Below are positions 1 to 64,000 of a stretch of DNA of 64,000 nucleotides, piece after piece (within the stretch, counting starts at the first letter, position 1; the number at the start of each line of letters is the position of its first letter). Source of the stretch: Ferruginibacter sp. (lineage in GTDB: Bacteria; Bacteroidota; Bacteroidia; Chitinophagales; Chitinophagaceae); contig JANXSK010000027.1 in assembly GCA_025352695.1 (NCBI GenBank), positions 1 to 64,000 on the forward strand. The letters run 5' to 3'. The position numbers and the translations under genes are program-made. Below the pieces are notes generated by a model. That model saw nothing but the letters and a program-made list of their open reading frames with translations, had not been told where the DNA came from and searched no databases.

Positions 1-1362
1 ATCGTAACTTAATTGTGCTACTTCTTTTGATGGAAACTGTGCCATTAAAACTGATATTTCCAGCACCACTGTCCACAAGCGGCAGGTATGTTCAAACCCT
101 TTTACATCAAAACTATTATCACTTTCTTCAAAGAAACGACGCAGGTTTACAGAAGCTAAATTGCAGGCGGTGTTGTCAAGGAACATATATTCGCTACATG
201 GATTACTCGCTCTTATTGGGCCACCTTCGGGGCAGGTATGCCATTCGTTGATGGTGGTATCATATTGTGTTCCGGGATCAGCACATTTCCAGGCAGCATG
301 GTTAATCTGTTTCCACAGTTCTCTTGCCTTGATGGTCTTCATCACTTTGCCGTTGCTTCTGCCTTTCAGTTCCCAATCGCCATCTGTATCCAATGCTTTA
401 AAAAATGAGTTTGGTATGCGAACGGAGTTGTTGCTGTTTTGTCCGCTTACAGTTTTGTAGGCTTCGCCTTCGTAATCGCTGGGATAACCTGCTGCAATCA
501 ATGCCGCTACTTTATCTTCCTCTCCTACTTTCCAGTTTACAAAATTTTCTATTTCCGGATGGTCCAGATCAAGACAAACCATTTTAGCTGCCCGACGAGT
601 AGTGCCGCCACTTTTGATTGCTCCTGCTGCCCTATCGCCTATTTTTAAAAAACTCATCAATCCGCTGGAAGTACCGCCGCCACTCAATTTTTCACCATCC
701 CCACGGATGCTGCTGTAGTTGGTTCCAACACCACTTCCGTATTTAAATATCCTTGCTTCTCTTACCCACAGATCCATGATACCACCTTCGTTCACCAAGT
801 CATCTTCTACACTTAAGATAAAGCAGGCATGTGGTTGCGGACGTTCATAAGCCGATGTAGATTTTTTTAATTCATTGTCAAAAGGATCCACATAATAATG
901 TCCCTGTGGTTTGCCCGTAATGCCATACACTTCGTGTAAACCCGTGTTAAACCATTGGGGGCTGTTGGGTACGCAAGCCTGGTTTAAAATGGAATATGCC
1001 AGCTCATCGTAAAATATTTGTGCATCGTTTGGTGTGGCAAAATAATTGTATCGTTCACCCCAAACCCGCCAGCAGTGAGCCATACGATGGGCTACCTGTT
1101 TAATGGTGATTTCCCTGCCCGTGCTTCCATCTGCCTGTGGTACGCCTGCTTTTCTAAAATATTTTTGTGCTAAAATATCGGTTGCTATCTGACTCCACTG
1201 CTTTGGCACTTCCACATTATCCATTTGAAAAACAATTTCGCCTGATGGATTTTTTATTACCGAAGTGCGGTAATCGTATTCAAACATATCGTAGGGAGAT
1301 ATGCCTTCTTTGGTAAATTGCCTGGTAAAAGACAGTGCTGCGTTTGTAGTTGATTGTGACAT
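1..1362 (-). CDS. nrdJ: Adenosylcobalamin-dependent ribonucleotide reductase, class II (N-terminal 454 residues; cut by window edge)
   Basis: The minus-strand frame is open from an ATG at 1362 to position 1, so the 3' part lies outside the window. The enzyme reduces ribonucleotides to deoxyribonucleotides with a B12-generated thiyl radical. The N-terminus (start MSQSTTNAALSFTRQ) and the stretches around NSPQWFNTG, YGSGVGTNYS and NPCSEY match the B12-dependent family common in Bacteroidota. N387, C389 and E391 form the N-x-C-x-E active-site pattern shared by ribonucleotide reductases, with C389 the expected thiyl-radical cysteine. The divergent neighbour is dtd, 409 bp away. I looked for a cobalamin riboswitch upstream of the start and saw none. 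Class assignment comes from recognising the sequence; the C-terminal redox cysteines cannot be checked here. Confidence 0.9.
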   Translation of the reverse strand, partial: MSQSTTNAALSFTRQFTKEGISPYDMFEYDYRTSVIKNPSGEIVFQMDNVEVPKQWSQIATDILAQKYFRKAGVPQADGSTGREITIKQVAHRMAHCWRVWGERYNYFATPNDAQIFYDELAYSILNQACVPNSPQWFNTGLHEVYGITGKPQGHYYVDPFDNELKKSTSAYERPQPHACFILSVEDDLVNEGGIMDLWVREARIFKYGSGVGTNYSSIRGDGEKLSGGGTSSGLMSFLKIGDRAAGAIKSGGTTRRAAKMVCLDLDHPEIENFVNWKVGEEDKVAALIAAGYPSDYEGEAYKTVSGQNSNNSVRIPNSFFKALDTDGDWELKGRSNGKVMKTIKARELWKQINHAAWKCADPGTQYDTTINEWHTCPEGGPIRASNPCSEYMFLDNTACNLASVNLRRFFEESDNSFDVKGFEHTCRLWTVVLEISVLMAQFPSKEVAQLSYD

Positions 1363-1592
1363 AGAAATTGAATAGGTTGGTGCGTTAATAATTTTTTGAA
1401 CGACGGATAACGAAAATATTTGTTGTTGGTGAAGATTCAAACGATTATATATTAACACCTGTGCACAAATAAGGTTGATAATTTTCAAAATATAACAGGA
1501 TTGTGCCTTTACTAACTTTTCAATTTTTATTTAATAAAATGCTTGCTGAGATATTGTTTTTTTGAGTTATAATTAAGAGCATTCTTTTCCGG

Positions 1593-1625
1593 TTAGTAGT
1601 CCAAGGTTTTACCCTGGGTTACTAA
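1593..1625. repeat. Imperfect hairpin, 14-bp stem
   Basis: Left arm 1593-1606 and right arm 1612-1625 pair over 14 positions with two G-T pairs and one mismatch, around a 5-nt AT loop. The core is CCAAGG/CCCTGG. It is not followed by a T-run on either strand, so it does not look like a terminator. It may be a degenerate dispersed repeat or a structured leader; no function can be assigned. Confidence 0.4.
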
Positions 1626-1704
1626 AATTCAAGTTCTTCGGATTTTTTCGGACTTTCAAACCCATTGTTGGCTGTAAATAATTTATTACTTAAAGATCTA
1701 TTTC

Positions 1705-1740
1705 AATTCGTGTAATTAGTGCCTTAAAATATCGTGTATT
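1705..1740 (+). repeat. 36-bp AATTCGTG-type repeat, copy R1 (diverged)
   Basis: Matches copy R3 (2666-2701) at 31 of 36 positions, in the same orientation. Only the first of the three AATTCGTG sub-units is intact. It lies just upstream of the putative dtd promoter. Confidence 0.75.
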
Positions 1741-1759
1741 TAAAAATAGAATACGTCGC

Positions 1760-1767
1760 TATCTTTA
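1760..1767 (+). promoter_or_regulatory. Putative Bacteroidota -7 box of dtd (TATCTTTA)
   Basis: TATCTTTA differs from TAnnTTTG at the last base and ends 4 nt before the dtd ATG, implying a near-leaderless transcript. No TTTG element is present at the usual distance, so support is modest. Confidence 0.35.
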
Positions 1768-1771
1768 TTAT

Positions 1772-2224
1772 ATGAGGGTTGTAATACAAAGAGTAACGGA
1801 GGCAAGTGTTACCATAGACAATAAGGTAGCATCTTCCATCAGCAAAGGCTTGCTGGTATTGGTTGGAATTGAAGATGCAGATACAAAAGAAGATATTGAA
1901 TGGCTTAGCAATAAAATTGTTCACCTCCGCATTTTTGATGATGCAGACAAGGTGCCGAATTTATCGATCAAAGAAACGGGTGGCGATATTTTACTCGTTA
2001 GCCAGTTTACCTTACATGGCAACACAAAAAAAGGCAACCGGCCTTCGTATATACGTGCCAGTAAGTCTGTTGTAGCAATACCAGTGTATGAAAAAATGAT
2101 TGCCCAACTGGAAAACGATTTTGGAAAAAAAATATTTACCGGCGTGTTTGGTGCAGATATGAAAGTGGCACTGGTGAATGATGGGCCGGTTACTATTTGG
2201 ATTGACTCGAAGCACAAGGAATAA
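1772..2224 (+). CDS. dtd: D-aminoacyl-tRNA deacylase
   Basis: Hydrolyses D-aminoacyl-tRNA (and Gly-tRNA-Ala in this family), recycling mischarged tRNA in the cytosol. The 150-residue length is normal for bacterial DTD. Both family signatures are present: SQFT at residues 77-80 and NDGPVT at 136-141 (the cross-subunit Gly-cisPro motif), so the protein should be an active homodimer. It is followed 10 bp after its stop by the GxxExxY cassette, then a mazG-like gene and glyS, all on the plus strand. glyS next door is a sensible translation-fidelity context, though the repeats between the genes suggest separate promoters. Confidence 0.96.
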   Translation: MRVVIQRVTEASVTIDNKVASSISKGLLVLVGIEDADTKEDIEWLSNKIVHLRIFDDADKVPNLSIKETGGDILLVSQFTLHGNTKKGNRPSYIRASKSVVAIPVYEKMIAQLENDFGKKIFTGVFGADMKVALVNDGPVTIWIDSKHKE

Positions 2225-2234
2225 TACAAATTTT

Positions 2235-2270
2235 ATAACACGAATTTTTAAGGCACGAATTACACGAATT
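2235..2270 (-). repeat. 36-bp AATTCGTG-type repeat, copy R2 (left inverted repeat)
   Basis: Exact reverse complement of R3 over 36/36 positions. It contains three CACGAATT sub-units with the same spacing as in R3. Confidence 0.95.
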
Positions 2271-2281
2271 AAATACTCGTT

Positions 2282-2656
2282 ATGACCGAGATTATTTTAA
2301 AAGAAGAATCTTATCAGTTGATTGGAATTTGTATGGAAGTACATAGAGAACTTGGAATGGGGTTTAAGGAAATAGTCTATAAGGATGCCTTAGAATATGA
2401 ATTCAAAAACCACAGTATTCTATACAAAAGAGAAAAAGAATATAAAATTGAATATAAAGGAATCACCCTTCCTCATAGGTATAATGCTGATTTCATTGTG
2501 TATGGTTCGATAATCCTGGAAGTAAAAGCTTCCTACATAATTGTAAATAATTTTGTGAAACAAACCATCAATTACCTCAAAGCTTCAGGTTTGCAATTAG
2601 GTATCATTGCCAACTTTGGTGAACAATCATTTGTTTCAAAAAGAGTTGTATTTTAA
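2282..2656 (+). CDS. GxxExxY family protein, PD-(D/E)XK nuclease-like
   Basis: A 124-residue protein with the family-defining motif G27-F-K-E30-I-V-Y33, preceded by HRELG (21-25). Downstream, D70 followed by E80-V-K82 fits the D...ExK catalytic core of PD-(D/E)XK nucleases; the family corresponds to the Pfam group PDDEXK_3. The predicted fold suggests DNA or RNA cleavage, but no activity is established to my knowledge. The length is full for the family and all key residues are present, so the gene appears intact. It is the only gene between the perfect 36-bp inverted repeats R2 and R3, and further copies of the repeat flank the neighbouring genes. This links the nuclease-like protein with the repeats, possibly as the agent that mobilises or processes them. 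Confidence 0.88.
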   Translation: MTEIILKEESYQLIGICMEVHRELGMGFKEIVYKDALEYEFKNHSILYKREKEYKIEYKGITLPHRYNADFIVYGSIILEVKASYIIVNNFVKQTINYLKASGLQLGIIANFGEQSFVSKRVVF

Positions 2657-2665
2657 AATACGCAC

Positions 2666-2701
2666 AATTCGTGTAATTCGTGCCTTAAAAATTCGTGTTA
2701 T
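2666..2701 (+). repeat. 36-bp AATTCGTG-type repeat, copy R3 (right inverted repeat)
   Basis: Reference copy of the family: three AATTCGTG sub-units beginning at repeat positions 1, 10 and 25. An additional lone AATTCGTG at 2711-2718 lies immediately upstream of the mazG-like start codon at 2721. Confidence 0.95.
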
Positions 2702-2720
2702 TAAAAATTAAATTCGTGTT

Positions 2721-3050
2721 ATGGAAATTAAGGAAGCGCAAGAAAAAGTTGACCAATGGATAAAAACGGTTGGAGTTAGGTATTTTAATGAACTTACTAA
2801 CCTTGGTATTTTAATGGAAGAAGTAGGTGAACTTTCCAGATTGATGGTGCGAACTTACGGCGAACAATCTTTCAAAGAAAGCGACAAAGGAAAAAATATA
2901 GGAGATGAAATGGCAGATATTCTGTGGGTGTTGATGTGCCTGGCAAACCAAACAGGTGTTGATCTTACAGAAGCATTGCAAAAAAACTTTGAAAAAAAGA
3001 ATATAAGAGATGCTCAACGACACAAACACAATCCGAAATTGAATAGCTAA
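2721..3050 (+). CDS. MazG-like nucleotide pyrophosphohydrolase
   Basis: A 109-residue, all-alpha NTP-PPase of the single-domain MazG/iMazG type, expected to hydrolyse (d)NTPs to NMP and pyrophosphate, possibly for house-cleaning of damaged nucleotides. The metal-binding pattern is present: EEVGE at residues 33-37 and E63/D66 in GDEMADILW (61-69). The ATG at 2721 follows directly on a partial repeat sub-unit, so any ribosome-binding or promoter sequence must lie in repeat-derived DNA. It is followed by repeat R4 and then glyS on the same strand. Substrate cannot be told from sequence. Confidence 0.9.
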   Translation: MEIKEAQEKVDQWIKTVGVRYFNELTNLGILMEEVGELSRLMVRTYGEQSFKESDKGKNIGDEMADILWVLMCLANQTGVDLTEALQKNFEKKNIRDAQRHKHNPKLNS

Positions 3051-3095
3051 AATCTGTGCAATTCGTGAATAAAATCCATAGCCACCTTTTCTTAT

Positions 3096-3130
3096 AATTT
3101 GTGTAATTCGTGCCTAAAAATTCGTGTTAT
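3096..3130 (+). repeat. AATTCGTG-type repeat, copy R4
   Basis: Same orientation as R3, 35 bp, with one substitution and one deleted T. A further single AATTCGTG lies at 3060-3067. R4 ends 20 bp before the putative glyS -7 box. Confidence 0.85.
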
Positions 3131-3150
3131 CCCTTTTTACTTTTACCCCT

Positions 3151-3158
3151 TAACTTTG
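3151..3158 (+). promoter_or_regulatory. Putative -7 box of glyS (TAACTTTG)
   Basis: TAACTTTG fits TAnnTTTG exactly and ends 7 nt before the glyS ATG, predicting a leaderless or very short leader. No TTTG lies 19 nt upstream; that position falls at the end of repeat R4. Confidence 0.5.
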
Positions 3159-3165
3159 CGGCATT

Positions 3166-4626
3166 ATGGCAAACGAATCAAATAATTTTGCGGAGCTGAT
3201 TGCTCATTGTAAAGAATATGGTTATATTTTTCAATCTTCTGAAATTTATGACGGACTGGCTGCGGTGTATGACTATGGCCAAAACGGTGCACAGCTAAAA
3301 AAAAATATCCGTGATTACTGGTGGAAAAGCATGACACAATTACACGATAATATTGTGGGTATTGATGCGGCTATTTTTATGCACCCTACCACCTGGAAAG
3401 CTAGTGGCCACGTTGATAATTTCAGTGACCCGATGATTGACAACAAAGACAGCAATAAAAGATACCGGGTAGATCATTTAATTGAAGCACATGCGGAAGC
3501 ATTGGCATTGGAAGGAAAAAAAGAACAAGAATTTGCACTGCTGAAAAATATGGATGCCTTGTTGGCCATAAGCGATTATGCAGGTTTAAAACAACTAATT
3601 GTTGACAACAATATAAAATGCGCTATCAGCAAAACCTGCAACTGGACAGAAGTAAGAGAATTTAACCTCATGTTCAGCACACAAATAGGCAGCGTGGCTG
3701 AAGAGAGCGATACCATTTATTTACGTCCCGAAACGGCGCAAGGTATTTTTGTAAACTTTTTAAATGTACAAAAAACAGGAAGAATGAAAATTCCTTTTGG
3801 TATTGCACAAACTGGCAAGGCTTTTAGAAATGAAATTGTAGCCAGACAATTTATTTTTCGGATGAGGGAATTTGAACAAATGGAAATGCAGTTTTTTGTT
3901 CGCCCCGGCACACAAATCGAATGGTATAATTTCTGGAAGGACGAAAGAATAAAATGGCATGAAAGCCTTGGGGTACCTGCTGAAAAATTACGCTTTCATG
4001 ATCATATAAAATTAGCCCATTACGCAGATGCGGCTTTGGATATTGAATTTGAATTTCCATTTGGCTGGAAGGAACTGGAAGGCATACATTCAAGAACAGA
4101 TTTCGATTTAACACAACACCAAACTTTTAGTAAAAAGAAAATTCAATATTTTGATAATGATTTAAAGGAAGATGGAAAGCCTTATGGTAACTACATTCCC
4201 TATGTTGTAGAAACTTCTGTTGGCCTGGATCGTTTATTTCTTACCATCATGAGTCTGGCCTATGCCAATGAAAAATGGACAAAAGAAGATGGTACAGAAG
4301 AAAGCCGTGTGGTATTACGCATCCCTGCAAAAATTGCTCCCACCAAACTGGCAATATTGCCGTTGCTTAAAAAAGATGGCCTGCCTGAAATTGCCAAAGA
4401 ACTGATGAATGATTGCAAGGGTAGCTTTATGTGTTTCTATGAAGAGAAGGATGCCATCGGCAAACGTTATCGCCGCATGGATGCGATTGGTACACCATTC
4501 TGCGTAACGATCGATCATCAGACAAAGGAAGACAATACTGTTACCATTCGTTACAGAGATACAATGGTGCAGGAGCGAATTGCTTTAAAGGATGTTAAAA
4601 AATTAGTGATAGAAAAAATTAGCTGA
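3166..4626 (+). CDS. glyS: Glycine--tRNA ligase (single-chain, alpha2 type)
   Basis: Charges tRNA-Gly with glycine. At 486 residues it is the single-polypeptide homodimeric type, not the alpha2-beta2 GlyQ/GlyS type. Class II features are visible: RPETAQGIF around 187-195, motif 2 beginning FRNE at 220, motif 3 as VGLDRLFL near 355, and an anticodon-binding domain over the last roughly 100 residues. The start matches the family N-terminus. A TAnnTTTG box sits directly upstream. It is separated from the mazG-like gene by repeat DNA, so it is probably transcribed from its own promoter. The next gene converges on it. Confidence 0.97.
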   Translation: MANESNNFAELIAHCKEYGYIFQSSEIYDGLAAVYDYGQNGAQLKKNIRDYWWKSMTQLHDNIVGIDAAIFMHPTTWKASGHVDNFSDPMIDNKDSNKRYRVDHLIEAHAEALALEGKKEQEFALLKNMDALLAISDYAGLKQLIVDNNIKCAISKTCNWTEVREFNLMFSTQIGSVAEESDTIYLRPETAQGIFVNFLNVQKTGRMKIPFGIAQTGKAFRNEIVARQFIFRMREFEQMEMQFFVRPGTQIEWYNFWKDERIKWHESLGVPAEKLRFHDHIKLAHYADAALDIEFEFPFGWKELEGIHSRTDFDLTQHQTFSKKKIQYFDNDLKEDGKPYGNYIPYVVETSVGLDRLFLTIMSLAYANEKWTKEDGTEESRVVLRIPAKIAPTKLAILPLLKKDGLPEIAKELMNDCKGSFMCFYEEKDAIGKRYRRMDAIGTPFCVTIDHQTKEDNTVTIRYRDTMVQERIALKDVKKLVIEKIS

Positions 4627-4704
4627 AATTTTAAGAAATTAAAAGCAATAAAAAAGAAGGGTTTTTAATGTTTTCTCTTTTTATTAAAGTATAAATATTT
4701 TCTA

Positions 4705-5097
4705 TTAAACCCCTCTTTCATAATAAGGCACTTCATCATGACTCACCGTTTCTTTCTGTTGCCAGTAAGCTTGCGTAACAACATGTCCATCGGGGGTGTG
4801 TAACAACCTTCCAAAAATGGCGTTAGTGGGATTGAAGGTATAATCAGTTACACCCACGGTAAATGTTTCAGGCGCAGGAGGAGGTGGAGGCGGTGGTGGC
4901 TCTGCACCTTCTGCCAGTTTTACAACGGGCGCAGGTGCAGCCTTTGGTGGAGGCGATGGAACTATAACAACAGTAAACCTGTTATATTCTAGTAATTTTT
5001 TTAAAAACTGAACTCTTTCGGGTGATACATTCTTTTCCACGATGCCACATTTAACGCCATCCAGTTCTTCAAATTCATGATTTTTATTAATCGCCAT
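4705..5097 (-). CDS. Proline-rich small protein at the end of the nuo operon, function unknown
   Basis: A 130-residue soluble protein without signal peptide or membrane segment. Residues 1-45 form a folded-looking N-domain. A low-complexity linker rich in Pro and Ala (about 48-75, including a run of eight prolines) joins it to a C-terminal part rich in aromatic residues, which mentions TPDGHVVTQAYWQQ. The ATG lies 9 nt after the nuoN stop, so it is almost certainly co-transcribed with complex I. An accessory or assembly role is possible, but I do not recognise a characterised family. The stop is close to the convergent glyS end. Confidence 0.75.
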   Translation of the reverse strand: MAINKNHEFEELDGVKCGIVEKNVSPERVQFLKKLLEYNRFTVVIVPSPPPKAAPAPVVKLAEGAEPPPPPPPPAPETFTVGVTDYTFNPTNAIFGRLLHTPDGHVVTQAYWQQKETVSHDEVPYYERGV

Positions 5098-5106
5098 AAT
5101 TTTTTA

Positions 5107-6510
5107 TTACACTGTTAATGCAGTAATGTAATCGTATATACAACTTAACAATCCAACAAGCACAATACCTGCTCCGCAAATGATCATGCCCAGTTTGGCC
5201 GAAGGATTTAAAATAATTTTTTCAATAGGATGTTCATTTTTATCCATAAAAACTGCCCTGATTACCCGCAGATAATAATACAAAGAAATAATAAGGTTTA
5301 ATGCCGCAACTATTATAAAAAGATAATTGCCTTTGGAGGCACCGGCAGTGATTAAAAATAATTTTCCGAAAAAACCAGCTGTTGGAGGAATACCTGCAAG
5401 TGAAAACAATGCCAACGCCAGTATCCAGCTTATAAAAGGATTGTGTTGATAAAGCCCTCTAAAATCATCTATTCGTTCTTTACCAGTTTGTTGTGCTATA
5501 GCTCCCGCCACGCCGAATGCTGCAAGGTTGGAGAAGACATAAATCAATACAAAATAAACTACTGAAGAAGTACCCTGAATAGAATTACTGCTGAGACCAA
5601 CTAAAATAAAACCAACCTGCGCAATGGACGAAAATGCAAGAAAACGTTTTATGTTTTGTTGTCTCAATGCAAACAGGTTACCAACAATCATAGTGATGAT
5701 GGATAATAACATTACCATATTGTACCAAATTTCCTGCATAGGTGCAAACACTTTATACAAAGTGGTAAGCAAAATAAATGCAATAGAACCTTTTGATATT
5801 ACAGATAAAAAAGAGGTAACTGCCATAGGTGCTCCTTCGTATACATCTGCTGTCCACAAATGAAATGGAACGATGGATAATTTAAAAGCGAAGGCAGTAA
5901 ACAAAAATACAAAGGCTAATATTTGCAATGGGCTCCCATCCAGTAAAGTGGGTATTTCTGCAAAATTTATGGTGCCTGTTACTCCATAAATTAAGGAAAT
6001 CCCAAACAATAAAATACCGGATGAAAATGCAGATGACAAAATCATTTTCATGGAAGCTTCGGAAGATATTTTTTTCTCTAAATCAAAATTCGCCATGGCT
6101 GCAACAGGAATGGTTGAAAGTTCCAGTGACAAAAAGAACATCAGCAAACTGCCGCTGGAAATCATAAAGAACATGCCTAGCAAAGCCGCTAACATTAATA
6201 TAAAAAACTCCGGCATGTGTTCACTCTTCTTTAACCAATCTGAAAATAACAAGGAGATAAGATATACACCGAGGCTCAAAATACTTTTCTCAAAAGCCAT
6301 CAAGGCATTAGTAGTAAAAAGTCCACCAAATAAAGTGCCTGTTTGATTAAAGAAAAATCCAACTATAAAATTTCCCAGCAATAAAAATTGAATAATGGAT
6401 AATAGCTTTTCATTTTTCATCTGCGTACCCACCTTAATAAATAACAGTAGGAAGATGATGAAAGCCATCACTAGTTCAAATTTCAATAATATAAAAAAGT
6501 CGTTTAACAT
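5107..6510 (-). CDS. nuoN: NADH-quinone oxidoreductase subunit N
   Basis: Antiporter-like proton-pumping membrane subunit of complex I. The 467 residues are almost wholly hydrophobic with about 14 transmembrane segments, and carry the proton-antiporter domain signatures KLSIVPFHLW (channel lysine region, about residue 215) and GIPPTAGFFGK (about 385). Length and order (L-M-N) are normal. It starts at ATG 6510, 73 bp after nuoM. The nuoN-like ND2 identity is given by position as last of the three antiporter-like subunits and by sequence. Confidence 0.95.
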   Translation of the reverse strand: MLNDFFILLKFELVMAFIIFLLLFIKVGTQMKNEKLLSIIQFLLLGNFIVGFFFNQTGTLFGGLFTTNALMAFEKSILSLGVYLISLLFSDWLKKSEHMPEFFILMLAALLGMFFMISSGSLLMFFLSLELSTIPVAAMANFDLEKKISSEASMKMILSSAFSSGILLFGISLIYGVTGTINFAEIPTLLDGSPLQILAFVFLFTAFAFKLSIVPFHLWTADVYEGAPMAVTSFLSVISKGSIAFILLTTLYKVFAPMQEIWYNMVMLLSIITMIVGNLFALRQQNIKRFLAFSSIAQVGFILVGLSSNSIQGTSSVVYFVLIYVFSNLAAFGVAGAIAQQTGKERIDDFRGLYQHNPFISWILALALFSLAGIPPTAGFFGKLFLITAGASKGNYLFIIVAALNLIISLYYYLRVIRAVFMDKNEHPIEKIILNPSAKLGMIICGAGIVLVGLLSCIYDYITALTV

Positions 6511-6583
6511 ACATTTTAAAATCTACGCCTATCCCCTTAAATGCGGACTCGGAGCCTATATAAATAATCAATATCCTCTGTAT

Positions 6584-8071
6584 TTATTTAGGCTGTACCG
6601 CTGCAAGCTTGTTCATTATTATTTGTGTTGCCGGACCAATTAAATCATTTAACCAAAAGGGCGCAACCCCAATTGCAATTATTCCTCCAATTAAAATAAT
6701 TGCAGCAATCTTTTCATTCCACTTTGCGTCACTTAAATTAACATAGCCTTCTTTTAATGGCCCCATAGCTGTTTGCCCGATAGCTCTTAAAATATAGACT
6801 GCTGTTACAACAATAGACATGCAGGCGGCAATGGTTGCAATTCGATGAAATGGATCGGGATGCTGCCACGAACCCATAAAAACTGTCATCTCTGCAACAA
6901 ATCCACTAAGTCCCGGCAATCCTAATGAACAAAATCCTACTATAAATAATATAGTCGTAATAAAGGGCATTACTTTTAGCAGTCCTCCCATTTCATTTAC
7001 CTGCCTTGTGTGGGTACGTTCGTAAATCATACCTATAACAGCAAAGAAAAGAGCGGTCATTAAACCATGAGAAACCATTTGCATTACTGCTCCCGTCATG
7101 GCTGTTTTTGTTAACATGCCTATACCTAATAAAACAAAACCACAATGACTTACAGAAGAGTAGGCATTGATATATTTTAAATCCTTCTGCATCATCGTAG
7201 CGAAGGCTCCGTATAAAATTGCAATGGTAGATAGCACAATAATAATGTTGGCATATTCTTTTGCTCCATCAGGCATAATATAAGTAGCCACTCTCAAACA
7301 TCCGTAACCCCCAAGTTTCATGGAAATACCTGCAAGAAACATAGAGCCTGCTGTTGGTGCTGATGAATGACCATCGGGTACCCAGGTATGAAAAGGAAAC
7401 AATGCACTAAACACACCAAAACCAACAAACAAGAGCGGGAAGCAAATTTTTTGAACCTCTACAGGAATATGTGTATTGGCCAGCGTTATTAGATCAAATG
7501 ATTTTTGGTGGCTGCCAAAATAAACACCTAACAATCCTACTAACACCAACGCAGAACCGCCCATTAACATTAGCGCTAACTTGTTAGCAGCATATTCTTT
7601 TTTGCCACTTCCCCAAATACCAATCAATAAATATTTTGGTATCACTGCAATTTCAAGAAAAAAGAAAAGTATAAATAGATCAAGTGAAATAAAAAATCCA
7701 TACGCACCTAAACTAAGCAGGATGAGTAAGAAAAAAAATTCCTTTGTCATCTTTGTTACATTCCACGAAACCAGCACACCTGCAATTACTACAAATGAAG
7801 TTAATAAAATCATGGCTACAGAAATACCATCTACACCTAAATGAAAAGAGATGTTCCAAGCTGGAAACCAGTTGTATTGCAATTCAAATAACATCTGTGC
7901 TTCATTACCTGCTACTCTTTCATTGCGAAAAGCTAAAAGTAATGCGAAAGCTAAAGCTAATTGTGCAACTGAGCCTATTAGTGCTGTCAACTTTACCTGT
8001 TGAGAATTTCTCATCAGCAAGATGAGCACTGCGGTAAGTAGCGGCAATAAAATCAATAATATTAAATTCAT
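6584..8071 (-). CDS. nuoM: NADH-quinone oxidoreductase subunit M
   Basis: Second antiporter-like subunit of complex I; 495 residues, about 14 membrane helices. Characteristic segments include FPFHTWVPDGHSSAPTAGS (about 225-243) and GLPGLSGFVAEM (about 408-419). ATG at 8071. It is 81 bp downstream of nuoL and 73 bp upstream of nuoN in the same transcript orientation. No truncation or odd residue noticed. Confidence 0.96.
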   Translation of the reverse strand: MNLILLILLPLLTAVLILLMRNSQQVKLTALIGSVAQLALAFALLLAFRNERVAGNEAQMLFELQYNWFPAWNISFHLGVDGISVAMILLTSFVVIAGVLVSWNVTKMTKEFFFLLILLSLGAYGFFISLDLFILFFFLEIAVIPKYLLIGIWGSGKKEYAANKLALMLMGGSALVLVGLLGVYFGSHQKSFDLITLANTHIPVEVQKICFPLLFVGFGVFSALFPFHTWVPDGHSSAPTAGSMFLAGISMKLGGYGCLRVATYIMPDGAKEYANIIIVLSTIAILYGAFATMMQKDLKYINAYSSVSHCGFVLLGIGMLTKTAMTGAVMQMVSHGLMTALFFAVIGMIYERTHTRQVNEMGGLLKVMPFITTILFIVGFCSLGLPGLSGFVAEMTVFMGSWQHPDPFHRIATIAACMSIVVTAVYILRAIGQTAMGPLKEGYVNLSDAKWNEKIAAIILIGGIIAIGVAPFWLNDLIGPATQIIMNKLAAVQPK

Positions 8072-8152
8072 GTAGTTATTTCAATGTTGAAAGTTGTTAC
8101 CGAGAAAAAAATTTATTTATCTCTTATAGATATATCCTTTCATTATTTTGTT

Positions 8153-10156
8153 TTATTTCCATATATAAATAAACACCACTGCCAGCCCAATTACACCGGC
8201 TAAAAAGTAAATAGCGTATTGCTGTACTTTACCTGATTGAAACTCTTTTATTTTTTCTGAAATAAGTTGTGTTGTGTTGCCAGTTAAATTAACCATCCCA
8301 TCCACTACGTTTTTATCAAACCATGCTGCGGGCCTTCCTACTAAATTGAACAATATTTTTTTAGTAATAAACAAATATAATTCATCGATGTAAAATTTAT
8401 TGTAACCGGCTTTATAAAAAACATTTAATGAATTGGCAATGGCTACTGGTTTATTATTTTGTTTCCTGTACAACCACATTGCTGTAAAAATACCTGCCAA
8501 TGCAATTGATACCGGTGCAATAGAAAATTGCCAATGAAACACCACCTCCATCGGTTTACCATCTGCAGTTACAAAATTGCCAAAAGGAATAAACCCTGCA
8601 AATGCGGCACCTACTGCTAACAGTACCAATGGCAGCATCATTGCAAAACCACCTTCGCCATGATGTTCTCCATGTACAATTGTTCCCTTATTCCAAAAAA
8701 TAAGGAAGTATAAACGAAACATATAAAATGCTGTTAAGCCGGATGTAATTAAAGCAATCCAATAAATGAGAGCTTTGTGCTGGTATGCCGCCAATAATAT
8801 TTCTTCTTTACTAAAGAACCCCGCAAAAGGGGGCACACCAGAAATAGCAAGACATGCTATTAAAAAAGTAATGTTAGTAATGGGTAAATATTTTCTAAGT
8901 CCACCCATATCTTTCAATTCGTTGCTATGAATAAAATGTATAACTGAACCGGCGCCAAGAAATAACAGCGCTTTAAATATAGCATGTGTAAAAAGGTGAA
9001 ACATAGCGGCTGTATATCCTGCGCCAAGTCCAGAATAATTAAGACTGCCATTTTTAAGATTACTACCTGAAACACCTAAAGCAAACATCATAAAACCTAT
9101 TTGCGACATCGTAGAATATGCCAACACTCTTTTAATATCTGTTTGGGTGCAAGCTATCAATGCTGCAAACAAAGCCGAGAAAATTCCTACATAAGTTACA
9201 AAGTGCATTGCACCTTCCGACATGCTGAAAATTGGAAACATTCTTGCTACCAAATAAACACCGGCCACTACCATTGTGGCAGCATGTATCAATGCAGATA
9301 CAGGTGTTGGACCTTCCATAGCATCTGGTAACCAAACATGTAATGGAAACATTGCACTCTTTCCTGCACCACCAATAAATATTAATATTGCCGCCCAGGT
9401 TAATGCAGATGCACCAAGAAATGTGGAAGTATATGCACTATGCAATTCTTCACTACCATCAACTGTTAATCTTTGTACAAGGGTGTTGAAATCAAGTGTG
9501 CCGGCATGAAAAGATAGTATCAAAATACCAAGCAAAAAACCAAGATCAGCAAAACGGGTAACAATAAATGCTTTTTTACAAGCAGCTACAGCACTAGGTT
9601 TGTTATAATAATAACCAATCAATAAGAAGGAGGAAACCCCCACTAGTTCCCAGAAAATGTACATCTGAAAAATATTGGAGGCCATCACTAAACCCAGCAT
9701 AGAAAAAGTAAACAGACCAAGAAATGCATAATAAGTAGGAAATCTTTCATCCCCCTTCATGTAAGCCAAACTATAAATATGCACCATTAAAGAAATGAAC
9801 GTTACTATCGCCAGCATCATCACAGAAATTGGATCGATGAGGACACCAAAATCAATTGAAACTCCTTGTGAAAATTCGAGCCAGGTAAATTGTATTGGTA
9901 CAAATTTTTGATACATACCCATTACTTTTCCATACTCAAAAAAGTATACATAGGCTATATAAATTGATAAAACAGTTGATACCAATAATAGGGCTGTGGC
10001 TATTATTCCAGCTGAGTTTTTTATATATTTTCTACCAAATAAACCCAGTAATAAAAAGCCGGCAAATGGCAGTAAAGGAATGAGCAATAAACTCCATCCA
10101 AAATTCCATCCAATTGGAAGAACCTGAAGTAACCGTATTTGTAAAAATTCATTCAT
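8153..10156 (-). CDS. nuoL: NADH-quinone oxidoreductase subunit L
   Basis: Distal antiporter-like subunit of complex I, 667 residues from the ATG at 10156. An in-frame TTG further upstream (10189) would add 11 polar residues and is less likely. The protein shows the N-terminal proton-antiporter signature, FPLHVWLPDAMEGPTPVSAL (about 265-284) with the usual channel residues, GVPPFAGFFSKEE, and the long C-terminal extension ending in a transmembrane helix that anchors the lateral helix HL. Normal length for NuoL. It lies between nuoK and nuoM. Confidence 0.96.
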   Translation of the reverse strand: MNEFLQIRLLQVLPIGWNFGWSLLLIPLLPFAGFLLLGLFGRKYIKNSAGIIATALLLVSTVLSIYIAYVYFFEYGKVMGMYQKFVPIQFTWLEFSQGVSIDFGVLIDPISVMMLAIVTFISLMVHIYSLAYMKGDERFPTYYAFLGLFTFSMLGLVMASNIFQMYIFWELVGVSSFLLIGYYYNKPSAVAACKKAFIVTRFADLGFLLGILILSFHAGTLDFNTLVQRLTVDGSEELHSAYTSTFLGASALTWAAILIFIGGAGKSAMFPLHVWLPDAMEGPTPVSALIHAATMVVAGVYLVARMFPIFSMSEGAMHFVTYVGIFSALFAALIACTQTDIKRVLAYSTMSQIGFMMFALGVSGSNLKNGSLNYSGLGAGYTAAMFHLFTHAIFKALLFLGAGSVIHFIHSNELKDMGGLRKYLPITNITFLIACLAISGVPPFAGFFSKEEILLAAYQHKALIYWIALITSGLTAFYMFRLYFLIFWNKGTIVHGEHHGEGGFAMMLPLVLLAVGAAFAGFIPFGNFVTADGKPMEVVFHWQFSIAPVSIALAGIFTAMWLYRKQNNKPVAIANSLNVFYKAGYNKFYIDELYLFITKKILFNLVGRPAAWFDKNVVDGMVNLTGNTTQLISEKIKEFQSGKVQQYAIYFLAGVIGLAVVFIYIWK

Positions 10157-10211
10157 AATATAGTAAGTGATTCTTATTACTTCTATCAATTATTTAGGTT
10201 TTATAAAACTT

Positions 10212-10523
10212 TTAAAATTTCATTTCTTCCGCATTTTCTACGTCAATAGATTGATGGCTTCTGTATAAATTGATGATGATAGCAATAGCTACTGCTGCTT
10301 CTGCCGCCGCAATGGCAATTACAAAAATTGAAAAAAATAATCCATCCATTTTATGTGGCCATACATATTTATTGAAGGCTATAAAATTCAGGTTTACACT
10401 ATTTAATACCAGCTCAACGCTCATCAATATGGTAATCAGATTTCTTCTGGTAAAAAAACCAAATACGCCGATAAAAAAAAGCGCTGCACTAATAAATAAT
10501 ATATGGTATAATCCAGGCTGCAT
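10212..10523 (-). CDS. nuoK: NADH-quinone oxidoreductase subunit K
   Basis: Small three-helix membrane subunit with the two conserved membrane glutamates (E in MSVELVLNSVNLN and in AAAEAAVAIAI). The 103-residue form starting at ATG 10523 (MQPGLYHILF) is chosen over a longer TTG-initiated frame because its ATG overlaps the nuoJ stop in a TAATG arrangement, the usual coupling of nuoJ and nuoK, and because the length then fits the family. Confidence 0.95.
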   Translation of the reverse strand: MQPGLYHILFISAALFFIGVFGFFTRRNLITILMSVELVLNSVNLNFIAFNKYVWPHKMDGLFFSIFVIAIAAAEAAVAIAIIINLYRSHQSIDVENAEEMKF

Positions 10524-11041
10524 TATGCTGTTGTGGGTTTTGAACGTAACGCAATTACAATACAACCAATCATTGCTGCGAGCAGTAAAATACTTACTAC
10601 TTCAAAAGGCAATGCAAATCCATTTTCTTCAACACTCAACATTCTATCCCCAATGTTTGATACTGTAGGCAAAATCGGTTGTTCCGTTGTTGTTTTAAAT
10701 GTATGCTGGCATAATTGCACCATTGTTAAAGCAAATCCACAAAAGGCTGCCAATGCTGAATACAGCAGTCTTCCAATTTTTTGTTTGGGTAATAATTCTC
10801 CCGCTTGTTGCGTTAAAAAAATGGAGAAGATGATGAGCACCGTAATACCACCTACATACACTACAATTTGCACTGCCGCAACAAAATCGTATTGCATCCA
10901 AAAATAAAGTCCTGCAATTCCAATCAAAGAAAATAACAGAAAGATGGCCGCCCTAAATATTTGCCGGGTGGTAACAGCCAATATACCACTCACCAAAGTA
11001 AGTGCTGCAAGCATGTAAAATATAATTGTTGATCCGCTCAT
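10523..11041 (-). CDS. nuoJ: NADH-quinone oxidoreductase subunit J
   Basis: Five-helix membrane subunit of complex I, 172 residues, with the conserved helix containing YVGGITVLIIFSIFL (about 62-76). The stop codon overlaps the nuoK ATG by one base, so translation is probably coupled. A 315-bp spacer separates it from nuoI upstream, unusually long for this operon. Confidence 0.95.
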   Translation of the reverse strand: MSGSTIIFYMLAALTLVSGILAVTTRQIFRAAIFLLFSLIGIAGLYFWMQYDFVAAVQIVVYVGGITVLIIFSIFLTQQAGELLPKQKIGRLLYSALAAFCGFALTMVQLCQHTFKTTTEQPILPTVSNIGDRMLSVEENGFALPFEVVSILLLAAMIGCIVIALRSKPTTA

Positions 11042-11356
11042 TTAAGGGTGGTTGTTTCCAGTATTTATTGTATCAAAGTAAAAAAGCAATCTTATTACAC
11101 CAACTTATTACCTTTGGTCATCATCGTTGTGTCACTCACTTGTACCACATAGCAATATGGATCTTTACCCACATTATTTATTATTGATCGGCGTTTACTT
11201 TTTTATATTCAGCGCTTTCAGCATTTAATAAAATTTATTTCAATTATCTTTTTGTTTCTCCTTATAAAAAAAAAGTATCAAATAAAAAGCCTGACAATTA
11301 AAAAATGAACTAACAATTTGAACAAAATCAGACATCAAAAAATTAGACAACAGTCA
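11042..11356. other. 315-bp spacer inside the nuo operon (nuoI-nuoJ)
   Basis: No gene of credible length is present on either strand. It contains one copy of a 38-bp dispersed repeat (11309-11346). The rest is AT-rich sequence in which I see no terminator or promoter. It may once have held a small gene. Confidence 0.5.
11309..11346 (-). repeat. 38-bp dispersed intergenic repeat, copy 1
   Basis: Matches 47271-47308 at 33 of 38 positions in the same orientation. Both copies lie 10-20 bp beyond the stop codon of a minus-strand gene (nuoI here, yebC there), so both would be in the 3' part of a transcript. Function unknown. Confidence 0.6.
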
Positions 11357-11899
11357 TTATTCTACTCCTTCCCTGATCTTCGATCCTTGCTTATTTAAAA
11401 CCTTAGTTAATTCGGCTCGGTTATATACACTGTGCTCAAATGTTTGAGCCATTTTAATCGCATCTGTAGGACAAGCTACAATACAAAGGTTACACATCGT
11501 ACACAACTCTAAATGATATACAAATTTGTCAATTGCTTTTTTCTTTTTGCCCTCCGGCGAAATATCAAATTTGGTAATAATCTTGATAGTTGCATTGGGG
11601 CAAGCTAGTTCGCAGGCTGTACAACCGGTACAGGCATGTTCATTATTTTCATCGTGTACCAATATCACTTCACCCTTAAATCTATCAGGCAATACCAGGG
11701 TATCTCTGTTATCAGGATATTGCTCTGTAATAATTTCTTTGTGATGCGAAAAATAATACATTGTGCGTCTAAGCCCAACAACCAGTGATTTCACCCCATT
11801 AAAAACATCTTTTATATAATTAACTATGAACATATTTTTTTTCTTAATTGCTATTTTATTCTTTTCAACAAAACTTACCTCTTTTTTAAACTCCTGCAT
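11357..11899 (-). CDS. nuoI: NADH-quinone oxidoreductase subunit I (two 4Fe-4S clusters)
   Basis: Carries clusters N6a and N6b that pass electrons to NuoB. Two ferredoxin motifs are seen: C90, C93, C96, C100-P and C133, C136, C139, C143-P. The 180-residue form starts at ATG 11899, 24 bp after the nuoH stop; a second possible start is M23 (11833), closer to the core fold. The C-terminal tail after the second cluster is short. In this operon NuoI matters because the upstream electron-input subunits NuoE, F and G are not encoded nearby, so NuoI may face a different electron donor. Confidence 0.94.
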   Translation of the reverse strand: MQEFKKEVSFVEKNKIAIKKKNMFIVNYIKDVFNGVKSLVVGLRRTMYYFSHHKEIITEQYPDNRDTLVLPDRFKGEVILVHDENNEHACTGCTACELACPNATIKIITKFDISPEGKKKKAIDKFVYHLELCTMCNLCIVACPTDAIKMAQTFEHSVYNRAELTKVLNKQGSKIREGVE

Positions 11900-11923
11900 T
11901 TTTACCCCTTTAGGGAATGGTGG

Positions 11924-13000
11924 CTAAAAATGCCACCCCAAAATTGCCATGGCTGTTACCAGTAATAAATTGAACATGCTAATGGGCAATAAATATTTCC
12001 ACTCCAGATTCAATAATTGATCAATACGCAATCTCGGAAAAGTCCACCTAAACCACATAATTAAAAATATCAGAAAAAATGTTTTACTAAAAAACCACAT
12101 GCTAGAGGGTATATAATCCATTATATGATTGAATGATTCCCAATTTCCGATATGAAAAGGCATCCATCCACCTAAAAATAAAGTAGCCCCAATAGCACAT
12201 ACAATAAAAACATTGATATATTCCGCCAAAAAAAACAAGGCGAATTTCATTCCTGAATATTCTGTGTGAAAGCCTGCGGTAAGTTCTGATTCTGCTTCGG
12301 CTAAATCAAAAGGAGCCCTATTGGTTTCTGCCGTTACGGCTATAATAAATATTATAAAAGCAATGATTACAGGAATATGTCCTTTAAAAATCCACCAGCC
12401 ATCTGCCTGTGATTGAATAATATCATTCAAATTTAAACTGCCGGATAACACCACAATAGCTAGAATAGATAACCCGGCAGATAATTCGTAGCTCACTATT
12501 TGTGCCCCACTTCTCATCGCACCCATCAAAGAATATTTATTGTTACTTGCCCATCCAGCCATTAAAATACTAATTACCATAATGGAGGAAATAGCAGTAA
12601 CGTACAATACTCCGATGTTCATATCCCACAATTGAAAATTTTTTGCAAACGCAATTGGCGCCATCAATAACATGGCAACAATGATTGCAATAAATGGTGC
12701 CAGGTTAAATAAAAATTTATCTGCGCCATCTGGAGTCATCCCTTCTTTTACGAGCAGCTTTACTGTATCAGCAAGTGATTGTAACATGCCTCCCGGACCA
12801 ACCCTATTTGGTCCCAGTCGTATTTGAATCCATGCAGCCACTCTTCTTTCCATGAGTACCAACACCAATCCAAGTATTGCAAACAAACTAATTACACCTA
12901 CCCCGGCAATCACCATTTCAAACAACATTGTCCAGGTAGAATTAAAGGTTGCGTTCAACCAGGTGTCTATAGATTTTGATATGTTTGAAAAACTTAGCAT
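11924..13000 (-). CDS. nuoH: NADH-quinone oxidoreductase subunit H
   Basis: Membrane subunit forming the quinone-binding chamber at the junction with the peripheral arm. It has 358 residues and eight or nine helices. Conserved loop segments are present: RLGPNRVGPGGMLQSLADTV (about 61-80), AETNRAPFDLAEAESELTAG (about 225-244) and the WFRWTFPRLRIDQL stretch near the C-terminus. It lies directly after nuoD (177-bp gap) where nuoE, nuoF and nuoG would normally intervene. Confidence 0.96.
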   Translation of the reverse strand: MLSFSNISKSIDTWLNATFNSTWTMLFEMVIAGVGVISLFAILGLVLVLMERRVAAWIQIRLGPNRVGPGGMLQSLADTVKLLVKEGMTPDGADKFLFNLAPFIAIIVAMLLMAPIAFAKNFQLWDMNIGVLYVTAISSIMVISILMAGWASNNKYSLMGAMRSGAQIVSYELSAGLSILAIVVLSGSLNLNDIIQSQADGWWIFKGHIPVIIAFIIFIIAVTAETNRAPFDLAEAESELTAGFHTEYSGMKFALFFLAEYINVFIVCAIGATLFLGGWMPFHIGNWESFNHIMDYIPSSMWFFSKTFFLIFLIMWFRWTFPRLRIDQLLNLEWKYLLPISMFNLLLVTAMAILGWHF

Positions 13001-13013
13001 AGCTTACCTTCTG

Positions 13014-13043
13014 CCTCCACTGCCTCCACCACGGCGGGAGAAC
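13014..13043. repeat. GC-rich intergenic repeat, copy a (nuoD-nuoH gap)
   Basis: A C-rich stretch ending GGGAGAACT. Its complement-related partner lies at 13150-13180 in inverted orientation, with roughly 70% similarity by eye. It stands out from the surrounding AT-rich sequence. Confidence 0.4.
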
Positions 13044-13149
13044 TGATTATGTAGTAGAGTGTATTTATCATTATATTGTTCATCATTTTATTTTATTGTG
13101 CTAACACTATGCCTGTCTCAATTAAAACTTCCAGTCAGCCTACTCTTCA

Positions 13150-13180
13150 AAGTTCCACCTTCAGGGGGCAGAGGGGGCTA
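13150..13180. repeat. GC-rich intergenic repeat, copy b, overlapping the nuoD stop
   Basis: Contains CACCTTCAGGGGGCAGAGGG and overlaps the nuoD TAG stop by a few bases. Similar CCTTCAGG-centred sequence recurs between nuoB and nuoA (15565-15595). The three copies look like one short repeat family sitting in nuo intergenic gaps. Confidence 0.45.
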
Positions 13181-14293
13181 CCTGTCTATATCCGGTATTA
13201 CTAAATCCAATGTTCCCATTATTGCCACTAAATCGCCTAGCTTACTACCTCTTGCCATGTGATCCAATGCAGAAAGATTTGAAAACCCTGGTGAACGAAA
13301 CTTAATCCTATAAGGAGTTGTTCCACCTTCGCTCACAATGTATACACCAAATTCTCCTCTTGCTGTTTCTACCCGCTGGTAAAATTCTCCCTTAGGCAAT
13401 TTCAACACTGCTTTTGTTTTTGTTTGAAAATCTCCTTCGGGAATATTATCTACCAATTGTTCTATTATCCTGATAGATTGATTCATCTCTCTTATACGCA
13501 CCATATACCTTGCAAATGAATCACAACCTGTTTCCAAAACTTCAACAAACTCCAGTTGATCATATATCTCATAAGGATAAATTTTTCTGACATCGCAGGA
13601 AATATTACTGCCCCTTGCTGCTGGTCCTGTAACACCAAAAGAAATAGCGTCTTCAGCAGATAAATACCCTACTCCTTTCATCCTGTTTTGAAAAATTATA
13701 TTGCCTGTAACCAACTCGTCATATTCGCTAATTTTAGACTTATATAATTTAATAAAGTCTTTTATTCTTTTTTGAAAGTTGGGATGAATATCCTGCATAA
13801 TGCCACCGGGAACAATGTAGTTCATAGTTAGTCTAGCACCACAGGTTTCTTCCATAATATCATTAATAGTTTCTCTTTCTCTAAACGCATGAAAGAAAGG
13901 TGTAAATGCACCAAGATCCATTGCCATGGCTCCCCACCATAATTCATGAGATGCAATTCTTGTAAGTTCATCCAATAATATTCTTACCACCTGCGCCCTT
14001 GACGACACTTCTATCTGCAAAGCTTTTTCTACACAAAGTGCACAGGCATGGTTATTAATATGCGATGAAAGATAATCCATGCGGCTGGTTACGTAGATGA
14101 ACTGGCGATAGGTAAGGCTTTCGCACATTTTTTCAATGGAGCGATGGATATAGCCAAGATGTGGTTCTACTTTTTTAATGGTTTCTCCATTGATGGTAAT
14201 AACAAGGTGCAGCACGCCATGCGTAGCAGGATGCTGTGGTCCTACATTTATAATAATATCTCCGTCTGCCGTTCTTCCTATTTCTTCAACCAT
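13178..14293 (-). CDS. nuoD: NADH-quinone oxidoreductase subunit D
   Basis: Quinone-site subunit of the peripheral arm, related to the large subunit of NiFe hydrogenases. The 371-residue protein has the family hallmarks GPQHPATHGVL (18-28), the HLGYIHR segment, SRMDYLS and the C-terminal LDLVIPDIDR. Length is slightly short relative to about 400 but both ends look complete. ATG at 14293, 120 bp after nuoC. The next gene downstream is nuoH, not nuoE. Confidence 0.96.
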   Translation of the reverse strand: MVEEIGRTADGDIIINVGPQHPATHGVLHLVITINGETIKKVEPHLGYIHRSIEKMCESLTYRQFIYVTSRMDYLSSHINNHACALCVEKALQIEVSSRAQVVRILLDELTRIASHELWWGAMAMDLGAFTPFFHAFRERETINDIMEETCGARLTMNYIVPGGIMQDIHPNFQKRIKDFIKLYKSKISEYDELVTGNIIFQNRMKGVGYLSAEDAISFGVTGPAARGSNISCDVRKIYPYEIYDQLEFVEVLETGCDSFARYMVRIREMNQSIRIIEQLVDNIPEGDFQTKTKAVLKLPKGEFYQRVETARGEFGVYIVSEGGTTPYRIKFRSPGFSNLSALDHMARGSKLGDLVAIMGTLDLVIPDIDR

Positions 14294-14413
14294 ATTACCC
14301 CTATTCCCTAAATGGGAACGATTATGTTTTATTATATAAAATTAGTTCTACCTCTTTAATACCCACCGGATTTTGATCCGCTTTCATTGCTCCCCTTTAA
14401 GAAATGAGAAATT

Positions 14414-14872
14414 TTACAGCCTTATCATATTAATCGGGTCTTCAAAATCTTTTAGCATAGGTTTCTTTCCTTCCCATCCATCTGGTAAAATAAGTAACCG
14501 CAAATCTGGATGATTGATGAAATTAACCCCAAACATTTCATACACTTCCCGCTCATGAAAATTGGCAGTTTGCCAGATATCACTTACAGTTTCTATTGCA
14601 GGATTATCTGCGCCTAACTTTGATTTGACAACTATGTTGTGCCGGAATTTTGTTGAATCTAAATGATACACCATTGTAAGGTGCGTCTTCCAGTCGATAC
14701 AGGTAAGGCAGGTAAGAAAATCGAATAATAACGCAGCCTCCGTACGAAGTTTCTTCGCCAACAAGTGCCAGTCGGATGGGGCTACATAAATGGTAAGCCA
14801 TTGTCCACTTTCTTCAAAAGTAGCGGCAGGTAATAATTCCGTAATAATTGCTTTTAATGCTTCGTTCGTCAT
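14414..14872 (-). CDS. nuoC: NADH-quinone oxidoreductase subunit C
   Basis: Peripheral-arm 30-kDa-type subunit; 152 residues. It has the family signature HEREVYEMFGVNFINHPDLR (about 107-126) and the C-terminal GWEGKKPMLKDF. It is a separate polypeptide, not a NuoCD fusion. Starts at ATG 14872, 13 bp after the nuoB stop. Confidence 0.95.
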   Translation of the reverse strand: MTNEALKAIITELLPAATFEESGQWLTIYVAPSDWHLLAKKLRTEAALLFDFLTCLTCIDWKTHLTMVYHLDSTKFRHNIVVKSKLGADNPAIETVSDIWQTANFHEREVYEMFGVNFINHPDLRLLILPDGWEGKKPMLKDFEDPINMIRL

Positions 14873-14885
14873 CCTATTTTTATAA

Positions 14886-15488
14886 TTATATCTGGTGCAA
14901 TTTATCTCCTCCTGATACCGGTTTTGGCACCTGAATCTGTTCTCTTGTAAGCCCGCTTTTTATTTTTTGTTGTAAACTTATTAATGCATGCAACAATGCC
15001 TCTGGCCTTGGTGGACAACCGGCCACATAAACATCTACAGGTATTACATGATCGGCTCCTTTGACAACTGAATAAGTATTATAAAAAAAAGGTCCTCCGC
15101 TGATGGCGCAGGCTCCCATTGCAATTACATATTTAGGATCGCCCATTTGATCATATAATCTTTTTAAAACTGGTGCCATTTTATTTACGATGGTTCCCGC
15201 AATAATAATAACATCTGCCTGCCTTGGGGAAGCTCTTGCTACTTCAAACCCAAATCTTGAAAAATCATATTTAGCCCCTGCAACCGACATGTACTCAATA
15301 CCACAGCAACTGGTAGCAAAAGTGAGTGGCCACAATGAATTGGAACGTGCCCAGTTGATAACATCATCCAACTTGCTTAACACAATACCTCCACCAGGAG
15401 TTTCGTGTATCTGACCTGGGAAAGCAACCTCTCCGTCAATCGAAGGAGGAGTTGTAGATGTCCCTGAATTATTTATGGTATCGTTCAT
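14886..15488 (-). CDS. nuoB: NADH-quinone oxidoreductase subunit B (cluster N2)
   Basis: Carries the terminal 4Fe-4S cluster N2 next to the quinone site. Cluster cysteines are visible as the adjacent pair C61-C62 in SCCGIE, the cysteine in MGACAISGG and that in VAGCPPRPE. The 200-residue length includes a roughly 45-residue N-terminal extension typical of Bacteroidota. ATG at 15488. Confidence 0.96.
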   Translation of the reverse strand: MNDTINNSGTSTTPPSIDGEVAFPGQIHETPGGGIVLSKLDDVINWARSNSLWPLTFATSCCGIEYMSVAGAKYDFSRFGFEVARASPRQADVIIIAGTIVNKMAPVLKRLYDQMGDPKYVIAMGACAISGGPFFYNTYSVVKGADHVIPVDVYVAGCPPRPEALLHALISLQQKIKSGLTREQIQVPKPVSGGDKLHQI

Positions 15489-15564
15489 TTATTAGAAATA
15501 TTCAATTTTTAATTTTAGCGATTAAATAAAATCAAGCCCACTAAATCGATATATGCTGCATTTC

Positions 15565-15595
15565 AAATTCCCCTTCAGGTGCCGAAGGAAACTTT
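15565..15595. repeat. GC-rich intergenic repeat, copy c (nuoB-nuoA gap)
   Basis: Contains CCCCTTCAGGTGCCGAAGG, with a CCTTC/GAAGG hairpin, and abuts the nuoA stop. Its reverse complement resembles the copy at 13150-13180. May act as a processing or attenuation hairpin within the nuo transcript, or be a small dispersed repeat. Confidence 0.4.
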
Positions 15596-15944
15596 ACATC
15601 CATTTTAATGCGCCCTTTTTGTGTGCGTATAAAAAACCCATAAACAAAATGAAAAAGAAAATAATAATTTCTACAAGTGCCATCAAGCCAACTTTTTTTG
15701 CTGCCACTGCCCATGGAAATAAAAAGACAAGCTCCACATCAAAGATTAAAAATATTAGTGCAAATAAATAATAGCCAACATTTAGCTGTGTCCAGGTTTT
15801 ACCCTGGGTAGGAATACCACATTCGTAAGGTTGCCCCTTTTGTGCATTGGTTGTAAATTTTGTTACAACTTTAGCAATCAAAACAGCAAAAGTAGAAAAT
15901 GTTAACGCTGCAAGAATCAAGACAATCATTGAAGAAGGACCCAT
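15594..15944 (-). CDS. nuoA: NADH-quinone oxidoreductase subunit A
   Basis: Three-helix membrane subunit at the base of the peripheral arm. The 116-residue form begins at ATG 15944 (MGPSSMIVLIL); an upstream TTG is less likely. The conserved loop YECGIPTQG (about 41-49) and the membrane segment LIFLIFDVELVFLFPW, with its acidic residues, are present. First nuo gene of the operon, 145 bp after the reductase gene at 16090-16809. Confidence 0.95.
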   Translation of the reverse strand: MGPSSMIVLILAALTFSTFAVLIAKVVTKFTTNAQKGQPYECGIPTQGKTWTQLNVGYYLFALIFLIFDVELVFLFPWAVAAKKVGLMALVEIIIFFFILFMGFLYAHKKGALKWM

Positions 15945-16089
15945 AAAAATCAATTAATTTTATGAAGTATTAGAACGACAAGTTAACAAAAAATAACAAT
16001 ATTCAAACCGCTAAAAAAGATTGCATTTATCAGACCGTTTAATGCTTGTCGCCATATTGTACTAATAACATTTATTACAGCTAATTTTC

Positions 16090-16809
16090 TCAACCGTAGA
16101 TTTCAAAGTGTATAAATTTTTTATCGTATCCCATTTCTGTTATCCTTGCCCTTGCCTCATCAATCATTCCTTTCCATCCACATAAAAAGAAAGTAGCCGC
16201 CTTTTTGTCAATACATAATAATTCGTATACAGCATGCACATAACCTGTGTGCCCATCCCATTGTTCCCTTGATAAAGTTGGCAAGTAATGAAACCCTTGT
16301 ATATCTTTTTGAAGCTGCACCATTTCATCATAATATAATAAATTTGATTTTGTGCGGCAACCAAAAATAAGATAGATATTTTTATGTGGAATGTTGTGGT
16401 TTTTAATGTGATGGAGCATGCTTCTGAATGGTGCAATGCCTGTACCAGTGCAAATTAAAATAATGTCTTGCTCTATCGGTTCTTTAAAAGTAAATACACC
16501 CTGGGGTCCCCGAAGTGATATTTCGGATCCAACTTTTACTTCATTAAAAAGATATGGTGTACCAGTCCCATTATTATCCAGCACAATCGACAATTCAAAA
16601 ACATTGGTCCCATCAGGCCACGATGCAATGGAATAACTCCGCCAGCGTTTATTCGGCTTTTCGTGAATGGGTAAATCCAATGTTACAAACTGACCAGGCT
16701 TAAAATCAACTTTTTCAAGCTCAGGCACTTCTATAAAAAAACGCCTGGTGGTTTCAGTTTGCTGTTCAATTTTTATAACTTTTCCAATACGCCAGGGTTC
16801 CAGTGCCAT
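16090..16809 (-). CDS. FNR-family ferredoxin/flavodoxin--NAD(P)H reductase
   Basis: A 239-residue FAD-dependent oxidoreductase that moves electrons between NAD(P)H and a ferredoxin-like carrier. Residues 1-105 form the FAD beta-barrel with RSYS (57-60) and GPQGVF (101-106). Residues 110-239 form the nucleotide domain with CTGTGIAPFRS (120-130) and FFLCGWKGMID near 207. The C-terminus ends in an aromatic residue plus glycine (EIYG). It reads into nuoA on the same strand. Because this complex I locus lacks nuoEFG, a reductase at the head of the operon is a reasonable candidate for linking NAD(P)H or ferredoxin to the complex, but that link is inference. Confidence 0.85.
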   Translation of the reverse strand: MALEPWRIGKVIKIEQQTETTRRFFIEVPELEKVDFKPGQFVTLDLPIHEKPNKRWRSYSIASWPDGTNVFELSIVLDNNGTGTPYLFNEVKVGSEISLRGPQGVFTFKEPIEQDIILICTGTGIAPFRSMLHHIKNHNIPHKNIYLIFGCRTKSNLLYYDEMVQLQKDIQGFHYLPTLSREQWDGHTGYVHAVYELLCIDKKAATFFLCGWKGMIDEARARITEMGYDKKFIHFEIYG

Positions 16810-16896
16810 ACATTTTATTTTAAGTAAGTTAGTAAAATTTATAAACGTAGTTATAAAAACAATTTACTCACCATTTTTATTGTTAAAATAATTAAT

Positions 16897-16980
16897 CCAA
16901 TGCCGTTTAGTTAGGAAACCCGAGTGGCGAATGAGCACCGGTGTTGGTGCTTTCACCAATACCTAAACTAAACGGCATGG
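16897..16980. repeat. Structured palindromic element (long inverted repeat with internal hairpin)
   Basis: Outer arms 16897-16915 and 16962-16980 are complementary over 18 pairs with one bulge each; the core is ATGCCGTTTAG. AT-rich flanks extend the pairing by several bases. Inside, 16940-16949 and 16954-16963 form a second hairpin of 10 bp (one G-T pair) with a CTTT loop. A single-stranded segment containing GAGTGGCGAATGAG lies 5' of the inner hairpin. The layout resembles REP/RAYT-type or MITE-like elements; no transposase gene is adjacent. It separates the nuo/reductase operon from the decayed genes. Confidence 0.7.
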
Positions 16981-17065
16981 ATAATTAATTACCTATATTT
17001 AATAAATTTATTTAAACTGCTTTAAAAAAAATGTGCAGAGCTGATACAATTATTTTTTTACCACA

Positions 17066-17890
17066 ATGATAGATTATCCTTTTTATCCTACAGATAGCCA
17101 TCTTTCGGAGTATATATTTTCTTACGGGGTAGCTAAGATAGCTAAAGGCACCACTTCCCCGCTACTTTCTCTGCCAAACGGACTGACTGGTTTCATCATT
17201 AAAATAAAAAGCAATAACAAAGCAAAATTAATTGCCCAGGATTTTGAAGGAAACGCCATTGCAAACCAGCACAGTTATGCAATAGGACAAACTACTTTTC
17301 CTATCACAGGTTATGCAATCAGTCAGTTAACCCTGCTAGTAGTATTTTTTCAGCCTTTGGGCATGTACCAGCTTTTTGTAAAAAAAAATGGATGCGTTAA
17401 CAAATAAACCTGTAAGCCTTCAGGATTTTTTGGGTAAAGAAAAAGGACAATCACTAATTAAAAAATTACAACAATGTACAGCAATAGAGAAACAAATAAT
17501 TATACTAAATAATTTTTTTTGCAGCAGCAAATTGTTGTCGATGATTGCAGTATCGTTAAAAAAGTACTGGCACTTATTTACGAAGCGCAAGGCAATATCA
17601 GCATAAAAAAAATTGAAGAAACACTGGCTGTTAACCGACGTATGATTGAAAGACATTTTATTTCCAAAATTGGCATCAGCCCAAAATTATACAGTCAGGT
17701 ATTTCGTTTTAAATGTGCAATGAATTATTTGCAAACCAACCCCTCTGCTACCTGGGCAGCGTTAACTTATAACAATGGCTTTTTTGACCAGGCGCACATA
17801 ATAAGGTATTTTAAAGAGTACCTAAAAGTTTCGCCTAACAACCTTGTTAAATTATATCTGGATTTTATTAATTATTTATTGAAACATTAA
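17066..17890 (+). pseudogene. AraC-family regulator, disrupted by two homopolymer frameshifts
   Basis: Three segments read as one protein: an N-terminal sensor-like domain (17066 to about 17388, frame 2), a middle part (about 17388-17515, frame 3) and a C-terminal helix-turn-helix domain (about 17519-17890, frame 2) with RRMIERHF, ISPKLYSQVFRF and FFDQAHIIRYFKEY. The frame changes fall at an A9 run (17380-17388) and a T8 run (17513-17520), and they compensate. The N-terminal part resembles the DUF6597 domain that often precedes this HTH. Read without correction, the product stops after about 113 residues. Either pseudogenisation, slippage-based phase variation or local sequence error; neighbours are also broken. 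Confidence 0.75.
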
Positions 17891-18290
17891 TCATTAATAA
17901 AAATATGATTGTCGCATTTGTACAATACGCCTTCTTTACAAAAAATTATATTTGCCGTGCTTAACAAAAATTACTAGTTTCTTATGTACAGTTTCTCCAT
18001 TGTCACTATAAAAAAATGTTTACTTGCCTTGCATCAATGCTTATTACTATTGGCAAATGCGAGGTCGTTAGGGCGAAAGAATCATCGTCTTATCACAAAA
18101 CTAAAATACGCCAGTATTAAAACATTGTGTTTTTAATAAAATTTAAAAAAGTAAAAAATATAAGAAAGCTTTAAAATTAAACCGTCACCTAAGTAGAAAA
18201 AACCAATTTCGCATTGTGATATTAAAACCCTTATGGCGATTTTTATATTCAGTATTAATTAAAAAGTATTTAAAACCCTAAAATAAAATC
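17891..18290. other. 400-bp intergenic region
   Basis: AT-rich, no credible ORF, no terminator or clear promoter seen. Nothing recognisable beyond short AT repeats. Confidence 0.5.
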
Positions 18291-18945
18291 ATGACTAACT
18301 CAAAAATTACCACCAGAAGGCGTACTGCCATTCAACAACTTACTTTGGTTACTGCCGGACTAAGTTTATTTTCTTTAGCAGGCTGCGATCCTACAAAAAA
18401 ACAGCTATGGCAAATAACAACCACAAATTGTTATCGCCATTTTATTTGCCCCCAACAGCAGCATTACAACCAGGGCCAGGTGGAGTTGATATTCGGGTGC
18501 TAGTTAGAAGTACTCAAACCAATATACAATTTTCCAGCGTTGAAATTGCCGTTGCTCCTAAAAAATGGGACCTGCACCACATTTTCACAAAGAGCTAGAT
18601 GAAGAAATGTTTGTGTTAGAAGGTACTGCTACAGTGATTGTAGCAGGAAAAATTGAGGAGATACAGGCAGATGGATGGCACATGCGGCCAAGGGGTATTG
18701 AACATACTTTTTGGAACGGAACAGACAAAAACCTTCGCTTTATTGATATGTACTTTAACCAAAATTCTGAAGATTTTTTAGAGGAAGTATTCCATAAAAT
18801 TATTCCTGGTATGATACAGAATAAATTAACTCCTGCAGACCCAGGAATAGCCAAACAGTTTGCTGACCTGGATAAAAAATTTGGTATCACAACCTTTTCT
18901 GAAAAAAGACAAGCCATTATTGATAAATACGGGCTGATGGCATAA
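18291..18945 (+). pseudogene. Cupin-domain lipoprotein, disrupted by two frameshifts
   Basis: Reconstructed across three frames: an N-terminus with TTRRRTAIQQ and lipobox LAGC (twin-arginine-like signal, predicted lipoprotein), a middle segment from about 18407, and a cupin domain from 18565 with metal ligands HFH...E and the later H in RPRGIEHTFW. Frame changes map to an A7 run (18395-18401) and an A6 run (18560-18565); the second is consistent with loss of one A. The reconstruction reads continuously through VAPKK and MGPAPHFH. As it stands no full-length product can be made. The C-terminal 126 residues alone would be a cytosolic cupin fragment. Confidence 0.75.
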
Positions 18946-19030
18946 CTATAAAACAGGGTTGCTGATGTTATAGGCATGAACTAAAAATATATCAGGTAAC
19001 AAAATAAACCTTATCTCCAAACCAATCATT

Positions 19031-20273
19031 ATGATTACAACAATTAAAACCATGGAGTCGTCCACTACTTCTACTAAATACTTAACTAATCTTACACCCT
19101 TACGGGGTTTAGCTGCCTTACTTACGGTAATTTATCATGTAGATTTAATGATTGGTGGCGGTGGCGGGGCATTGATAAAATATAAAGACTCCATGGTCTT
19201 TTCCAGAATGTAACTGATGGTAGATTTTTTCTTTATTCTTAGCGGCTTTATCATGTGCCATGTGTATAATAAATGGTTTATGGATACCGTAACCACCAAA
19301 CAATTTAAACAGTTTACAATAGCTCGTTTTGCCAGGGTGTACCCATTGCACTTTGTAACGTTGGTATACACTATCCTACTATTTTTTGTTTCTGCAAAAC
19401 TTGGTATTGCCAAAGCGCCTATTTTACAAATTGCCGATACAGACTACTCCATTATTACAAATATATTATTATTACACTCCATGAACCTGCACAATTGGTT
19501 TTCGTGGAACCATGCCTCCTGGTCTATCAGTACCGAATGGTGGGCATATATGGTTTTTCCATCTTTGGTAAAACCTTTTATGCGGTTAAATCCTATAGAT
19601 ATTCTAACAGCGATAAAGGTTTGTTTTATCGGCTATTTGTCTATTACTTTTTTGCTTATCCCTTTGGTAACTTTTCCACCAGAAATTCCTTTTGTAAAAA
19701 TAGATCCTGCAAAATTATCTATTAATGTAGCGTATCAATTTGGTTTTTTAAGGTGCTTGTGTGGTTTTGTTTTAGGGATGGCTATGTACCAGGGTTATAA
19801 AGCCGGCTGGGCTAAAAAAAATACTGGGCAATGGCTACCTATTTATAATACTTGCCATAGGACTATTTATCTGTATGCACCTGAGCTTTCCTGATATAAT
19901 CACGATAAGTTTTTTTCCACTGCTACTGCTATCGGGAGCGTATGGCAGTATGGGACTAGATAAATTTTTTGCTGCCAAGCCCCTTCAACGGCTTGGTGAC
20001 TGGTCTTTTTCAATTTATTTGGTACATCAGCCTTTACTATTTATCTTAGGAAGTATCGTTTCTTTTCTGAATCCACCAAATCTCAGTATAAAACAGGCTG
20101 GTCCTCCACCGCAACCAAGTACAACAACAATGTGGCTTATTTGTGTGGTGTTTATTTGTGTTACTTTGCTGATATCGTTTATTACTTATCAGTACATTGA
20201 AGTACCTGCTAGAAACTGGATTAATGGGAGGGATAAAAAGAAGGTAATGGCATTTACAAAAGTTGTCAGCTAA
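19031..20273 (+). pseudogene. Acyltransferase family 3 (OafA/YrhL-like) membrane protein, disrupted
   Basis: Reads as one about 410-residue multi-pass acyltransferase with LTPLRGLAALLTVIYHVD at the N-terminus, VDFFFILSGFIM, WSISTEWWAYMVFP and the C-terminal WSFSIYLVHQPLLF. It carries an in-frame TAA at 19211-19213, 3 bp before LMVDFFF, and a frameshift at an A8 run (19814-19821) that moves the rest into another frame (visible from 19875). Such enzymes O-acylate cell-envelope glycans. Two independent lesions make real decay more likely than a single error. Confidence 0.8.
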
Positions 20274-20687
20274 AATACACTTTAACAGCTATCAGTAACA
20301 ACAGTGTACAGTTTCGCAACCTACAAAACATCAATAAGAAAAAAGATAATGGCACCCACTAAAAAAGTACTCGAATTGGCAGCACAGCATCATAATTATT
20401 TAGGTATACTGATTGAATACATCAATTTTAAATACTTGTATGCTTACTGGCTATTATTTTAACCGTAGAGAAAAGATGTTGAAATTCATTCTTGATACAA
20501 TTGAGGTTGCAATTTTTTATGTAAATTAAAAACCATTATAATTCTGAAAAGTTCAATAGAAGTTTGAAAAACTTGTCATACACTCCTTGGTTAAAATCCA
20601 CAAACAAGCATACTAAAAGTGTAAGCACTGAAAACGGTAGACCTTCGACTTAGTGCAAAAAAATAGCATCTCCGTATAAAAAATGAC
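20274..20687. other. 414-bp intergenic region between convergent genes
   Basis: Contains a 37-codon ORF at 20349-20462 (MAPTKKVLEL...) with no recognisable family; it may be chance or a remnant. No terminator with a U-tract is evident for either neighbour, only a weak GCACT/AGTGC pairing near 20620-20653. Confidence 0.45.
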
Positions 20688-23600
20688 TTATTGCACCAGA
20701 ATTTTTTCTGTTTGCGTCGAATTTTCTGAAATAATTTTCAACAGATATATGCCTTTTGAAATGCCTTTGATACTAATTGTATTACTGCTACCTTGTAAAG
20801 AAAAAACTTTTATAAGTTTACCAGCGGTATTGTAAAGAAGTGCCTTATTACAATTGGCACTCGCAGAAATAAATACCGTTTCATTTATTACTGGATTGGG
20901 ATAAATAAATATATCATCGCCATTATTACTGAAATTTAGTTTTCTAATAACTGAGTTGGTGTTAGTACCATTCCTTTCCACAATTTTAATTCTGAAATAA
21001 TTTGGACCGGCCAAAGGTTGTGCATCAGTAAAATTATACAACACTGCGCCCGATGGCGAAATAGAATCAATCGCAATAAAGTTTCTTCCATCAACACTTC
21101 TTTCAATAACAAACCTCGCAACATTTATATCATTTTCAGTTTTCCAGCTTAGTAAAGCTTTTCCTTGTTGCTTAGTAGCTTCAAAAGAAAATAAATTTAC
21201 CGGCAACGGTTCAGTATTATTTGCTCCACCATTATTCAACCAAAACTCACTAAAGCTATTTACTTTAAACTCTGCATAATAACCATCACCATGTGGAATG
21301 ATAGCAGTGTTAGCAGGAGTAATGTATTTAAAGAATCCTTTTAGATCATCATCAAGTGAACCATTTTCTTCTGCAAGGCTGCTGCTATATTTTGTTACTC
21401 CCAATTCGTACGCATCTTTTGGTTTTATACATGATGCACAACTCGAGGCTTTAATCAACGAATCAGCCTCCGCATCTGTAAAATATAACCTTACCCCTAC
21501 ACTATCATTTGCTGGATTGGTTGGATGGATTACAAAATTTCTATCCAGATAATATTGATTGCCGCTATTTCTTACAACCCCGGTTGTATTGGGAAACAAT
21601 TCAATATCCACTTTACCAAGATTCTGTCCGTTGGGATTTATTTCTGCAAGAAGATACAATGGTCCTGCTGGCAAAATATTAACTTTAAAAGGAATCCAAT
21701 TATTTCCTGAAACCGCAGGAACTGTAATTTTTACTACAGATGGATGTACGGCCACCTTACTTTTTTCATGAATATTTATATCATCAATACCAACTCCTTC
21801 CATGGTAACTCCAGCATCACTTGTTAAAACAAAACGAAAGCGTACAGTCGTTGGCGTAACTGGTAATTCAAAACTTGCCACATGCCATTTAGTTTTAGAT
21901 TTACTCCAGTTATTATCTATTGCATTCTCATACCAATTGGTACCGCTACCAACGGCGCCTAATTTTTTCCAACTAATACCATCGGTTGAATATTCAACCC
22001 AGGTATAATCGTACCCCAACTCAATATCAAAAATATGACTGAAAGATAATTCCGGTTGTGTTAATGCAGTTAAATCAAAGCAGGGCGTATATAAATAAGA
22101 AGTTTCATTGTTTTTATAATTGCCAGTTAAATTGGTAGCCCATGCCTTTGTACCATTGGGAGCTTTGTTAATAATGGTTTTTGCAGGCGTTCCCCACTGC
22201 CAGCTGCTATTGGTTCCATTAGTATAAAAATTCCCATCATTTGTTTCAAAACTTTGCAGGTAAGGAAAAGTACTTATAACCGGCGTGTTATGAAAAGTGT
22301 AATTTAAAATACTATCATTGTCCGGATAACTATCTCCGGAATAATGTATCCAGGCATTTACATTGTAATCAATATAGGCGGCAAGATTTACCTTTTGTAA
22401 AAATGTAAAATCAAGGCTTTGATTTGCGGCAATGGACCGTATTATTTCAGTTATAACTGCACCCCCATTTACCTGATAACTTACACTCACATTATTTAGT
22501 TGGCTGCTATTAAAGTTTTTTACTGTTACAGTTACAGGATTGTTTATGGAAAGGCTACAACCGGTTTTATCAGGCGAAATTATTTTTTTAATTGCAAGGT
22601 CATTAAATACCTGATTTACTTTAAGATCATCAAAGGTATATCCATCATCACTATCGGATATAGGGTTTGCATTATTGGCTGAGGTAAGTCCCTCTTCACC
22701 AATTTTTATTTGAAAGGTTGATGTAATACTTTGTGCAGGAATAGCATTACCCAATATTTCATTCACATTTATAATACTGTGTTTCCATTTACCAAGATCA
22801 GCCTGGTTGATAAACAGGTCATAAGCCTGCAGCCATACATCGTTTTCACTACCTCTTATCCAAACTTTATTATTGGGATTGTTTGACTGCCCATGATTTT
22901 TATAATAAAAATCAAACCGTAACTGGTCGGCAGCATAATTAATCAAATTGTAATTCAACGTAATAGAATCAATCGTAGTAGAATTGCTATTAGGCGATTG
23001 ATCTAACGTAAGACTTCTGTTGCCCGTTCTCGCAAAGCCAGTATTTACAAAGGTTCTAGCTCTTCCTTTAGTAGTGCTGGCAGAAAAATCAAGGTACTTA
23101 TTTTCACCGATAGCCATTGTTGGTTTTGTAAAATCAATAGCTGCCATGGATTCAAAACCTTCCATAACAGGCATAACATTTATAGGATCATTGTTAATTA
23201 ATTTTACTGTTTTATAAGCGGTATCATTCAGGTGGTTTGGATCTGCAGCCAATGTTATCCAGGCTTTAAAATCATAGGTGTAACCACTAGCAATAACAGG
23301 GTATAAACCAGTAAATGTATACGTATATGAACTACCCGCAGCAATAAAAGCAGTAACTGTTTCTGTAACCGGGATACCACCATAACTATAGGAAACATTA
23401 AGCGGGCCGCCAACAGCTACAGATCCTAAATTTTTGATTAAAATTTTAACCGGAACCGTGGCATTTATTTTATTTGCAAAATGTTGCCTTGCGGTAGCAG
23501 GTGCTACAATAGAATCAACTTTTACATCATTATTAAATGCTGCAAGGGTACATGGGCCAGTACCAGGTAATACGTTTATAGATATAGAACGCCTTCCGGA

Positions 23601-25991
23601 AACAATGCCATTTTTTGCAGCAACACCCAGCCAGGTTGAATTATTTTTATTTAAGTTTTCTATCATAAAAGTAGCGGCACTAGTATTACCAATAACCTGC
23701 ATACTATCGCCACTCAATTGCAAAACATCATAAGAGGTTGCTCCTGTTACTTCACTCCAGTTTAACTGTACAGCACCTTCACACAAATTTGTTGCTGTAA
23801 CAACAGGTTGTGGTAAAATGACAATATTAAAATTACTTTGCCCGGTTAACAAAGTGCTATTTCTGTTCACTCTTATAAGGGCACTATTGGTAACAATATC
23901 GGGCACCGTCCAGGCATACGTTTTTGCAGTAGCTGCTACCGAATTATTAATGATCGTCCAGGTTGCACCATTATTTATCGAATAGTCTATAGTAAAAGTA
24001 TTGGTCGTATTATCAGTTGCAGTCCATCGGATATTTTCTGTTTCTCCAGGCACCAACGTTTCCCCTCCAGATGGATACTCTACAGTAACAGCAGGTTGTA
24101 TTATTTCGTAACTAATAACATATTCCTGCGGACCAAAAGGAATAGAAAATCCTGCAACATTGATGGTATAATTTCCTGCAACAGGGTTTTCTATTACTAC
24201 TTGTTCAATGTTATTAAGATGATCTGTGCCTTCAATTGCTACATCATTTATATTAGCTGGTAAAGGATTTAAAATCAATGGCCGGTGTAGTGTAGCACCA
24301 GGTGCGGTAACAGTAAGATCAAGATCATTTACCAGTGTTGTTGCAGCATTGGGTGCGGCAGCCTTGTCTGTCCAGTACAACATTATTTTTATGCGCTGCG
24401 TATTAACAGGCAAAGAAATAGTTTGTGAAATACTACCTCCATTATTAATAGTATTTATTAAATAACGATTTGCCTCCAATGCCTCAACAGCTCTTCTTGC
24501 ATTTAGCATTCCAAAACCAAATGTATAATCAGGACCTGGATTACCAAGATCTTCGGCAGTATTACAAACAAGTACTTTCATTAATGCGCTTGCAGGATTT
24601 GTGCCGCTGTGTAATTGCCGGTATCTTTCATTCAACAGTGACAGGGAGCCTGCAACTGCAGGCGTAGCCATACTGGTACCGGAAAATGCTGCATAGTTGT
24701 TATTTGAAATTGTAGATAATACCAACGATCCATGCGCTGTAATTTCGGGCTTTATCCGTCCATCAGCTACCGGCCCACGGCTGCTAAAATTAGCAATAGT
24801 ATAATTGCGGGCATTCATAGCACCCACCGTAAGTACATTTTTAGCAGATTGCCAACCAGATTTTACTGTGCCAAAAAATCCCGGAAAAGGATTGCAAGTT
24901 AAGGCTCCATCATTACCAGCTGCAACAACATGTAATAATGCTTTATAATTATCTGCCTGCAAATCAACATAATTACTGAGTACATCATACACTCCTTCGC
25001 CACGACAATTATCTTCTGCAGAATAATATGAGTTGCTGGTGAGCACCATATTGTTGTCGGTTACATACGTTGGTGCACTCGTAATTACATCGCTAAAAAA
25101 TTGGTTTATAATTGTAGCTTTTGGAGCCATCCCATGATTTTTTACATTAATAATTCCTCCACCAGCAGCAGTACCAGAAACATGTGTTCCATGATCATTT
25201 GGCAAACCGGGTGTACGCCCAATTAATCTTCCGGTAAAATCAATATGTGTTGAAATATCTGCATTATCACCAATGCCAATAGTTACTCCTTTGCCATTAA
25301 GATTTTTTCCATTAAACGCATTAAGTCCATCTAAGCCGTGTACCGCCCTGCTGTTGTAATTAAGTAGTTTATCTTTTAATACCTGCAAATTAAGACTGTT
25401 GACAAATGGTAAAGCTGCTACCGCTTCAATCGTTTTTTTATCTGCCTGGATAAAAAGAATATTTGAATTGGTATACTTTGTAGTTATTAAAGTTGCACCT
25501 GCTTTTTGTAATTCCCTTTCAACTATTTCCTTTTCAAGTTTTGAAAAATAACTAACTGCTATTACCGCAGCATCTTTATTATTATTCGATTGCTGGTAGC
25601 TGATTAAGCGGCTGCTAATTTTATAAACCGGTGGCACTACATTAATAGAAGCGATGCCAAATTGCTGGGCTGCTGCAAAAGCAAAATTTTTTTTTATTGT
25701 CGCCAGATAGGCGTTACCGGGTATGTATGCGTCAAGTTCTATTCCTGCTAACTTTAACTGCTCATTTCGTTCTTTGGTTGGTAAATCAATAAACTGTACC
25801 ATTACAAAATAGGCATCTCCAAAAAGTGCCGCTTGTAGATTTTCCTTTTTAAAAAATTGTTTTTTAATATTTGAACCTGTAATAAAATTACCATTTGCAA
25901 AGCGAACAGTTGTTTCTTGCTGGGCATAAAGCGACAATGAAAAAAAACAACAGGAAAGTAGGCAAAAAGTATATACGTATTTTTTGTTCAA
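20688..25991 (-). CDS. Secreted S8 (subtilisin-like) serine peptidase with T9SS C-terminal sorting domain
   Basis: A 1767-residue extracellular protease. A signal peptide covers residues 1-24 (hydrophobic core, then YAQ). The peptidase domain spans about 215-500 with catalytic D242 (IGIGDN), H267 (DHGTH) and S440 (GTSMATP), and oxyanion Asn360 (AAGND). Then come a jelly-roll P-like region, Ig-like/fibronectin-like repeats, CARDB-like repeats and a MAM-like segment (about 1255-1420). The last about 75 residues form a type A T9SS sorting domain (YPNPV... ending TEKILVQ). The frame opens with TTG at 25991; no in-frame ATG exists before an upstream stop and the next Met would lose the signal peptide, so TTG is chosen. 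Exported by Sec then T9SS. Confidence 0.93.
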   Translation of the reverse strand: MNKKYVYTFCLLSCCFFSLSLYAQQETTVRFANGNFITGSNIKKQFFKKENLQAALFGDAYFVMVQFIDLPTKERNEQLKLAGIELDAYIPGNAYLATIKKNFAFAAAQQFGIASINVVPPVYKISSRLISYQQSNNNKDAAVIAVSYFSKLEKEIVERELQKAGATLITTKYTNSNILFIQADKKTIEAVAALPFVNSLNLQVLKDKLLNYNSRAVHGLDGLNAFNGKNLNGKGVTIGIGDNADISTHIDFTGRLIGRTPGLPNDHGTHVSGTAAGGGIINVKNHGMAPKATIINQFFSDVITSAPTYVTDNNMVLTSNSYYSAEDNCRGEGVYDVLSNYVDLQADNYKALLHVVAAGNDGALTCNPFPGFFGTVKSGWQSAKNVLTVGAMNARNYTIANFSSRGPVADGRIKPEITAHGSLVLSTISNNNYAAFSGTSMATPAVAGSLSLLNERYRQLHSGTNPASALMKVLVCNTAEDLGNPGPDYTFGFGMLNARRAVEALEANRYLINTINNGGSISQTISLPVNTQRIKIMLYWTDKAAAPNAATTLVNDLDLTVTAPGATLHRPLILNPLPANINDVAIEGTDHLNNIEQVVIENPVAGNYTINVAGFSIPFGPQEYVISYEIIQPAVTVEYPSGGETLVPGETENIRWTATDNTTNTFTIDYSINNGATWTIINNSVAATAKTYAWTVPDIVTNSALIRVNRNSTLLTGQSNFNIVILPQPVVTATNLCEGAVQLNWSEVTGATSYDVLQLSGDSMQVIGNTSAATFMIENLNKNNSTWLGVAAKNGIVSGRRSISINVLPGTGPCTLAAFNNDVKVDSIVAPATARQHFANKINATVPVKILIKNLGSVAVGGPLNVSYSYGGIPVTETVTAFIAAGSSYTYTFTGLYPVIASGYTYDFKAWITLAADPNHLNDTAYKTVKLINNDPINVMPVMEGFESMAAIDFTKPTMAIGENKYLDFSASTTKGRARTFVNTGFARTGNRSLTLDQSPNSNSTTIDSITLNYNLINYAADQLRFDFYYKNHGQSNNPNNKVWIRGSENDVWLQAYDLFINQADLGKWKHSIINVNEILGNAIPAQSITSTFQIKIGEEGLTSANNANPISDSDDGYTFDDLKVNQVFNDLAIKKIISPDKTGCSLSINNPVTVTVKNFNSSQLNNVSVSYQVNGGAVITEIIRSIAANQSLDFTFLQKVNLAAYIDYNVNAWIHYSGDSYPDNDSILNYTFHNTPVISTFPYLQSFETNDGNFYTNGTNSSWQWGTPAKTIINKAPNGTKAWATNLTGNYKNNETSYLYTPCFDLTALTQPELSFSHIFDIELGYDYTWVEYSTDGISWKKLGAVGSGTNWYENAIDNNWSKSKTKWHVASFELPVTPTTVRFRFVLTSDAGVTMEGVGIDDINIHEKSKVAVHPSVVKITVPAVSGNNWIPFKVNILPAGPLYLLAEINPNGQNLGKVDIELFPNTTGVVRNSGNQYYLDRNFVIHPTNPANDSVGVRLYFTDAEADSLIKASSCASCIKPKDAYELGVTKYSSSLAEENGSLDDDLKGFFKYITPANTAIIPHGDGYYAEFKVNSFSEFWLNNGGANNTEPLPVNLFSFEATKQQGKALLSWKTENDINVARFVIERSVDGRNFIAIDSISPSGAVLYNFTDAQPLAGPNYFRIKIVERNGTNTNSVIRKLNFSNNGDDIFIYPNPVINETVFISASANCNKALLYNTAGKLIKVFSLQGSSNTISIKGISKGIYLLKIISENSTQTEKILVQ

Positions 25992-26364
25992 AATATTTTT
26001 TTTGGAATTCTTCCTTTATTTATCAAGCTTTTTTAAAAAAAGTTTTTGAAATGCCTTACCGCTCATTCTAGCTTTTATTACCATAAATTTACTTAAGGTA
26101 ATCTAATACTCAATATTAGTGTTTGCAGCCTGAATAAACATTTATACCATGCACTCCACAGAGCATAATTGCATGGTTTAAATACTGTTTGCAATGCTGT
26201 TCTAAAAAACAATCAAATATCTTTCAAAAGTTTAATCCCTATTCCAATATAAAAATATATTTATTCGGTAACTCATATTTATAAACGAACTGATTGCTTT
26301 TTGTATTGTAGCGCCATTAGATAATTGTGGTATCATTTTATCAACCCTTATCTTTACCAAACGG
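25992..26364. other. Divergent intergenic region, subtilase / mfd
   Basis: AT-rich promoter region of 373 bp. It holds a perfect 8-bp inverted repeat (ACCATGCA 26146-26153 and TGCATGGT 26170-26177, 16-nt gap) that could be a dyad operator. TATCTTTA at 26349-26356 is a plausible -7 box for mfd, 9 nt before its ATG. No ORF. Confidence 0.5.
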
Positions 26365-29300
26365 ATGAACTTGGAAGTGTTGATGAACGAATATGCAAAT
26401 GACAGCCGCTGTTTTAAAATAGTGGATGAAATCTCATTGTCTAAACCCGGGCATATTCACCTTAACGGTTTACAAGGTAGTGCTGCCACCTTTATTATGG
26501 CAGCATTCTTTAATAATCCTTCTTCTAGTCAACTTAACCATCTTATTGTTTTAAGAGATGCAGAAGAAGCCGCTTATTTCCACAATACATTAGAAAATTT
26601 AACAGGAGCACTCGATCTTTTTTATTTTCCTTCTTCGTTTAAAAATAAAAAAAATTACCGTTTACTCAACAGCAGTCATGTTATGCTGAGAACGGAAGCA
26701 TTAACTAAAATTGCTTCGGCAGGTGTAACTTTTGGCATTAATAAAAAAATTATTATTACCCATCCCGAAGCGTTGTTTGAAAAAGTAGTATTGCAAAAAA
26801 CGCTTTCGGCAAATATTATTTCCATCAAACAAGGCGAAACAATTGATGTAAATAATATCCTTTCAAAATTTGTTGATCATGGGTTTGAGCGTACTGATTT
26901 TGTTTATGAACCAGGACAATTTGCCGTTAGAGGTGGCATACTTGACATCTATTCATTTGGCAATGAAAAACCATACCGAATTGAATTGTTTGGTAATGAA
27001 GTAGACAGTATTCGCCTTTTTGATCCTGAATCGCAACTAAGTGAACGTAAATTATTACAGGTAAATATTATCCCAAATGTAGAAACTCAGTTTGAAACAA
27101 ACGAACGGGTTTCTTTACTGGAATTTTTACCAGAGAACACAATTGTGTGGACAGAAGACTGGCAATTTATTAAGGAAAAAATTGAACAACAGGAAGAAGA
27201 TCTTGAATTATTTTTATCTATTACTAAAGAATTACAAGCTGATAAAAAGCAACTGGGAGACGAAGACAGTGAAATAAATGAAAGACTCGATGTTAATGAA
27301 AATGATTTCTTAAAAGCAGCAGTTTTAGAAGATCAGATTAAAGTAAGAAATACCATTGAAATCGGACATACCTCCTTCTTCTCCAAGATTGCATCAAATG
27401 CAGGAAAAACTTTAACCGTAAATTTTCAAATAAAAGAACAACCTTCTTTTAACCGGCAGTTTGATCTGTTAATAAAGAGCTTAAAAGAATACGAAGCAAA
27501 AAAATACAATATTTATTTATTTGCAGAAAATCCCAAACAGTTAGAAAGGTTACATGTAATTTTTACTGATCTTAAAGCTGAAATAAATGTAGTGCCAGTA
27601 CCAACTTCTATTGATCATGGTTTTATTGATGATGATCTTAAAGTTGTTTGTTATACAGATCACCAAATATTTCAACGTTATCATAAATACAAAGTAAAAC
27701 AAGCCTTTAGTAAAAACAAAGCCCTTACTTTAAAAATGTTACGGGAGTTGCAACCTGGCGATTATGTTACCCATATTGATCATGGAGTAGGTGTTTACAG
27801 TGGTTTACAGAAGATTGAAGCCAATGGAAAAATGCAGGAGGCGGTTCGTATTCAATATAAAGATGGTGACCTTTTGTACGTAAACATTTCGAGCTTACAT
27901 AAAATAGGCAAGTACAGTGGTAAAGAAGGCAGTATTCCTAAAATGAATAAACTAGGCAGCGATGTCTGGAATAAATTAAAAGAAAAAACTAAAAAGCAAG
28001 TAAAAGATATTGCAACAGATTTGATAAAACTGTATGCAGCACGGAAGAGCCAGGAAGGCTTTGCTTTTAGTCCGGATAATTACATGCAAACTGAATTGGA
28101 AGCCAGCTTTATTTATGAAGATACACCCGACCAGGGCAAGGCTACCGAAGATGTAAAAAGAGATATGGAAAAACCATCGCCGATGGATAGATTGGTTTGT
28201 GGCGATGTGGGTTTTGGTAAAACGGAAATAGCTATTCGGGCTGCTTTTAAAAGTTGTTGCGATGGTAAGCAGGCTGCTGTACTTGTTCCTACTACAATTT
28301 TAGCCTATCAGCATTTTAAAACTTTTGGCGATCGGTTAAAAGATTTTCCCGTAACGGTAGATTATATTAACCGCTTTAAATCGGCCAAAGAAAAAAAAGA
28401 AACTTTACAAAGAGTTGCAGAAGGCAAAGTAGATATTATCATCGGTACCCATTCTTTATTAAGTAAAGATGTTAAGTTTAAAGACCTTGGCATAATGATT
28501 ATTGATGAGGAGCAAAAGTTTGGTGTAGCTGCAAAAGAGAAATTAAAACAACTTAGAACAACCGTCGATTCGCTTACGCTAACGGCAACGCCCATACCAA
28601 GAACGTTGCAGTTTAGTTTAATGGGCGCAAGAGATCTTAGCATCATAAATACCCCGCCACCAAACAGGCAACCGATACAAACAGAAGTAATGGTATTTAA
28701 TGAAGATGCCATCCGTGATATCATTTATTACGAAACAGAAAGAGGCGGCCAGGTTTTTTTTATACACAACAGAGTAAAGGGTTTACAGGAAATGAAGGGA
28801 TTGATACAAGGCCTCTGTCCTGATATTAGCATTGCGTTTGCGCATGGCCAGATGGATGGTGATGATCTTGAAGATACTATCCTGGATTTTATGGATAAGA
28901 AATATGATGTGCTTGTTTGTACCAACATTGTAGAAAGCGGTGTAGATATTCCCAATGTAAATACCATTATTGTAAACAATGCTCACCAATTTGGATTGAG
29001 TGACTTGCACCAGTTGAGGGGAAGAGTTGGCCGTAGCAATAAAAAGGCATTCTGTTATTTGCTTGCTCCACCAATGAGCACCCTGCCAACAGATAGCCGC
29101 AAACGTTTAAGCACATTGGAACAATATAGTGATTTGGGCAGTGGTTTTCAAATAGCTATGAGAGACCTAGACATACGTGGCGCTGGCAATATGCTTGGAG
29201 GAGAACAAAGTGGTTTTATTGCTGAAATAGGTTTTGAAATGTACCAGAAAATATTAGATGAAGCCATCCGTGAATTAAAACGAACTTCATTTAAAGATTT

Positions 29301-29814
29301 ATATAAAGAAGAAATTCAGCAACAAGATGATTTTGTAACTGACTGTACTATTGACACTGATTTGGAAATATTAATTCCGGATAGTTATGTAGAAAGTATT
29401 ACTGAAAGATTAAGTTTATATAGTAGGTTAGATAATTGTGAAAATGAAAAAGATCTGGAAGAATTCCACAAAGAAATGCTTGATCGTTTTGGGCCAATAC
29501 CAGCACCTGTTGAAGATCTGTTTAGAATTGTAAGGTGTCGCAAGCTTGCTGTTGCTCTTGGTTTTGAAAAAATGCTCCTAAAAAATGAAACCCTGAAATG
29601 TTTCTTTGTAAGCAATCCCGACTCCCCATATTTTCAAAGTGAAACCTTTACGGGCCTATTACAATTTTTACAAAACGGTACTAATAAAGCCAAGTTAAAA
29701 CAGGTTGGTAAAAATGGAATTCTTGTAGTGGAAGCGGTAAAAGAAATGAAAGACCTCTTTGCATTTTTAAACAAAATGGAAAAGAGCATTGCTCAACTTA
29801 AACTAGTATCTTAA
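26365..29814 (+). CDS. mfd: Transcription-repair coupling factor
   Basis: Removes stalled RNA polymerase and recruits UvrA for nucleotide-excision repair. At 1149 residues it has full family length. Domains in order: UvrB-like N-terminal region (about 1-330), RNA polymerase interaction domain starting at LQPGDYVTHIDHGVGVY (about 465), superfamily 2 translocase with Walker A GDVGFGKT (613-620) and DEEQ (714-717), the TRG-type motif region around GRVGRS, and a C-terminal TRCF domain. It tolerates a T8 run at 28754-28761 without a frameshift, useful when judging the neighbouring broken genes. Monocistronic, followed by a convergent small gene and a shared hairpin terminator. Confidence 0.97.
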   Translation: MNLEVLMNEYANDSRCFKIVDEISLSKPGHIHLNGLQGSAATFIMAAFFNNPSSSQLNHLIVLRDAEEAAYFHNTLENLTGALDLFYFPSSFKNKKNYRLLNSSHVMLRTEALTKIASAGVTFGINKKIIITHPEALFEKVVLQKTLSANIISIKQGETIDVNNILSKFVDHGFERTDFVYEPGQFAVRGGILDIYSFGNEKPYRIELFGNEVDSIRLFDPESQLSERKLLQVNIIPNVETQFETNERVSLLEFLPENTIVWTEDWQFIKEKIEQQEEDLELFLSITKELQADKKQLGDEDSEINERLDVNENDFLKAAVLEDQIKVRNTIEIGHTSFFSKIASNAGKTLTVNFQIKEQPSFNRQFDLLIKSLKEYEAKKYNIYLFAENPKQLERLHVIFTDLKAEINVVPVPTSIDHGFIDDDLKVVCYTDHQIFQRYHKYKVKQAFSKNKALTLKMLRELQPGDYVTHIDHGVGVYSGLQKIEANGKMQEAVRIQYKDGDLLYVNISSLHKIGKYSGKEGSIPKMNKLGSDVWNKLKEKTKKQVKDIATDLIKLYAARKSQEGFAFSPDNYMQTELEASFIYEDTPDQGKATEDVKRDMEKPSPMDRLVCGDVGFGKTEIAIRAAFKSCCDGKQAAVLVPTTILAYQHFKTFGDRLKDFPVTVDYINRFKSAKEKKETLQRVAEGKVDIIIGTHSLLSKDVKFKDLGIMIIDEEQKFGVAAKEKLKQLRTTVDSLTLTATPIPRTLQFSLMGARDLSIINTPPPNRQPIQTEVMVFNEDAIRDIIYYETERGGQVFFIHNRVKGLQEMKGLIQGLCPDISIAFAHGQMDGDDLEDTILDFMDKKYDVLVCTNIVESGVDIPNVNTIIVNNAHQFGLSDLHQLRGRVGRSNKKAFCYLLAPPMSTLPTDSRKRLSTLEQYSDLGSGFQIAMRDLDIRGAGNMLGGEQSGFIAEIGFEMYQKILDEAIRELKRTSFKDLYKEEIQQQDDFVTDCTIDTDLEILIPDSYVESITERLSLYSRLDNCENEKDLEEFHKEMLDRFGPIPAPVEDLFRIVRCRKLAVALGFEKMLLKNETLKCFFVSNPDSPYFQSETFTGLLQFLQNGTNKAKLKQVGKNGILVVEAVKEMKDLFAFLNKMEKSIAQLKLVS

Positions 29815-29940
29815 AATCTCCGATTCCTTTAACTTTTATTCCAATTTTATTTATATGCAATACAGCCATGCAATCATACTACTTGAAGATTTTTTACTAA
29901 TGGTATTGATCCTAGTTTTCTCTGTAAGAAATATATAAAC

Positions 29941-29967
29941 AAAAGGCCATCCTTTCGGAAAGCCTTT
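29941..29967. terminator. Intrinsic terminator between convergent mfd and 29996-30196
   Basis: On the minus strand an 11-bp stem (AAAGGCTTTCC) with GAAA tetraloop and one mismatch is followed by TTTTG; on the plus strand it ends GCCTTTAT. It probably serves both genes. Confidence 0.65.
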
Positions 29968-29995
29968 ATAATTTTTACCAACTTAACTTAAAAAA

Positions 29996-30196
29996 CTACC
30001 AGCTTTGTTTAGCAACGCCATTTTTTACAGCTTCTAAAGCTGTTGCTTCGCTTAACATGGTGGTCATTTTGTTGCCCTTACCGTCATGACCTTGGGCCAT
30101 GTATCCGCCACGAGCTGTTTTGGTTATTACTGCATCCTGCAATGGAACGTTTTTTTCTTTCGTTTTCATGCAATAGGCTGTTAACATTTTTGACAT
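29996..30196 (-). CDS. Small conserved protein, DUF5679-like
   Basis: A 66-residue basic protein starting at ATG 30196 (MSKMLTAYCMKTKEK); a TTG upstream gives a longer but unlikely N-terminus. The pattern YCMKTKEK...AVITKTARGGYMAQGHD resembles DUF5679 peptides (YCMKCK...RGGY), but the second cysteine of the CxxC is replaced by Thr and the distal cysteines are missing, so zinc binding is unlikely. Lies downstream of gyrB on the same strand with a 119-bp gap and its own terminator. Function unknown; nucleic-acid binding is a guess from charge. Confidence 0.65.
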   Translation of the reverse strand: MSKMLTAYCMKTKEKNVPLQDAVITKTARGGYMAQGHDGKGNKMTTMLSEATALEAVKNGVAKQSW

Positions 30197-30315
30197 TTTG
30201 TAGAATTTATGGTTAGTAAATATGGGATGAAGTTGCAAACTTCGGACTACAAGCTACATTAATTATTGGGTTTAGCAAAAATTAGCTGCTTATTGTCATT
30301 TTATATTAAGTTGTT

Positions 30316-32376
<2,061 letters not shown>

Positions 32377-32494
32377 TTAAGGCAATTAAAACCCTATTAT
32401 AAAAGATGGATTTATACAAAGATTTCCACAAAAAAGTATTCTTCAAATAAAACAAATCTGTTAGCAAGACAAAGCTTTATTAATTTTTATAGCC

Positions 32495-32592
32495 GGATTA
32501 CAAAAGTATTTTCTCTACGATTACATTGATAGCATTAATACAATACTTTATTGTAACCAAAGAATGTAACTAAATATTATCAATTGTAATCC
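32495..32592. promoter_or_regulatory. Cluster of five TGTAAYC motifs upstream of the AraC-type gene (putative operators)
   Basis: TGTAA[C/T]C occurs five times in 98 bp: reverse orientation at 32495-32502 (GGATTACA) and 32519-32525, forward at 32552-32558, 32565-32570 (TGTAAC followed by T) and 32585-32592 (TGTAATCC). The outermost pair forms a perfect 8-bp inverted repeat. The last site ends 21 nt before the -7 box at 32614. This density is far above chance and suggests binding sites of the downstream AraC regulator (autoregulation), or of a regulator shared with gyrB. Confidence 0.5.
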
Positions 32593-32613
32593 TAAAAATT
32601 GCTTTTTCCGACC

Positions 32614-32621
32614 TATATTTG
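32614..32621 (+). promoter_or_regulatory. Putative -7 box of the AraC-type gene (TATATTTG)
   Basis: Exact TAnnTTTG match, 15 nt upstream of the ATG at 32637. It overlaps the in-frame TTG at 32619, which argues against that TTG as a start. Confidence 0.55.
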
Positions 32622-32636
32622 CATCGAAATTTATCA

Positions 32637-33572
32637 ATGAATCAGGAAACAGACATATTAAATATCGCCCACAAACAGTCTTTCATGTATAATGAGTTAG
32701 ACGTTTTACACGATATTAACCGCACAGTACCTGGTTCTGTTCATTATGAAATTAAGCGCTACCGTAAAGAGCCTCAATGGACTATGGAAGATACTGGTAT
32801 GGTGGTTTACAATTATGAAAAAAACAATCCGGATGCAAATTATCTGGAGTTAAAATTTTGTGTTACAGGAAATGTTTATTGTAAAGAAAAGCAGGCTGAA
32901 TGCGATTTTTGCAAGCTTAAAGCTTCAAAAACCTGTTTTGAAAAAGTTAATAGCATTGATGTATTGAGTTTTAGTTTTAAACCCACTTATTTAACTCAAT
33001 TCGTTAAAGGAAAAAAGCAACGGAATATTTCTGATGAAGTACTTTCGTTTACTCACACCGCTTCTTTTTCAAAATTGCTACCTCTTTGTGGAAAAACCAG
33101 GATGGCGATTGAATCTTTATTAAATCACAATTATACTGATACATTAGAAAATATTTTTATTAATGCACAAACACAAATCCTGCTTTTATATAGCTTGGAT
33201 TGTATGCTAGGTGATAAAGAAGAGGTATTTACATGTAAGTTTTTAGCCAACGAAGCCGATAGAGAGAAAATTGCAAAAGCAAGAGAAGTTTTATTACAAC
33301 ATATTGGCGAACCACTAACAATCAAGGAATTAAGCCGCAAGGTTGCCATTAATGAATGTTACCTTAAGAAGGGTTTTAAGGAGATGTTTGGCACCACTAT
33401 TTTTGACTTTTATCAGAGCCAGCGCATGGAACATGCAAAATATCTTTTGTACGAAAAAGGACTTAGTGTAACCGAAGTTTCCATGTTACTTGGTTATTCC
33501 TCTATTTCGCATTTTAGTACTGCTTTTAAAAAACATACAGGCATAAAACCTTGCGAACTTTTGCTACGATAA
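32637..33572 (+). CDS. AraC-family transcriptional regulator with N-terminal cysteine cluster
   Basis: 311 residues from ATG 32637. The C-terminal about 100 residues are a two-HTH AraC domain (LTIKELSRKVAINECYLKKG, then SVTEVSMLLGYSSISHFSTA and FKKHTG). The N-terminal about 200 residues are a sensor domain with five cysteines in 26 residues (C75, C82, C89, C92, C100), a spacing suited to metal or Fe-S/redox sensing. Its own upstream region has the TGTAAYC cluster, so it is probably autoregulated. It is followed by a strong terminator and is monocistronic. The regulated pathway cannot be deduced; divergent gyrB is the only neighbour that shares the intergenic region. Confidence 0.88.
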   Translation: MNQETDILNIAHKQSFMYNELDVLHDINRTVPGSVHYEIKRYRKEPQWTMEDTGMVVYNYEKNNPDANYLELKFCVTGNVYCKEKQAECDFCKLKASKTCFEKVNSIDVLSFSFKPTYLTQFVKGKKQRNISDEVLSFTHTASFSKLLPLCGKTRMAIESLLNHNYTDTLENIFINAQTQILLLYSLDCMLGDKEEVFTCKFLANEADREKIAKAREVLLQHIGEPLTIKELSRKVAINECYLKKGFKEMFGTTIFDFYQSQRMEHAKYLLYEKGLSVTEVSMLLGYSSISHFSTAFKKHTGIKPCELLLR

Positions 33573-33603
33573 GTACCCAATAAATTAAACTTTATAAAAA
33601 TAT

Positions 33604-33636
33604 AAAAAGGCATTCTGTAAACTAGAATGCCTTTTT
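33604..33636 (+). terminator. Intrinsic terminator of the AraC-type gene
   Basis: Perfect 13-bp stem (33604-33616 with 33624-33636, core AGGCATTCT), 7-nt loop, right arm ending in five T. Confidence 0.85.
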
Positions 33637-34041
33637 ATTACAATTGATTTTTTGATTATCATCAAAAGAATTAAATAAGAATTGTTTTAAATGAATTTTT
33701 ATTGACTAGTTAATTATATATGGTATAAAATAAAATTTGATAAAAGAAAAAATAAAAAAATATGTTAAAATAACGGGAGTAGGATTACCCCCGTCTTTAC
33801 CCTAATAAAACCCTAAACCAGCAAAAAATTATGGCTCAGCCAGCTAAACCTAACCGTTATATTTTTATCTTAAACAATTTAATTTAAAAATAAAATTGTG
33901 CCAATACTATGCCAAATGAAAATAATGTGTACAACTTTGAAAAATGAGTTCGGTTTTAATCGACTTTGATTTTTTGATTGCTTCAAACAAGGCTATTTTA
34001 CTACCTTCGCACATAATTTAAAGGAAGACTGAAGGAAATAT
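33637..34041. other. Upstream region of ileS
   Basis: AT-rich region with no gene. A short hairpin (ACGGG 33773-33777 with CCCGT 33790-33794, 12-nt loop) precedes a run of TACCC/AACCC-like motifs. An approximate -7 box (TACCTTCG) lies about 35 nt before ileS. I see no T-box architecture. Confidence 0.4.
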
Positions 34042-37000
34042 ATGGCAGCAAAATATAAAGAATACCAGCAACTAAATTTACCCCTAATAGGAGAAGAATT
34101 ACTGGAAAAATGGAAAAAAAATAATGCTTTTGAAAAAAGTGTTAATTTAAGAGAAGGTTACCCTCCTTTTGTTTTTTATGAAGGCCCGCCAAGTGCCAAC
34201 GGCATGCCTGGTATTCACCATGTAATTTCTAGAACACTAAAAGACCTTATTTGCAGGTATAAAACAATGCAAGGTTTTCAAGTAAAACGCAAAGGCGGAT
34301 GGGATACACATGGTTTACCTGTAGAACTTGGGGTTGAAAAATTACTAGGTATTACCAAAGAAGATATTGGTAAAAAAATTTCAGTAGAGGAATACAATGC
34401 AACCTGTCAAAGAGAGGTCTTAAAATTTAAAGATAGGTGGAACGATATTACAAAAAAAATGGGGTATTGGGTCGATCTCAATAACCCCTATGTTACTTTT
34501 GAAAATAATTATGTAGAAACATTGTGGTGGTGCCTTAGCCAATTATATAAAAAAGGCTTATTATATGAAAGTGTAAGCATACAACCCTATTCACCCGCCG
34601 CAGGCACTGGTTTAAGTTCTCACGAATTAAACCAACCCGGAACATATAAAGATGTAAAGGATACGAGTGTGGTAGCAATGTTTAAGGTTATAATACCAGA
34701 AGATGGGGAAGCATCTAAAAATTTGGATATTGTAAAGTCATATGAAACTTTATATGAAGAAAACCAATATCCTTTTACCCCTATAGAAATATTTTTATTA
34801 GCCTGGACAACGACTCCTTGGACATTGCCCTCAAACCTGGGCTTAACAGTAGGACCCAATATTGATTACATACTGGTAAAAACATTTAACCCTTATACGC
34901 ATCTGCCAAATAATGTTATTCTTGCAAAATCATTAGTAGGAAAATACTTTAAACCAGAGAATGAGCAGTCGGATTTTTCAAATTACAAAGAAGGCGATAA
35001 AGTTATTCCCTGGAAAATAATTGCAATGTTTAAAGGCATAAATTTAGAAGGCCTTCAATACCACCCTTTACTTCCATCAGAAGCAAATACAATAGAAAAA
35101 ATACAGGACATTACACCTGGGGCCGAACCTTTTAAGGTTATTGTGGGTGATTTTGTGACAACGGAAGATGGAACAGGTATTGTACATACTGCACCAGCTT
35201 TTGGTGCAGACGATTATAAAGTAGGTAAGAAAAATAATCTCGGCATATTAACTTTAGTAGATAAGCAGGGGAAATTTGTAGATGGTGTAGGTGAATTTAG
35301 CGGACGATATGTAAAAAACTACAAAGATGAAAAGGAATATGTAGATGTAAATGTTGACATCAGTGTAAAATTAAAAAAAGAAAACCGTGCATTTAAAGTA
35401 GAAAAATACGAGCACAATTATCCGCATTGCTGGCGCACAGATAAGCCAATCATCTATTACCCTTTAGATGCCTGGTTTATTAAAACAACGGCTGTAAAAG
35501 ACAGAATGGTTGAACTTAACAAAACGATCAACTGGAAACCGACAGCTACTGGTACAGGCCGTTTTGGTAACTGGCTTGAAAATATGGTGGACTGGAATCT
35601 TAGCCGAAGCCGTTTTTGGGGCACCCCATTACCAATCTGGCGTACAGCGGATGGAGATGAAGAAAAATGTATTGGCTCTATCGCCGAATTAAATAATGAA
35701 ATAAAAAAAGCCAGCGAAGTTTTAGGCGCAGAAAGCACTAAGAATTACCTGCATGAAAATATACTCGACTTACATAAACCTTACGTAGATAATATAGTTT
35801 TGGTAAGTGCAAGTGGCAAACCAATGAAACGTGTAGCAGATTTGGTTGATGTTTGGTTTGATAGTGGTGCAATGCCATATGCACAATGGGGATTACCAGA
35901 CGCAAGTTCTAATGAATTTGGTCCGTTAAGTACAGAAAACTTCTGGCAATATCACGCCGCTTCAAAAACTAACCCTATCATAGGCGCTTTTCCTGCCGAT
36001 TTTATCGCAGAAGGCGTAGACCAAACAAGGGGATGGTTTTACACTTTACATGCTTTAGGTGTTTTATTATTTGATAGTGTTGCCTATAAAACAGTAGTTA
36101 GCAATGGTTTGGTTTTAGATAAGAATGGCAATAAAATGAGTAAGCGCCTAGGCAACGTCGTTGATCCATTTGACACCATTAACACTTTTGGACCAGATGC
36201 AACTCGATGGTATTTAATAACAAATGCATCGCCATGGGATAGTTTAAAATTTGATGTTGAAGGCATTAAAGAGGTACAACGTAAATTTTTTGGCACATTG
36301 TACAATACCTATCAATTCTTTGCTTTATATGCTAATGTTGATGGCTTTGCATTTAAAGAAGCTCAAATCCCTTTAAAAGAAAGACCAGAAATTGATCAGT
36401 GGATTTTGTCTTCACTTAATACACTTATTAATAGCGTACAAGTAAGTTTAGATGATTTTGAACCAACTCAGGCAGGCCGGGCCATAGAAGATTTTGTAGA
36501 TTCCCTTTTAAGCAATTGGTACGTAAGGCTTTGCCGAAGACGTTTTTGGAAAGGTGAATATGAACATGATAAAATATGTGCATACCAAACCTTGTATGAG
36601 TGCCTTGAAACCCTTTGCAAATTAATGGCTCCAATTGCGCCGTTTTTTGCAGACTGGCTGTTTAATAATTTAAACACAGTGGCAAATCGCTCAAATAGTG
36701 AGTCCGTTCATCATGCTGATTTTCCGAAAGCAAACAATGCCGTAATAGACACCAACCTCGAAAAAAGAATGCAGTTAGCCCAGGATGCCTCATCTTTAAT
36801 ATTATCATTACGCAAAAAAGTAAATATAAAAGTGCGTCAACCGTTGCAAAAAGTGTTTATTCCGGCAATTGATTCAGAAATGGCTACAAGGATAAAACAG
36901 GTTCAAGACATAATTATGGCTGAAACCAATATAAAAGAAGTGGATGTGTTGAGAGAAGAAAATGATTTCATACAAAAAAAAGCAAAAGCTAATTTTAAAA

Positions 37001-37506
37001 CTTTAGGTAAAAAATTAGGGACTAAAATGAAATGGGCTGCAGAAATTATTGCTAAATTTGATAACATAACAATAGATAAGGTACTTGAAGGAGAATATGT
37101 GCTAAATCCTGATTATGTCTCCAAAGGAGAAGAAATGGTAATTATTACGGGAGATGATTTAGAAATTTCTACAGATGAAATACCCGGGTATGAGGTGGCT
37201 AATAAAGGAAGCTTAACAGTTGCCTTGGACATTACAATTAGTGATGAATTAAAAAAAGAGGGTAATGCAAGAGAATTTGTGAATAAGATTCAGAACATCC
37301 GTAAGGATAGCAATTTTGAATTAACTGACCGTATAAATGTTAGCGTATTAGAAAATGAGGTATTACAACCTTCATTAATTCAATATAAAGATTATATTTG
37401 CGCCGAAATTTTGGCAGATTCGCTTGCTTTTTTACCCGTTTTAAATGACGGCACTGAAATTGAAGTAAACTATGCCATCTTAACAGTAACCGTAGTTAAA
37501 CAATAA
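34042..37506 (+). CDS. ileS: Isoleucine--tRNA ligase, long (type 2-like)
   Basis: Class I synthetase charging tRNA-Ile. At 1154 residues it is about 200 longer than E. coli-type IleRS and matches the eukaryote-like type 2 lineage in length. The HIGH motif reads GIHH (57-60), KMSKR is at 698-702, and the CP1 editing domain (TTPWTLPSN, then GTGIVHTAPAFGADD) is intact, so valine editing is expected. The C-terminal region lacks the zinc-finger of type 1 enzymes and has a long DUF5915-like extension. dksA begins 5 bp after the stop, so the two are co-transcribed. Type 2 enzymes are generally less sensitive to mupirocin (family knowledge, not tested here). Confidence 0.96.
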   Translation: MAAKYKEYQQLNLPLIGEELLEKWKKNNAFEKSVNLREGYPPFVFYEGPPSANGMPGIHHVISRTLKDLICRYKTMQGFQVKRKGGWDTHGLPVELGVEKLLGITKEDIGKKISVEEYNATCQREVLKFKDRWNDITKKMGYWVDLNNPYVTFENNYVETLWWCLSQLYKKGLLYESVSIQPYSPAAGTGLSSHELNQPGTYKDVKDTSVVAMFKVIIPEDGEASKNLDIVKSYETLYEENQYPFTPIEIFLLAWTTTPWTLPSNLGLTVGPNIDYILVKTFNPYTHLPNNVILAKSLVGKYFKPENEQSDFSNYKEGDKVIPWKIIAMFKGINLEGLQYHPLLPSEANTIEKIQDITPGAEPFKVIVGDFVTTEDGTGIVHTAPAFGADDYKVGKKNNLGILTLVDKQGKFVDGVGEFSGRYVKNYKDEKEYVDVNVDISVKLKKENRAFKVEKYEHNYPHCWRTDKPIIYYPLDAWFIKTTAVKDRMVELNKTINWKPTATGTGRFGNWLENMVDWNLSRSRFWGTPLPIWRTADGDEEKCIGSIAELNNEIKKASEVLGAESTKNYLHENILDLHKPYVDNIVLVSASGKPMKRVADLVDVWFDSGAMPYAQWGLPDASSNEFGPLSTENFWQYHAASKTNPIIGAFPADFIAEGVDQTRGWFYTLHALGVLLFDSVAYKTVVSNGLVLDKNGNKMSKRLGNVVDPFDTINTFGPDATRWYLITNASPWDSLKFDVEGIKEVQRKFFGTLYNTYQFFALYANVDGFAFKEAQIPLKERPEIDQWILSSLNTLINSVQVSLDDFEPTQAGRAIEDFVDSLLSNWYVRLCRRRFWKGEYEHDKICAYQTLYECLETLCKLMAPIAPFFADWLFNNLNTVANRSNSESVHHADFPKANNAVIDTNLEKRMQLAQDASSLILSLRKKVNIKVRQPLQKVFIPAIDSEMATRIKQVQDIIMAETNIKEVDVLREENDFIQKKAKANFKTLGKKLGTKMKWAAEIIAKFDNITIDKVLEGEYVLNPDYVSKGEEMVIITGDDLEISTDEIPGYEVANKGSLTVALDITISDELKKEGNAREFVNKIQNIRKDSNFELTDRINVSVLENEVLQPSLIQYKDYICAEILADSLAFLPVLNDGTEIEVNYAILTVTVVKQ

Positions 37507-37511
37507 GTAGT

Positions 37512-38507
37512 ATGGCAACAAAAAAGAAAGCATTAGTAAAACCTGCTGCAAAATCTGCCCGAACTTCTGGCAGTAAACCTTCGAAGTTCGTTAAAAAAAT
37601 TGTGCCGCTAAAGAAGACTGTACCTAAAAAGGGTGCTTTAAAAGTTGTAGTCAACAAAGTAGTTAAGCCAGCTATTAAAAACTTAAAACCCATTGCTAAG
37701 GTTGCTGCAAAAAAAGCTGTACCTCTTAAAAAGGCTGCACCAGTTAAAAAAGGAATAACTTTTAATAAAATAGTTAAACCAATAACAAAACAAGTTAAAG
37801 TAGCAGCAAAACCTGTTAAAGTAGTTGCAAAACTTGTTAAAAAAGTACCAAAGTCAGTTAAACCGGTTGTAAAACAAGTTATAAAAACATCAGTAGCAAT
37901 AAAAGCTGTTAACGCAGCACCAAAACCTATGGCAAAGAAAGAAGAAATTAAAAAAGTAGTACCTGAGAAAGTAGCCGCTCTTGCAAAACCTGCTGAGGTA
38001 AAGGCAAAAGATATCAAAGTGCCGACACCAAAACCAATTGTAATTCCAAAAATTGTAACCAAAACAGTAAGAAAATATCAACCTGATTTTACTAAGTCAG
38101 TGTTAGACAAATCAGAAAGAGATCCTGGAGCTCCTACACAACGTTATAGTGATCCGGAATTAATTGAGTTTAAAGAATTGATACAACGTAAATTAGAAGC
38201 TGCAAAAAAAGAACTTTCTTATTTACACGGTTTAATTACCCGTAAAGATGAATTGGGTGGAGATGAGGGTGATAACCGTTACATGACAATGGAAGATGGT
38301 AGCCTGAGTATGGAAAGAGAACAACTTAGCCAGATGGCTAGTCGTCAGATAACTTTTATTGACCATCTCGAAAAAGCTATTATGCGTATTGAAAATAAAA
38401 CTTACGGCATCTGCAGAGTCACTGGCAAATTAATTGATAAAGCCCGTTTGCGTGCAGTACCGCATGCTACACTTAGTATTGAAGCTAAGATGGGTGCAGT
38501 AAAGTAA
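37512..38507 (+). CDS. DksA/TraR-family protein with long lysine-rich N-terminal tail
   Basis: 331 residues. Residues 1 to about 185 are a low-complexity, highly basic tail rich in Lys, Ala, Pro and Val, with recurring VKP/AAK/KKAV units like histone H1 or HU-tail proteins. Residues about 205-331 are a DksA coiled coil plus the remnant zinc-finger segment. Only one cysteine exists in the protein (C301 in YGICRVTG), so the classical four-Cys zinc site is absent; family members in this phylum are often Cys-poor. DksA proteins bind the RNA polymerase secondary channel with ppGpp; the tail may add DNA or ribosome binding. Co-transcribed with ileS and followed by a strong terminator. Confidence 0.85.
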   Translation: MATKKKALVKPAAKSARTSGSKPSKFVKKIVPLKKTVPKKGALKVVVNKVVKPAIKNLKPIAKVAAKKAVPLKKAAPVKKGITFNKIVKPITKQVKVAAKPVKVVAKLVKKVPKSVKPVVKQVIKTSVAIKAVNAAPKPMAKKEEIKKVVPEKVAALAKPAEVKAKDIKVPTPKPIVIPKIVTKTVRKYQPDFTKSVLDKSERDPGAPTQRYSDPELIEFKELIQRKLEAAKKELSYLHGLITRKDELGGDEGDNRYMTMEDGSLSMEREQLSQMASRQITFIDHLEKAIMRIENKTYGICRVTGKLIDKARLRAVPHATLSIEAKMGAVK

Positions 38508-38527
38508 ATTGAATGTATTACATTATG

Positions 38528-38563
38528 ACAAAAGGAGCATTGTTATAACAATGCTCCTTTTGT
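38528..38563. terminator. Bidirectional intrinsic terminator (dksA / pirin)
   Basis: Perfect 36-nt palindrome (arm ACAAAAGGAGCATTGTTA) between two convergent genes, with TTTTGTTT after the right arm and AAAACA before the left. Confidence 0.85.
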
Positions 38564-38612
38564 TTACAGCCCATTTTAATCTTAATTAAATGATTTCTTA
38601 TTTAATTAATAA

Positions 38613-39323
38613 TTAATTCATTGGAATTTCTATTGCCAGCAATTCAGAATCTTCAGTTGCACTTATGGTAAAACTATCACTGTCAGAAATTCCTAAGGCA
38701 TCCCTTTTTTCTAAAACAATATCACCAACATTTACAGTGCCATTAATTACTACAAAAAACACACCATTACCCTTAAAGATATTGGTGTAGTCTAACTTCA
38801 TCCCCGCCTGTAGTTTTGTTAAAGCAAAACGAGCATCCTGATTAATCCATAAAGCATTATCTGTTTCATTTGCACTCACCACAAATTGCCATTTATTAAT
38901 TCTTTCAGTAACATCAAATGTCCTCTGATCGTATCTCGGCTTTATATTATTTTCTTTGGGAAACACCCATATTTGAAAAAGTGTAACCGGTTCTGTAGCA
39001 GAATCATTTGCTTCAGAATGTTGAACACCGGTTCCGGCACTCATTATTTGTACGTCACCTGCTTTTATGACACCTCGTCCACCAATACTATCTTGATGTT
39101 TTAATGCACCAGTAAACGGAATGGTTACAATTTCCATATTATCATGCGAATGTGTTGGGAATGCGCCTCCGCCTGCAATAAAATCATCATTTAATACCCT
39201 AAGTGCACCAAAATGTATATTTTTAGGATTATGGTATTGACCAAAACTAAAGTAATAAGTAGGTTTTAACCATCCATAATCTCCCTTGCCCCTATCCGCA
39301 GCTTTATATAATATTGTTTTCAT
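38613..39323 (-). CDS. Pirin family protein (YhhW-like)
   Basis: A bicupin of 236 residues from ATG 39323 (MKTILYKAADRG); the TTG further upstream is rejected. The N-terminal cupin has metal ligands in FPTHSHDNMEIV (two His), the next His in LKHQDS and HSE in GTGVQHSEAN. Some relatives are quercetin 2,3-dioxygenases and others are transcriptional cofactors, so the substrate is unknown. Monocistronic on the minus strand, convergent with dksA. Confidence 0.9.
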   Translation of the reverse strand: MKTILYKAADRGKGDYGWLKPTYYFSFGQYHNPKNIHFGALRVLNDDFIAGGGAFPTHSHDNMEIVTIPFTGALKHQDSIGGRGVIKAGDVQIMSAGTGVQHSEANDSATEPVTLFQIWVFPKENNIKPRYDQRTFDVTERINKWQFVVSANETDNALWINQDARFALTKLQAGMKLDYTNIFKGNGVFFVVINGTVNVGDIVLEKRDALGISDSDSFTISATEDSELLAIEIPMN

Positions 39324-39427
39324 AATTGCTGTTTGTAATCTGTTCAATGTTTAAACATCCAAATTTATGCCATGCTTGATCAGTGACATATTAGCAAAAA
39401 AACGTCTCTTGTAGACGGGGTTAGTTA

Positions 39428-40228
39428 TTAGTTAAAACTTGTCATTTCGTTATAATCGAGTGGAATACTAGTTTCTTCTTCCCTGTTTTCGTTGTATTCA
39501 ACAATAAAATTATTTCTGCCCTCTCCGGTTACGATAATTAAATATTTTTGTTGAGAAAGTTCAAGTAAACTTAAAAAAAGAAACAATGCATGAATCCGAT
39601 CCTGGCAAACCTCAAATATTTTTTCGAATGATGCGTTTTTTGCAGTTTGGCAAGTACTTATCATATAGTCACGACTTTCTTCCATCGTATAATTATATTG
39701 AACTACTGTGTGCACGGGTTTATTATTTTTTTCATGAAGCCTTTGTACAACTTTTTCAAAAGCTTTCATGAGCTTAAACAACGTTACGGCCTGAATTTCT
39801 GTTCCCTCTCCTGCTTCTTCTCCTATCTGAGATAATTCTTTTTGAAGGTTCCCTCGCTTTAACATCAGCATTCGAACCTCTTCCATTTCTGCCATTTTTG
39901 CAGAAGCCTCTTTAAATCTTTTATATTCAAGAATTTTATTGATCAGCTCTTGCCTTGGATCAATTTCATTGCCTTGCTCATCTATTTCCTTACGTGGAAT
40001 CAGCATCTTTGCCTTAATACGCATTAACGTACTAATAAATAAGATAAACTCACTACTAAGCTCAATATTTAGTTTTTCAGTCTTGTGAATAAAATCTAAA
40101 AAATCGTTGGTGATTTTTGTGATAGGAATATTATAGATGTCTAACTCATCTCTTTCTATAAAAAAAAGTAAGAGGTCAAATGGACCCTCAAACTGGTCAA
40201 GCTTTATCTGGTAGGTATTATTAGTCAA
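39428..40228 (-). CDS. scpA: Segregation and condensation protein A
   Basis: Kleisin subunit of the SMC-ScpAB condensin that organises and segregates the chromosome. 266 residues with the N-terminal family signature DQFEGPFDLLLFFIERDELD (about 11-30) and PITKITNDF. The C-terminal winged-helix part follows a charged linker. No in-frame ATG precedes the domain before an upstream stop, so the TTG at 40228 is taken as start. scpB and smc are not in this window. It lies downstream of the DUF3078 gene on the same strand but a terminator separates them. Confidence 0.93.
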   Translation of the reverse strand: MTNNTYQIKLDQFEGPFDLLLFFIERDELDIYNIPITKITNDFLDFIHKTEKLNIELSSEFILFISTLMRIKAKMLIPRKEIDEQGNEIDPRQELINKILEYKRFKEASAKMAEMEEVRMLMLKRGNLQKELSQIGEEAGEGTEIQAVTLFKLMKAFEKVVQRLHEKNNKPVHTVVQYNYTMEESRDYMISTCQTAKNASFEKIFEVCQDRIHALFLFLSLLELSQQKYLIIVTGEGRNNFIVEYNENREEETSIPLDYNEMTSFN

Positions 40229-40248
40229 ATCAAATAATGTTAGGTGTT

Positions 40249-40277
40249 AAAAAAATCCTCCGGTTTTGGCCGGAGGA
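40249..40277 (-). terminator. Intrinsic terminator of the DUF3078 gene
   Basis: On the minus strand: perfect 8-bp stem TCCTCCGG/CCGGAGGA, loop CCAAAA, then seven T. Lies 28 bp after the DUF3078 stop and just upstream of scpA. Confidence 0.9.
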
Positions 40278-40304
40278 CAAATGTATAAGTAAGTTAAGAC
40301 AGAA

Positions 40305-41300
40305 TTACAAATTAAGCGTAAAACCCACCCCTAATGTGGATAATACTTGTAAGCCCAAAGCATGCGTTGCATCAACAGGATTTTTTACATCATCATCGTA
40401 CAATAAATCTAATGAATAACTTACCTGTATAAATTTATTAACTTTCATTTTAAACTGGTTAGTCCAGAAAATATCTATATTCTGCGGATTTTTAAGATAG
40501 TTGCTATAAAGATCAAGCTTACTAATATAGGTAACATTTTTAAAAATATCTTTTCGTACCGAAGCGGTTACAAAAGCACCAAATTCGCCTCTGTTAGGTT
40601 TTGCTGGATTAACCCCATACAAGGTTGCCAAAGGTGTTTCAACATTTCCATTAAAAATACCTCCTGGTGCTGCGTAACTATATGGTCCATTACTTACAAT
40701 TGTCCATCTGGTTGCGATAGGTGAACCAAATAATGAACACCATTTATTTGGTGTCCACTCAAATCCAGGTGCTATTACAACATATGCCGGGGCAAAAAAA
40801 CCTGAATTTCTTCTTTTGGTAGTAGTTCCAAAATAATTATATTCAAAGCCACTTGTTAACTGAGATCGAAATTGCCCCAACAATGAGAGCCGCACATTCT
40901 TCCACTTTTTAGGTGTGTAACCATATTTTGTAGTAAAATCGATACGATCATTTATTTTGCGGGTACCTAGCGTAGTTGTATTTAATAACCCATAATTAAT
41001 GTCAATAAGATTATCCCAACTTTTTTGTCCCCATTTTCTAGAGGCAAAAGCATTTAAAGCAGTGGCCGTAGAAAGAGAAAATTTATCCCCACCTGCAGCA
41101 ATCCAGTTACTATTACTCACCTGTGTAAGACTAAAACTAAAATTTGCACCTTTTACCCAGCCGCTTTTATTAGGTTTTTTTGTCGTATCTACCTGAATTT
41201 CATTTACAGATGCAGCTTTTAATTTTTTTACTGCTGCATCCTGTGCATAAATTTCGTGGCTAAGTAACAATATAGCCAAAAGTAAAATACTTTTTTTCAT
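40305..41300 (-). CDS. DUF3078 outer-membrane beta-barrel protein
   Basis: 331 residues with a signal peptide (MKKSILLLAILLLSHEIYAQ) and, after about residue 45, alternating beta-strands rich in aromatic and Asn residues, ending in a hydrophobic/aromatic C-terminal strand (GVGFTLNL). Segments such as WVKGANFSFSLTQVSNSNW and WIAAGGDKFS identify DUF3078, a family largely restricted to Bacteroidota. Probably an outer-membrane barrel; function not established. Followed by its own terminator. Confidence 0.87.
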   Translation of the reverse strand: MKKSILLLAILLLSHEIYAQDAAVKKLKAASVNEIQVDTTKKPNKSGWVKGANFSFSLTQVSNSNWIAAGGDKFSLSTATALNAFASRKWGQKSWDNLIDINYGLLNTTTLGTRKINDRIDFTTKYGYTPKKWKNVRLSLLGQFRSQLTSGFEYNYFGTTTKRRNSGFFAPAYVVIAPGFEWTPNKWCSLFGSPIATRWTIVSNGPYSYAAPGGIFNGNVETPLATLYGVNPAKPNRGEFGAFVTASVRKDIFKNVTYISKLDLYSNYLKNPQNIDIFWTNQFKMKVNKFIQVSYSLDLLYDDDVKNPVDATHALGLQVLSTLGVGFTLNL

Positions 41301-41373
41301 GTTGAATTGAATTAAAAATAAAACAGCGACTATCCATTTTAGATTAGCTGCTTTAAAATTAATAAATAATACC

Positions 41374-41742
41374 TTATTTTTTAATGGAGTCTCTAATTTC
41401 AGTTAATAATTTATCTGTTGAAGAAAGTTGAGCAGGAGCATCCTCTTTTTTCTTAATTGTACTATTCATAGCTTTAATTAAGGTGAATAAAACCAGTGCA
41501 ATTAATATAAAATCTATAACTGCTTGTATAAAAATACCAATGGGGAAAGTGGTGTTTCCAACCATAAATTTAACATCCGCCATACCTCCTTTACCCATAA
41601 TAAGACTAATTATTGGCATAATTAGCGCTTCAGTAAGTGCAGTAACGATTTTGCCAAATGCACTTCCAATAATTACGGCAACAGCAAGATCAACGATATT
41701 GCCCTTCATGGCAAAATCTTTAAATTCTTTAATAAATCCCAT
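41374..41742 (-). CDS. mscL: Large-conductance mechanosensitive channel
   Basis: Pentameric emergency-release channel of the inner membrane. 122 residues from ATG 41742 (MGFIKEFKDFAMKGN); a TTG 36 nt upstream is rejected. TM1 contains the family signature GNIVDLAVAVIIGSAFGKIV and TM2 lies at about 67-92. The C-terminal bundle KLLTEIRDSIKK is present. Length is slightly below the usual 130-150 but complete. Monocistronic. Confidence 0.95.
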   Translation of the reverse strand: MGFIKEFKDFAMKGNIVDLAVAVIIGSAFGKIVTALTEALIMPIISLIMGKGGMADVKFMVGNTTFPIGIFIQAVIDFILIALVLFTLIKAMNSTIKKKEDAPAQLSSTDKLLTEIRDSIKK

Positions 41743-41901
41743 TATATTTAGTTTTACATTAAAAATTAATAATCCCAATCAATTGACGAAAGTAAATTTT
41801 ATCCCAATGATTCCAATAAATTATAAAAACACTATACAATTTTAAAATTGTTTAATTGCGGGGATTATTCAATTTATAAAATCTACTTTGCAACATTTAA
41901 C

Positions 41902-42786
41902 GTGAATAAACATTTAATTAATTGGTTTTTATTTCTAGTACTTTCTCTAATTTGGGGAAGCAGTTTTATTTTGATGAAACTAGGGCTGCTGCAACTTTCA
42001 TCTTACCAAGTTGCAGCTTTGCGTATTTTAGCTGCTGGTCTAATTTTATTACCTATTACCATAAAGCACATTTCAAGTATCCCAATTACAAAGCTGTTTA
42101 TTCTTTTTTTATCTGGCTCTTTGGGTAGTCTAATACCAGCATTTTTGTTTTGCATTGCAGAAGAAAAAATAGATAGTGCATTGGCAGGAACACTTAATTC
42201 ACTAACGCCTGTTTTCGTAATTATTACTGGTGTTATTTTCTTTAAAAACCAAATTTCTAAAAATAAAACTATAGGTATAGCTATTGCTTTTATTGGTTGT
42301 ATATTGTTAATGCTAAGTAAAAGTCATTTACAAACAAATCAGCATTTTGCCTCTCTATTCTTGATAATATTAGCAACATTGCTTTATGGTTTTAATGTAA
42401 ATATGGTTTCAAAAAATTTATTACATATACCATCTTTACACATAGCCTCTATAGCCCTTTCATTAAATGCCATACCAGCTTTACTTGCACTAATTTTTAC
42501 TGGTTATTTTAATTTGCCTTTATGGAATAACAACATTTTAAAAGCTAGTGGTGCTGCAGTTGTTTTAGGCTTGATTGGTACGGCAATAGCCACCATTTTA
42601 TTCTATGTGCTCGTAAAAAGAGCTGGAGGAATTTTTGCCAGTATGGTTACTTATGGTATACCATTTGTTGCAATTGCATGGGGATTTGTTTATGGTGAAA
42701 ATTTTGGATGGCTTGAAATATTTTGCCTCCTTATAATTTTAATTGGGGTTTATTACTCTAATAAAAAAGATAAAAAAATTACATAG
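41902..42786 (+). CDS. EamA/DMT-superfamily transporter
   Basis: About 294 residues with ten predicted transmembrane helices in two EamA repeats (WGSSFILMKLGL near the start; second repeat with TAIATILFYVLVKRAGG). Likely exports or imports a small metabolite; substrate unknown. The GTG at 41902 (reading V/M-NKHLINWF) is preferred because it gives the normal DMT N-terminus and follows a TACTTTGC box; an in-frame TTG at 41848 would add an uncharacteristic 18 residues. Terminated by a hairpin at 42796-42821. Confidence 0.88.
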   Translation: MNKHLINWFLFLVLSLIWGSSFILMKLGLLQLSSYQVAALRILAAGLILLPITIKHISSIPITKLFILFLSGSLGSLIPAFLFCIAEEKIDSALAGTLNSLTPVFVIITGVIFFKNQISKNKTIGIAIAFIGCILLMLSKSHLQTNQHFASLFLIILATLLYGFNVNMVSKNLLHIPSLHIASIALSLNAIPALLALIFTGYFNLPLWNNNILKASGAAVVLGLIGTAIATILFYVLVKRAGGIFASMVTYGIPFVAIAWGFVYGENFGWLEIFCLLIILIGVYYSNKKDKKIT

Positions 42787-42795
42787 CACATAAAA

Positions 42796-42821
42796 AAACT
42801 CCATAAAAAAATATGGAGTTT
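42796..42821. terminator. Intrinsic terminator between convergent EamA and DUF1573 genes
   Basis: Perfect stem AAACTCCAT/ATGGAGTTT (42796-42804 and 42813-42821) around an A/T loop, between the two convergent stops. Confidence 0.7.
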
Positions 42822-42845
42822 AAATTAAAATATTTTATTGATTAA

Positions 42846-43277
42846 CTATTGTTTAGCCTTAGGAGCAACTGGTAATTTATCAAATTCTTCTGCGGTTATT
42901 ACATCTCCAACAAATGTAATGCTCTTCATTTCATCAACACCTGCAAATTTTACAGTTAAATGTTTTTCAAAATGGCCAGCATTGGCAGCATTGTAAGTAG
43001 CATTTATTACGCCGGTTTTTCCAGGAGCTATTGGCGGTTTGGTATAATCAGAAATTGTACAACCACAGGTTGGATTTGCTTGTTCAATAATCAATGGAGA
43101 TTTACTGATATTGGTAACAATAAAAGTACCTTTTGCAGGAACCCCTTGTTTAACTTTACCAAAATCAATTGTTTCATTGTCAAATTTTGCTACATCAACT
43201 ACCTTTTTTGATTGTGGTTGAGCGAAAACTGATGAAGTAAGCGTTAATACCAGTGCAGATAATAAGAATTGTTTCAT
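42846..43277 (-). CDS. DUF1573 secreted protein (copy 1)
   Basis: 143 residues with a signal peptide (cleavage after SSVFA) and one ASH-like/DUF1573 immunoglobulin-fold domain. The signature TNISKSPLIIEQANPTCGCT (with CGC) and VNATYN-like strand are present. These periplasmic or outer-surface proteins are abundant in Bacteroidota with unknown role. It lies 25 bp after a second DUF1573 gene on the same strand, so the two form an operon of paralogues. Confidence 0.88.
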   Translation of the reverse strand: MKQFLLSALVLTLTSSVFAQPQSKKVVDVAKFDNETIDFGKVKQGVPAKGTFIVTNISKSPLIIEQANPTCGCTISDYTKPPIAPGKTGVINATYNAANAGHFEKHLTVKFAGVDEMKSITFVGDVITAEEFDKLPVAPKAKQ

Positions 43278-43302
43278 GTTATTTTTTTGAATTGTTTGAT
43301 TA

Positions 43303-43806
43303 TTATAAATCTTTTAAGTTTACTAATTGTTTATTTTCTGGGGCAGAAGTTTCCGGAGTTTTCCATACTTCCCCTTTAATAGTAATTTGCTTTGTTTGTG
43401 TTCCGTTATAGGAAATGGTTATGATTTTTGTAAAAGATCCTTCGGTTGCAGCATTGTAACCAACTGTAATTTTTGTTTTTTCGTCGGGAGCCTGTACTTT
43501 ACTTCTTTCCCAATCAGGAGTAGTACAACCGCAGCTTGCCTGTACATTACTTATTTTTAATGAATCTTTCCCTTTATTTTTAACACCAAAAATATGAGTT
43601 ACCGGCTTGCCCTGTGGTATTTTACCAAAATCATATTCAATTTCACTTAGAGCTAAAACATCTTCAACCAAAGCAATAGAAGTTGTTTGAATAATGGAAG
43701 AAGTTTCAGTTGCTTTCTTTAAATTATTTGAAGCAATAATTTGCTTTTGTGCATACATACAAGATGTAATAAAAAACAATGCTATTATGCTAAATAAATT
43801 TTTCAT
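43303..43806 (-). CDS. DUF1573 secreted protein (copy 2)
   Basis: About 167 residues from ATG 43806 (MKNLFSIIALFFITSCMYAQ); an ATG at 43818 is also possible, while the in-frame TTG at 43866 is not credible. The signal region ends either at the lipobox-like ITSC or at the YAQ site, so it is a lipoprotein or a secreted protein. The DUF1573 domain shows FGKIPQGKPVTHIFGVKNKG and QASCGCT. Paralogue of the next gene downstream, which shares the CGC motif. The operon has no apparent enzymatic member. Confidence 0.85.
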   Translation of the reverse strand: MKNLFSIIALFFITSCMYAQKQIIASNNLKKATETSSIIQTTSIALVEDVLALSEIEYDFGKIPQGKPVTHIFGVKNKGKDSLKISNVQASCGCTTPDWERSKVQAPDEKTKITVGYNAATEGSFTKIITISYNGTQTKQITIKGEVWKTPETSAPENKQLVNLKDL

Positions 43807-43914
43807 TTTACTAATCATTTTTCGATTACTGGTATAAAGATACAAAAACGTATAAAACTGGTGCAAATTGTTGACAGGTTCTCATTTTTTTAACAATCAT
43901 CACAACTATTATTT

Positions 43915-43922
43915 TACATTTG
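43915..43922 (+). promoter_or_regulatory. Putative -7 box of the E1 gene (TACATTTG)
   Basis: Exact TAnnTTTG match ending 4 nt before the ATG at 43927, implying a leaderless transcript or a slightly later start. Confidence 0.45.
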
Positions 43923-43926
43923 TTAA

Positions 43927-46323
43927 ATGGATACAGTTAATATAAATGATGCTGCATTGCAGGAACAATTAAGTTTTGATCATTTCAGATATGAAGTGTT
44001 AAAAGACTACCGTGTTTGCTGCGAAAGTAGAGAAACTAGCCTGGTTGGAAGGAAAGAGGTGTTAACAGGAAAGGCAAAGTTTGGAATTTTTGGAGATGGA
44101 AAAGAGGTTGCACAAGTTGCTGTGGCAAAGTTTTTTAAACCGGGTGATTTTAGAGCAGGGTATTACCGTGATCAAACTTTTATGTTTGCAGCAGGAATAG
44201 CCAATGTAGAACAATATTTTGCACAATTGTTTTCAGACCCTGATATAAATAACGATCCTTTTAGTGCAGGAAGACAAATGAATGCCCATTTTGCAACCAA
44301 AAATGTAGATGCTAACGGCGATTGGTTAGATCTTGCCAATACAAAAAATAGTAGTAGCGATATGGCTCCTACTGCAGGACAAATGCCAAGGGCATTAGGT
44401 TTGGCGCTTGCATCAAAATTATTTAGAAACGTAGAAGCTTTTAAGCAACATACCAATTTAAGTGACAATGGTAATGAAGTTTGTTTTTGTACCATTGGCG
44501 ATGCTTCTACCAGTGAAGGACATTTTTGGGAGGTTGTAAATGCTGCTGGTGTACAGCAGGTACCATTGGCAATTTTTGTTTGGGATGACGGATACGGCAT
44601 TTCAGTTCCTAAGCAACTGCAAACTACCAAAGGTTCTATTTCGGAAGCTTTAAGTGGCATGCAAAAAACAGCTACTACCAATGGGCTAGATATTTACAAA
44701 CTTAAAGGCTGGGATTATGCAGGAATGTGTGAAGTATTTGAACCCGCTATCCAAAAAATAAGAGAAACACATATACCTGCTATTTTCCATATTGAAGAAA
44801 TTACTCAACCACAAGGTCATTCAACTTCTGGTAGTCATGAGCGATATAAAAAACCAGAGCGACTAGCATGGGAAAAAGATTGGGATTGTATTAAACAAAT
44901 GCGGCAGTGGATTTTGGAAAATGCACTTGCGCAGGAATTCGAATTGAATGAAATTGAAATGAATGCAAAATTATTTATTAAGGATAGTAAACAAAAAGCA
45001 TGGGATAAATATATTGCTCCTATCAAAGAACAGGTAATTGCGACTACACCATTATTAAATAACCTTGCCGAAAAACTGAATACAGAAAGCGCCACAGTGG
45101 TAAAAAATATTGTACTGGAATTAACTGTAAATAAAGAGCCCTTAAGAAGAGAAGTATTAAAAGCGATTGCAGCTGTACTCGATATTGCAGGTAATAATAT
45201 TGCAGCAAAAGATCTGCATAATTATTATACCGTATTAAGAAATACCAATTCAAAACTGTACAATTCTTTTTTATATAATGAGGGTCCAAAATCTGCTTTA
45301 AATGTTGCTGTAATTAAACCATATTATAGTGAAGATGCAACTCTTGTAAATGGCTACGAAGTGCTAAATAAGTACTTTGATGCATTATTTGCCAGTAATG
45401 ATAAAGTAACTGCTTTTGGTGAAGATGTTGGATTTATAGGCGATGTAAACCAAGGGTTTAGTGGCTTACAAACTAAATATGGGGCTCAGCGTATATTCGA
45501 TACCGGTATAAGAGAACTTTCTATAATGGGCCAGGGGATAGGATTGGCATTAAGAGGATTAAGACCAATTGCAGAAATTCAATACCTCGATTATTTGCTA
45601 TACGGTTTGCAACCCCTTAGTGATGATTTAGCTACTACACATTTTCGTACAGCGGGACAGCAAAGTTGTCCACTCATAATTCGCACAAGAGGTCATCGGC
45701 TGGAAGGTATCTGGCACAGTGGTTCTCCCATGGGAATGATCATAAACTCCTTAAGAGGTATATATGTATGCGTACCACGAAATATGGTGCAGGCGGCAGG
45801 CATGTATAATACTTTGCTTCAGGCAAATGATCCTGCATTGATGATTGAGTGTTTAAACGGTTATCGGCTAAAAGAAAAATTACCTGATAATTTATTGGCT
45901 TATACTGTACCATTAGGCATACCCGAAACAATAAAAGATGGTACGGATATCTCTATTGTAACATATGGCTCAACCATTCGCATTGTGTTGGAAGCTGCCA
46001 CAAGTTTAAATAAATTAGGTATCAGTTGCGAAGTAATTGACGTACAAACATTACTGCCTTTTGATATAAATCATACTATTGTTGAATCATTAAAAAAAAC
46101 AAATAAAATTGTTTTTGTAGATGAAGATGTGCCAGGAGGCGCAGCTGCTTTTATGTTTAATAAAGTAATGGAAGAGCAGGGCGGTTACAAACATCTTGAT
46201 GTTGCACCAAGAACCATTACAGGTCAGGCACATCGCCCCTCCTATGCCAGCGATGGCGATTATTTCAGCAAACCAAATGTGGAAGATATTGTAAGAATAG
46301 TGAAGGAAATGATGGCTGAATAA
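43927..46323 (+). CDS. 2-oxoacid dehydrogenase E1 component, alpha and beta fused
   Basis: A 798-residue thiamine diphosphate enzyme. The N-terminal half (about 1-400) is the E1-alpha module with ThDP motif GDAST...N (191-205). The C-terminal half (about 455-798) is the transketolase-like E1-beta module (AFGEDVGFIGDVNQGF, GQGIGLALRGLRPIAEIQYLDY). Fused E1 of this kind is common in Bacteroidota and is annotated as branched-chain 2-oxoacid (or pyruvate) dehydrogenase E1; sequence alone does not settle the substrate. No E2 or E3 genes are adjacent. The phzF remnant follows. Confidence 0.9.
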   Translation: MDTVNINDAALQEQLSFDHFRYEVLKDYRVCCESRETSLVGRKEVLTGKAKFGIFGDGKEVAQVAVAKFFKPGDFRAGYYRDQTFMFAAGIANVEQYFAQLFSDPDINNDPFSAGRQMNAHFATKNVDANGDWLDLANTKNSSSDMAPTAGQMPRALGLALASKLFRNVEAFKQHTNLSDNGNEVCFCTIGDASTSEGHFWEVVNAAGVQQVPLAIFVWDDGYGISVPKQLQTTKGSISEALSGMQKTATTNGLDIYKLKGWDYAGMCEVFEPAIQKIRETHIPAIFHIEEITQPQGHSTSGSHERYKKPERLAWEKDWDCIKQMRQWILENALAQEFELNEIEMNAKLFIKDSKQKAWDKYIAPIKEQVIATTPLLNNLAEKLNTESATVVKNIVLELTVNKEPLRREVLKAIAAVLDIAGNNIAAKDLHNYYTVLRNTNSKLYNSFLYNEGPKSALNVAVIKPYYSEDATLVNGYEVLNKYFDALFASNDKVTAFGEDVGFIGDVNQGFSGLQTKYGAQRIFDTGIRELSIMGQGIGLALRGLRPIAEIQYLDYLLYGLQPLSDDLATTHFRTAGQQSCPLIIRTRGHRLEGIWHSGSPMGMIINSLRGIYVCVPRNMVQAAGMYNTLLQANDPALMIECLNGYRLKEKLPDNLLAYTVPLGIPETIKDGTDISIVTYGSTIRIVLEAATSLNKLGISCEVIDVQTLLPFDINHTIVESLKKTNKIVFVDEDVPGGAAAFMFNKVMEEQGGYKHLDVAPRTITGQAHRPSYASDGDYFSKPNVEDIVRIVKEMMAE

Positions 46324-46362
46324 TTATTATTATTCCTTGTTTTAAAAAATTGCGTCCCAAAA

Positions 46363-47160
46363 ATGAAGATGCCTTTATACCAGATAGATGCTTTTGCAAA
46401 TAAATTATTTAGTGGTAATCCCGCTGCAGTAATTCCTTTACAATCTTGGCTGGAGGATGATTTACTTCAAAGTATTGCTTTAGAAAATAATTTATCAGAA
46501 ACAGTTTATTTTGTTCCCTCAAAAAACCCAAATGCAGATTTCGATATTCGCTGGTTTACCCCTGCTGTTGAAGTAAACCTTTGTGGCCATGCAACTTTGG
46601 CAAGTGCGTATGTTTTGTTTAAAATGCTTGGATTTGAAAAAGATTCGCTACGATTTAATTAAAAAAGCGGTATTCTTTCGGTAACAAAAAAAGAAGAGTT
46701 GTTTACCATGGATTTTCCTAGTTGGAAACCTGAGCGCCTAGATGTATATCACGTTTTGTTAAATGAAATATTGGGCCATGCCGAAATAGTGGGCGTTTAT
46801 AAATACCGTGATATTTTAGTGGAGTTAGAAAATGAAGCGGCGGTAGAAAACTGCTCTCCTGATTTTACGCTCATGAAAAAGTATTTTGATAAAATGATCA
46901 TTACTACCCCTGGTAAAAAAGTTGACTTTGTATCCAGGTTTTTTGCACCGGCTGCAGGTATTGATGAAGATCCCGTAACAGGTTCCGCACATGCTCAATT
47001 AATCCCCTTTTGGAGTGAGAAATTAAATAAAAATAAATTGCATGCAATCCAGTTATCGCAACGTGGAGGCGAACTTTGGTGTGAGCAAATTAATCAGGAC
47101 AGGGTGACTATTAGCGGTAACTGTGTGTTTTACATGAAGGGAGAAATAACTGTAGACTAA
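46363..47160 (+). pseudogene. PhzF-family isomerase/epimerase, interrupted by an in-frame stop
   Basis: One continuous frame encodes a full PhzF protein (about 265 residues): MPLYQIDAFANKLFSGNPAA at the N-terminus, catalytic-Glu region LSETVYF, WFTPAVEVNLCGHATLA, and the C-terminal lobe FFAPAAGIDEDPVTGSAH. A TAA at 46660-46662 interrupts it between LRFN and KSGIL; no frameshift is needed. Either a recent nonsense mutation or a sequencing error, since the rest is well conserved. Distal to the E1 gene on the same strand. Confidence 0.82.
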
Positions 47161-47270
47161 TGTATGATTTTGAGATATCTGACAGCTGATTTTTTTAAAT
47201 AGCCGCATACCAACAAATAACAAAAATTATAATTGACCAAGAAGAAATACGAACATACAACATAAAACAT

Positions 47271-47308
47271 ACTAACAACCTGAATGAAATCAGACATCAA
47301 AAAATCAG
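47271..47308 (-). repeat. 38-bp dispersed intergenic repeat, copy 2
   Basis: Partner of 11309-11346 (33/38 identical, same orientation). It ends 17 bp before the yebC stop on the downstream side of the gene. Confidence 0.6.
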
Positions 47309-47325
47309 CCTTCTGAAATTTAATG

Positions 47326-48036
47326 CTATTTTAAATTATGATAAACTTTCTGCACATCTTCATCCTGCTCTAATTTATCTATTAATTTAAATACATCCTG
47401 CGCAGCCTCTTCGTCTAATTCAGTTGTATTCATGGGTATTCTTGTTAACTCAGCAGTAATCACTTCTATTTTCTTTTCTTCCAATGCTTTAGCCATGTGC
47501 CCAAACTCTGTAAAAGTTGCACGAATTATAATATTCCCTTCACTGTCTTCCCCAATTTCTTCAAGGCCGTAATCAATCAATTCAAGTTCAAGGTCATCGA
47601 TATTTAACCCGCCCTTTTTTACTTTAAACTCACCCAAACGATTAAACGTAAATGCCACGCTACCGCTGGTGCCCAAACTTCCACCACTTTTTGTAAAATG
47701 CATTCTTACATTAGCCACTGTTCTGGTAGGGTTATCAGTAGCAGTTTCTATCAACAAAGCAACTCCGTGCGGTGCATATCCTTCGTAGGTAATTTCTTCA
47801 TAATTACTTGTGTCTTTACCCATCGCTCTTTTAATAGCCGCTTCTACACGATCTTTAGGCATCCCGCATGCTCTTGCATTTAGGTAACACCTTCTAAGCG
47901 CAGGATTATTGTCAGGCTCGGGACCAGATGATTTTACTGCAATAGCAATTTCCTTTCCTATACGGGTAAAGTTTTTTGCCATTTTATCCCAACGTGCAAA
48001 CATGGAACTTTTCCTTACTTCAAATATTCTTCCCAT
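47326..48036 (-). CDS. YebC/PmpR family protein
   Basis: A 236-residue three-domain protein. The N-terminus [21 protein letters not shown] corresponds to the family MAGHSKW-type start with a variant first motif. Further signatures are [34 protein letters not shown] and [18 protein letters not shown]. Members are described as transcriptional regulators and, more recently, as helping ribosomes through difficult peptide stretches. ATG at 48036; a -7 box lies 80 nt upstream. Confidence 0.93.
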
Positions 48037-48115
48037 TGTTTTTAATTTATCTGTTTGGTAATTATCAGGCCATTAAACCTACAGCTATATTTTGTATCTT
48101 TTATTGATAGGATTG

Positions 48116-48123
48116 CAAATTTA
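48116..48123 (-). promoter_or_regulatory. Putative -7 box of yebC (TAAATTTG, minus strand)
   Basis: Exact TAnnTTTG match 79 nt upstream of the yebC start; no TTTG at 19 nt. Confidence 0.45.
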
Positions 48124-48187
48124 AGGAAAATCATTTTTTTGGTAATAATTATGATCGTCGTTGTTATATTTATTAATTTTAAGCAGT

Positions 48188-49951
48188 ATGATCAAACCAC
48201 TTTTACAGGTAAAAAATTTATCGATTGATTTTATTGCTGATGGTAATTTAACGAATGCCGTAAAAAACATTTCATTCAACTTGGGCCCGGGCGAAATATT
48301 AGCAATCGTAGGTGAATCTGGTTCAGGAAAATCTGTTACCGCTTTATCACTATTACAATTACTTCCAAAACAGACTAAAGCTAAAGGCCAGATTTTATTT
48401 TTACACAAAGAAAAAGCAGCCGTTGACTTACTAAAAATATCAGCAAAAGAAATAAATGGTATTCGTGGAAAAGATATCGCCATGATTTTTCAGGAACCAA
48501 TGACATCGCTTAACCCTGTATTTACCTGCGGTGAACAAGTAATGGAAACCATTCAACTGCACCAACAAATTTCTTTAAAAGATGCCAAAGAAAAAACAAG
48601 GGCGCTTTTTGAAAAAGTTAACCTACCCACCCCAGCAGAAATGCTTAATCGTTATCCCCACGAATTAAGTGGCGGACAAAAACAACGGGTAATGATTGCA
48701 ATGGCAATGTGTTGTAATCCCTCTTTATTAATTGCTGATGAGCCAACAACAGCCCTTGATGTAACTTTGCAAAAAACAATACTGCAACTTATTAAAAAAT
48801 TGCAAAAGCAAATAGGTTTAAGTGTAATTTTTATTACTCACGATCTTGATCTTATAGCTGACATTGCTGATAAAGTAGTGGTACTTTATAAAGGCGAAAT
48901 TATTGAACAGGGAGTTACAAAAGAAGTATTACAAAAGTCAAAACAACCTTACACAAAAGCCTTATTAGCGTGCAGACCAGCAAGGCATAAACGAGGAGAA
49001 AGATTGCCGGTAGTGAGCGATTTTTTTAGTGCGGTAACTAAAGATAATGCACCAGCATTTAAATCTGTTGTAATAAATGTGGTAGAAACAAAAATTAATT
49101 CTCAGTTAAAAAATGAAATAACAGACAATGATTTATCAAAACAAAATAGTTTAGCACCCGTATTGGAAGTTGAAAATTTAAATATACATTATCCTGGTAA
49201 AAAAAAGTTATTTAAAAAACCTGGAGCTTCATTTAAAGCTGTAAATGATGTAAGTTTTAAGGTGTATAAAGGCGAAACTATTGGCCTTGTTGGTGAAAGT
49301 GGTTGTGGAAAAACTACTTTAGGCAGAGCTATTCTACAATTAATACCGGCAACTTCAGGAAATATTATTTTGAATGGAATAAATTTGACAGCATTACCCC
49401 AAAAAAAATTACAACCACTTAGAAGGGATTTACAAATAGTGTTTCAGGATCCTTATGGTTCACTTAACCCACGCTTAATGATTGGCAACGCTATTATGGA
49501 GCCAATGAAAGTGCACAATATTTTGGCTACCTCTACACTACGAAAAGAAAAAGTAATTGAATTGTTGGAAAAAGTAAATTTATCCGCTGACCACTTTTAC
49601 CGTTACCCACACCAATTTAGCGGAGGACAAAGACAACGAATATGTATTGCCAGGGCGCTAGCATTGAAACCTTCCTTTTTAATATTTGATGAAAGCGTAA
49701 GTGCCTTGGATGTTAGCGTTCAGGCACAGGTATTAAACCTAATAAATAACTTGAAAAAAGATTTTGGTTTCACCTCCATTTTTATTTCACATGACTTGTC
49801 AGTTGTACGTTATATTAGCGACAGGATACTAGTTATGAGTAAAGGCCGCATTGTAGAAGAAGGCCTTGCAGATGAAGTTTATTTTTCTCCAAAAAATGAG
49901 TACACAAAAAAACTGATTGATGCAATTCCTGGAAAAATAATAATAGGATAA
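48188..49951 (+). CDS. Peptide-type ABC transporter, fused tandem ATP-binding protein (DppD-DppF/YejF-like)
   Basis: 587 residues from ATG 48188 (MIKPLLQVKNLS). Two complete nucleotide-binding domains are joined by a charged linker (about 260-320): Walker A GESGSGKS (42-49) with signature LSGGQKQR, and Walker A GESGCGKT with signature FSGGQRQR. Both contain the oligopeptide_HPY-like C-terminal extension (YTKALLACRP; YTKKLIDAIPG). It powers import of di/oligopeptides or a related solute. Permease and binding-protein genes are not adjacent, so it must work with partners elsewhere. Confidence 0.9.
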   Translation: MIKPLLQVKNLSIDFIADGNLTNAVKNISFNLGPGEILAIVGESGSGKSVTALSLLQLLPKQTKAKGQILFLHKEKAAVDLLKISAKEINGIRGKDIAMIFQEPMTSLNPVFTCGEQVMETIQLHQQISLKDAKEKTRALFEKVNLPTPAEMLNRYPHELSGGQKQRVMIAMAMCCNPSLLIADEPTTALDVTLQKTILQLIKKLQKQIGLSVIFITHDLDLIADIADKVVVLYKGEIIEQGVTKEVLQKSKQPYTKALLACRPARHKRGERLPVVSDFFSAVTKDNAPAFKSVVINVVETKINSQLKNEITDNDLSKQNSLAPVLEVENLNIHYPGKKKLFKKPGASFKAVNDVSFKVYKGETIGLVGESGCGKTTLGRAILQLIPATSGNIILNGINLTALPQKKLQPLRRDLQIVFQDPYGSLNPRLMIGNAIMEPMKVHNILATSTLRKEKVIELLEKVNLSADHFYRYPHQFSGGQRQRICIARALALKPSFLIFDESVSALDVSVQAQVLNLINNLKKDFGFTSIFISHDLSVVRYISDRILVMSKGRIVEEGLADEVYFSPKNEYTKKLIDAIPGKIIIG

Positions 49952-50053
49952 TCCTTTAAACTGTTCAACTATCGGGTTCTCTTCACTAATTTTTTTATTG
50001 ATCATAAAACACCGGTTATTGTTATTACATGCCAAAAATATAAGCTACTGATT

Positions 50054-50085
50054 AACGGATTTTGCTAATTAAATCATCCGTTTTG
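50054..50085 (+). terminator. Possible intrinsic terminator of the ABC ATPase gene
   Basis: AACGGAT (50054-50060) pairs with ATCCGTT (50076-50082) followed by a short T-run; stem 7 bp, loop 15 nt. Moderate support. Confidence 0.45.
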
Positions 50086-50102
50086 CCTAAACAAGATTAG
50101 AG

Positions 50103-50133
50103 TTTAAAAACTCCTTACAATACCTTACCTTTG
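50103..50133 (+). promoter_or_regulatory. Putative promoter of queA (TTTA-N19-TACCTTTG)
   Basis: TACCTTTG (50126-50133) fits the -7 consensus, with TTTA at 50103-50106 exactly 19 nt upstream (one base off TTTG). Implies a leader of about 105 nt before queA, which contains a GCCGT/ACGGC pairing; I do not recognise a preQ1 riboswitch. Confidence 0.55.
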
Positions 50134-50242
50134 CAATCTTTAAAATCATGCCGTAACATGATAAGTGCCTTTAAACGGCTACATATCTCTGTAAAAAACT
50201 ACAGTACAAGGTCTGATTATCATCAAAAATTTATTGATACAC

Positions 50243-51292
50243 ATGAAATTAAGTCAGTTCCGATTCGACCTTCCACTAAATCTTATTGCCCAAAACCCCA
50301 CCAAAAGAAGAGAAGACAGCCGAATGATGGTGATACATCGCAAAACCGGCGAAATAGAAAACAGAAACTTCCGCGACATCATTGAATATTTTGATGACAA
50401 AGATGTAATGGTGGTAAATAATACCAAAGTATTTCCTGCACGCATGTATGGCCGTAAAGAAAAAACAGGTGCCAAAATTGAAGTGTTTTTATTAAGAGAA
50501 TTAAATAAGCCCAACCGTTTATGGGATGTAATTGTTGACCCAGCACGTAAAATTAGGGTAGGCAATAAATTGTATTTTGGTGAAAATGATGAACTGGTAG
50601 CAGAAGTAATTGACAATACCACTAGCCGTGGACGTACCATTCGTTTTTTATGGGATGGCACTGAAGAAGAATTTAGAGTTATGTTGGATTTTATGGGAGA
50701 AACACCCCTGCCAAAATATATCAAACGCAAGCCTGATGAAGAAGATAAAGAGCGTTACCAAACAGTTTATGCTAAACATGAAGGTGCAGTCGCAGCTCCA
50801 ACAGCAGGCTTACATTTTAGCAAGGAATTAATTAAAAGACTGGAAATTAAAGGCCTTCGTTTTGCAGAAGTAACATTACATACAGGATTAGGCACTTTTC
50901 GTCCGATAGAAGTAGAAGATTTAAGTAAACATAAAATGGATGCTGAATATTATGGCATCGATGAAACCGCCTGTACCATTGTAAATAAAGCTAAAGCAGA
51001 TGGTAGAAGAATATGCTCTGTAGGTACCACCACTATGAGGGCGATGGAATCTTCCTTTACTGCACAAAAATTATTAAAACCTTCAGAAGGCTGGACAAAC
51101 ATGTTTATACATCCTCCATACAATTTTTCAATTGCTGATGCATTGGTTACAAATTTTCATTTACCAAAAACAAGTTTGTTAATTATGACCTGTGCTTTTG
51201 CAGGATATGATGTGGTGATGGAAGCGTATAAAAAAGCCATAAAAGACAAATACCGTTTCTTCAGTTATGGAGATGCTATGTTAATTGTGTAA
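50243..51292 (+). CDS. queA: tRNA preQ1(34) S-adenosylmethionine ribosyltransferase-isomerase
   Basis: Converts preQ1 at tRNA position 34 to epoxyqueuosine using the ribosyl part of SAM. 349 residues from ATG 50243 ([11 protein letters not shown]); the TTG 9 nt upstream is rejected. Signatures: [25 protein letters not shown], the AAPTAGLHF box, [21 protein letters not shown] and [11 protein letters not shown]. Full length. Monocistronic and followed by a terminator. Confidence 0.96.
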
Positions 51293-51304
51293 TTAAAAAA
51301 AATT

Positions 51305-51340
51305 ATAAAAAAAGGCTGCAAAAATTTGCGGCTTTTTTTT
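51305..51340 (+). terminator. Intrinsic terminator of queA
   Basis: GC-containing stem around GGCTGCAAA / TTTGCGGC with one bulge, flanked by an A-run on the left and eight T on the right, 13 bp after the queA stop. Confidence 0.75.
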
Positions 51341-51583
51341 ATGAAATTTTTTATATAAAAGAAAGAAGAAAATTGTATTAATAGTAAAGAAGAAAAAAAG
51401 GGGTGTGATAGAAATCTCTCCCCGTTTAAAATCCAATATCCTATGAAAAACCAATGTATAGACGTATTATTTCTTACAATATTGCTTAAAAGGATATAAT
51501 TATTTTTTAAAGGCCTCTGTTTTAATGGTTAACCTTTCTTGGCTGATGATTTTTATTTACAAACGGCTGCTACAAAATTATAA

Positions 51584-52906
51584 TTACTCAAGACCAAATA
51601 AACCTACATTTAATAATTGCAAAGTTTGCTCTTTATAACTTTTGGATATTAAGATAGAAATATTGTGACTGCTTCCTCCATAGCTTACCATCCGAATTGG
51701 AATACCAGCAAGTGTCTTAAATAATTGCTGCATCACATCTTTAGTTTCAGTTATTTCGTTACCAACTATCGAAACAATTGTTTGATTGGTATCAATTTCT
51801 ACGCTGCCAAATGGCTCCAGTTCCTTAATGATGGCAGGCAGGTTGGTATCATTATCAATCGTTAAAGAAACCCCAACTTCTGATGTAGTGATCATATCAA
51901 TAGATGTGCGATGCTTTTCAAAAACTTCAAATATTTTTCTTAAAAAACCATACGCTAGCAACATACGGCTGCTTTTTATTTTTATGGCAGTAATACCATC
52001 TTTTGCTGCTACTGCTTTTACCCCTACGCTACCTGCCAGCTCAGTTATTAAAGTTCCTTTTGCTTCAGGCTGCATGGTGTTTAATAATTTTACCGGCACT
52101 TTATAAAATTGTGCAGGCCAAATACTTGCCGGATGTAAAATTTTTGCCCCAAAATAGGCTAGCTCAGCAGCTTCTTCAAAACTCATTTGTTCAATTGCCA
52201 CTGTTTTCTTAACCACCCTTGGATCATTGTTGTGCATGCCATCAATATCTGTCCATATTTCGCAAACAGACGCATTGACTGCTGCAGCAATCAATGATGC
52301 ACTGTAATCACTACCGCCTCTTTTTAAATTATCCACTTCTCCTTTTGCATTTCTGCTGATAAAACCTTGTGTAATAAAGATGCTTTTATCTTGATGGCGT
52401 TGTAGAATTTGAGCCAGCTTTACTTTTATACTTCCAATCTGCGGCTCATCATCATTATCAATTGTCATAAAATCCAAGGCAGGAATCAATGCATGGTCAA
52501 TTCCTTTCTCAGCAAGATAAACTGAAAATAATTTTGTACTCAGCAATTCGCCCTGAGCTAGAATATCTTTGTTCAGCGCTTCGCTAAAAGATATTCTTAA
52601 AATGATATGAAGAAACTCAAAATGCTCTGTAATAATATTTTTAGCACTTGCTAGGGCTGCATCGGTTTTAACCAATTGTACAATAAAATTTTGGTAATGC
52701 GCTTCCAATGCCTCAATTTGTTGTTTGGCAGTATTTCTGTCAGCATTGGCCAAAGAATTGCTAATTTCCACCAGTGCATTGGTAGTGCCACTTAAGGCTG
52801 ATAGTACAACAATTTTAGACTCCGCATCTTTAATAATCAATTTTGCTACTTCATGCATTCTTTCAGGTTTGCCTACGCTAGTGCCACCAAACTTCATTAT
52901 TTTCAT
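51584..52906 (-). CDS. lysC: Aspartate kinase (monofunctional, lysine-type)
   Basis: First step of the aspartate family pathway (aspartate to aspartyl-4-phosphate). 440 residues: kinase domain with KFGGTSVG (5-12), SALSGTT, the RGGSDYSA segment and FGAKILHP, then two ACT domains from about 300 that sense an end-product amino acid (Lys or Thr). It is not fused to homoserine dehydrogenase, unlike ThrA. ATG at 52906. A 291-bp region with an imperfect GGGG/CCCC hairpin (51401-51424) lies downstream. Monocistronic here. Confidence 0.93.
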   Translation of the reverse strand: MKIMKFGGTSVGKPERMHEVAKLIIKDAESKIVVLSALSGTTNALVEISNSLANADRNTAKQQIEALEAHYQNFIVQLVKTDAALASAKNIITEHFEFLHIILRISFSEALNKDILAQGELLSTKLFSVYLAEKGIDHALIPALDFMTIDNDDEPQIGSIKVKLAQILQRHQDKSIFITQGFISRNAKGEVDNLKRGGSDYSASLIAAAVNASVCEIWTDIDGMHNNDPRVVKKTVAIEQMSFEEAAELAYFGAKILHPASIWPAQFYKVPVKLLNTMQPEAKGTLITELAGSVGVKAVAAKDGITAIKIKSSRMLLAYGFLRKIFEVFEKHRTSIDMITTSEVGVSLTIDNDTNLPAIIKELEPFGSVEIDTNQTIVSIVGNEITETKDVMQQLFKTLAGIPIRMVSYGGSSHNISILISKSYKEQTLQLLNVGLFGLE

Positions 52907-52984
52907 TGCTATAAATATTTAATTGGATTGCAAATATAATTACACGAAAATTATAAGGATAATTTTTCCTTTACGAATAAATTT

Positions 52985-54061
52985 TTAAAATGACAGGCCG
53001 AATTTTTCACCCAATTCCTGCAAGTCTTTTATAACAGATTCAATTAAAGGTATTCCTTCATTTAACCTTTCAATTTCTATAGCCGTTTCTGGCTCGCCGG
53101 GTATAATAACTTTTTGTTGACCGGCAACTGTTTTAGCCGATCTAAAACGTTGTATCCATCTATCCATATGCGTTTTAAAGTCTATAGCAGGTCTAAAAGC
53201 ATCAATACGCATTGCCCCAAAAAAATGGCCAATACCTTCACCCGGCATATTTTCCGGCATAGAAAGATAAGCAGGAAAAGGTGGTACCCAAGGCCCATAA
53301 TTAGCACCACTCAAAATACCGGAAAAAATATCTACAATACTACCCAGCATGTAGCCTTTGTGGCTACCATGATCTTTATCGCCCCCCAATGGCAATAAGG
53401 CACCTCCGTTTTTTACTTCAGCGGCATCGGTACTTGACGCTCCGTTTTTTGTTTGTACCCATCCACTGGGCGTTTCCATATTTTTCCGAAGCAGCATTTC
53501 CAACTTTCCATTGGCTGCAGTGGTTGTAGCAAAATCAGCTACAAATGGAGCTTCGATACCGGCAGGAATGGCTACCGCAATCGGATTGGTACCTAACAAT
53601 CTTTCTACCGAAAAAGTGGGCACTACCAATGGCGAAGCATTGGTCATGGCAATACCAATCATATCATGCTCCAAAGCCATCATGGCATGTATACCTGCAA
53701 TACCAAAATGGTTACTGTTTTTTACACTTACCCAACCCGTACCTACGTTTTTTGCTTTATTTATTGCTATTTGCATGGCTGCCGGCGCAACTATCAAACC
53801 CAGCCCTTTGTCACCATCAACGGTGGCGGTGGAAGGCGTTTCATGAACGATTGAAATAATTGGATTGGCTTTTACCCTATTCACTTGCCATAACCTTGTA
53901 TAGCCAGATAAACGGGCAATGCCATGGCTATCTACTCCTCGTAGATCCGCTGATAGCAATACTTTAGCTGCTGATGCGGCATTTGCTTCGGTACAACCTA
54001 TTTTAAGGAAAATATTTTTTGAGAAAGAAAAAAGTTGTTCGTAAGGATATAGCAAAGCCAT
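52985..54061 (-). CDS. Ldh-family (malate/L-lactate/ureidoglycolate-type) dehydrogenase
   Basis: 358-residue NAD(P)-dependent oxidoreductase of the type 2 malate/lactate dehydrogenase fold. Family segments: DLRGVDSHGIARL, SNHFGIAGIHAMMAL (catalytic His region), GTNPIAVAIPAG and DHGSHKGYML. The substrate (malate, lactate, sulfolactate or ureidoglycolate) cannot be decided. Lies upstream of lysC on the same strand with a 78-bp gap. Confidence 0.9.
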   Translation of the reverse strand: MALLYPYEQLFSFSKNIFLKIGCTEANAASAAKVLLSADLRGVDSHGIARLSGYTRLWQVNRVKANPIISIVHETPSTATVDGDKGLGLIVAPAAMQIAINKAKNVGTGWVSVKNSNHFGIAGIHAMMALEHDMIGIAMTNASPLVVPTFSVERLLGTNPIAVAIPAGIEAPFVADFATTTAANGKLEMLLRKNMETPSGWVQTKNGASSTDAAEVKNGGALLPLGGDKDHGSHKGYMLGSIVDIFSGILSGANYGPWVPPFPAYLSMPENMPGEGIGHFFGAMRIDAFRPAIDFKTHMDRWIQRFRSAKTVAGQQKVIIPGEPETAIEIERLNEGIPLIESVIKDLQELGEKFGLSF

Positions 54062-54193
54062 CGATAATAAATTTTTTGTGGTGATAATTTTAGAAAGTGT
54101 TTGTATTGATGCCGTTGATCCTATTTATAAAAATGTATAAGAGGGCGTTGCAACGATGATGATAAAAGATTAAATGTTAGGACCACACATTTT

Positions 54194-54964
54194 TTAAAAT
54201 TGCAGGTGCCTCACCGTTAGCCCATCATTGATCAATTGTTTTAAAGAATCAATACCTATTTTTAAATGACGCTCTACATATTCTGAAGTTACTTTTTTAT
54301 CACTGTCTTCCGTTTTTATTCCTTCTGGCACCATTGGACTATCGCTTACCAATAACAGTGCGCCGGTAGAAATTTTATTATAAAAACCAACTGTAAAAAT
54401 AGTGGCAGTCTCCATATCAATGGCGTATGCCCTTATCCGCTGCAGGTATTCTTTAAATACTTCATCATGCTCCCAAACTCGCCGGTTGGTAGTGTAAACT
54501 GTGCCAGTCCAGTAATCGCAGGCATAATCACGTATGGTGGTTGAGATGGCTTTTTGCAACATAAAAGAAGGCAATGCGGGCACTTCGGGCGGAAAATAAT
54601 CGTTGCTGGTTCCTTCGCCCCTTATAGCCGCAATGGGTAAAATAAGGTCGCCAATTTTGTTACGCTTTTTTAAGCCGCCACATTTACCCAAAAATAATAC
54701 CGCCTTGGGTTTGATGGCCGTTAACAAGTCCATCACGGTAGCTGCACCGGGGCTACCCATTCCAAAATTAATAATGGTAATATTATCAGCTGTGGCACAT
54801 TGCATGGGCCGCTCCAAACCTACAATTTTCACTTTGTTCCATTTAGCAAACATGGCAACATAATTAGAAAAATTAGTGAGTAAAATATATTCTCCAAAGT
54901 TTTTAAGTTGCTCTCCTGTATAACGGGGTAACCAGTTTTCTACTATATCTTCTTTCGTCTTCAT
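54194..54964 (-). CDS. amn: AMP nucleosidase
   Basis: Splits AMP into adenine and ribose 5-phosphate, helping set adenylate levels. 256-residue phosphorylase-fold protein with INFGMGSPGAATVMDLL, FLGKCGGLKK and the C-terminal AIDMETATIFTVGFYNK and LLLVSDSPM blocks. Matches the short Bacteroidota form, without the N-terminal regulatory domain of E. coli Amn. ATG at 54964; divergent from the HsdR-N-like gene. Confidence 0.92.
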   Translation of the reverse strand: MKTKEDIVENWLPRYTGEQLKNFGEYILLTNFSNYVAMFAKWNKVKIVGLERPMQCATADNITIINFGMGSPGAATVMDLLTAIKPKAVLFLGKCGGLKKRNKIGDLILPIAAIRGEGTSNDYFPPEVPALPSFMLQKAISTTIRDYACDYWTGTVYTTNRRVWEHDEVFKEYLQRIRAYAIDMETATIFTVGFYNKISTGALLLVSDSPMVPEGIKTEDSDKKVTSEYVERHLKIGIDSLKQLINDGLTVRHLQF

Positions 54965-55026
54965 TAAATGTATCGGTTTATTCGTTTATTTGCTATTGTT
55001 AAAAATACAAATATTTTTCCCATCTC

Positions 55027-55461
55027 ATGATAAAGATAGCATACCCGCCATATCAGCATAAAATAAAGAAGGAGCTTGATAAAGAATTAATATTTGATGA
55101 AATTCGCAAACAATGGATCATGCTTATGCCGGAAGAATGGGTGCGACAGAATTTTTTGCAATATTTAATTCAGGTAAAAAATTATCCGGCTTCGTTAATT
55201 GCAGTAGAAAAAGAAATTTTTTTGGGTGATGTAAAAAAGCGTTTTGATATTATAGTGTATGATAAAAATACAAAGCCATGGATGTTGATTGAATGTAAAG
55301 AAATGAATGTGCCATTGAACAATGCTGTGTTAAGTCAGGTGTTGAGATACAATATTAATTTGCGAGTGCCTTATCTTGTTATAACCAATGGTAGTTATTG
55401 TTATGCATTCATCAATACAAACAACAAATTACAGGAATTAAATGAGCTGCCTGCATTTTGA
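55027..55461 (+). CDS. HsdR-N-like PD-(D/E)XK nuclease-domain protein, stand-alone
   Basis: 144 residues matching the type I restriction enzyme R N-terminal domain. A nuclease core is visible: D (in RFDIIVYD) and E-C-K (in MLIECKEM), then a Q (VLSQVLRYN). The helicase and specificity/modification parts of a restriction system are absent, so it is not a functional R subunit. Widespread as a solo gene in Bacteroidota with unknown role. Divergent from amn by 62 bp. Confidence 0.85.
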   Translation: MIKIAYPPYQHKIKKELDKELIFDEIRKQWIMLMPEEWVRQNFLQYLIQVKNYPASLIAVEKEIFLGDVKKRFDIIVYDKNTKPWMLIECKEMNVPLNNAVLSQVLRYNINLRVPYLVITNGSYCYAFINTNNKLQELNELPAF

Positions 55462-55500
55462 AAAACCTTAAATTTTTTCATTGTAATTTTTAATAGGACT

Positions 55501-55596
55501 ATGATGATTAAACTTATACGTTGGCTAACACTAAAAATGACGACAAGGAAATTATACATTGCCTTATTCGCCATTTTGATATTTTTAAACAGTTGA
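55501..55596 (+). other. Small ORF (31 codons), possible lipoprotein remnant
   Basis: ATG 55501 opens a 31-codon frame ending with a hydrophobic segment ALFAILIFLNS then TGA. A lipoprotein signal would continue with Cys (TGC/TGT) at precisely the position of the TGA. Could be chance, a hydrophobic micropeptide or a truncated lipoprotein gene; no downstream continuation is recognisable. Confidence 0.25.
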
Positions 55597-55604
55597 TCGG
55601 ATTT

Positions 55605-56168
55605 TTAAACAACCATAATTTCTTTTTCTTTTGCCTCCAGGTGTTTTTCTATTAACAAAATAAAACGATTGGTAAGTTCCTGCATTTCGGCTTCCGCATC
55701 TTTTGCGGCGTCTTCACTAAGCCCGTCTTTTTGCAATTTTTTAATTTGTTCAATAGCATCTCTACGAATATTGCGGATAGAAATTTTTCCATTTTCCCCT
55801 TCGCTATTGCACCTTTTTACCAGCTCTTTTCTTCTTTCTTCAGTTAATGGAGGTAAAAATAAACGTATGTAATTACCATCATTTTGAGGGTTGATTCCAA
55901 TATTGCTGGCAATGATAGCTCTTTCAATAGGCTGCAACATATTTTTTTCCCAGGGCTGAACGGAGATTGTACGTGCATCTAAAACTGAAATATTAGCGAT
56001 TTGTGCAATTGGTGTTGGGGAGCCGTAATAATCTGCAACTATCCCATCCAGCATATTGGGATTTGCTTTACCAGCACGAATTTTCACCAATTCTGTTTCA
56101 AGAAAACTAATTGCTTTTTTCATTGTGGATTCTGTATCCAATTTAATGAGTTCTAATTCTTCTGACAT
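55605..56168 (-). CDS. frr: Ribosome recycling factor
   Basis: Releases ribosomes from mRNA after termination with EF-G. 187 residues, full length, with RAGKANPNMLDGIVADYYG, ISVQPWEKNML, NIGINPQNDG and the C-terminal helix QELTNRFILLIEKHLEAKE. pyrH, a frequent neighbour, is not here. The ATG is at 56168; the WecA-like gene upstream is on the same strand. Confidence 0.96.
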   Translation of the reverse strand: MSEELELIKLDTESTMKKAISFLETELVKIRAGKANPNMLDGIVADYYGSPTPIAQIANISVLDARTISVQPWEKNMLQPIERAIIASNIGINPQNDGNYIRLFLPPLTEERRKELVKRCNSEGENGKISIRNIRRDAIEQIKKLQKDGLSEDAAKDAEAEMQELTNRFILLIEKHLEAKEKEIMVV

Positions 56169-56255
56169 AAAATAGAAAATTAATTGGATGTAAAACTAAA
56201 GAAAAGAACAATAGGCAAATAAATAATTGGCAAACTAAAAATAAAAGGAAAAAAA

Positions 56256-57380
56256 TTAACTGGCTTCTACAGATTTGGGAACAATGGTTAATATATTATG
56301 AGATTTTATTACCCCATCTCTCGACTTTAAGTTTCGGATTGAAGCAAGTTTATTTTTAGGACGTCTATAATAAATAACTGCAATCAAGGCACAGGAGATA
56401 GTCAACAAAATATTTATAACAATGGTAGTACCAAGGCTACGCAAAAAGAACGCTAATAAAATAAATCCAATATTGGTTCCTACACAAAGCAATGTAATTC
56501 TTGTATGACTAAAACCAAGTTCCAATAAAAAATGATGTACATGGTTTCTATCAGGACTAAAAGGAGAGCGTCTTTTAAAAATACGTAAGGCAAACACCCG
56601 CAAAGTATCAAACAAAGGAACAATTAATATAGCAATACCTATTGCGGGAGCAGCTTCTAAAGGAAATGAAACGGCGGAAGAATCGGCGATATTAATAAAT
56701 TTAACCACCATTATGGAATTGATAAGTCCAATTAGCAATGACCCTGTATCACCCATAAATATTTTTGCAGGAGAGAAATTGTAAATTAAAAACCCAATTA
56801 AACTACCGGCAAGCGAGAATGCCATAACTGCATACAACAACTGACTTGCATAATAAAAATAAGCACCAAAAACCAATGCAGTTAACAGTCCCAAACTGCC
56901 AGCCAAACCATCCACACCATCAATTAAATTAAAAGAATTGATTATGACAATAATTGTAAAAACCGTTAGTACTATACTTGCCAAATGTGGAATAGTATAA
57001 ATTCCTAAAAACCCATGCATATTTGAAATTTGCACTCCCCCAAACTTAATGATAATACCTGCAGCAATTAATTGCCCTATGAATTTTTTTGCTGCAGATA
57101 AAACAAGTATATCATCTTTGATACCCAAAAAGAAAATAACGATTGCTGCTGCTGCAAAATATTGTAGCTCATTACTTGCAACTGGTGCACCTAATAATGT
57201 TGCTAAAATAAAGCCCCCAAAAATTCCAAGTCCACCTAGTGTAGGAATTACCATTTTATGAACTTTACGTTCGTCAGGCTCATCAAATAATTTTTTGCGC
57301 CTTGCAACCTCAATAATAACAGGGATTGCAAAAAAAGTAACCATAAAAGCGAAAGTAAAACTTAATAATATGTTGTCCAT
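56256..57380 (-). CDS. MraY/WecA-family undecaprenyl-phosphate glycosyl-1-phosphate transferase
   Basis: 374 residues with about 11 membrane helices. It transfers a sugar 1-phosphate (probably GlcNAc) to undecaprenyl phosphate for surface polysaccharide. Conserved loops: DEPDERKVHK, LIDGVDGLAG (catalytic Asp pair), FMGDTGS and the WecA-type HVHH motif. HVHH favours WecA over MraY, which is also supported by the absence of mur genes nearby. Confidence 0.9.
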   Translation of the reverse strand: MDNILLSFTFAFMVTFFAIPVIIEVARRKKLFDEPDERKVHKMVIPTLGGLGIFGGFILATLLGAPVASNELQYFAAAAIVIFFLGIKDDILVLSAAKKFIGQLIAAGIIIKFGGVQISNMHGFLGIYTIPHLASIVLTVFTIIVIINSFNLIDGVDGLAGSLGLLTALVFGAYFYYASQLLYAVMAFSLAGSLIGFLIYNFSPAKIFMGDTGSLLIGLINSIMVVKFINIADSSAVSFPLEAAPAIGIAILIVPLFDTLRVFALRIFKRRSPFSPDRNHVHHFLLELGFSHTRITLLCVGTNIGFILLAFFLRSLGTTIVINILLTISCALIAVIYYRRPKNKLASIRNLKSRDGVIKSHNILTIVPKSVEAS

Positions 57381-57589
57381 GAAGGCATGTTAAATATGGT
57401 AATGATTACAAAATATTTACTAACCCAAACTCTATTCCAAAAAATCCACAATCAATTATAAAGGAAGGTTAATTTACTAATTTTAATAGCTAATTTGTTA
57501 ACTGCTGGCACATTAATAAATATTTATAGCAAAATAACGGATAAATTGTCAACTTATTATTATACGATAAAATTCATATTATTTTTTAC

Positions 57590-57620
57590 TTTGGTAATGT
57601 AGGTAATTGAAGTACGTTTG
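57590..57620 (+). promoter_or_regulatory. Promoter of the transketolase gene (TTTG-N19-TACGTTTG)
   Basis: TTTG at 57590-57593 and TACGTTTG at 57613-57620 with exactly 19 nt between: the best Bacteroidota-type promoter in the window. The leader to ATG 57638 is about 10-17 nt. Confidence 0.75.
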
Positions 57621-57637
57621 CATACAAAATTATAAAA

Positions 57638-58474
57638 ATGACCAATTTAAAGGAAACAGCTAGTCAGGTAAGAAGAGATATTGTACGGATGGTACACGCT
57701 GTACAAAGTGGCCACCCTGGTGGATCGTTAGGTTGTGCAGATTATTTAACTGCCTTATATTTTAGTGCGATGAAACATGATTCTACATTCAATATGGATG
57801 GAAAGGGAGAAGATTTGTTTTTTTTAAGTAATGGACATATTAGCCCTGTGTTTTATAGTGTTTTAGCAAGAAGTGGCTATTTCCCGGTTAAAGAATTATC
57901 AACCTTTAGAAAGTTGAATAGCCGATTACAAGGCCACCCAACAACACATGAGCATTTACCAGGTGTAAGAATAGCGAGCGGTTCGTTAGGACAGGGTATG
58001 AGCGTGGCTTTGGGCGCTGCGTTGGCAAAAAAAATAAATAAGGATACTAATATTGTTTATTCATTACATGGAGATGGAGAACTGGATGAAGGGCAAAACT
58101 GGGAAGCAATTCTTTTTGCAGCTCACAAAAAAGTGGATAATCTAATTGCGGCCATTGATTGGAATGGGCAACAGATAGACGGACCTACCGAAAAAGTAAT
58201 GAATCTTGGTGATCTTGCTGGAAAATTTGAAGCTTTTGGCTGGACAGTTATTCAGTTGGAAAAAGGCAATGATATGGATGAAATAATAAAAACATTATCC
58301 TACGCCAAATCGCTTACCGGCAACTGCAAGCCAATTGTTATTTTAATGAAAACAGAAATGGGTAAAGGAGTAGATTTTATGGAAGGAAGTCACGAATGGC
58401 ACGGCATTGCCCCTAATGATGTTCAGCTGCAAAAAGCATTGGCTCAATTGCCGGAAACAATGGGTGATTATTAA
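57638..58474 (+). CDS. Transketolase, N-terminal subunit
   Basis: 278 residues matching only the ThDP pyrophosphate-binding half of transketolase: AVQSGHPGGSLGCADYL, FFLSNGHISPVFY, IASGSLGQGMSVALG and GDGELDEGQNWEA (ThDP motif GDG...N). The C-terminal half, carried on a separate gene in split transketolases, is not adjacent; the next gene converges. It needs that partner, presumably encoded elsewhere, for the sugar-phosphate reactions of the pentose phosphate pathway. Confidence 0.92.
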   Translation: MTNLKETASQVRRDIVRMVHAVQSGHPGGSLGCADYLTALYFSAMKHDSTFNMDGKGEDLFFLSNGHISPVFYSVLARSGYFPVKELSTFRKLNSRLQGHPTTHEHLPGVRIASGSLGQGMSVALGAALAKKINKDTNIVYSLHGDGELDEGQNWEAILFAAHKKVDNLIAAIDWNGQQIDGPTEKVMNLGDLAGKFEAFGWTVIQLEKGNDMDEIIKTLSYAKSLTGNCKPIVILMKTEMGKGVDFMEGSHEWHGIAPNDVQLQKALAQLPETMGDY

Positions 58475-58502
58475 TTATGCTAAAATAATTTTATAAATTA
58501 AA

Positions 58503-58537
58503 CAAAATCCCGTTTACTTTTTGTTGCCGGGATTTTG
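58503..58537. terminator. Bidirectional intrinsic terminator (transketolase / acyl-CoA dehydrogenase)
   Basis: Perfect 10-bp stem CAAAATCCCG/CGGGATTTTG with a 15-nt loop between convergent genes; T-rich on the plus side and on the minus side. Confidence 0.7.
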
Positions 58538-58562
58538 CATTTACTTTATAAAAAAAAATGTT

Positions 58563-59708
58563 TTATTCGTCTCGAAGCACTTCCCGGCTAATTACCAGCT
58601 TCTGTACTTCGCTGGTTCCTTCACCAATAGTACATAATTTGCTATCCCGATAAAATTTTTCCACAGGAAACTCTTTGCTATAACCATTGCCACCAAATAT
58701 TTGCACTGCTTCCGTACTCGCTTTTACAGCTATTTCGCTGGCATAATATTTAGCCATTGCAGCTTCCTTTGTCATGGATAATCCTTTTATTTTTAGATCG
58801 CAAGCTTGATGGATAAGTAATTCACTGGCTGCAATTTCGGTAGCTATATCTGCAAGTTTAAAACTTACTCCCTGAAAATTACCAATCGGTTGATCAAACT
58901 GGTGGCGCTCTTTGGCGTATTGTACGGCTGCATCATATGCACCTTTTGCAATACCTATGCTTAAAGCTGCAATAGATATTCTTCCTCCATCCAGCACCTT
59001 CATGGATTGCTTAAATCCTGCGCCTACTTCCCCAATCCTGTTGGCATCAGGTATCCTGCAATTATCAAAAATCATTTCGGTTGTTTCACTAGCCCGCATT
59101 CCCAACTTATTTTCTTTTTTTCCGGCACTAAACCCTTGTGTAGCACGATCAACAATAAAAGCAGTAGAATTAACTTTTGTACGAGGGTCTCCGGTACGGC
59201 AAATAACAACTGCCACGTCACCCGATTTGCCATGCGTTATCCAACATTTTGTGCCATTTATAATCCAGTCATTTCCATCTTTTACAGCCGTTGTTTTCAT
59301 ATTGCCTGCATCGCTGCCAGTAGTAGGCTCCGTTAAACCCCAGGTTCCTAACCATTCGCAGATGGCTAACTTCGGTAAGTATTTTTGTTTTTGGATTTCA
59401 TTGCCAAAAGCCAGAATATGCCCGGTACATAAGGAGTTATGAGCGGCAACTGACAAACCAACAGCACCACAAACACGAGAAATTTCCTGAATAATTACAT
59501 TGTATTCATAATAGCTGAGCCCTGCACCACCATAAGCTTCCGGCACCAAAACACCCATCATACCTAGCTTGCCCAACTCCTTAAAAATATGCAATGGAAA
59601 TTCTTGCGTTTCATCCCATTCCATTACATGCGGCTTTATATATTTATCCGCAAAATCTTTAGCTGATTTTGCCACTAGCTGCGTTAACTCCGATTGCTGA
59701 AAGTTCAT
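58563..59708 (-). CDS. Acyl-CoA dehydrogenase
   Basis: 381-residue FAD enzyme of the fatty-acyl/short-branched chain ACAD family (alpha-beta oxidation). Segments: WGLTEPTTGSDAGNM, KCWITHGKSGDV, the FAD/ETF-loop FGGNGYSKEFPVEKFYRDSK and the C-terminal CTIGEGTSEVQKLVI, where the Glu of IGEGT is the expected catalytic base. Chain-length specificity cannot be read. Monocistronic. Confidence 0.92.
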   Translation of the reverse strand: MNFQQSELTQLVAKSAKDFADKYIKPHVMEWDETQEFPLHIFKELGKLGMMGVLVPEAYGGAGLSYYEYNVIIQEISRVCGAVGLSVAAHNSLCTGHILAFGNEIQKQKYLPKLAICEWLGTWGLTEPTTGSDAGNMKTTAVKDGNDWIINGTKCWITHGKSGDVAVVICRTGDPRTKVNSTAFIVDRATQGFSAGKKENKLGMRASETTEMIFDNCRIPDANRIGEVGAGFKQSMKVLDGGRISIAALSIGIAKGAYDAAVQYAKERHQFDQPIGNFQGVSFKLADIATEIAASELLIHQACDLKIKGLSMTKEAAMAKYYASEIAVKASTEAVQIFGGNGYSKEFPVEKFYRDSKLCTIGEGTSEVQKLVISREVLRDE

Positions 59709-59772
59709 AGGCTTGAATAATTATGGTGTAAATTAATTCTTTTTAAAATACTAACAGTCGTTAGTAAATGCT

Positions 59773-60732
59773 TTAATTAACTTTTAAGTAAGGGGCTATT
59801 TTATTAAAAATATCTTCTGTAACCAACATTATTTTTTTAATATCTTCAACCAAAATGTAGATGCCATGCTGAAGTCGATATTGCACAATAGCATTGGCCA
59901 GTGCATAACGCAGATATGGATGAGTTTTCATTTCATCGACTGTGGCAGTATTTATATTTATTTTATTTACAAAAATATTGTTGATAGAAAATCTGTCTTT
60001 AATTTTTTGAAAAGTAGAATCAGGAAGACCATACGTTTCTCCTATTTGTTCAACTTTGCAAAAGCCGCCGAGTTTATCCCTGAAAATAAGAATGCGCTGA
60101 GATAATTTACTGCCTATACCTGGTAAAGCAATTAATGCAGTTGTATCTGCTGTATTAATATCAATAATTGCAGAAACATATTTTAGCTTTTCATAAGTTG
60201 TTGTTTCATAAACCTTTTTATCCGTACTACTTATTGTATTTGTATTTTTAATTTGTACAAAAGGAATAAGTTTTTTCACCTCATCTTCCTGCAAACCCCA
60301 TATTTTTTGAATATCTGCAGGCTTATAGAACTTACCGCCTTTTGCAATATAATTTTTAATAGTTGCTATAGTTTTATCTCTTATGCCCAATTTTTTCCAA
60401 CCCGGTACATCCAACGTATTTGGGTCAAAATAAAATAACGCTCCTGCTATTTTTTTGGAATTGCCGTTTTTTTCATCCGGTTCTCTAAAGCTTTGAAAAT
60501 TATCATCATTGTAATTTTTTTTAGCATACCTATCAATGCTATCAGCTTGTTTAATAGAAAGCATATCAATTTGGGATTTAAAAGAAGTAGGGTCAATAGA
60601 TTTCGGGTGTATAAAAAAGGGAAATAAAAACGGAAGGATTATTAAAATTGCAATCAATAAAAGCAATGCTATGGTGCCGGCACGTTCTTTTTTTGTAAAA
60701 TTTAGGTATTCTGAAATAAAATGTTTCCACAT
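59773..60732 (-). CDS. Membrane-anchored helix-hairpin-helix protein (ComEA-like)
   Basis: 319 residues with one N-terminal membrane helix (about 18-40, ALLLLIAILIILPFLFPFF) and an extracytoplasmic region with three HhH modules: about 106-155 (LDVPGWKKLGI...), about 192-240 (DINTADTTALIALPGIGSK) and about 258-305 (KININTATVDEMKTHPYLR). The pattern resembles DNA-binding ComEA proteins for competence, but three modules are more than usual ComEA, and no competence genes are adjacent. DNA uptake or repair is inference. Confidence 0.85.
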   Translation of the reverse strand: MWKHFISEYLNFTKKERAGTIALLLLIAILIILPFLFPFFIHPKSIDPTSFKSQIDMLSIKQADSIDRYAKKNYNDDNFQSFREPDEKNGNSKKIAGALFYFDPNTLDVPGWKKLGIRDKTIATIKNYIAKGGKFYKPADIQKIWGLQEDEVKKLIPFVQIKNTNTISSTDKKVYETTTYEKLKYVSAIIDINTADTTALIALPGIGSKLSQRILIFRDKLGGFCKVEQIGETYGLPDSTFQKIKDRFSINNIFVNKININTATVDEMKTHPYLRYALANAIVQYRLQHGIYILVEDIKKIMLVTEDIFNKIAPYLKVN

Positions 60733-60802
60733 ATTGTTGACTTATTAATTAATAAAATAACAACCTGCAAACAGCAATACAATGCCCTAAAGTAGTAATA
60801 AT

Positions 60803-61582
60803 TTAATCAAAAGATAAATTTAGCCCATCGTAAGCTAGTTGTATACCAGCAGGCAATTCTTTATTAATAGCAGCATGTTTGCCAAGTTGGTGGCTGGCAT
60901 GTGTTAAGTAAGCGTTTGGCACTTCCAATTCGTGCACCAAAGCAATAGCTTCGTCAAGTGTAAAGTGAGAGATATGCGCTTTATGGCGCAATGCATTTAC
61001 AACCATTATTTCACTGCCCCTTATTTTTTCTTTTTCAGGAGGTTCAATCTTATTGGCATCTGTAATGTAAGTGAACTTGCCAAACCGGTAACCCATAACA
61101 GGCATTTTTAAATGCCAAACCAATACTGGTATTACAGGAATATCGCCAATTAAAAATGGTTCGAGGGTAATCGTATTTAAATTAATATCTGGAATACCGG
61201 GGTATTTTTTATCCGAAAAAATGTAGGCAAATTCTCTTTTTACAGCTTCCTCCGTTAATGTATTAGCATATACTTGCATTGCCTTGCCGGAGAAATATGA
61301 AAACGCTTTTACATCATCGAGGCCGGCAATATGATCTTTATGCGGATGGGTAAAAAGAACGGCATCTAAATTTTTTACATTTTCTCTCAACATTTGGTAT
61401 CGAAAATCCGGAGTTGTATCAACAACAAAACTAGTAGCAGCACTTTGTACTAAAATACTGCTGCGTAAACGGTTATCTTTTTTATCAGAAGAGGTACAAA
61501 CATCACAAACACAGGCAATCATGGGAACACCTGCACTTGTTCCAGTACCAAGAAATGTTATTTTAATTGGAGGGCATTGCAC
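60803..61582 (-). CDS. MBL-fold metallo-hydrolase (PhnP/phosphoribosyl cyclic phosphodiesterase-like)
   Basis: 259 residues. Metal site: FTHPHKDHIAGLDD (HxHxDH at about 79-84), then the later His in SHFTLDE and the C-terminal THASHQLGKH. An N-terminal cysteine pair (CVCDVC) is the PhnP-type zinc knuckle. The frame opens with GTG at 61582 directly after a stop codon; no in-frame ATG precedes the domain, so GTG is the start. Substrate uncertain. Followed by the HhH gene on the same strand. Confidence 0.88.
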   Translation of the reverse strand: MQCPPIKITFLGTGTSAGVPMIACVCDVCTSSDKKDNRLRSSILVQSAATSFVVDTTPDFRYQMLRENVKNLDAVLFTHPHKDHIAGLDDVKAFSYFSGKAMQVYANTLTEEAVKREFAYIFSDKKYPGIPDINLNTITLEPFLIGDIPVIPVLVWHLKMPVMGYRFGKFTYITDANKIEPPEKEKIRGSEIMVVNALRHKAHISHFTLDEAIALVHELEVPNAYLTHASHQLGKHAAINKELPAGIQLAYDGLNLSFD

Positions 61583-61638
61583 TTAGCAAAAATAGGCAAT
61601 AACTGCCAAGCATAAATATTATAAAAAAGGAGGATGTT

Positions 61639-61914
61639 TTATTTCTCGCTTCCAAAAACCATCACTTCGTCATACAATTTTTGGCTATCGTGTGTTAACC
61701 CATCAAAATTAATTTCTAATTTTGGCATCAGATCTATTAGGGTATTTATTTTTCCTTCAATTTGAAAAAACTTATTTAGCACTACTACTTTTTTCGCCTG
61801 TAAAATACAATACCCGCTTTGAAAATTACCTCTTTCATATCGAATTACATAACCACTTTCCTCAATTATTTTTTCAACTTTATCTAAAGTAGTTTGTGTG
61901 AATTTTATTGCCAT
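61639..61914 (-). CDS. Small conserved Bacteroidota protein, function unknown
   Basis: 91 residues from ATG 61914 (MAIKFTQTTLDKVEKIIEES); an upstream TTG is not preferred. The core GYVIRYERGNFQSGYCILQ...VVVLNKFFQIEGKINTLIDL recurs in this phylum as a conserved hypothetical from memory. Predicted soluble alpha-beta fold with one Cys. A TAAATTTG box (minus strand, 61951-61958) lies 36 nt upstream. Its neighbour porX and the MBL gene give no firm clue. Confidence 0.7.
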   Translation of the reverse strand: MAIKFTQTTLDKVEKIIEESGYVIRYERGNFQSGYCILQAKKVVVLNKFFQIEGKINTLIDLMPKLEINFDGLTHDSQKLYDEVMVFGSEK

Positions 61915-62026
61915 AATTAGTAAAACTTCAACTGTATAAATTGATTGATGCAAATTTACTATAGCCCATTAGTAAGCGCTTTTCTAATTATCCACAAAAG
62001 TTTATAACTAAATATTGATAGCCTTT

Positions 62027-63583
62027 CTATTTATTTGTCATTCGTATTATAGGAACAATCATTTCTTCCAAACTTACTCCACCGTGTTGAAAGGTATTTC
62101 TGTAATAATTTACAAAATGATTATAATTGTTGGGATAACATAAAAAGATATCGCCTTTTGCAAAAATAAACGAAGAGTTTACATTTGGTACCGGCAGGCC
62201 CGCCTCTCTCGGATCTCTAAATACCAATACATCTTTCGGATCGTAATTTAAATTACGGCCATGCTTGTACCTAAGATTAGCCGTAGTTTGTTTATCTCCA
62301 ATAACTTTAGCAGGCGTTTTTACCCTTACCGTTCCATGATCTGTACCAACTATAACTGTTACCTTTTTATCTGCAATTTTTTTTAATGCCTGGTGTAAAG
62401 GCGAATGTATAAACCAGCTTTCTGTAATGCTTCTGTAACTTGTTTCATCACCGGCCAGTTCTTTTAATACCTCCATTTCGGTACGTGCATGGCTAAGCAT
62501 ATCTATAAAATTATACACAATAATATTGATGTCGTTTTGCATCATATTGTGCATATTCTCTACTAATTTTTGGCCATCATGGTTATTGGTTATTTTAGTG
62601 TACGAATATTTTAAATCAGCTTTGCCAAGCCTTTTTAGCTGGCCTTTAAAAAATTCTTCCTCGTACATGTTTTTTCCTCCTTCCTCATCGTCATTTTTCC
62701 ATTGAGCGGTAAATTGTTTTTCTATATCGATAGGTAACATTCCAGCAAAAATGGCATTTCTGGCATATTGAGTTGCAGTAGGAAGTATAGAATAAAAAGT
62801 TTCTTCTTCCTGAATGCGAAAACTTTCTGCAAAAATTGGTTGTATGGTTTTCCATTGATCAAACCGCAAATTATCTATTAAAACAAAAAATAAAGGTGTT
62901 CCTTTTTCAAGATGAGGCAATACTTTATTCTTCATTAAGTTATGGCTCATTATAGGTGCATCTAAACATTTTGGTTGTACCCAGAAAGCATAGTTTCTTG
63001 AAATAAATTTAAAAAATTCTGTATTAGCTTCTGCCTTTTGTGATTGAAATACTTCCTGCATTTCCGGACTGTCGCTCTTTTTCATTTCAAGTTCCCAATA
63101 CACCAATTTTTTATAAATTTCCATCCAGCCTTTATAATCGGGATTATCGCTTAATGCCATAAATAAACTGCGAAAATCCTGCTGGTAAGCTGAAGTTGTT
63201 TTTTCTGCAACCAACCTTTTATTATCTATCAATTTTTTTAAGCTAAGCCAAACCTGATTTGGATTTACAGGTTTTATTAAATAGTCGCTTATCTGGCTGC
63301 CGATAGCTTCATCCATTAAGTTTTCTGCTTCATTTTTAGTTATCAGCACTACAGGTAAATTACTGTTAACTTCTTTAATTTGCTGAAGCGTCTGCAATCC
63401 TGTTATACCAGGCATTGTTTCATCCAATAATACCACATCAACAATGTTTTCCTTTACAAATTCCACTGCATCAAATCCATTGGTTTTAGTATTTACTTCG
63501 TAACCCTTGTTTTCTAAAAATATAATCTGCGAGGTAAGGCTATCAATTTCATCGTCTACCCAAAGAATTTTTGCTATACTCAT
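62027..63583 (-). CDS. porX: T9SS response regulator with PglZ domain, PorX
   Basis: 518 residues: an N-terminal receiver domain (about 1-120) with acidic D10-D11-E12, phospho-acceptor D54 and conserved K109 region, a linker, and an alkaline-phosphatase-superfamily PglZ domain (about 200-510) including DNLRFDQW, TDHGTVRVKTP and FQHGGVSLEEMIVP. In Porphyromonas and Flavobacterium this protein with PorY controls type IX secretion. It is consistent with the T9SS-dependent subtilase in this window. ATG at 63583. Confidence 0.93.
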   Translation of the reverse strand: MSIAKILWVDDEIDSLTSQIIFLENKGYEVNTKTNGFDAVEFVKENIVDVVLLDETMPGITGLQTLQQIKEVNSNLPVVLITKNEAENLMDEAIGSQISDYLIKPVNPNQVWLSLKKLIDNKRLVAEKTTSAYQQDFRSLFMALSDNPDYKGWMEIYKKLVYWELEMKKSDSPEMQEVFQSQKAEANTEFFKFISRNYAFWVQPKCLDAPIMSHNLMKNKVLPHLEKGTPLFFVLIDNLRFDQWKTIQPIFAESFRIQEEETFYSILPTATQYARNAIFAGMLPIDIEKQFTAQWKNDDEEGGKNMYEEEFFKGQLKRLGKADLKYSYTKITNNHDGQKLVENMHNMMQNDINIIVYNFIDMLSHARTEMEVLKELAGDETSYRSITESWFIHSPLHQALKKIADKKVTVIVGTDHGTVRVKTPAKVIGDKQTTANLRYKHGRNLNYDPKDVLVFRDPREAGLPVPNVNSSFIFAKGDIFLCYPNNYNHFVNYYRNTFQHGGVSLEEMIVPIIRMTNK

Positions 63584-63797
63584 GATGGCTGTTATTTTAT
63601 ATTACCGTTTAAAATTTATAATACTTATTTCCTTTATTGTGTATTAAATAATTAGAAGAATTACCTTTTTGTTTTCAGCAAAAAAGATCTTTTATCAAGT
63701 CAATAAAAATTTATGAAGTAGCGTTTACCTATATACGGTTATAATGTTAAAACAATAAGGTATGTAGCAAATATAATGGATTCAAATTTCAGATTTG

Positions 63798-63805
63798 TAG
63801 CTTTG
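63798..63805 (+). promoter_or_regulatory. Putative -7 box of the HD-domain gene (TAGCTTTG)
   Basis: TAnnTTTG match 53 nt upstream of the ATG at 63859; no TTTG at 19 nt. Confidence 0.4.
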
Positions 63806-63858
63806 TGATGCTTGTAAAATAAGATTTAACAAAATACTATCAATCATTAAATTAATTA

Positions 63859-64000
63859 ATGCAGCCAAAAAAAATAATCAATGATCCGGTATATGGCTTT
63901 ATTACCATTGATGATGAACTCATTTTTAAAATAATTGCCCACCCTTATTACCAACGCCTTCGACGCATTCATCAAATGGCTATGGCACACCTCGTATATC
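63859..64000 (+). CDS. HD-domain phosphohydrolase (N-terminal 47 residues; cut by window edge)
   Basis: The open frame starting MQPKKIINDPVYGFITI... HPYYQRLRRIHQMAMAHLVY matches the N-terminus of SAMHD1/dGTPase-like HD proteins (PVYGFI, then RLRRI-x-Q, with the ALVYPGA-type segment expected next). HD residues themselves lie beyond the window. Divergent from porX by 275 bp. Confidence 0.8.
   Translation, partial: MQPKKIINDPVYGFITIDDELIFKIIAHPYYQRLRRIHQMAMAHLVY

Follow-up and report, generated by a model that had tools for sequence, protein, structure and literature searches.

A GxxExxY nuclease-like gene between inverted repeat arrays at the dtd-mazG junction of Ferruginibacter, and the correspondence between GxxExxY subfamilies and repeat units

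Introduction

In the window, by which we mean the whole 64,000-nucleotide stretch of Ferruginibacter sp. DNA analysed here (from a draft genome of 4.6 Mb in 246 contigs), one short gene for a predicted nuclease stands between two perfect inverted repeats, and the whole lies between dtd and a mazG-like gene. This arrangement raises the question of what kind of element it is and whether the gene and the repeats belong together. An earlier note, made from the sequence alone, had proposed a self- or trans-mobilised unit, comparable in concept to REP/RAYT but with a different enzyme family. In the literature searched we found no function for GxxExxY proteins. Nor was a link of GxxExxY genes to repeats found in the open papers searched (including PMC8934634, PMC4679880, PMC3116915, PMC4990558 and PMC8049555); the family is also named in PMC12085832. 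When six repeat strings were compared with the literature, only the 10-base CATTCGTGGC occurred, in 20 papers whose titles point to unrelated subjects.

Results

The GxxExxY cassette of the window

The gene (2282..2656, + strand, 124 amino acids) lies downstream of dtd, which encodes D-aminoacyl-tRNA deacylase (1772..2224, +), and upstream of a gene for a MazG-like nucleotide pyrophosphohydrolase (2721..3050, +). The gene after mazG codes for a class II tRNA synthetase (3166..4626, +), presumably of the glycine type. The left arm (2231..2270) and the right arm (2666..2705), its reverse complement, are 98% complementary across 40 nt, and the 36-nt core is exact (2235-2270 and 2666-2701). The earlier note had described these 36 bp as exact reverse complements enclosing a single 124-residue gene and no other, and both statements proved correct. 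The arms are arrays of the short unit CACGAAT, with three copies each facing the gene: the units read towards it at 2239-2245, 2254-2260 and 2263-2269 in the left arm, and appear as ATTCGTG at 2667-2673, 2676-2682 and 2691-2697 in the right arm. An extra single ATTCGTG unit lies directly ahead of mazG (2710..2727), a solo arm with 85% identity to the right arm lies upstream of dtd (1704..1756), and solo repeat copies are present between mazG and the next gene (3051..3130, as 3051-3075 and 3095-3130). The arms are also able to form a stem in the transcript, as had been suggested, the RNA fold of 2225-2711 being 6.45 standard deviations better than 100 shuffles; no Rfam match was found within the window. 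We read the element as a gene in a hairpin, with the GxxExxY gene between two inverted unit arrays.

The core pattern of the window repeat, with up to 2 mismatches, was detected at 13 sites genome-wide, 9 of them on other contigs, and the reversed control gave 2. One copy (L017, G000:C113:21769-21786) was seen by eye within an apparent RNA methyltransferase reading frame.

The encoded protein

The window protein scored 121.3 bits against TIGR04256 (cut-off 35) and 108.7 bits against PF13366 (PDDEXK_3, cut-off 22). These were the sole Pfam and NCBIfam matches of the gene, with no transposase domain in either collection, and by these curated models the protein is a full GxxExxY family member. 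We placed it in a subfamily that we call YKDA after residues 33-36. Its key residues are E30, D70, E80-x-K82 and Q94xxxY98. In an alignment of 40 diverse relatives, G27, E30, Y33, E80, K82 and F112 were invariant, G25, Q94, Y98 and N111 were nearly invariant, and D70 was present in at least 90%, which bears out the PD-(D/E)XK core (D70, E80-x-K82) read by the earlier note. With the QxxxY motif, these residues resemble the RecB/Cas4-type PD-(D/E)XK core. Judged from its residues, the protein looks functional as a predicted nuclease. A search of solved structures gave three matches up to E = 1, none significant, the best nuclease being T7 endonuclease I (E = 0.89). A defence-system gene was rejected as a reading, as no PADLOC match was obtained, and so was a phage gene, the PHROG matches being weak (best E = 0.013, to an endonuclease family) and no phage record being found.

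Values of dN/dS were 0.04, 0.07 and 0.12 in three of seven chosen relative pairs, the other four being saturated at synonymous sites, and of 66 Flavobacterium pairs, the 44 in which dS was usable had a median of 0.049. These ratios indicate that the GxxExxY gene at dtd-mazG is under purifying selection. The closest named relative found, with 84% identity, belongs to a Ferruginibacter MAG (Chitinophagaceae) and contains an in-frame stop. In the genus, the PF13366 model matched 42 of the 59 genomes, with between 0 and 11 matches per genome and several matches broken, and a narrower GxxExxY profile matched 120 of 247 Bacteroidota genomes. No near-identical GxxExxY paralogues were found inside one genome, the highest identity being 75%.

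Inverted arms at other GxxExxY loci

Each left flank was compared with the reverse complement of its own right flank, with a threshold score of 14. The genus set contained 90 loci, 84 with full 300-nt flanks, and is a non-random draw made up mostly of higher-scoring matches. Matched inverted arms were observed at 52 of the 84 loci, against 1.9% of 6972 cross-locus pairings; by this threshold, 32 loci were without clear inverted arms. In direct orientation the score of 14 was reached at 19 of 84 loci, at many of which the gene stands between two complete hairpins. The same flank test on dtd reached the threshold at 1 of 30 loci, namely the window locus itself. Since the inverted layout recurs at other loci with different sequences, and around dtd at this one locus only, chance or artefact is ruled out.

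These data confirm the expectation of the earlier note that other GxxExxY genes are flanked by repeats. The 36-bp sequence of the window is not a terminal repeat common to them: subfamilies have their own units and, because other GxxExxY genes carry other units, a family-wide 36-bp transposon end is ruled out. The arm units vary by locus and include CACAAAG, CGCAAAG, CGCAGAG, CACAGATT, CACGAATT and GGGAAGT, among others. In the 200-nt flanks of 216 loci, units made of CRCN followed by AAT, GAT, AAG or GAG were read 896 times towards the gene vs 368 times away from it, and such units were about four times rarer 450-650 nt off (293 in 401 sampling windows). Self-similarity of the flanks showed a weak peak at 8-9 nt, which was absent 400-600 nt off and around dtd.

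A second set comprised 80 YKDA-type loci in named genomes, found by protein motif alone. A score of at least 14 was reached at 56 of them; these include one stretch of N and one unrelated palindrome. Direct orientation reached it at 35 of 80, and the cross-locus control stood at 14.8%, a high value because those loci share units. They belong to Bacteroidota, Ignavibacteriota and Chlorobiota, together with single MAG contigs labelled Acidobacteria, planctomycete and Lentisphaerae, for which mis-binning is possible.

A flush target-site duplication of at least 10 nt was absent in 126 of 127 loci. Insertion with a fixed duplication was sought but not found, except at L067 (G050:C12:5536-7274), which has an exact 39-bp direct duplication at its outer ends. 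By eye, the L067 cassette lies near the 3' end of an apparent type I restriction specificity gene, and the duplication apparently reconstitutes the end of that gene. Ends of the type TGTCTGAAC...GTTCAGACA were encountered at several unrelated sites in another subfamily.

Protein subfamily and unit type

Between genomes, protein identity and arm similarity rose together (Mantel rho 0.18, P = 0.001, 109 loci). When pairs sharing any flanking gene were left out, rho was 0.294 with a null maximum of 0.056 (181 loci, 15,689 pairs). Among pairs with no common flanking gene, a cross-arm score of at least 13 was reached by 0.1-0.2% of those below 40% protein identity, by 37% at 70-80%, by 68% (27/40) at 80-90% and by one of three pairs above 90%.

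The unit class was defined by the last three bases of CRCN-NNN. It could be assigned to 158 of 216 loci, 139 of which have intact proteins; 77 loci were dropped. The 83 labelled YKDA-type loci comprised 68 AAT, 15 GAT, no AAG and no GAG, one contig being counted twice (L249 is G004's L211) so that the distinct set numbers 82. The 56 non-YKDA loci comprised 21 AAG, 20 GAT, 13 GAG and 2 AAT. In the genus alone, YKDA loci had 9 AAT and 4 GAT, and the others 21 AAG, 20 GAT, 13 GAG and 1 AAT. The nearest protein in another genome had the same unit class in 90% of cases vs 34% for shuffled labels; with neighbours below 45% identity only, the share was 42%, not beyond shuffles. It is thus well supported that the protein subfamily predicts the unit type, i.e. 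that genes and repeats form a cognate association. A simple terminator is ruled out as well, as the arms are inverted around the gene, track the protein subfamily and are copied elsewhere.

L180 and L181 (G043:C1 and G007:C3) are, by eye, apparently one intergenic site, with CGCAGAG units in the one and CGCAAAG units in the other; a dialect switch in place is possible.

Gene-free copies and their number

Three dialects (D1-D3, D1 being that of the window) were counted in all 59 genus genomes. D1 gave 283 copies, only 13 of which lie in flanks of the 136 GxxExxY loci taken, a set that omits one G051 match and one fragment in the window's own assembly (G000). Elsewhere in the genome, D1 copies averaged 9.2 in the 13 genomes with a D1-flanked gene vs 3.3 in the other 46 (P = 7e-5), and 0.24 in the 17 genomes without a PF13366 match. 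The same comparison gave P = 0.012 for D2 and P = 0.03 for D3, and the number of GxxExxY genes correlated with total repeat copies per genus genome (Spearman 0.56).

The phylum test covered 247 Bacteroidota genomes including the window's own: 23 YKDA-positive, 97 with other matches only and 127 with none. The cut-off for YKDA, 140 bits, was set by us, the listed scores running from 143.0 to 136.1 at that point. The YKDA-cognate pattern CACDAATTNCACDAATT was present in 16 of the 23 YKDA-positive genomes (mean 13.8 copies), in 13 of the 97 with other GxxExxY genes only (mean 0.64) and in 10 of the 127 with none (0.24). The difference between the first two groups had P = 4e-10. Species phylogeny is only partly accounted for, here as in the counts for the genus. 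Within one family, 11 YKDA-positive genomes had 4-88 copies and 10 of 15 others had zero (P = 8e-5). The exact pattern was absent in 7 of the 23 YKDA-positive genomes. Copies were also seen apart from a matching gene: G045 has 14 D2 copies and no PF13366 match; G128, G206 and G262 have 6-9 copies without a profile match; G018 (33 D1 copies, 5 loci) and G052 (72 D1 copies, 7 loci) have no D1-flanked gene at any of these loci. Both kinds of genome could be explained by gene loss, by gaps in the assembly or by other spacings.

Among the neighbours listed, repeats on opposite strands at most 150 nt apart faced a common centre in 39 of 39 cases (20/20 and 19/19 in two sets); one-strand neighbours numbered 36 and 7, respectively. 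This centre-facing orientation is that of the arms around the gene. Intergenic placement of the gene-free pairs was judged by eye at a few sites, and three hairpins (L186, L187 and L189) appeared to lie shortly after a stop codon. The earlier note had held repeats without a GxxExxY neighbour against its proposal. Such repeats do occur, yet many of them are hairpins with the same arm orientation, which fits a REPIN-like reading.

History of the dtd-mazG site

The genus contains 54 dtd matches in 53 of 59 genomes, and 31 loci were examined, one from each of the 30 best genomes and another, a second copy in the window's assembly, on contig C153. mazG follows dtd at 30 of the 31. A GxxExxY gene stands between them at seven, two of which are split by a frameshift (G016 and G046). 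At 22 loci, i.e. 21 relatives and C153 (35 nt), the gap is only 9-125 nt. Empty junctions, which the earlier note had proposed to look for, thus exist in relatives, and the cassette is not fixed at the locus in all of them. The C153 copy (L241, G000:C153:1-6000) is cassette-free and its dtd and mazG DNA is 82-84% identical to that of the window, so that it probably stems from a second strain or organism that was binned together with the first. Of the empty alleles, that of C153 retains one CACGAAT unit only and that of G021 a short CACGAATTCGTG palindrome. At the locus with the nearest Dtd relative (L147, G058:C352; 93%), the gap holds another gene, aspartyl-protease-like by eye.

Four loci from named MAGs (L244, which has a stop, L245, L246 and L247) also have a GxxExxY gene between dtd and mazG. 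In two of these a second, oppositely oriented frame of 109-113 amino acids lies between GxxExxY and mazG (L245:1909-2250 and L247:1906-2235). The gap hosts two diverged protein types, with 60-84% and 44-48% identity to the window protein over the matched segments, and both have CACGAATT-like units. In a tree of 95 proteins, the nine intact dtd-site rows (8 distinct loci) fell in a single group of 12 with weak support (83/70), and the tree requires at least two changes of the dtd-site label. L209 and L216, which starred forks join with three dtd-site proteins, have arms of the same kind, but their neighbours are by eye an ABC permease gene on one side and its ATPase gene on the other. L261 also belongs to the group of 12 and adjoins neither dtd nor mazG. 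By the site data and the tree, the cassette is old at dtd-mazG, it was lost or broken several times there, and gene and arms changed site together.

A recent hop into dtd-mazG is ruled out by the presence of the gene at 7 of 31 genus loci and in 4 named MAGs, and by synonymous sites that are saturated in most pairs. Given the lack of a general target-site duplication and of near-identical paralogues, no recent transposition of the gene was observed. The proposed self- or trans-mobilised unit finds support in the related gene-plus-arms units at another operon junction.

The same layout around IVP genes

In the genus, S23p/IVP genes (PF05635), which code for four-helix-bundle proteins, were submitted to the same comparison. 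Inverted arms were found at 18 of 30 loci and direct ones at none of 30, with a control of 3.1%. No rRNA match was obtained at any of the 30 loci. The IVP arms have a sharp period of 7, 14 and 21 nt, and the loci (L116-L145) show 7-bp units such as GTTTGGC, AGGTTGA and AGCTGTG, among others. The IVP repeats are a different repeat class with the same gene-in-hairpin layout as GxxExxY.

Discussion

The explanation that we favour, and consider probable, is that the window gene codes for a repeat-associated PD-(D/E)XK nuclease, RAYT/REPIN-like, whose cassette lies between arrays of the unit that it recognises, here CACGAAT. Gene and arms are found together at unrelated sites, the subfamily predicts the unit, and genomes with the matching gene carry more gene-free copies, often as hairpins. 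The binding and cutting of the unit by the protein, and mobilisation, are steps that we infer. The GxxExxY protein would bind its cognate units in hairpin, cruciform or single-stranded DNA and cut there, and cutting would lead to hairpins being copied or maintained in intergenic gaps in trans, as by RAYTs for REPINs. The gene-carrying copy would settle rarely, here in a short gap between co-directional genes, to be inherited for long and sometimes to decay. RNase III may cut the transcript stem, which would make the insertion tolerable.

A homing-type element, which seems unlikely to us, would cut a gene-free hairpin and have its cassette copied into the cut by recombination, so that the gene would come to lie in the loop of its own target. 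Cassettes do resemble gene-free hairpins with a gene in the loop, and the two diverged protein types of the dtd-mazG gap, both with CACGAATT-like units, would suit such arrivals, as would L180 and L181, which look by eye like one site with GAG-type vs AAG-type units. An empty allele exists at the orthologous dtd-mazG site, in either a pre-insertion or a post-loss state. However, separate arrivals of the two types are not required by the tree. In addition, gene-free copies outnumber genes, as the D1 counts show, and several genes stand between two complete hairpins; both observations fit hairpin copying better.

It is quite unlikely that the protein acts by autoregulation or on a regulon, binding the arms and dispersed hairpins as operators or processed RNA stems, with the copies arising by slippage or recombination. 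The arms flank the gene between co-directional genes and give a strong RNA stem, and at least three inspected gene-free hairpins closely follow a stop codon (those mentioned above, by eye), all of which would agree with regulation. Copy number, however, tracks the presence of the cognate subfamily, and conservation of the catalytic residues extends across the subfamilies sampled, although a pure regulator could do without them. That another enzyme moves the repeats and GxxExxY genes were merely caught between them is highly improbable: repeats do outnumber genes and some genomes have repeats and no detected gene, but this would leave unexplained both the subfamily-unit correspondence and the few CACNAATT copies in same-phylum genomes with other GxxExxY genes.

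For a repeat-associated nuclease, the closest functional parallel is REP/RAYT, and the analogy drawn by the earlier note was borne out by matched repeats, gene-free copies and a copy number that tracks the matching gene. As described in passages of PMC3116915 and PMC8049555, matching repeats lie beside the enzyme gene and differ between enzymes, hairpin-capable inverted pairs are found genome-wide and are more numerous with the enzyme gene, inheritance is vertical over long times, and in the published case RAYTs were not seen on plasmids. Likewise, the cognate repeats of GxxExxY adjoin the gene and vary in type with the enzyme, gene-free inverted pairs are dispersed and their copies follow the matching gene, and the gene is long vertically inherited, occurring in 4 of 72,556 plasmid records. 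Unlike in RAYTs, the enzyme is of the PD-(D/E)XK type (PF13366) and not an HUH tyrosine transposase, and therefore the window gene is not a RAYT. Also unlike REP, which is one palindrome, GxxExxY arms consist of 7-bp units in arrays, mostly with a spacing of 8-10 bp; up to 11 matches occur per genome, whereas RAYTs are described as single-copy; and the patterns counted reach tens of copies per genome, not hundreds.

In structure, the closest parallel is the 23S rRNA intervening sequence. According to PMC4990558 it measures 428 nt, its ends form a stem of 28 bp, the loop contains an S23p ORF, and heptameric repeats lie alongside this ORF. The window element is similarly small (467 nt), with a terminal inverted-repeat stem and a short ORF in the loop. 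It differs in lying between the protein genes dtd and mazG-like, in its protein family and in its unit spacing of 8-10 bp instead of 7. The ratios reported above point to purifying selection on the window protein, whereas PMC4990558 describes S23p as under reductive evolution.

MITEs are short inverted-repeat elements that carry no gene and are related to one that does, and GxxExxY gene-free hairpins bear a like relation to the gene-carrying cassette. Unlike insertion sequences and MITEs, these elements have no fixed terminal repeat and no constant target-site duplication, and no transposase domain was found in the window gene.

A broader claim, which we hold with as much doubt as belief, is that with the GxxExxY proteins repeat-maintaining nucleases were invented a second time, independently, each subfamily having its own DNA word and hairpin population, in Bacteroidota and at least some members of other phyla, and that together with IVP genes they form a general gene-in-hairpin class that includes rRNA intervening sequences and REP/RAYT as special cases. 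If our favoured explanation is right, the GxxExxY family would have a function, namely to recognise a short repeat and probably to spread it, and for a kind of intergenic repeat that is common in Bacteroidota a likely maker would be known. The match of subfamily to unit would amount to a readable protein-DNA code, and partnerships of the REP/RAYT kind would have evolved more than once, with unrelated enzymes.

The four plasmid records with a GxxExxY gene were all typed non-mobilizable. These relatives (L324-L327) come from other phyla, on Treponema, Persicobacter, Gemmatirosa and Fusobacteria plasmids, and none of the four reached an inverted score of 14. Unit-like repeats were seen nearby by eye, in the form of an 11-bp inverted pair, a hairpin and direct pairs.
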